From a virus: a stretch of 23,121 bases of DNA. The stretch is from positions 1 through 23,121 of the IMG/VR virus record IMGVR_UViG_3300021138_000181. One strand, written 5' to 3'. Position 1 is the first letter of the stretch; the number at the start of each line of letters is the position of its first letter. The notes under the pieces were generated by a model. That model did no database searches. It was not told the DNA's origin and worked only from the letters and a program-made list of their open reading frames with translations. This document shows positions 1-23,121 of the stretch, piece after piece. A program made the position numbers and the translations under genes.

Positions 1-791
1 CCGCTAAGCGATCCAAAAATGAACCCGCTCGGCATAATCATGTTGCCGCGCACATCTAATTTCTGTTGCGGCGAAGTCGTCCCAATACCTACGTTGCCGT
101 TGGTATCAATACGCATACGTTCAACCTGACTACCCGTCTTGAAGATAATGCTATCAGACGTACCCGCACCGGACGTGGATTCAAGCGTCAGTGTCGAGGA
201 TGCGGTAGAGCCGCCGATGACCAGAGGCGTCGTGAGCGAAGCCGTGGCGATCAGCAATGGTGAAGTGACAGATGTAGAGAAGGTGGCAGCACCAGTTGAA
301 TCAATCAAAAGACGCTGCGTGCTGGCAGTGCTGAGAGCAATCTGGTTCGTAGATGGGCTGTAAATGCCAGCAGCGGTTGGAACTGTACCAAATGCTACCG
401 ATACAACACCCGATTGCGCAGATGCTGGGGTTAAGCCAGTAGTTCCAAAGCTAACACTATCCACGCCAGCAGTGACAGGAACTGTAGGTTGCCACGAATA
501 AGTGCCGCCCGAACTACCCACGAGGATGTAATTCGTACCCGTAGGTGCTGCAATCTGCGTTAAAGCGTTCGTCCCATTGCCGATCAGGATACCATTGGAT
601 ACTGGGAATGTACTTACACCTGTGCCTCCAACGGAAACAGTCCAAGGCAAATTCCCGGATGCACCCACCGCTAAACTTGCGATTTGGGCTGTCGTTATCC
701 TAACAGATGTGTTGGATTGAACGCCCAGAAGAGGTTCAGTGCCATTTAATGACGTGACCGCCGGAAGATTTGGTATGGTAACTGTGGTCAT
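1..791 (-). CDS. Tail fibre protein, partial (3' end beyond left edge)
   Basis: The reading frame is open from the ATG at 789-791 to the left edge, giving 263 codons with no stop. The N-terminal about 40 residues (IPNLPAVTSLNGTEPLLGVQ and on) match the start of the 2289-2993 protein, suggesting a virion-anchoring segment. A GGTGVSTF repeat typical of phage fibres follows, then a Ser/Thr/Ala-rich shaft. The last residues contain RIDTNGNVGIGTTSPQQKLD, a hallmark just before the C-terminal chaperone or head regions of many fibres. A self-cleaving S74-type chaperone may lie beyond the edge, but that is inference. The ATG follows the TAA of the zinc-ribbon gene after two bases, so the two are probably co-translated. 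Its role would be host recognition at the tail tip. Confidence 0.85.
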   Translation of the reverse strand, partial: MTTVTIPNLPAVTSLNGTEPLLGVQSNTSVRITTAQIASLAVGASGNLPWTVSVGGTGVSTFPVSNGILIGNGTNALTQIAAPTGTNYILVGSSGGTYSWQPTVPVTAGVDSVSFGTTGLTPASAQSGVVSVAFGTVPTAAGIYSPSTNQIALSTASTQRLLIDSTGAATFSTSVTSPLLIATASLTTPLVIGGSTASSTLTLESTSGAGTSDSIIFKTGSQVERMRIDTNGNVGIGTTSPQQKLDVRGNMIMPSGFIFGSLS

Positions 792-793
792 GG

Positions 794-1534
794 TTACGGC
801 CTAGTCTGTGGAATCTGAACAAAATCACGAGGTATGCCTACTATAGCAGTTTTCACTACTGTTGTAGAGCCAAGAATGCTCGTTCCTACTGTTAAAGGGA
901 ATTGAACCGTATAGGTAAATGCGGTCGCCGTTGTTACGGTAACACTGAAAAACCCATCGGTATTTTTGTTTCCTGTGCCTTCTACAGCAACTTGACTGTT
1001 AGTTGATAAGCCGTGAGCAGCAGAACAAGTAACAGTAATAACCGTTGGTGAACTGCTTACAACCATTGAAAGAATAGGAAGGGGAACGCCATACTTCACA
1101 TTCTGGAATTGTGGCTGTATCGCATTAGGATCAATATCACCGGGAATACCAACGACTTGATTGGATACGTTCTGTCCATCCTGCGTGACGATGTAGATAG
1201 GATTGGTAATGGTCAAGCCAGTAGTTGGGTCAATAGTAGTATTGCCCGACTCAATAATGTAATCCGTTTCCGCTTCCATGTAATTCTCGGTACGAGGATT
1301 CATGATCGGCACTGGATCAGCCGGAAGCACAATCGCGCGAAGCTGATTCTGCGGCAAATCAAGGCATGGATTGCACACGAGAATGCGTTTATTGATAAGC
1401 GACGCACCGCCCCAATCAAATTGCCACGATAAATTCGTATGATTGTAAGTGAAGCCGCAACGATCACAAATTGCTAAAGCTTGTGGGCTTTTAGCACTAA
1501 CCCTTGCACGTCCGACCTTGGAAGCGTAACCCAT
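794..1534 (-). CDS. Zinc-ribbon virion structural protein
   Basis: This is a 246-residue protein. A four-cysteine zinc ribbon lies near the N-terminus: C23-x2-C26 (ICDRCGF) and C54-x2-C57 (VCNPCLD), separated by an aromatic stretch (LSWQFDWGG). LRAIVLPADPVPIMNPR follows. I recognise this combination from other uncultured podovirus-like genomes, where it sits between the head-tail adaptor and the tail fibre, as here. The C-terminal half is Thr/Ser/Val-rich and beta-like (ITVTCSAAHGLST), as in Ig-like virion domains. The start has a near-perfect AGGAGG five bases upstream. A role as a tail or neck structural protein with a bound metal is inferred from position and composition; no family function is known to me. 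Confidence 0.75.
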   Translation of the reverse strand: MGYASKVGRARVSAKSPQALAICDRCGFTYNHTNLSWQFDWGGASLINKRILVCNPCLDLPQNQLRAIVLPADPVPIMNPRTENYMEAETDYIIESGNTTIDPTTGLTITNPIYIVTQDGQNVSNQVVGIPGDIDPNAIQPQFQNVKYGVPLPILSMVVSSSPTVITVTCSAAHGLSTNSQVAVEGTGNKNTDGFFSVTVTTATAFTYTVQFPLTVGTSILGSTTVVKTAIVGIPRDFVQIPQTRP

Positions 1535-1543
1535 TTACGCCTC

Positions 1544-2278
1544 CTATGCGCGCCAATAGCCGGAAACCTGCGGCGAAATGTACATGTTAGTCCACTCAGT
1601 ATCCTGCTGAGCGGCAATGGCATAAGCTTCGTCAGCTTCCGCTTTAAGCATTTGCACCATTGGGGGATTCCAAATCCTCGCCAAACGGTAAGCAAGCCCA
1701 TTGGCAAACGCATCCATCCAGCGATACGGAATATCTACAGTTTGACCGCCCGTGAAATTGCTGTCTTGAATCTGCGTGACGCGATAGTACGAAAGCGTTG
1801 ATGGGCCGTTAGACGTATTGGGGACAGGCCAAATCGTAATAGTCGGGCTAACAAGGCGGTCAAACCAATAGATCGTTGGGAATCCCTGTTGATTCTTATT
1901 CGGATACGATGCGTATTCCGTGCGGCTCACCGGAAGAATGATTCGGTCGATGTTCTCACCGCCATTTGGCGTGGTTACATACGCATCCAAAACCATAACA
2001 GTGCGATTCGCATCATTCGCGTCCGGCAAACCCGTTACCGAATTTACACCAGCAGCATAGGTAGAAACGCCTGTCGTCAGGGGGATCGTGACAAGATTAA
2101 CTTCCCACAGATTGACGCCCATGTTCGCCCATCTTGCAAGCATGAGATTCGTCGCCATACGCGCCGATTCCATATGCTCTTGTGCAATAGAGGTATTACG
2201 CACTCCAGCCAGATTAAAGGCATAGAGCGTCAATTCACCTAATGATGGATTGAAATTGTAAGTACCACTAGTGGTCAT
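1544..2278 (-). CDS. Head-tail adaptor / tail-tubular-like protein
   Basis: A 244-residue protein resembling podovirus connector proteins of the tail-tubular A (T7 gp11) or P22 gp4 functional class, which dock on the portal and open the DNA exit channel. Visible hallmarks are an N-terminal helical part (LYAFNLAGVRNTS, then NLMLARWANMGVNLWEV), a central SRTEYASYPNKNQQGFPT segment, TITIWPVP, SYYRVTQIQD, and a C-terminal helical IPYRWMDAFANGLAYRLA. ATG 2278 is chosen over the in-frame TTG three bases upstream because AGGTG lies just before it. It is followed by the zinc-ribbon protein and then the fibre, as expected for a neck/tail block. Class assignment is by remembered family pattern, not a search. 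Confidence 0.75.
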   Translation of the reverse strand: MTTSGTYNFNPSLGELTLYAFNLAGVRNTSIAQEHMESARMATNLMLARWANMGVNLWEVNLVTIPLTTGVSTYAAGVNSVTGLPDANDANRTVMVLDAYVTTPNGGENIDRIILPVSRTEYASYPNKNQQGFPTIYWFDRLVSPTITIWPVPNTSNGPSTLSYYRVTQIQDSNFTGGQTVDIPYRWMDAFANGLAYRLARIWNPPMVQMLKAEADEAYAIAAQQDTEWTNMYISPQVSGYWRA

Positions 2279-2288
2279 CAATCACCTA

Positions 2289-2993
2289 TTAGGCTGCGAC
2301 GCCCTTAATAACTGCGAAGTTTAATACGGGGGCGTCAGTAGCCGTGCCGCCCGTTGTGTAGAACGTGACCTGAAACGATCCAGCCGCCGTAGCCGTGACT
2401 TGTATCACATACAAGTTGGTTGCGCCCGATGCCACCGTTACATGTACAACGTCAGTAGCCGCCACAACGCTGTTCGTGACAGTGAATGATGCCGCCGTAG
2501 CAGAACCAGCCGCAGAGAACATCGTAATCGTGCCCGTCGCTTTATTCAGCGTCACACCAGTCGTGCGGCTCGCGGTCTGAATAACAGTACCACCAGCGCC
2601 CGTTGAATAACCCACGCCAGCAGCAGACGTTCCGTTCGACGAAAGAATAGAGCCAGTCGCCGTAATAGGAGCAGAAACAGCTACCGTACCGCTACCGTTC
2701 GGAGCAATCGTGATGTTGCCGTTAGCACCGTTGGCAAGAGTAATCGTCCCTTGGTTAGTACCAGCCGTATTCGTGGTCAGGACAAGGTTATAAGCACCGT
2801 TACTGCCCAGTGTGGCTGTTGCTGCACCAGAACCAACAACAGTCGTAGCAATACCGCCCGTCCCGCCGAGCAGATAGGTGGCAAGCTGAGATGCTGCAAC
2901 CTTATAGGTCGATCCGCCCTGTACGGTAGGATAAACGTCGGTAGAAGCTACGCTCGTGACCTGAGTAAGTGCGGAAATTGCAACGTTAGACAT
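2289..2993 (-). CDS. Virion structural protein with fibre-type anchor
   Basis: A 234-residue Ala/Thr/Gly/Val-rich protein. Residues 3-42 (ALTQVTSVASTDVYPTVQGG then TYKVAASQLATYL) align by eye with the N-terminus of the fibre at 1-791, so the two may attach at related virion sites. The middle is a repetitive beta-rich shaft (LANGANGNITIAPNGSGTV). The C-terminal about 105 residues (GVGYSTGAGGTVIQTASRTT, then TLNKATGTITM, ending LNFAVIKGVAA) form a beta-domain I recognise from many phage head or tail surface proteins. Shine-Dalgarno AAGGA precedes the ATG. It is probably a short fibre, spike or decoration protein; the exact site is unknown. Confidence 0.7.
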   Translation of the reverse strand: MSNVAISALTQVTSVASTDVYPTVQGGSTYKVAASQLATYLLGGTGGIATTVVGSGAATATLGSNGAYNLVLTTNTAGTNQGTITLANGANGNITIAPNGSGTVAVSAPITATGSILSSNGTSAAGVGYSTGAGGTVIQTASRTTGVTLNKATGTITMFSAAGSATAASFTVTNSVVAATDVVHVTVASGATNLYVIQVTATAAGSFQVTFYTTGGTATDAPVLNFAVIKGVAA

Positions 2994-3002
2994 GTTAAAT
3001 CC

Positions 3003-3776
3003 TTACAGAGAGCCATCATTGGCAATCAAGACGCCTTCAGCCGCAAAACCTGCTGCATATGCCGTGCCTGTAGCCGACATTTGCCATTGGATGTCAGTTT
3101 TTTGGGTGTAAATGTTAGGATACCAACGTTCGCTGACAAAGTTGGCAACGAATGGACGCTGAGTCACCAAAGCATTCACGCCAGCAGCATTAATAGTCCA
3201 AGTACGATAAGTTCCATACGAACCAGAGGTGTAAACCATGTTAGTCCAACCCTGAGTACGCTTAAGATAAAACGTATACCCAGCCGGAACTGTATAAATT
3301 GCAGATTGAGTGCGCCCAATGCTTGGATTGATCTGAGCATAGGTCGTGCCGCTGTTTTTCGCCGTAATCGTGCCTACATTCGACGTTCCGGCTGTTCCAA
3401 CCGTAGTCACCGACATGCTATTAATGCGGAAAAATGCAGTTCCGTTCGTTGCTGTACCACTCGTTCCGCCGGAAAAAGTTACCGTATCCGAAATTGGAAG
3501 ATAATTAATATCCAAACCGCTTACAGTCATCGTCAATGTTTCGTTTGACGTGCTGGCATATGTCATCGCTAGAGCGGATGTAGGATAGGTATAGGTGGTC
3601 GCATTTTCCCAAACTGGGATAAACCCGCTCGTCGGGATGGCAGCTTGATAGCCAAAAATGCTTAAGGTCGAATGATTTGAAATGTTATTGCGCGATACTT
3701 GAAGCTCAAATGGCTCGTACCTTCCATTCTTCGTAATGGAATCCCAGCTTACGCCGCTATTGCTATAAGTAGCCAT
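3003..3776 (-). CDS. Virion structural protein, beta-rich
   Basis: A 257-residue beta-rich protein without membrane segments or enzyme motifs. Residues 85-122 (SGLDINYLPISDTVTFSGG, then TAFFRINSMSV) match by eye a module in the 395-residue protein at 4747-5934 (SGYDVYGFPLVEAITL, then RKAFRYIKSVV). The two genes therefore seem to share a structural domain. The segment TQSAIYTVPAGYTFYLKRTQ is another pattern I associate with podovirus virion proteins. GGG lies about nine bases before the ATG. The 54-residue basic protein gene ends two bases upstream. It is likely a minor capsid, head-fibre or tail component; no more precise role can be read. Confidence 0.65.
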   Translation of the reverse strand: MATYSNSGVSWDSITKNGRYEPFELQVSRNNISNHSTLSIFGYQAAIPTSGFIPVWENATTYTYPTSALAMTYASTSNETLTMTVSGLDINYLPISDTVTFSGGTSGTATNGTAFFRINSMSVTTVGTAGTSNVGTITAKNSGTTYAQINPSIGRTQSAIYTVPAGYTFYLKRTQGWTNMVYTSGSYGTYRTWTINAAGVNALVTQRPFVANFVSERWYPNIYTQKTDIQWQMSATGTAYAAGFAAEGVLIANDGSL

Positions 3777-3778
3777 GA

Positions 3779-3943
3779 TTATTTACCCTTTTTCCGCGAT
3801 GCAGCGGCATTATCGATCAAATTCGGATATGGCCTACCTGCGGCCCTTGCACTAGCTTTAGCACTTTGCTCTTGCTTGTGCGACAAATGCTTTTTGTGGT
3901 GATCCTTGGGCAATTTATTTTCCCAAAATGGTTTATCGGTCAT
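3779..3943 (-). CDS. Small basic phage protein (54 aa)
   Basis: A 54-residue protein that begins MTDKPFWENKLPKDHHKKHL and contains SAKASARAAGRPYPNLIDNA, ending AASRKKGK. The A-x-A-GRPYPN-(L/I)-(I/V)-DN-x-AA-x-(R/K)-K-K block is a motif I recognise from many uncultured phage small proteins. The start overlaps the stop of the 26-residue membrane peptide gene in an ATGA, and its stop lies two bases before the next ATG, so it is part of a tightly coupled operon. The lysine/histidine richness suggests binding to DNA or an acidic protein surface, which is inference. The function is unknown. Confidence 0.7.
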   Translation of the reverse strand: MTDKPFWENKLPKDHHKKHLSHKQEQSAKASARAAGRPYPNLIDNAAASRKKGK

Positions 3944-4020
3944 TTCCGCACCAGTAAAACAATGGCGATAACGGTGAGCACTATGTTAATTACTTCACCC
4001 AAAGAAAATATCACAGCCAT
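3940..4020 (-). CDS. 26-aa single-pass membrane peptide
   Basis: An 81-base frame encoding MAVIFSLGEVINIVLTVIAI followed by VLLVRK. Residues about 10-24 are almost wholly hydrophobic and end in Arg-Lys, as in a single transmembrane helix with a basic cytoplasmic end. The ATG directly follows the TAA of the DUF6321-like gene (TAAATG), and its TGA overlaps the next ATG (ATGA). This double coupling is the main evidence that it is translated. GGGG lies about nine bases before the start. It could be a pinholin-like or virion membrane peptide, but no family can be named and the sequence is very short. Confidence 0.5.
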   Translation of the reverse strand: MAVIFSLGEVINIVLTVIAIVLLVRK

Positions 4021-4263
4021 TTAACAACCCCACTTACGAAGTGATTTATTGACACGGCTATCTGGGTCAGCAGCTTTTGCTGATCCCGTCATCTTGCGTT
4101 TTAACCCAGTCATACGAGAACAAAAATTCTCGTGCCGTGGGTTATCCTTATCCTTCGTAGGGGCTTTTAGGTCATGCCCTTCTGCACGAGCAGATGCGCG
4201 TCCTTTGGCGTTTAACCCGCCAGACGGAGATTTGCCTTCAGAACGTGTCCATGCTGCGGTCAT
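4021..4263 (-). CDS. DUF6321-like small basic protein
   Basis: An 80-residue basic protein. The N-terminus MTAAWTRSEGKSPSGGLNAK, the central FCSRMTGLKRKMT and the end DPDSRVNKSLRKWGC match the pattern I remember for DUF6321, a family common in uncultured marine and freshwater phages: (T/A)AAW-x-R-x-EGK-(N/S)P-x-GGLNAKGRAS, then FC-x-RM, then DP-(D/N)-SR-(I/V)-NK-x-LRKW-x-C. Two conserved cysteines (in FCSRM and at the C-terminus) could bind metal or form a bridge. Function unknown. AGGTG precedes the start, and a strong hairpin lies between it and the upstream His-rich gene, hinting at separate expression levels. Confidence 0.75.
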   Translation of the reverse strand: MTAAWTRSEGKSPSGGLNAKGRASARAEGHDLKAPTKDKDNPRHENFCSRMTGLKRKMTGSAKAADPDSRVNKSLRKWGC

Positions 4264-4281
4264 TTCGCACCTATGAAGAAG

Positions 4282-4306
4282 TGAGGGGGCTTTTTACACC
4301 CCCTCA
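4282..4306 (-). terminator. GC-rich intergenic hairpin, possible terminator
   Basis: A perfect 8-base inverted repeat (TGAGGGGG / CCCCCTCA) encloses a 9-base loop in the 49-base gap between the His-rich gene and the DUF6321-like gene. On the minus strand the stem is followed by CTTCTTCAT, a weak U-rich tract. It may be a leaky terminator or mRNA-processing/stability hairpin that tunes expression of the small genes downstream. Confidence 0.4.
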
Positions 4307-4312
4307 ACTGTA

Positions 4313-4735
4313 TCAATCGTGTTCAGGCTCGTAAGACGTGTGCTTTGGTGGTTCCATGCCCTTATGGGCCGTCGAGAATGGGTGCATGTTTGCACCTACT
4401 TCGCCACCGCTCTTGCGAGCCTTACGGTCTGCACGATGCTTAGCATGTTCGCCGTGGACGGCATGCTCTGCATGGACATGACCACCACGCTTGCGTTTTG
4501 CGCGGTGTTCAGCCTTTGGATGCTCATGGTGATGCTCTTTGTGCTTAGCATTGTGATGAGCTACATGCCCACCATGCTTGCGCTTCGTGCGGCCACCATG
4601 CTTACGCTCTTCAGCCTCGTGTTCCGTAGGCGAATCCTTGCCTTCGTACACGTCGGTAACGGGGGCATCCTTGTAGATGTCACCCTTTTCTGCTTCACCA
4701 CCCTTGGCGTGGTGTTTACGGGTATGTGCCTTCAT
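4313..4735 (-). CDS. Histidine/lysine-rich protein with KxGG repeats
   Basis: A 140-residue highly charged protein with 25 histidines (18%), many in clusters (EHHHEH at 67-72, HVHAEHAVHGEHAKH at 86-100). Short repeats of basic residues followed by Gly-Gly occur at KHGGR, KHGGH, KRGGH and KSGGE. RADRKARKSGG at 101-111 is identical to a segment of the 425-residue protein at 11885-13162. The sequence looks disordered, with no hydrophobic core. A metal-binding, DNA-condensing or packaged-internal-protein role is possible but only inferred. Shine-Dalgarno AAGGA lies before the start, immediately after the stop of the upstream structural gene. The hydrophobic frame on the opposite strand is a codon mirror of this His/Lys-rich sequence. 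Confidence 0.75.
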   Translation of the reverse strand: MKAHTRKHHAKGGEAEKGDIYKDAPVTDVYEGKDSPTEHEAEERKHGGRTKRKHGGHVAHHNAKHKEHHHEHPKAEHRAKRKRGGHVHAEHAVHGEHAKHRADRKARKSGGEVGANMHPFSTAHKGMEPPKHTSYEPEHD

Positions 4736-4746
4736 GGCCTAGTTCC

Positions 4747-5934
4747 TTAGAAGTTGCTGTACTGAGTGACACCAAACAGGCCGGGGTTAGCAGAGCCAAC
4801 CATGTAGGCTTGTGGTGACTGGCGGATAACCAGTTTGTTCGCGCCAGTGCTAGACGTAAACGCCGAGAAAGTACCACGGACGTCGCCAGTCGTAGACGTA
4901 GCTGCTGTACGATCAGAAGGAAGATACCCAGTCGCTGCGGTAATCAGGGTGGTAGCCGTCAACGAAGAAGCGTAGTTGACAAGAATATCACCAAAGTTAT
5001 CAGAGCGAAGCGGAAGTCCGAAAACGTCCGTTGTATCAACCGAATAAGCGTGGATAGCGTCAGCGGCGTTGAGAACAACGCTCTTGATGTACCGGAACGC
5101 TTTCCTACCACTGACCTGCGAGCCAGCCGTAAGAGTGATCGCTTCAACCAATGGGAAGCCATAGACGTCATACCCAGAAACCGTAGCAGTCGTAGCCGTT
5201 GCCGAAGCAGCAGCGGTGACAGCAACAGCACGGCCAATAAGCGACTGTGCATTCCAGAGATAGACCGAAGGCGTACCATTAACTGCCGATGGGATCGCAC
5301 AAGCCGTAGGCGTTGGGAGAGCCAGCGTGACAGTACCAGACGTTGCCGTCAGGTTGCCGTTGGTTGAGTAAGTACCCGCAACACCCTGACCAGCCGAACC
5401 GCCCGTAAGCTGCCCAGTGATAACAGTGCCAGCCGCAGTACCCTGCGAGACAGTGCCACCCGTTGCCACTACAACCATGCCCGGAGTGACAGGCATTGCC
5501 GAGTTGGCCGTAATGGTCATAACGCCGTTTGCAAACGACGCCGTGACGGACGTGTACGCATCAAGAGCCAAGACCGTATCAGTTGCGCCAGTATCCGCAC
5601 GAACAAAGCTCGTGGAATAATACACGCCAGTCGTGGCACTATTCGTCGTGTTCAACGTCAGTGTAGCACTTGTAGCATTGGCAGAGGTAACAATCGCGCC
5701 AGTAGCCTTTGAATAAGGAACAATGCTCTGGGTCGTGATGTTATCAAAGCCGAGCCAGCCAAAATCCTGCGCGGACTGACCTTCACCCGGAAAGTAGGTG
5801 TAGGCAGCGCGAGGATCAAGGATGGCAGCACCTCCCCAAAATAGGGAAGTGCCGAGATCGGGGTTATAGTCCGATGGTTGCGTTGGGTTTTGCCCAAATA
5901 CAATAATCGGACCGGAGAATGCGGTATCAGCCAT
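4747..5934 (-). CDS. Virion structural protein (head-associated, 395 aa)
   Basis: A 395-residue Thr/Ala/Gly/Ser-rich protein with no enzyme motif. The N-terminus is globular (TSLFWGGAAILDPRAAYTYF). Residues 148-192 hold a PVTPGMVVVATGG / VITGQLTGG / GTYSTNG module seen in many phage surface proteins. Residues 224-287 hold VYLWNAQSLIGRAV then SGYDVYGFPLVEAITL and RKAFRYIKSVV, followed by YSVDTTDVFGLPLRSDNFGD. I recognise this last block from structural proteins of uncultured podovirus-like genomes that lie after the capsid gene. AAAGGG lies before the ATG. It is likely a head decoration, vertex or portal-side structural protein; its copy number and site are unknown. Confidence 0.7.
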   Translation of the reverse strand: MADTAFSGPIIVFGQNPTQPSDYNPDLGTSLFWGGAAILDPRAAYTYFPGEGQSAQDFGWLGFDNITTQSIVPYSKATGAIVTSANATSATLTLNTTNSATTGVYYSTSFVRADTGATDTVLALDAYTSVTASFANGVMTITANSAMPVTPGMVVVATGGTVSQGTAAGTVITGQLTGGSAGQGVAGTYSTNGNLTATSGTVTLALPTPTACAIPSAVNGTPSVYLWNAQSLIGRAVAVTAAASATATTATVSGYDVYGFPLVEAITLTAGSQVSGRKAFRYIKSVVLNAADAIHAYSVDTTDVFGLPLRSDNFGDILVNYASSLTATTLITAATGYLPSDRTAATSTTGDVRGTFSAFTSSTGANKLVIRQSPQAYMVGSANPGLFGVTQYSNF

Positions 5935-5939
5935 TTGGA

Positions 5940-6434
5940 TTACCCTTTCTGAGTATCCACGAGTTTCGTCACAACTTGCCTTTGATCAGAATACTTGTCT
6001 AGGTATTTTATTGCTGAAAGAAAAATATTACGGTTTTCTTTCAGTTTACCAATACCCGTATTGCAATCCGAACAAAGAAGCCCTCTTACTTTCCCACTTT
6101 TATGATCATGATCTACAGCTAACGCTTTGACCTTACCATTCCGAGTGGCAGTTTCAGGGAGTGAGCATATCGCGCACGTACCGTTTTGTGAGTGGAATAT
6201 TTCGGCATACTCTTGACGAGTAATGCCAAAACGCCGTTCACGTTCTCTGTCACTTAAGACATCACGGTTTTGTTCACGATACAATGCCTGATACGCACGA
6301 ATTGCCTCGACCTTTTGAGGGTTTTGGCGAGACTTAGCATGAGAACGCCGGCTATTTTCCCTGACTTTTTCAGGATTATTTTTCCGATATTCTGCCGCTC
6401 TAAGTCGATTTTTTTCGCGCGTATCAATTGACAT
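5940..6434 (-). CDS. HNH / recombination endonuclease VII family nuclease
   Basis: A 164-residue protein with an Arg/Lys/Glu-rich helical N-terminus and a C-terminal endonuclease VII fold. Visible motifs are C87-x2-C90 (TCAIC), the catalytic region AVDHDHKSGKVRGLLC (D108, H109, D110, H111) and C121-x2-C124-N125 (CSDCNTGIGKL). The four cysteines would bind structural zinc, with His/Asn/Asp at the active site. In T4 the family resolves branched DNA, but stand-alone copies in phage late operons are usually homing endonucleases. The position between major capsid and a structural gene, the weak Shine-Dalgarno (AAGTGA) and a more A+T-rich sequence than the neighbours fit an inserted homing gene. 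All key residues are present, so it looks active. Confidence 0.9.
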   Translation of the reverse strand: MSIDTREKNRLRAAEYRKNNPEKVRENSRRSHAKSRQNPQKVEAIRAYQALYREQNRDVLSDRERERRFGITRQEYAEIFHSQNGTCAICSLPETATRNGKVKALAVDHDHKSGKVRGLLCSDCNTGIGKLKENRNIFLSAIKYLDKYSDQRQVVTKLVDTQKG

Positions 6435-6444
6435 TGATTATCAC

Positions 6445-7359
6445 TTACGAAGTTGGGAACGAACCGTAGACACTTCTCCAATTATAATAGCCGAAAGAAT
6501 AGCGCTCATAGCCCTTCACAAGGAGGTTATCAGTAACGAAATCGACTTGCATGTCGGTTTCGAACTTGATGCGTTCCATGTAAGCCAAGCCGTCGATGTT
6601 GGTCAGCAAGAACCAAGCGTAAGCCGAGGTCAAGAAGTCGTTGACCATATAGCCTTCGCTGAGACCGCCAGCCGTCATCATGATCGCGTTGACATCGTTA
6701 TCTGCAGTGCCCGGACGCAATTCAGTCTTCGTCAGACGGATTGCAACTGGTTCAAGCTGCGGGGGAACGATGAGTTTACGCGCACGGGCAAACACCTTCA
6801 AGTTAGCCTGATCGCGGAAGTTCGTGCGGACAGCAATCATGCTGTTGAGCAACGAAGCTTCGTTAAGGTCAAGCTGAGTCGTTGGCGTGTTGGCAACCGT
6901 ACCACCGTCGATAGGATGGGCGGTCGAGCAGAGCGAAACGCCGTCACCACCGACCGACGCATTGTACGTCTGAGCCGTGTTGAGGATGTTCGCGCCATAG
7001 ATTTCCTTCGTCTGCTGGAACGATTCCACCAAACCAAGGTTCGAAGGCATAAACTGGGTCTTGTACAGGTTATCGTCAATTGCCTTACGGGTAATCGCGT
7101 ACCCAAGAGCAATTTCAGTATGTTCCTGATTGTACACAAAACGCTCACCTGCGCTCGAATCGAATGCAGTCTGACCACCTTCGGTCTTCAACTGCGCAAG
7201 GCCGAGGTAGCGCATTTCTGCGGTACGTTCGAGAGCCATTTTCGAATCATGCTTAGTGAAAATCTTGTCGTACTGAGATGGGATCATCTCGTACTTGCCT
7301 TCAACGCCACGGAGACCGGGGAGGAGAAGGTCTTTGATCTGTGAAAGATTAACAGCCAT
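6445..7359 (-). CDS. Major capsid protein (HK97-fold type)
   Basis: A 304-residue protein matching the Mu-type/HK97-like major head subunit pattern. Hallmarks in order are MIPSQYDKIF and AEMRYLGLAQLKTEGG (N-arm and E-loop region), NQEHTEIALGYAITRKAIDD, CSTAHPIDGGTVANTPT, DLNEASLLNSMIAVR, ARKLIVPPQLEPVA, TELRPGTADNDVNA, and the C-terminal YMVNDFLTSAYAWFLLTN and VKGYERYSFGYYNWRSVYG. Its role is to form the icosahedral shell. A strong AAGGAG lies nine bases before the ATG, fitting high expression. It follows scaffold, decoration and co-chaperonin genes. No N-terminal protease-cleaved delta domain is obvious, which agrees with a separate scaffold gene. Confidence 0.9.
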   Translation of the reverse strand: MAVNLSQIKDLLLPGLRGVEGKYEMIPSQYDKIFTKHDSKMALERTAEMRYLGLAQLKTEGGQTAFDSSAGERFVYNQEHTEIALGYAITRKAIDDNLYKTQFMPSNLGLVESFQQTKEIYGANILNTAQTYNASVGGDGVSLCSTAHPIDGGTVANTPTTQLDLNEASLLNSMIAVRTNFRDQANLKVFARARKLIVPPQLEPVAIRLTKTELRPGTADNDVNAIMMTAGGLSEGYMVNDFLTSAYAWFLLTNIDGLAYMERIKFETDMQVDFVTDNLLVKGYERYSFGYYNWRSVYGSFPTS

Positions 7360-7372
7360 AGTACCTTACTCC

Positions 7373-7996
7373 TTAGCTGATGCCAGTTGGGCCAGCGCCG
7401 TTGCTACGGAAGATTTCGTTGTTGAAGCCAACGATCACGTTGCAGTACTGCGTGGTAGGATCGCCGCCGTTGCCGAAACCAACTTGGTAGTCAACGATAG
7501 TGAATGGATAGGTGACAGTCGTTCCAACCGCCGAGAGGTAAGCGCCCGAACGGCCAGTAGCCGTGTTGCCCGTACCAATGGTGAACTGGGCATACTGGCC
7601 CTGAACGCCGGAGGTCTGAGTCGAAAGCGTACCAGTGATTGGGAAAGCCGTCGTGCTGGTCTGGACGATGAAACGAGCATTCGGATCATCAATGACGTAT
7701 GCTTCTACGTCACCAGTAGCATCCGAACCCGGCCAATAGTTAGACCAGATCGTGCGCTTCTGCGAAGTCGAAGTATATTTGCAGCCAACGAAGATACCCG
7801 CGAGGGTCGTCGTGCCAGCAGCAGCCTGAGTAATGTAGCCGTTAGCACTGCCGATTACTGGCATGACAGGATCGCCAGTAAAAATTGCAGTGCCGTTGCC
7901 TGACGCAATACGCCGGGTGGACTGAGCGAACGTCGGAGCGCCGCCAGCACCACCCTGATACTGCGTGAAGCCAAAATACGCTTGCGTATTAGCCAT
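7373..7996 (-). CDS. Capsid-associated (decoration-type) protein
   Basis: A 207-residue Gly/Thr/Ala-rich protein placed 13 bases before the capsid gene. Motifs are GGAGGAPTFAQSTRRIA, IFTGDPVMPV, a turn-rich ITQAAAGTTTLAGIFVGCKY, SNYWPGSD, and AYVIDDPNARFIVQ. I remember this order from a protein family that regularly precedes the major capsid gene in uncultured podovirus-like phages. No catalytic motif, signal peptide or membrane segment is present. A beta-rich decoration or cementing role is inferred from position and composition. GGA lies nine bases before the ATG; translation follows a 97-base gap holding a hairpin. Confidence 0.65.
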   Translation of the reverse strand: MANTQAYFGFTQYQGGAGGAPTFAQSTRRIASGNGTAIFTGDPVMPVIGSANGYITQAAAGTTTLAGIFVGCKYTSTSQKRTIWSNYWPGSDATGDVEAYVIDDPNARFIVQTSTTAFPITGTLSTQTSGVQGQYAQFTIGTGNTATGRSGAYLSAVGTTVTYPFTIVDYQVGFGNGGDPTTQYCNVIVGFNNEIFRSNGAGPTGIS

Positions 7997-8058
7997 TGCA
8001 GAGATTCCATGAGTGATGAGGTTGCTATGCGCCCGGCACTGCCAACCCCGACAATTTT

Positions 8059-8082
8059 AACTTGCCTCCCCAAGGGCAAGTT
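8059..8082. other. Hairpin in gap upstream of capsid genes
   Basis: A perfect 8-base inverted repeat (AACTTGCC / GGCAAGTT) with an 8-base loop sits in the 97-base gap between the 188-residue protein gene and the decoration/capsid pair. There is no T-tract after the stem on the minus strand, so it is not a standard intrinsic terminator. It may be an RNase site or 5' stabiliser for capsid mRNA. I see nothing else in the gap. Confidence 0.35.
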
Positions 8083-8093
8083 TGAGACCGCCT

Positions 8094-8660
8094 TTATTCC
8101 CGTGGAATCGGCATAGCCTCGTAAGACTTTTTAACCGTTGGACGAGTACGCGGATCAGCATCACGCGCCAATGTTCCATCCGGTGTGGCACTAAGCTGCG
8201 CTTCTTTTGCGCGAACTTGGTTTCTAGCACGACGCAATTCTATATCTTTTGCTTCGTCTGTCAACTCTTTTGGACGCTCCATCAAAATCATTCCGTCACG
8301 TTCGATGGTGGCGAAATTCCCAGTCGGCATAAGGGCTGCGTGACGAGCATCACGAGTCGCCGGAACAGGAGTCCAGCCGCCATCTGCCAACCGAATTTGA
8401 TATGCAGGGTCTTCTTGATTGTAGATTGATTTGCGCTTCCACTCGTATGACCATCCTTCGGGGACAATCGAAGTATCAATCGCGAATCGGTCAGTACTAT
8501 CAAGGTCTAGCCCAGAACGATGCTTACGGATTTCATCCGCCCTCTTACGAGCGCGTTCCGCTGGGCTTTCTTCACGAACTTCTGCCCGAATGTCAGGGCG
8601 GATCGAAGCTTTAGACGACCTTGGCGTGAGCTTGGTCAAGCCATTTTCAGTATCAGCCAT
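8094..8660 (-). CDS. Conserved phage head-region protein (188 aa)
   Basis: A 188-residue, highly charged and probably mainly helical protein. The central part has IVPEGWSYEWKRKSIYNQED, then AYQIRLADGGWTPVPATR, then a Gly/Asn-rich turn and MILMERPKELTDEAKDIEL. I recognise the pattern (P-x-G-W/Y-x-Y-x-W-K-R ... GW-x-PVPA-x-R ... ER-x-G-x-x-LMERP-x-EL) as a conserved protein encoded beside the scaffold and capsid genes in many uncultured phages. A strong AGGAG precedes the ATG. It could be a minor head or scaffold partner; no biochemical function is known to me. Confidence 0.65.
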   Translation of the reverse strand: MADTENGLTKLTPRSSKASIRPDIRAEVREESPAERARKRADEIRKHRSGLDLDSTDRFAIDTSIVPEGWSYEWKRKSIYNQEDPAYQIRLADGGWTPVPATRDARHAALMPTGNFATIERDGMILMERPKELTDEAKDIELRRARNQVRAKEAQLSATPDGTLARDADPRTRPTVKKSYEAMPIPRE

Positions 8661-8672
8661 TTGGCTCTCCTA

Positions 8673-9554
8673 TCAGTTAAGTTTGCCTTCTTTACGAAGG
8701 GCGACCATGTTCTTTGCGTAATCTTCAGGGGTCATACCCATCATAGACGCCATCTCGCGCATTTCTGATGTCAGACGAACAACTTGTTTATTGTTGCCCG
8801 TACCTGAAGCTGTGCGAGTTGTTGGAGCGGCGGGAACGGATGTGCGCTTTTGCGTTGGGGCAGATGCCGCTGACAAATTAACATCCTCGCCATCATCGGG
8901 AACAACTACAGGCTGCTTTTTGAAGCCCATCGTCTGCTCAATCGCGTCGAAATACGCATCCGAATCAACAACAAAGCCTTCCGACATGGCAATGTTATGT
9001 GCGCCAACCATCTTCTGGTACATGCGTGGGTCGGTTACGCACTGTGGGTGCGACCTAATCCAGTTTGCAGACCGTGGGGACAGTTGCGAAGCGACCTGTT
9101 CAACAGGATCACTTGCTTGCGGCGCGGCTGGGGCGGGATTCTCCAGACGCTCTTCCAAAGAAGCTTTGCCGTTCTGAAGCTGAAGCATCTTTGCCGCATT
9201 AATCGACATTGCTTCCTGAATTTGCGCCGCCGTATCGTAATCGCCTGACGCAAGAGCATCTTTGTAACGAGTTTTTGAATACTCGGATTCGCGTTTCAGT
9301 TTATCAATTGCGCCATTAAGGATGTGAAGCTTACTGCCTTCAACTTCCGCAGCGGCTTTTGTGGCCGTTTGCTGAGCCTGACGAGCTCGATTCTCCGCCT
9401 CAAAGCGAAGTTTCTGCTCCGATTCAAGACGAGCTTTTAGTTCCGCAATGCCGTCTTCTGGCGTCTGCGCATCGTTATCCGCTACTTTTGTTTCTACTTT
9501 GTTCTCTTCAGGAGCGTCGTCAACGACGGTAATATTGTCTTCTGCCTGTTCCAT
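8673..9554 (-). CDS. Scaffold-like head assembly protein
   Basis: A 293-residue acidic protein. Residues about 35-160 are a long predicted coiled coil rich in Ala/Glu/Lys/Arg/Gln (ELKARLESEQKLRFEAENRA then RQAQQTATKAAAEVEG). A Pro/Ser/Ala-rich linker and a small C-terminal basic helical part follow (TSEMREMASMMGMTPEDYAK then MVALRKEGKLN), as in phage scaffolds whose C-terminal helix binds the coat. Start choice: ATG 9554 has AAAGGA ten bases upstream, whereas the longer frame begins at a TTG (9575) with no clear Shine-Dalgarno and overlaps the co-chaperonin stop. Position between co-chaperonin and capsid genes supports scaffolding. No protease motif is seen. Confidence 0.7.
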   Translation of the reverse strand: MEQAEDNITVVDDAPEENKVETKVADNDAQTPEDGIAELKARLESEQKLRFEAENRARQAQQTATKAAAEVEGSKLHILNGAIDKLKRESEYSKTRYKDALASGDYDTAAQIQEAMSINAAKMLQLQNGKASLEERLENPAPAAPQASDPVEQVASQLSPRSANWIRSHPQCVTDPRMYQKMVGAHNIAMSEGFVVDSDAYFDAIEQTMGFKKQPVVVPDDGEDVNLSAASAPTQKRTSVPAAPTTRTASGTGNNKQVVRLTSEMREMASMMGMTPEDYAKNMVALRKEGKLN

Positions 9555-9568
9555 ATGAAACAATTCCT

Positions 9569-9961
9569 TTACCAAACTGCATCAGGAGCCGGAATGCGGC
9601 CACGAATGTCGATGTCACGCAAAACGCGGCATTCCACGCCATGAACAGTCATCTTCCAGCCATCAGATGGACGGAACACAACCCAATCTTCCAGATTAAC
9701 CTCAACGCCCTTAAACCAGTCCTGATCTTCATCAACGAACGCGAGTGGACCCTTCTTAACGACAAGACCAACCTTGCCCTGATAGCGATCCTCATCGACA
9801 TACTTGTCTGTCAAATGGATGCCGCTCTTTGTCTTGTTGGGACGAATATATGTAGCTACAAGAACGTGTGTATTAAAAATTTCGATACCGCTAATATCGC
9901 CAAGCTCTTTCAAGATGGTTTCTTTAGGGTCAACGTCATGGTGCATGCGCGTATATGGCAT
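9569..9961 (-). CDS. GroES-like co-chaperonin (Cpn10)
   Basis: A 130-residue protein with the Cpn10 layout. GIEIFNTHVLVATYIR forms the first strand. A mobile-loop-like segment RPNKTKSGIHLTDKYVDED (40-58) has I48-H49-L50 at the site equivalent to the I-V-L that docks on GroEL. Then come QGKVGLVVKKGP, a longer than usual roof-region insert (FVDEDQDWFKGVEVN), WVVFRPSDGWKMTVHG, and a C-terminal VECRVLRDIDIRGRI strand. Phage relatives (T4 gp31, RB49 CocO) replace host GroES so that GroEL can fold the phage capsid protein. Its place in the head block supports that role. AGAGGATAAC precedes the ATG, one base after the preceding stop. Confidence 0.85.
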   Translation of the reverse strand: MPYTRMHHDVDPKETILKELGDISGIEIFNTHVLVATYIRPNKTKSGIHLTDKYVDEDRYQGKVGLVVKKGPLAFVDEDQDWFKGVEVNLEDWVVFRPSDGWKMTVHGVECRVLRDIDIRGRIPAPDAVW

Positions 9962-9962
9962 G

Positions 9963-10187
9963 TTATCCTCTTTCGCCTGATTGGATATTACGATCTGCTT
10001 CGAGCATAAGGTCTTTGGCTTTTTGCAAACCTTTGATTATGCCCACTCGTGTTTTGTAATCTTCGATCTTATCAATATTGCCATTGGCAAGCACAGACAC
10101 TTCGTCGGCAACCGCCTCGTCGATGAGGCGTCCGATTTCGTATTCAAGGAATGTGCTATATGTCTGTTTCATGCGACACTTATACAT
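9963..10187 (-). CDS. Small helical phage protein (74 aa)
   Basis: A 74-residue charged, helical protein (YSTFLEYEIGRLIDEAVADE, then YKTRVGIIKGLQKAKDLMLE, then ADRNIQS). It ends one base before the co-chaperonin start. Start is uncertain: ATG 10187 gives MYKCRMKQTY, and ATG 10172 gives MKQTYSTF; neither has a good Shine-Dalgarno. I recall short proteins of this type just before head genes in related phages, but no function is assigned. It could be a small scaffold or packaging accessory; that is speculation from position. Confidence 0.6.
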   Translation of the reverse strand: MYKCRMKQTYSTFLEYEIGRLIDEAVADEVSVLANGNIDKIEDYKTRVGIIKGLQKAKDLMLEADRNIQSGERG

Positions 10188-10220
10188 GTCACATGATTGA
10201 TATTCCTATTGTGGGGAATA

Positions 10221-10236
10221 AAACCTAAACAGGTTT
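10221..10236 (-). terminator. Weak hairpin between tail-fibre and head blocks
   Basis: A 6-base inverted repeat (AAACCT / AGGTTT) with a 4-base loop overlaps the stop codon of the 87-residue gene. On the minus strand it is followed by TATTCC, so the stem's own TTT plus TATT gives a poor U-tract. It could be a weak terminator separating the fibre block from the head block. The stem is short and AT-rich, so confidence is low. Confidence 0.25.
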
Positions 10237-10498
10237 ATGATGGGCTTGCCAAAGAATTAATTTGGGCAGTCAACGCCGCAAGTTGAGCTTGAAGGTCTTC
10301 AACCGTAGGGGCAGGTGCTTCAACAGGTGCAGGAGGCGTATGATAAGACGTGCCATCCCATGACCAGCCAATACCTGCACCATCTGCAAGAAGCTCAACA
10401 AATGTCCCCTCTGGAGGTGACCATTCATTTGCCCCGTCCCATTCAACGGAATTTACGACTAATTTAGTGTTGCTATCAATTACAGCATATGCAGCCAT
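10235..10498 (-). CDS. Small fibre-associated / assembly-type protein
   Basis: An 87-residue protein. The first about 55 residues (AAYAVIDSNTKLVVNSVEWD, then WSPPEGTFVELL and IGWSWDGTSYHTPP) form a beta-rich domain of the type found in tail-fibre assembly and fibre-tip proteins. A Pro/Ala linker then leads to a short coiled coil (VEDLQAQLAALTAQINSL). It directly follows the glycine-rich fibre gene, which fits a fibre-assembly or accessory role; in T4-like systems such proteins help fibre trimerisation. GAGGATAAC before the ATG is nearly the same sequence used before the co-chaperonin start. Confidence 0.65.
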   Translation of the reverse strand: MAAYAVIDSNTKLVVNSVEWDGANEWSPPEGTFVELLADGAGIGWSWDGTSYHTPPAPVEAPAPTVEDLQAQLAALTAQINSLASPS

Positions 10499-10505
10499 GT
10501 TATCC

Positions 10506-11867
10506 TCACGCCGTCGTCTGACGAATTACAAAAACGCGGACTTCGCCGCGCGCGCCAGCGCCGCCAGTTGTTGTGCCGCCGCCACCGCCACCTGCTGGTG
10601 CTGTTCCCGCTGTACCTGTCGGAGAAGCTCCTGCGCCACCTGCCCCACCTTGTAATGAGACACCGCCAGACTGGCCTAAATTACTACTGCCGTATGCACC
10701 ACCACCGCCGCCGCCCCAAATAGAATAGCCTCCAGTTCCACCATTGTTACCGGAATTTACACCCCCACCGCTAGCGCCGCCGTACCCAGAATTGTTTCCA
10801 ACACCCTGAATTGGAGCCCCGCCAGCCCAAGGAGAAACAGCGTAACCAGAAAGGCTACCGCCAGCACCTCCGTAAGCACCCCCCGTGCTGTTAGAGATAC
10901 CACCGTTGCCACCAGTCACTGTAATAAGGCTACCAAAAGATGAGCTCCCGCCAGCAGTTGCGGCATTGCTGGCAAACCCTCCCGCCCCACCAGAACCTAC
11001 TGTAATTGATTGGCTAGAACCAATTTGACTTGCTAAAAACCAACCTTGGTAAAATGCACCACCGCCACCGCCTGCACCACTAGTGCCGCTACTGCCATAT
11101 GCACCACCGCCGCCGCCACCACCCCAGATTTCTACCATTACAAGGTCATTAGCTTGAACGCCCGATGGGACTGTCCATGTTCCAGATGATGAGAAAATTT
11201 GGGAATTTACAACAGAACCAGCAGACGAAAGCGTAATTGAGCCAGCGCCGTTAGTAACCGTTACACCGTTACCCGCCGTAATAGTTGTGCGTGTGAAGCC
11301 CGTTCCATTACCAATATCAATCTGACCATTAGTCGGCGTAGTAGAAATGCCCGTACCACCTGCCAAGTATGGGAGAGTACCTGCCGTCAGTGCAGATGCA
11401 GACGTTGAATACAACGCATTATTAGCACCCGTGAAGGTCGAAAGACCCGTGCCACCATCCGATGTGGCTACAGTATTGGGCGATGTCAGAAAATAGACAC
11501 TTGACCCGTCGCTAAACAGAAATGCGTTCTTGCCCTGTGCCATTGACACAGATGAGCCGCCACCAGCACTGTTAACAGTTACAGTGCCGCCGCCACTCGT
11601 GCCATTGCTGACTACCCAAAACCCGCCAATGCCGGATGGTATAGTAACCGTCGCAGAATTGCCCGTGTTTACAGTACCAGACAATGCCAGACGCAAGTCT
11701 TGGTATTGGGCCGTTGTAAGTACTACCGTAGAACTGTTGGACAAGTAGATAGACGTCGTCGATCCGAGAGCATTATCAACGATGGTGAAGTTAGAATTGA
11801 GGATTGTACCCCAGTTCTGCGTGCCATCTGACGGCTCGACAAAGCTCTTGTTCGCGGAATTTGACAT
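10506..11867 (-). CDS. Tail fibre / adhesin with glycine-rich C-terminus
   Basis: A 453-residue protein. The N-terminus FVEPSDGTQNWGTILNSNFT is a common phage fibre start. The middle has fibre repeats (GGTGLSTFTGANNAL, GGTGISTTPTNGQIDIGNG). From about residue 235 there is SSSGTWTVPSGVQANDLVMV then EIWGGGGGGGAYG, followed by about 200 residues dominated by Gly/Ser/Ala with runs of five or more glycines, ending GARGEVRVFVI. Such glycine-rich distal domains can form polyglycine-II sandwiches, as in the T4-like phage S16 adhesin gp38, and bind the host surface. That structural comparison is inference. GAGG lies seven bases before the ATG. A fibre gene between portal-proximal and head genes is an unusual position. 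Confidence 0.85.
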   Translation of the reverse strand: MSNSANKSFVEPSDGTQNWGTILNSNFTIVDNALGSTTSIYLSNSSTVVLTTAQYQDLRLALSGTVNTGNSATVTIPSGIGGFWVVSNGTSGGGTVTVNSAGGGSSVSMAQGKNAFLFSDGSSVYFLTSPNTVATSDGGTGLSTFTGANNALYSTSASALTAGTLPYLAGGTGISTTPTNGQIDIGNGTGFTRTTITAGNGVTVTNGAGSITLSSAGSVVNSQIFSSSGTWTVPSGVQANDLVMVEIWGGGGGGGAYGSSGTSGAGGGGGAFYQGWFLASQIGSSQSITVGSGGAGGFASNAATAGGSSSFGSLITVTGGNGGISNSTGGAYGGAGGSLSGYAVSPWAGGAPIQGVGNNSGYGGASGGGVNSGNNGGTGGYSIWGGGGGGAYGSSNLGQSGGVSLQGGAGGAGASPTGTAGTAPAGGGGGGTTTGGAGARGEVRVFVIRQTTA

Positions 11868-11884
11868 ACAACGGCCTCGCTAAA

Positions 11885-13162
11885 TTATTTCAGACCGTAT
11901 GCCTTGATTTTCTCAAGACGGCCCAATCCACCACCAGCAGCATTATCAATGATATGCTCTGGCTTATCGCTGTTCTCAACGCGACCACCAGCCTTACGAC
12001 CCATTGGAGGCATGCCCGGACGAGCAGCACCCATAGGAGGCATTCCGCCGCCCATAGGAGGCATTCCGCCCATTGGCGCACCTGATGGCATACCGCCCAT
12101 AGGAGGCACTGCCACGGGGCGCGGAGGAGGCGCAATCGGAGCACCGACTGGCATTGGTGGGTTCATAGCCATGTTAGGGTTATGCGGGTGAATCATAATG
12201 TTCACGTTCGTCTTACCCTTGCTTAAGCCACCGCCACGCTTTTTAGCCGTGCGACCGCCATCAGCACCCGGAACTTCATGTGGGTAGTTCTGGCGCACAT
12301 ACAAATCGCGACCAGCCTTGCCGCCATCTGCATGATGCATGCGCTTAAGCGTTTCAGCCAGATGAGCCTTCTTTGCAAGCTTCGGATTCTTGCTATGCTC
12401 AGCCTTCTTCAGCTTGCTTGCAGGAATCTTTTCGCCCTCTGGAACATGCAATGCACGATGCAGCGAACCCTTGTGCTTGATAGCACCCTGAATCCACTTT
12501 TCGCCGCCATGAGCCTTGCCAGTGCGAGCCTCTGGCTTAACCATCTTGCGAATGAGTGCCTTATCTTCAGCCTCATCAGGATGTGCAGCGCCGCCCTTAG
12601 CATGTTTCGCGCGAATCTTGCCGCCCTTTTTCGCACCTTGCGTAGTAAGGTTCGTGTTAGGCATATAATGATCTTGTTGAACTGGCCGACGAGGGGGCAT
12701 TGGAACACGGGCCGGAATGCCACGGTTCTTCATGCCCTGTTCAATCTCAGCTTGACGAATAATCTGTGCAATCTGGTCTTGCGAACCAACGGGATCGCCA
12801 TCAGCGTGATGTTCGCGCTTAACCTTGCCGCCCTTCTTCATGCCGCCGATGTGCTTAACACCGTCGCGCTGGAAGTTGGCTTCCTTAGCGTCGCGATTAA
12901 TAAGCGAATCGACCGTCAGTGCGCGACCACCCGACTTACGGGCTTTACGGTCAGCGCGTTTCTTCGACATATCGCCATGAACTTTGCCACCGGACTTATA
13001 CTGGCGTGGGCTAACAGGACGCATGCCCGTCTTCTTGCCAGCATTTTCCATTGCAGGTGGCGTCCATGTGGACGAATCAACCTCCGTGTGTGGCTCACCG
13101 GACTCAATGTCCTTTAACCGCTTTGCCGCTCCGTCACGGGCAGCTTTAAGATATTCATGCAT
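11885..13162 (-). CDS. Modular basic protein with GGK tags and MPPMGG repeats
   Basis: A 425-residue, strongly basic, mostly disordered protein with several parts: (1) helical N-terminus (MHEYLKAARDGAAKRLKDIE); (2) dispersed tags YKSGGKV, RKSGGRA, KKGGKV, KKGGKI, HAKGG and KRGGG; (3) a compact helical domain at 223-275 (WIQGAIKHKGSLHRALHVPE then KIPASKLKKAEHSKN), which I recognise from other phage proteins; (4) a Met/Pro/Gly region at 352-389 (MPPMGG repeats); (5) a C-terminal KAGGRVENSDKPEHII tail. ATG 13162 is chosen over an upstream TTG because GGAG lies seven bases before it. It shares RADRKARKSGG with the His-rich protein. It may be an internal or DNA-binding virion protein; the function is unknown. 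Confidence 0.75.
   Translation of the reverse strand: MHEYLKAARDGAAKRLKDIESGEPHTEVDSSTWTPPAMENAGKKTGMRPVSPRQYKSGGKVHGDMSKKRADRKARKSGGRALTVDSLINRDAKEANFQRDGVKHIGGMKKGGKVKREHHADGDPVGSQDQIAQIIRQAEIEQGMKNRGIPARVPMPPRRPVQQDHYMPNTNLTTQGAKKGGKIRAKHAKGGAAHPDEAEDKALIRKMVKPEARTGKAHGGEKWIQGAIKHKGSLHRALHVPEGEKIPASKLKKAEHSKNPKLAKKAHLAETLKRMHHADGGKAGRDLYVRQNYPHEVPGADGGRTAKKRGGGLSKGKTNVNIMIHPHNPNMAMNPPMPVGAPIAPPPRPVAVPPMGGMPSGAPMGGMPPMGGGMPPMGAARPGMPPMGRKAGGRVENSDKPEHIIDNAAGGGLGRLEKIKAYGLK
12030..12113. repeat. 21-base-period repeat encoding MPPMGG units
   Basis: Two perfect 20-base copies (CCCATAGGAGGCATTCCGCC) at 12030-12049 and 12051-12070, and a third partly matching copy at 12096-12113. They lie within the 425-residue protein gene and encode Pro-Met-Gly-Gly units in frame. 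Identical third-position bases suggest recent duplication by slippage or recombination. Confidence 0.85.
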
Positions 13163-13240
13163 AAACTTGCTCCATAGCTGCGGCAACGCAGTTGCTGTAG
13201 TTGAATATTATCCTATTTTTTCCATTGGCACAACATTTGA

Positions 13241-14848
13241 TCACGATTTGTTCTCACCAGTAAGCATACGAAGTGCATTAGCGATGGCGTTGTTATTGTT
13301 AATCTTTCCACCATTGGCGGCGGCAGTGTAGCCCGGCGACATGTTCCAATTGATGTTATTGCCATAGGTGTAGTCTGTTGAGCCGAGGTTTTGATAACCA
13401 TAGTTTTGCGGCGTTACATATTGCGCAGCAGGATAAGCAGCCGACGGTACAGGAACATTGGGGTGTTTAGGCCCATAGCCAGTAGCCGCCGCGTTAACGC
13501 CCTGATTGCCGCCCAGATTGCCACGCTGTCCAAGGTCACTTGTCGGATCACGATATACCGTATTGCCAAGCTTACCGCTTAACAAATCCGATAGCGTATT
13601 CCCCGTAGGTACACCCGCAGTCAGCAAGCCAGCTTTATACGCAGCGTCATATTGCGCTTGCGACATGTTCTGCACGTCTTGCGTATTCAACGAAATGCCA
13701 TTGTCAATCTTTTCCTGCACCGCCTGTTGTTTTGCCAGACCTTCAGGCGAAGTATCTTTGAATATTGAGCCTAACGAATTTTGCGTGGAATCGGTCGATG
13801 TCGTTTGACCATTGCCAGTTAAACCGCCGAGGATCGCTCCCAATATAGTTTTTGGAGGTGTTTGTGTCGCAATAGGCTGATCAGGATTAACGGGCGGTAA
13901 TGGCACGTTATCTGGCGATTGAGCAACAGTGGAAGGCTGCGTAGCTACCGGAGTGGTCGCGACAGTCGCAGGTGCTGGAGTGTTCCAGTTTTGCTGATCA
14001 GGACGTGGGATAGGCGTTGGAATTGATACATCCCCACCCATAGGTGCTTGCACTGGGGGAGAGTAAGCAAGAGTGGTAGGGGCAAGGTTCTGACCTAAAA
14101 TACTCGCCAACGATTGATCTGCGGAAGAACCAGCAACCCCAGTGTTCGGCGTTCCACCTACCCGAATAGGATTGTTGGGTGTGCCATCCGAAATAGGAGA
14201 ATTAAACTCAGCTTGTTGCTGAGCTTGCATTTGATTAAGAGCTTCTTTTTGTATGGCCTGTGCAGCCGTATTATATCCTAATGGGTTATTAGTAACATCT
14301 CCAGCACCAGCAGCTTGTGCCAGCCGAGCAGAAAGCCCACTCCCTAATGGAGCAGAATCGCTTAACCCAGCCGCTATTCTAGGATTTACAAATGAATACG
14401 TTGAAAGGTCTGGGGATTGATTCGGCGTGCTTGTCTGCGAATTAAACACATCAGTTTTGCTTTGTTGAGCCAAAGCATTGAGTTGGTTCTGCATTGCGGC
14501 AGATGCATCGGCTACAGCAAAAAGTCCGCTGTTCCCGCCGACTAAATTCGTCGATGCGCCACCATAATTACCTGTATCTGGCGAGCCTTGCTGGCTATCC
14601 TGACGTGCGGCTTCATCCGAAGAACGCTGTTCGGATTGCGATACGCTATCAGCGCGAGGGTTATCGCCACCGCCATCACCTGTATCATCGAACTCTAGCA
14701 AGCCCGTATGTGGGTTAATCTTGCCAGAGCCACCACGCTTCTTCAGCATAGCAGCTTCACGAGGGTTAATATGAGCAAGGATCGTGTCATTACCACGGCC
14801 TAGTTCTTGCGCAAGGCGAAGTGCGTCTCTTGTGCTTTTAGGCAGCAT
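13241..14848 (-). CDS. Low-complexity virion protein (535 aa)
   Basis: A 535-residue Gln/Asn/Pro/Ala/Gly/Ser-rich protein. Residues 19-53 (GNDTILAHINPREAAMLKKR then GGSGKINPHTGLLEF) form a motif I recognise from many uncultured phage proteins, where it marks long portal-proximal proteins of unknown role. The remainder is low complexity with short helical parts (QAIQKEALNQMQAQQQAEF) and proline-rich linkers. The C-terminus NGGKINNNNAIANALRMLTG resembles the ends of the proteins before and after it. The start overlaps the 589-residue gene by 11 bases, with GAGG upstream. No enzyme motif is seen. A role as an internal or ejected virion protein is inferred from position and composition only. Confidence 0.7.
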   Translation of the reverse strand: MLPKSTRDALRLAQELGRGNDTILAHINPREAAMLKKRGGSGKINPHTGLLEFDDTGDGGGDNPRADSVSQSEQRSSDEAARQDSQQGSPDTGNYGGASTNLVGGNSGLFAVADASAAMQNQLNALAQQSKTDVFNSQTSTPNQSPDLSTYSFVNPRIAAGLSDSAPLGSGLSARLAQAAGAGDVTNNPLGYNTAAQAIQKEALNQMQAQQQAEFNSPISDGTPNNPIRVGGTPNTGVAGSSADQSLASILGQNLAPTTLAYSPPVQAPMGGDVSIPTPIPRPDQQNWNTPAPATVATTPVATQPSTVAQSPDNVPLPPVNPDQPIATQTPPKTILGAILGGLTGNGQTTSTDSTQNSLGSIFKDTSPEGLAKQQAVQEKIDNGISLNTQDVQNMSQAQYDAAYKAGLLTAGVPTGNTLSDLLSGKLGNTVYRDPTSDLGQRGNLGGNQGVNAAATGYGPKHPNVPVPSAAYPAAQYVTPQNYGYQNLGSTDYTYGNNINWNMSPGYTAAANGGKINNNNAIANALRMLTGENKS

Positions 14849-16607
14849 GGTGATCCTCGTGGTCTAAATGTTTGCGAATTAAATCCATAGCATGATCTTC
14901 AATAGCTCCACCTGTATTTTGTCGTTGTACAGGAGTAGGATTAAACATAATCGCCATCGGGTTAGCATGATCAGGATGCGCTACGCCAGAATACCCATAT
15001 TCTTTTGCTAGGCGCTCAACATCATTCATTATTTGTTCATGTGGCACAGAATTAGGATTAAAATTTGATAATGGTGATGAAACATTCGACATTTTAGCTA
15101 AACGATAAAGTTTTGCTGGGTCGGATGATGCATCATATAAATTTTCTCCTTGCGCACCATATCTTGATGCACCAAGGCCCGGCTCAGGAGTAATTGAGTT
15201 GGGTTCGCCTAAATAAAAATATGTCCTATCTTTAATACCCCCCGCCAAAACTCTATTTCTTTCATCTCCGCGTAACCCAGTCCCATATTTTGAAGGGTCA
15301 GTCATAGTAAGTGACGGATTAGAACTATAATGAGTTAATGAGGATGAAAGAGTTGTCCCCTGTTCAGGTGTAATTAAAGGTTGTAAATATTCTGGAATAC
15401 CTCCGTTATAAGAAGTGCTTAAATATTCAGGCGGCAATAACACTGCTTTGTTAGGGGCAAAATTAAATTGATTATAAGCATCTTTTTTCAAATCTTTTAA
15501 TTTTTCCATTTCACTAGGCGTGCCAAATCTTTTGACATCAGCCATTTGTTTTTCAATTTCATAAATTCTTTCTTTAATATCAACATTGGCAGGGGTATAA
15601 TTTACAAAACTATTTTGTCCTCTTGTTTCAGCGGTCATCGCTAATTGCGCCAAAGGAGAGTACATTTGAGAATGCACACTCCATGCGCGTTCTTCCCCTT
15701 CTGGTCCAAAAGTGTTCCCAAATATTCCATGCCCGAAAGCATCATGAACTGCTCTAAATTTTTCGTTCTCATTTAAGCCTGTTTCAGGATCAATATTATG
15801 TAAAAAATCGTGTTTGTCCCCACCTTGAAACACAAAAAGATGACCATTGTCATGCAAATCGTGCAACATATTAGGGCTATCTACATAGTTACCTTCACCA
15901 TTTTGATGATACGAATACCTTAAAGGCAATGCTTGGAATTGGTCAGAAGTTTCTTTTGCCATCTGTTGATAAGCAGATTGAAGCAATTCATCATAATTTG
16001 ATGCTCCAGATTGTTTAATTACTTCGGGCATGCTCCGAGCATACGCATTAAAAATAATGTTTTTATATTCTGGATTATCTTCCGCAGCTAAAGCATATGT
16101 GCGCCCAATCGCGCTTTGTTTTGACAAAGACGAGGATGGCATGTTTGGTTGAGATATTTGGGGCAACCCACGAGAACTAACATATGTTTGCGCAGACTGA
16201 AGAGGAATATTTTGTTCTTCAGATGGCATTACCTTATAGGGTTTGTACGTTGTCTTATCATATTGTGTATCTCCGTATCTAATCGGTCCTGACCCGTTTG
16301 CGTCAGCGGGAGAGGCTGGCCATATTTGCTCTTCATTTGTTGAAGAAAACTGTCTATTTCCGCCAGAACTTTTTGGCGAGACTCGGTAGAACGGTCCATT
16401 TTGAGACGTTGCATAATTGGATTCCTTATTAATTGAAGGTGTTATTTCTGGTGTAGGCTGTTGTAACGTTTGTGTCGCAAGACGCAAAGCATTAGTTTCA
16501 TCGTCTGTAACAGAATGACCCGTGCTGCCACGCTGCTTAATAAACTCTGTACCAAGAGAATAAAGCGGAGACAACTCCCCCAATGGTTGGGTCAATTCAT
16601 TATCCAT
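14838..16607 (-). CDS. Two-domain candidate virion enzyme (HDxxGH domain + ART-like end)
   Basis: A 589-residue protein after the portal. Residues about 160-400 hold LHDLHDNGHLFVFQGG, KFRAVHDAFGHGIFGNTFGP (H288-x4-H293), HSQMYSPLAQLAMTAETRGQ (E327) and PNKAVLLPPEYL. I recall this block in other uncultured phage proteins without a known function. The H-x4-H...E order is like the iron site of aromatic amino-acid hydroxylases, suggesting a metal site; this is inference. Residues 424-563 (LTHYSSNPSLTMTDP, TYFYLGEP, LYDASSDPAKLY, ERLAKEYGYSGVAHPD, AIMFNP) recall ADP-ribosyltransferase-like domains of phage polyvalent proteins. The tail NTGGAIEDHAMDLIRKHLDH is shared in type with the next two proteins. 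The gene is visibly more A+T-rich than its neighbours, a sign of separate origin. Confidence 0.75.
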   Translation of the reverse strand: MDNELTQPLGELSPLYSLGTEFIKQRGSTGHSVTDDETNALRLATQTLQQPTPEITPSINKESNYATSQNGPFYRVSPKSSGGNRQFSSTNEEQIWPASPADANGSGPIRYGDTQYDKTTYKPYKVMPSEEQNIPLQSAQTYVSSRGLPQISQPNMPSSSLSKQSAIGRTYALAAEDNPEYKNIIFNAYARSMPEVIKQSGASNYDELLQSAYQQMAKETSDQFQALPLRYSYHQNGEGNYVDSPNMLHDLHDNGHLFVFQGGDKHDFLHNIDPETGLNENEKFRAVHDAFGHGIFGNTFGPEGEERAWSVHSQMYSPLAQLAMTAETRGQNSFVNYTPANVDIKERIYEIEKQMADVKRFGTPSEMEKLKDLKKDAYNQFNFAPNKAVLLPPEYLSTSYNGGIPEYLQPLITPEQGTTLSSSLTHYSSNPSLTMTDPSKYGTGLRGDERNRVLAGGIKDRTYFYLGEPNSITPEPGLGASRYGAQGENLYDASSDPAKLYRLAKMSNVSSPLSNFNPNSVPHEQIMNDVERLAKEYGYSGVAHPDHANPMAIMFNPTPVQRQNTGGAIEDHAMDLIRKHLDHEDHHAA

Positions 16608-16614
16608 AATTCAC

Positions 16615-18912
16615 CTACTTAATTGTGCCGTCAGGGCTAGTTTCCATCTCTGGCTCGTCGCCCTCTAGCCGCTGAAGCATGCTAGGGTCAATCAATTGCC
16701 GCGCAACGCCAAGCCCTTGTGGGTTAGCAGCCATCTCTTCAGCAAACTTGATTGCAGCCAAACGCTCACGGCTTTCGCGATCACGTTTGCGATTCGTGGC
16801 ATCAAGCTGAGCATCAATGTTTTTCTGCTGGATTTCGGCCATTTTGACCTGATCCTGTGGCGTGAGACTTTGAGTGCCGCCCGTCTTGCTCTGCATTTCC
16901 TGCACCTTGACCTGCGCTTCAGTCATTTTCGACTGAGCCGTGATCATAGCGGCCTGTGCGGCGGTCTGTGCGGCCATAGCCTGTGGGTCAGGCGGAGTGG
17001 GTTGGTTAACCGTGTCACGCAGCAACGAGGCAGGGTTAGCCCAGCCAAGGGTCAACAATGCCTCACGATTCACCGCGTCAAGATTGTACAAGTCAGGTGC
17101 TTGCTGAGCCAATTGGATCAGTGCCGTGACTTTCATGACGCGCTGGATGTGGCTTGCCGTGTTAGGATCGGCCTGTGGGACAAGTTCATAATTGCTGAGC
17201 GCCGAAATGAACGTCTGTTCATCCCATTTAGTCGCCGGACGCTTGTTGCGCTGCCAGAATGATTTTGGATGCTCACGGAAACACTCCGCAAGAAGCTGGA
17301 ACTCGTCAGCCTGAGCCGAATGAAGCCGCTTGTGAACGCTGTTAAGCACTTTCTGCGCTTGTTCAATGATTGCAAGCGTCGTCCCGACCGGAGCGTCCTG
17401 CTTACCCTCGCCAACTTGCAATTCGGATGTGCCGCCAACGCGCTGACCGTATTGACTAATACTTTCGGCTAATGCCTGAAGCGCACCTGACGGTTCTTTG
17501 TATGGCAATGGCATAACTGACTGCTGAATCGACATACCAGCCGTGTCAATCTGTGCGCCGCCGCCCGGAGGAACGCGGAAAATGTTACTATTCTGACGTC
17601 CGCTGGTTTTTGCGTACAAGAAGCCGGGGAAATTGGCATACATACCCGCATCAAGAAGCTCGCGCCACACTGCGGTCAATGCATTGGTCGTATTGCCAAG
17701 AATATGCAGCAATCCCATGCCGTAGAACTTCAAACCCGGCACAAAATCAAACTTTACAAAGTGAACGAGGGCTTCAGGCAAGTCCTGATCTTCTTCCTTG
17801 TAATTCCGAACGATATTGAGAACTTTTTTGGACGATACGTCGATGGTTACGCGGTATGGGACTTCAAGACCCGTTTCCTCGCCATCAATCTTATGCTCAA
17901 AACCGGGGATATCCAGTTCACAATAGCACTCATAAATCTCGCGATCACGATCTTCGACGTCTTTCACGTCACCTTCGACGCCACCAATCGCATTTTTTTC
18001 AAGTTGAACGGCATTAAGCTCTTTTTCTTTGGCTTGCCCCAGATCAACATCGCGATATGCGCCAATAATCTGCATCCGTTTGACCACAGATGGCCGCATG
18101 GAAATCTTATGCGTGATGCGACGCGCATTTGATAGGTCTGTAGCTTCATTGTTGACGATCAGATCGTCTGCATCGACCGTTTCCGACACTGGGCGGTTAC
18201 GAAGTGGGCAAAAATAAACCTTTTTGAACGATGACCCACCAAAGCCAAGCATAAACAGCATCTTATCCGTGTCAGGATAGTACTCTTTGGCTACTGCGGT
18301 CAGATAATGGTTAAAATCGCGCTCCAAATACTCTGCCATTTGATCGACATCAGGCGAATCCTGATTGCCATCAACGCGAACCTTTACAGGTCCATCCGTG
18401 GGCAGTAGTTCTGACCGCGCGTTTGCTTGAAATCGTAGCACAGCTTCGAGCAAGAGCGGATGCCGAATGCGTGACATACCCTCAACGGGTGCGCCGTCTG
18501 CCGTTCCTTGCTGGCCGGGGATTTCAATTTTGAGGCCAAGTAGGCGTAAACCTTGCGCACGATCTTCAATCCACTCTTTTCGGCTTTCAATATCTTCTTC
18601 AATGCCCTTGATTAGCTTTTCAGCAATCGTTGACAGTTCACTCTCGCCAATATCGTCAGCCAGATTCTCATACCAGCCTCCGTTTTTGCTCTTTTTAGCC
18701 GATTGAATAGGCCGACCGTCAAGCGAAACGCTTATAGAGCCGTCACCGTGGTCAATACGGAGTACATTACCGCTGGCGTCGAGTTCGGGAAGATCGGCAT
18801 CCTCGTCAGCATCCATGACGACAACAGTATCCTGCCCTTCGTCAAGGTTATCATTTGGTTGATTTTGATCCAGACGAAGATTGGCTGGAACGAGACCGGG
18901 CGTCAGTGCCAT
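16615..18912 (-). CDS. Portal protein
   Basis: A 765-residue portal of the podovirus type, forming the dodecameric ring at one capsid vertex through which DNA enters and leaves. Signature parts are a helical start (IEEDIESRKEWIEDRAQGLR), RHPLLLEAVLRFQANARSEL, LPTDGPVKVRV, DTDKMLFMLGFGGSSFKKVY, a wing region with RITHKISMRPSVVKRMQII, FVPGLKFYGMGLLHILGNTT with ALTAVWRELLDAGMYANFPG, and VGEGKQDAPVGTTLAIIEQA. The C-terminal Gln/Ala/Lys-rich helical barrel (AAQTAAQAAMITAQSKMTEA) is long. ATG 18912 is preferred over the TTG at 18951 because AGGA lies eight bases upstream of it. It follows the terminase and small genes, the usual order. Confidence 0.9.
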   Translation of the reverse strand: MALTPGLVPANLRLDQNQPNDNLDEGQDTVVVMDADEDADLPELDASGNVLRIDHGDGSISVSLDGRPIQSAKKSKNGGWYENLADDIGESELSTIAEKLIKGIEEDIESRKEWIEDRAQGLRLLGLKIEIPGQQGTADGAPVEGMSRIRHPLLLEAVLRFQANARSELLPTDGPVKVRVDGNQDSPDVDQMAEYLERDFNHYLTAVAKEYYPDTDKMLFMLGFGGSSFKKVYFCPLRNRPVSETVDADDLIVNNEATDLSNARRITHKISMRPSVVKRMQIIGAYRDVDLGQAKEKELNAVQLEKNAIGGVEGDVKDVEDRDREIYECYCELDIPGFEHKIDGEETGLEVPYRVTIDVSSKKVLNIVRNYKEEDQDLPEALVHFVKFDFVPGLKFYGMGLLHILGNTTNALTAVWRELLDAGMYANFPGFLYAKTSGRQNSNIFRVPPGGGAQIDTAGMSIQQSVMPLPYKEPSGALQALAESISQYGQRVGGTSELQVGEGKQDAPVGTTLAIIEQAQKVLNSVHKRLHSAQADEFQLLAECFREHPKSFWQRNKRPATKWDEQTFISALSNYELVPQADPNTASHIQRVMKVTALIQLAQQAPDLYNLDAVNREALLTLGWANPASLLRDTVNQPTPPDPQAMAAQTAAQAAMITAQSKMTEAQVKVQEMQSKTGGTQSLTPQDQVKMAEIQQKNIDAQLDATNRKRDRESRERLAAIKFAEEMAANPQGLGVARQLIDPSMLQRLEGDEPEMETSPDGTIK

Positions 18913-18974
18913 TTGCGGTATCCTATTGGAGTTCCGCGCATTATATGGCAATTACGTTTAATTCGCAAACGCGA

Positions 18975-19208
18975 TTAATCGTCTTGTTCAGTTAAATCAA
19001 GGTCTGGCTTGTTTAATGCTTCAAGCATACGAAGCAAATCATGCCTCAATTCATCCTTTGTATCACCCCACGGGGCTACAGCATTGGATGTCATGCCATT
19101 AACATTACCATCTTGATCATAAAAAACCTCGTGAATGGCATACCCAACATCGGGATCGCCAAACAAATTGCGGGTTTCATACTTTACGACACGGTGATTC
19201 CACATCAT
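18975..19208 (-). CDS. Conserved small phage protein (77 aa)
   Basis: A 77-residue acidic protein (WNHRVVKYETRNLFG, VGYAIHEVFYDQDGNVNGMT, SNAVAPWGDTKDELRHDLLR, MLEALNKPDLDL). I recognise the WN-x-RVVK ... IHEV-(F/Y)-YD-x-DG ... GD-x-x-x-EL-R pattern as a frequent phage and bacterial hypothetical protein with no known activity. AAGGAG lies six bases before ATG 19208, or nine before the second ATG at 19205, so either may be used. The Shine-Dalgarno overlaps the stop of the 50-residue gene upstream. It belongs to the small-gene cluster between terminase and portal. Confidence 0.7.
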   Translation of the reverse strand: MMWNHRVVKYETRNLFGDPDVGYAIHEVFYDQDGNVNGMTSNAVAPWGDTKDELRHDLLRMLEALNKPDLDLTEQDD

Positions 19209-19211
19209 GGC

Positions 19212-19364
19212 CTACTCCTTGCAATCGCATCGCCACATAAGAACAGAATATTCCCCATGAGTTGCGCCAAGATGTGCCACGATCATCCACCCCATTTGGT
19301 GGTAATCATCTACTAGGTGATACGCAACGTATCGGAAGTTCCCAGTCCTAATACGCTTAAGCAT
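19212..19364 (-). CDS. Conserved small phage protein (50 aa)
   Basis: A 50-residue protein: MLKRIRTGNFRYVAYHLVDD, then YHQMGWMIVAHLGATHGEYS, then VLMWRCDCKE. The FRYVAYHLV-x-DY-x-x-x-GWM-x-VA-x-LG-x-THG-x-(Y/W)-S-(V/I)-LMWRC-x-C pattern is one I recall from many phage small proteins, and the paired cysteines could bind metal. The ATG directly follows the TAA of the upstream gene (TAAATG), and its TAG lies within the Shine-Dalgarno region of the next gene, fitting the operon without a gap. Function unknown. Confidence 0.7.
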   Translation of the reverse strand: MLKRIRTGNFRYVAYHLVDDYHQMGWMIVAHLGATHGEYSVLMWRCDCKE

Positions 19365-19550
19365 TTACATAGTATGCAAGTTGCCGTCAAGTGCTTGTGC
19401 TAACTGGCCGATTATACCCACAGCAACTGATCTTTTTACGCGCAATTCATGCAGCTTTGTTCCGACAACTGCGGTTATCTTTATGTAGCCGCCGCCTAAA
19501 TCCTTGGCGACGACCGTATCAATAGTTTTCAATTCTTTTGGTTTTGTCAC
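19365..19550 (-). CDS. Small hypothetical protein (about 61 aa)
   Basis: A 61-residue protein with a basic start (TKPKELKTIDTVVAKDLGGG) and a likely small beta-barrel-type core (YIKITAVVGTKLHELRVKRS), then VAVGIIGQLAQALDGN. Not recognised. Start choice: GTG 19550 overlaps the upstream TGA (GTGA), a common coupling. A longer frame begins at TTG 19568 but lacks a good Shine-Dalgarno. The gene sits in the uninterrupted series of small genes between terminase and portal. Confidence 0.55.
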   Translation of the reverse strand: MTKPKELKTIDTVVAKDLGGGYIKITAVVGTKLHELRVKRSVAVGIIGQLAQALDGNLHTM

Positions 19551-19795
19551 GCGCCAATCATTCCGCAATATCCACGCGTTTCACTGTAGCCGACCGCTGG
19601 CAATTCTTCAGATTCAGTGGTTTCTTCCCATTGGCGATTCCAACGCCACGCAGCGCACTTGTCTGCAATGCAGGGACGCCCTACTTCTACGTTGCCAACG
19701 CGGACAAAGCGGCCCGGCGTACCCTGCCCGACACCCATTGGGCATACGATTTGAGCCATTTGCTCCGGTGTTTTTAAGTGCGGGTTATCAATCAT
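19547..19795 (-). CDS. Small cysteine-containing phage protein (82 aa)
   Basis: An 82-residue protein from ATG 19795. Four cysteines (VCPMG, PCIADKCAAWRW, GYCGMIG) give a C ... C-x4-C-x-x-W ... C layout seen in short phage proteins that probably bind zinc. The order of Cys-Pro, a CI-x-x-x-CA-x-W block and a final CG-x-IG-A is familiar to me from phage small proteins without known function. The start overlaps the upstream stop by eight bases. A longer in-frame ATG at 19828 lies within the upstream gene and lacks a supporting ribosome site. Confidence 0.65.
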   Translation of the reverse strand: MIDNPHLKTPEQMAQIVCPMGVGQGTPGRFVRVGNVEVGRPCIADKCAAWRWNRQWEETTESEELPAVGYSETRGYCGMIGA

Positions 19796-20039
19796 TCGGG
19801 ATAAACCCAATAGGCTCGCCAGTCTCATTGTCTAACAATTCAACGGACATGACACGATCTGACGGGAGCATCGCCACCATATAGTTGTTATCCCATATGC
19901 TATCTTCTTGATTTTTCTCATTGCGGAAAAAAGAAACCATGCCGTCAACAGCGACACAACTGTCTGCCTTGATGACCAGATGATCAATTCCAATAGGGTC
20001 ATATTTATTTAACTCAATCATCCATGTGTATTTTGACAT
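19788..20039 (-). CDS. Small hypothetical protein (83 aa)
   Basis: An 83-residue acidic, beta-rich protein (SKYTWMIELNKYDPIGIDHL, VIKADSCVAVDGMVSFFRNE, AMLPSDRVMSVELLDNETGE). Not recognised as a named family; the shape (short strands, an exposed VAVDGMVSFF hairpin, a C-terminal VMSVELLD strand) suggests a small beta domain. ATG 20039 is preferred over ATG 20051 because GGAGG falls a few bases before it. It is the first small gene after the terminase large subunit. Confidence 0.6.
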   Translation of the reverse strand: MSKYTWMIELNKYDPIGIDHLVIKADSCVAVDGMVSFFRNEKNQEDSIWDNNYMVAMLPSDRVMSVELLDNETGEPIGFIPND

Positions 20040-20079
20040 CAATTCCTCCATTGCTGCTGATGGTTTACATACAGTGTAA

Positions 20080-21774
20080 TCAGACTGGGTACAAGGGCAT
20101 GCTATCCTTGTTCCCCACCCATTGATTCATGCTGGCAAGCTCTGCCGTGCGTTCTGCGCCGCGTTGTAGCATTCCGGTCGAACGTAGCCAATTCAATGCT
20201 TGCGTTACCGTGTCGTGCAAATCGTCATGTTTGCCTTTTGGGAACGTTGCGCATTGAGCCACTACCATTTCAGCCCAAACGCGGAAAACGTCGCCAGCGG
20301 GGTCTGTAGGGGCTACAATCATGCCTTCAGAGAACAGATGCTGAATTGAATAGGTACGTGCGACTTTATCTAAACCTTTGGGGTCGATAAGCCGAACGCC
20401 ATAGCTCTCCGCGCCAAATAGACGCCGTAGCTCTTGGCTGACGGATATACCCGATGCTTTGTTTTCAATCAGGAGCATATCAATCTTCCACTCCTTCGCA
20501 GATGCAGCAATCTTCTGCACAAGCTCGTGAAGTTCCATTCTGCCTTGCCAAGCATGCATCAAAATGGCCTTTGGAACGTCGGCTTCGCGATCTTCGGCGG
20601 AAATACGCTGCCAGCTACCGCCCATATCGCCACCCACGATGCCCGTTGTCGGGCCAGAATCGCGATAAACGCCCCAAATCGTGCAAGCCGAAAAATCGCC
20701 TTCAAATTCTTTTGCGCCAAATGCCGTATCAACCGACGCAATAACGATCTCAAGGTTGTGCGGGTACTTTTCTTTCGTCCACTCACCCCACCATTCACGC
20801 TTCAAAATACCACCACCCGCAGGTTCTGGTCGCTGTTGAAGCTGTCCGGCAGTCGCATATGGCCCTAATGTCTTTTCAAGCAAGGTAACTTCTTGCTCGC
20901 CAAAACGTTCCGGCCACAAAAGTTGATTCTCTGATTCGCGCGGATCAGTCCAGATAACCGCCTCGCCATCGTTAAACTCCGCCGGAACGAGAACATTGTA
21001 AGTGCGACGCGCTGGTTCAAAACGCATTGGCAAGCACAAATGCGTCCACTCGCCTACGTCCTTCGACAGAATATGACCTGTAATATCCTGCTCCGATAGA
21101 CGCTGCTGAATGACGATTTTTACGCCCTTCTTCGGATCGTTCAAACGGGTTGACCATGCCATGTCCCACCATTCGATGGTTGAGGCAATGATCGCTTCCG
21201 AATTGGCTTCCTGAGCATTGTTCGGATCGTCGGCCATGAGGTAGTTGCCGCCCAAACCAGTCGTTGCCGATCCCACCGACACTGTATTTCGAATGCCATT
21301 CTGGTCGTTTTGAAAACGCGTTTTTGTATTTTGATCGCCTACAAGCTTAAATCTTTCGCCCCACAACGTTTGATACCACTTGCTTTCGATCAGGCGGCGG
21401 CATTTAACCGAATCCTGAATAGACAAGTTCATGGCGTATGAAGAGTGAAGGAATTGCATGCCCGGCCCGGATGTCGGGCTTTTTAATTCTTGCGCCCACA
21501 CCCAAGCTGGGAACATAGTCCCAGTAATGGTTGATTTTGAAAATCGTGGCGGAACATTTATGATTAAATTCCTAATATAACCATCGCAACAAGCTTGTAG
21601 ATGCTCGCAAATAGCTTGCAAAGCAAAACCACCATGAGCAAACGGCGCAGAATCAACCTCACGCCAAGCCCTGACAGTAAAGTCATAAAGGCTTTCCTCG
21701 TAATTTTTAGCCTTTAACTGGCGAACGAGTTCGCGCCGCTGGCCTTCTGTCAGGTTTTGGATATCTAATGCCAT
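20080..21774 (-). CDS. Terminase large subunit
   Basis: A 564-residue DNA-packaging motor with an N-terminal ATPase and a C-terminal RNase H-like nuclease. Visible motifs: Walker A at 73-82 (NVPPRFSKST, with Ser where Gly usually precedes the Lys), Walker B NYLMADDP at 177-184, coupling motif VIQQRLSEQDITGHIL at 221-236, and nuclease acidic residues D349 (ASVDTAFGA), E437 (LLIENKASGIS) and D517/D518/D521 (KHDDLHDTV). It packages DNA through the portal and cuts it. ATG 21774 is chosen over a TTG at 21783; neither has a clear Shine-Dalgarno. Both catalytic halves look complete. No convincing small subunit lies next to it. Confidence 0.95.
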   Translation of the reverse strand: MALDIQNLTEGQRRELVRQLKAKNYEESLYDFTVRAWREVDSAPFAHGGFALQAICEHLQACCDGYIRNLIINVPPRFSKSTITGTMFPAWVWAQELKSPTSGPGMQFLHSSYAMNLSIQDSVKCRRLIESKWYQTLWGERFKLVGDQNTKTRFQNDQNGIRNTVSVGSATTGLGGNYLMADDPNNAQEANSEAIIASTIEWWDMAWSTRLNDPKKGVKIVIQQRLSEQDITGHILSKDVGEWTHLCLPMRFEPARRTYNVLVPAEFNDGEAVIWTDPRESENQLLWPERFGEQEVTLLEKTLGPYATAGQLQQRPEPAGGGILKREWWGEWTKEKYPHNLEIVIASVDTAFGAKEFEGDFSACTIWGVYRDSGPTTGIVGGDMGGSWQRISAEDREADVPKAILMHAWQGRMELHELVQKIAASAKEWKIDMLLIENKASGISVSQELRRLFGAESYGVRLIDPKGLDKVARTYSIQHLFSEGMIVAPTDPAGDVFRVWAEMVVAQCATFPKGKHDDLHDTVTQALNWLRSTGMLQRGAERTAELASMNQWVGNKDSMPLYPV

Positions 21775-21819
21775 GTCTAGCAATTAACACGCCAACAAAT
21801 GAATCACAAATGCGGGTGT

Positions 21820-22269
21820 TTAGATTTCCAAATCATCGTTTTTGTACCCTAAAATCGCTCGCAGATCAAAAACTGCTGCCCGCACCTGATCTACAACGTC
21901 CTCATATGTATCAATCTCGCGCTTTCTTTCTTCAATCAAGTCTGCTGCTTGCCATTGAAGCGTAGTTTCTTTTGGCCATGTCGAAATGCCCGTTACAGGG
22001 TCTCGTTCCGAATCTTCGCAATCTTGGGCTTGGTTGCGCAATGCAATGATAATTTGGTTAGGCATCAATACGTTCATCTTGCGTTCCTTCTTTTTAATGG
22101 TTCTTGCCAATAGCGGCTCCAATGAGTTTTCATCGTTGTCAGCGTTCCAGAATTTAACCCACATCTCCAAAGCCTCTTTGGCCTGTCGTATAGTTTTGTC
22201 CTTATTTTCTACCGCACTTTCCAGTAATTCAACAACAAGTTCTGGTGCGCGGCTCTTTACGATATACAT
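21820..22269 (-). CDS. Hypothetical protein upstream of terminase (149 aa)
   Basis: A 149-residue helical, charged protein. The N-terminal half (APELVVELLESAVENKDKTI, RQAKEALEMWVKFWN) and the C-terminal half (ETTLQWQAADLIEERKREID, TYEDVVDQVRAAVFDL) are both predicted helical. ATG 22269 overlaps the previous TGA (TGATG) and has AAGGAG eight bases upstream. A second in-frame ATG inside the gene (MNVLMPNQII) also has AAGGA seven bases upstream, so a shorter product may be made. Its place before the large terminase gene makes a small-terminase role possible, but I see no helix-turn-helix and cannot support that name. Confidence 0.6.
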   Translation of the reverse strand: MYIVKSRAPELVVELLESAVENKDKTIRQAKEALEMWVKFWNADNDENSLEPLLARTIKKKERKMNVLMPNQIIIALRNQAQDCEDSERDPVTGISTWPKETTLQWQAADLIEERKREIDTYEDVVDQVRAAVFDLRAILGYKNDDLEI

Positions 22270-22589
22270 CACTCGCTCTCCTTCAGTGCGGATTTTAACT
22301 TCTGAATGGATTCAACAAAAATTACACGACTTTCTTCATTTTTATGAACCACAGGCAATTGTTCTAATATTCCAATTGCCCATGATAGATTTTCCCATAA
22401 CCGTTCGTTTTCTTCCTTCAATTTAGGGGCGGATGCCATCAATTCAGCAATTTCCTTGCGTTTTTCATCCGTTACCCACCGTTTATCACCGACAACCTTC
22501 GCCATCGGTGCATAGCCCCCGCTATTTCCAACCCCTTCATCAGGCCAAATGCCGATGAAGTTATCATGTTCATATGTATGCCATCTCAT
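22269..22589 (-). CDS. Hypothetical protein, Ead/Ea22-like layout (106 aa)
   Basis: A 106-residue protein. The first half is polar (HTYEHDNFIGIWPDEGVGNS). The second half has RKEIAELMASAPKLKEENER then LWENLSWAIGILEQL, resembling the (L)-(I/M)-A-(A/S)-AP-x-LL-x-x-L module of Ead/Ea22-type phage accessory proteins. That family has no firm biochemical role. The ATG overlaps the stop of the 49-residue frame in an ATGA, and GGGAG lies before it. The assignment is by a short remembered motif, so it is tentative. Confidence 0.55.
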   Translation of the reverse strand: MRWHTYEHDNFIGIWPDEGVGNSGGYAPMAKVVGDKRWVTDEKRKEIAELMASAPKLKEENERLWENLSWAIGILEQLPVVHKNEESRVIFVESIQKLKSALKESE

Positions 22590-22736
22590 TTATTTCTCCC
22601 GTTGCCTTTGCGTTGATTGTTATTCCTGTAATCATTTTCAGCCTGTCGTACTTCCAGAAGGGTTTTATTGTGAAAATCCTTCCGCGCCCCATCTGGGTGC
22701 TGACCTTTTAAATCCCGTAAACTTGGTTTTTTTCAT
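22586..22736 (-). CDS. 49-aa small protein needing a +1 frameshift in A7
   Basis: The ATG at 22736 overlaps the DUF551 gene's stop (ATGA) but is followed by seven A residues, and that frame closes after 23 codons. If one A is skipped or absent, the frame reads MKKPSLRDLKGQHPDGARKD, then FHNKTLLEVRQAENDYRNNN, then QRKGNGRNK, and its TGA overlaps the next ATG (ATGA). Matching 4-base overlaps at both ends and a plausible charged helical product argue that this is a real gene. The extra base is then a sequencing or assembly error, a recent mutation, or a programmed slip. The function is unknown. Confidence 0.55.
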
Positions 22737-22939
22737 TTTGGCGGCTCCGGTAGTGGCATCCAGTGAGTAGGGTGAACGCCACCTCTTTGTTCAACCCACC
22801 AATACAACTCTTTTGATGGCTCACCATATGAAGGTTCGTCGTAAGTGTGCCAACCTTGACCAATTACGATTCCACCTCCCTTTAAATACAAAAGAACCTC
22901 CGTATCCTTCGGCGCGGTTTCAATTGATTTCCATTTCAT
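22733..22939 (-). CDS. DUF551-like protein, copy 2
   Basis: A 68-residue protein starting MKWKSIETAPKDTEVLLYLK, with GWHTYDEP in the middle and ending VHPTHWMPLPEPPK. W-(K/R)-x-I-x-TAP-(K/R)-D ... THWMPLPEPP is the signature of DUF551, a family common in phages and prophages with no known function. ATG 22939 is chosen because GGAG lies eight bases upstream and it overlaps the stop of copy 1 (ATGA); an upstream in-frame start would lie inside copy 1. Confidence 0.8.
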   Translation of the reverse strand: MKWKSIETAPKDTEVLLYLKGGGIVIGQGWHTYDEPSYGEPSKELYWWVEQRGGVHPTHWMPLPEPPK

Positions 22940-23121
22940 TTCGGTGACTCCGGTAATTCTGGCAGGTGCATCCAATCTGGCAGGTGCATCCAATGGGTAG
23001 GACGGCAACTTAAATAAAATTTAGGATCATCAATTTGAGCATATTGCCATTGGTCTGCGTAAATCCATTTGGCAACCATAAGATGCCAGCCGGGTTCACA
23101 AACTAATACCCATTCATCTTT
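22936..23121 (-). CDS. DUF551-like protein, copy 1, partial (start beyond right edge)
   Basis: This frame is open from the right edge to TGA 22936-22938 (61 residues). It has EPGWHLMVAKWIYADQW, then CRPTHWMHLPDWMHLPELPE and SPK. The RPTHWM-x-LP ending matches DUF551 copy 2 next to it. An 18-base tandem duplication has doubled the DWMHLP segment. The N-terminal TAP motif must lie outside the window, so the assignment rests on the C-terminal half. Confidence 0.65.
   Translation of the reverse strand, partial: KDEWVLVCEPGWHLMVAKWIYADQWQYAQIDDPKFYLSCRPTHWMHLPDWMHLPELPESPK
22959..22994. repeat. 18-base perfect tandem duplication
   Basis: CTGGCAGGTGCATCCAAT occurs twice, head to tail, at 22959-22976 and 22977-22994. 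It is in frame in DUF551 copy 1, repeating the six-residue unit around WMHLP just before the C-terminus. Perfect identity suggests a recent duplication. Confidence 0.9.

Follow-up and report, generated by a model that had tools for sequence, protein, structure and literature searches.

The window, by which we mean the whole stretch of DNA examined (a viral record 23,121 bases long), encodes a protein of 589 residues in which residues 203-341 would constitute a metal-dependent enzyme domain of small size and mainly helical structure, acting early in infection for counter-defence or host takeover, a reading that, taken as a whole, we consider to have an even chance of being correct. H288, D289, H293, E305 and probably E327 would be the ligands of a divalent metal (Zn, Fe or Mn), contributed by three successive helices in a manner close to the HDxxH-x11-E site of COQ4. 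The domain is common, with at least 577 relatives on viral contigs of one viral collection, yet it carries no assigned function in any of the libraries searched. The features on which the argument depends are the following:

20080-21783, minus strand: likely large terminase (sub-threshold terminase matches only)
16615-18951, minus strand: portal protein gene (PF23899 SU10_portal, E 5e-14)
14838-16607, minus strand: gene of the 589-residue two-domain protein (open reading frame list; phrog_3170 match; close relatives on viral contigs)
15585-16001, minus strand: conserved domain core, residues 203-341 (AlphaFold2 pLDDT 94.2, pTM 0.88, 86 aligned sequences)
15753-15755, minus strand: R285, invariant and common to COQ4 as R-x2-HD (alignments)
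15729-15746, minus strand: H288-D289-A-F-G-H293, with H288, D289 and H293 as putative metal ligands (88/88; alignment A1; LKA1 branch included)
15693-15695, minus strand: E305, putative ligand at H293+12, compare HDxxH-x11-E (88/88; invariant with the LKA1 branch included)
15672-15674, minus strand: H312, kept in the window family and absent from the LKA1 branch (87/88; alignment A3)
15627-15629, minus strand: E327 in ETRGQ, putative further ligand (87/88; A2-A3 profile alignment)
15471-15593, minus strand: helical hairpin past the core, approximately residues 339-379 (from the AlphaFold2 model of residues 150-402)
14892-15401, minus strand: C-terminal domain of the 589-residue protein, about residues 403-572 (61 loci by phmmer)

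Residues 209-338 of the protein match phrog_3170 (E 5e-16), which is the domain's own family, differing in nothing essential and having no functional annotation; its profile HMM matches all 82 members of the alignment of the window family (A2). Neither Pfam nor NCBIfam holds a match to the domain, searches of Pfam, NCBIfam and PDB sequences returned nothing convincing, and a literature search found no papers on phrog_3170, on phrog_7806 (the distant branch described below) or on DUF3293 in connection with phages. The fold is predicted with confidence, for the core as well as for a longer construct comprising residues 150-402 (pLDDT 96.3). In the AlphaFold2 model of the core, the elements follow each other in the order helix, strand, helix, strand, HDxxxH helix and Glu helix, with HDxxxH closing one helix, E305 opening the following one and E327 lying within a third. 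The helical hairpin that follows is kept in close relatives only, being absent from solo and distant forms. When both constructs were compared with the PDB by Foldseek, no match was better than E 0.4 and no significant fold emerged.

The original prediction was of a candidate metal site formed by H288-D-A-F-G-H293 and, 34 residues further on, E327, and its positions are exact: once the residues are placed on the 589-residue reading frame, the span from H288 to E327 (in T325-A326-E327) coincides with 15627-15746 of the minus strand. The block FRAVHDxFGH...ETRGQNS...LLPP, which the original prediction placed in other phages, is present in them. The conservation of the motif is beyond chance. In a 10-sequence alignment (A1), for which relatives came from whole-protein tblastn without selection on the motif and identities go down to 20%, H288, D289, H293, E305 and E327 are invariant together with several neighbours. 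R285, H288, D289, H293, F300 and E305 are kept in all 88 non-redundant relatives, and E327 and H312 in 87 of the 88 each. Part of the larger relative set was fetched by patterns containing RAVHD or GE, and is therefore biased there but not for E327, so that the unbiased tests are A1 and, in the larger set, E327. Homologues devoid of H288, H293 or E327, which would count against the site, were looked for among the relatives, and the residues were found to be kept. The window family shares the invariant signature R-x2-HD-x3-H-x11-E, and in 149 of the 177 family reading frames E327 stands exactly 34 positions beyond H293. Across the family the His pair and the Glu are invariant, within a domain predicted with confidence, which is what one expects of a metal site or a catalytic one; R285, D289 and E305, which are equally conserved, had been overlooked.

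A search of a viral structure library retrieved small phage proteins from outside the sequence family, including ORF7 of Pseudomonas phage LKA1, which reads NAWFRAFHDLGH-x11-E. The alignment of LKA1 ORF7 relatives (A3) matches the window family with an hhalign E of 6e-8, the aligner itself pairing ETRGQNS with DTxGQS, and its HMM recovers window-family members with E 2e-7 to 5e-5. Judged by these profile comparisons, the LKA1 ORF7 family (phrog_7806) is homologous to the window family, of which it forms a distant sister branch. Both have N-x2-FR-x2-HD...H-x11-E and (D/E)T-x-G-Q, and the invariants common to them amount to R-x2-HD-x(2,3)-H-x11-E; the LKA1 branch differs in having a His pair closer by one residue (HDxxH), mostly Asp at the position of E327 (DTxGQ in the A2-A3 profile alignment) and no H312, and in being a solo early gene. 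This gene is the second of the genome in phi15 and the first in Issaku, and the first genome positions in T7-like phages are those of the gene 0.3 counter-defence proteins (T7 Ocr and the SAM-degrading enzyme of T3). Viral scans with single LKA1-branch proteins gave few loci. Relatives of LKA1 ORF7 (phrog_7806) were located at L178:3662-4228, L179:1329-1820 and L183:609-1109; they are early genes without an assigned function, and in some T7-like Pseudomonas phages they come first or second.

From the sequence comparisons, the complete signature appears to fit COQ4 better than the aromatic amino-acid hydroxylases. COQ4 (PF05019) is a Zn-dependent C1 decarboxylase of coenzyme Q biosynthesis, whose ligands have been proposed or mutated at positions that are invariant in the window family (PMC7615680, PMC9774615). 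Its metal motif is HDxxH-x11-E (PMC9774615), and in the paired mutants H142A-H146A and D143A-E158A both Zn stabilisation and product are lost (PMC7615680). This motif is exact in the LKA1 branch, whereas the HDxxxH-x11-E of the window family is one residue longer. Most of the COQ4 sequences collected have R-x2-HDxxH-x3-G-x6-GE, to be compared with R-x2-HD-x3-H-x3-G-x6-GE in the window family; beyond the additional residue between the His, the latter possesses extra invariant E327 and Q331, and the remaining sequence is not alignable. With the motif block aligned, the profile scores against COQ4 are 28.6 for the window family (A2) and 32.1 for the LKA1 family (A3), the maxima of 60 column-shuffled decoy profiles being 18.8 and 19.1, respectively. 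In profile-profile comparison, the hhalign probabilities were 17% and 48% and covered 31-35 columns, and the COQ4 HMM placed LKA1 ORF7 relatives, weakly, at the top of 6640 reading frames (E 0.008). Profile similarity to COQ4 is confined to those columns rather than spanning the whole domain, which has no Pfam match, and COQ4 (6E12) is not among the PDB fold matches listed, an absence that does not indicate a different fold. Membership of COQ4, or common ancestry with it, is not established, and neither is kinship with the hydroxylases, since the resemblance between motifs was what led to both comparisons. E327 has no equivalent in COQ4; its role may be to bind the substrate, or else a second metal.

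The resemblance to aromatic amino-acid hydroxylases, as originally proposed, would make H288, H293 and E327 a 2-His-1-carboxylate iron triad, possibly of an oxygenase. HDxFGH indeed has the same form as HDVFGH in bacterial phenylalanine hydroxylases, the Glu stands in a T-x-E context, and the profile score of the window family is 30.4 (27.3, over 26 columns, with the LKA1 branch added) with a decoy maximum of 19.3. The kinship is not supported: the similarity of the window family extends over no more than 14 columns near the hexapeptide, the score of the LKA1 branch, 20.0, falls within the decoys, the hydroxylase HMM has no true family match among the 6640 reading frames, the Glu lies at +34 instead of +40, and E305 and R285, just as invariant, are left without explanation. 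Hydroxylases are not among the listed PDB fold matches of the core, and the one PheH chain among the matches of the long construct aligns to the C-terminal hairpin only. In the bacterial enzymes (PF00351), HDxFGH and a later Glu are alike, but the pterin and substrate regions fall outside the alignment with the window family. Membership of this family was rejected, as no match of the domain to Pfam Biopterin_H is reported and the similarity stays in the neighbourhood of the hexapeptide; a hydroxylase-type iron site is, in our estimate, very improbable. A derived zincin (gluzincin) metallopeptidase, in which HExxH has become HDxx(x)H and the next helix supplies the Glu, would accommodate the order of elements in the core, and the best PDB rows are those of selecase (Foldseek E 0.7; VIA Z 3.7), abylysin (3.4) and IrrE (3.3); yet globins reach 3.4, all of these values are below any useful limit, and the core VIA rows decide nothing because globins score alongside gluzincins, while those of the long construct fall for the most part on the hairpin around residues 339-383. 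The window family has one residue more between the His than HExxH, the M78 and MPTase-PolyVal profiles score 16.2 and 16.1 against it, which is the level of decoys, and the catalytic Glu is replaced by Asp without exception (HD in 88/88). For M49 peptidases, with HELLGH...EECRAE, the sampled genomes contained no sequences. LKA1 itself has HDLGH, and HExxxH variants are known in polyvalent proteins, for whose MPTases a role in processing polyvalent proteins or cutting a host protein has been proposed (PMC5512222). Such a peptidase, with either of these tasks, we regard as rather unlikely.

It is also conceivable that the domain serves virion proteins for structure or binding, without catalysis; its conserved polar residues would then do no more than keep the fold stable, perhaps by surrounding a structural metal. 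The window copy does lie among head genes, and the domain has no known activity, but many of the polar residues stay invariant whether the domain occurs alone, on plasmids, in chromosomes or within giant proteins, and most copies are not beside portal genes; we consider this explanation unlikely. A domain that works like a His/His/carboxylate metalloenzyme remains the most economical reading of the data.

The contexts in which such an enzyme domain is found are varied, and comprise solo proteins, giant polyvalent proteins, plasmids and chromosomes, with sizes from about 190-240 residues for solo forms up to 2191-3250 residues for polyvalent proteins. Relatives detected by tblastn include those of Microcystis and Planktothrix phages, mycobacteriophages, a 188-residue protein of Streptomyces phage Dagobah, a Bacillus phage and actinobacterial plasmid proteins. 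Three of the four giants scanned contain ART-PolyVal, DUF3293, LPD38, GNAT or DUF7178 domains, and several effector-type domains occur in one polypeptide in relatives of 2263-2801 residues, while the window protein has two domains. Polyvalent proteins of phages and conjugative elements (PMC5512222) resemble the giants bearing the domain in being multidomain, with ART-PolyVal, LPD38, GNAT and DUF3293; the window domain differs in being outside the LPD models contained in Pfam, as follows from its lack of any Pfam match. DUF3293 is found within the same protein as the domain in L067, L069, L086, L093 and L099 (residues 1156-1224 in the last) and as a neighbouring reading frame in L102 (5654-6097), L103 and L113. 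The L102 copy of DUF3293 matches the S-adenosylmethionine lyase family PF23780 weakly (E 0.002). A few genes from the domain gene of a Microbacterium plasmid there is an ArdC-like gene.

In phages and plasmids the domain would be an early-acting module, reaching the host cell by one of two routes. Where its gene lies with virion genes, or where it is part of a polyvalent protein, it may be packaged and enter with the DNA, as could be the case for the window copy beside the portal; alternatively, it would be the product of one of the first genes to enter. There, the enzyme would bring about a chemical change in a molecule of the host or one related to defence, and we propose that host defence is blunted or takeover helped in this way, probably as counter-defence or host takeover. 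The role in the virion or in early infection suggested in the original prediction is plausible. If the proposal is true, it would account for a module often met in early and polyvalent proteins of phages, and perhaps also for a recurrent gene of actinobacterial CRISPR-linked cassettes. The role can be tested directly, since candidate ligands are named, a solo form is compact and relatives occur among early and defence genes. That the domain represents a new superfamily of metal enzymes, distant kin of COQ4, spread over phages, plasmids and a CRISPR-linked bacterial defence cassette, which within minutes of the start of infection modifies or destroys a small molecule essential to host defence, is a more far-reaching possibility that we think improbable.

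The bacterial cassette is recurrent in Micromonosporaceae, where 11 of 61 genomes have a profile match, and involves one solo type of 219-265 residues in 27 copies (loci L109-L112, L114-L147 in part, and L163). All 27 loci have an adjoining gene for an N6-methylase, 25 a kinase, 21 a UvrD-like helicase and 21 a type I-E Cas3, and in 17 a CRISPR array is found at a distance of at most 5 kb. The cassette loci named are L109, L110, L112, L114, L117, L133 and L147, in addition to about 20 more from Micromonosporaceae. Among the PADLOC matches of neighbouring genes are MTase_I, PD-T4-6, GajB and, from MADS, the proteins mad2, mad6 and mad8, so that the cassette may be a MADS-like, CRISPR-linked defence module. 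For the cellular copies in defence clusters, the role could be defence and not counter-defence.

Returning to the window, its minus strand carries a tailed-phage head module, likely including scaffold and major head genes, and the gene of the 589-residue protein starts a few bases past the end of the portal gene, directly downstream of it. The proximity to the portal, which was noted originally, applies to this genome and some close relatives, but not beyond those. The C-terminal domain (HYS...YGTG...ER.YFY...GYSG...FEPTPV) is inherited together with the putative metal-site domain in 61 loci, and its consensus hints at a weak similarity to ART-like phage domains. A GroES-like co-chaperonin gene (9569-9961; PF00166, E 3e-7) adjoins the head genes, and a recombination endonuclease VII-type gene (5940-6434; PF02945, E 7e-25), possibly a mobile endonuclease, abuts the putative major head gene. 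Finally, two proteins very rich in His, Lys and Arg are encoded at 4313-4735 and 11885-13186, with RADRKARKSGG common to both.
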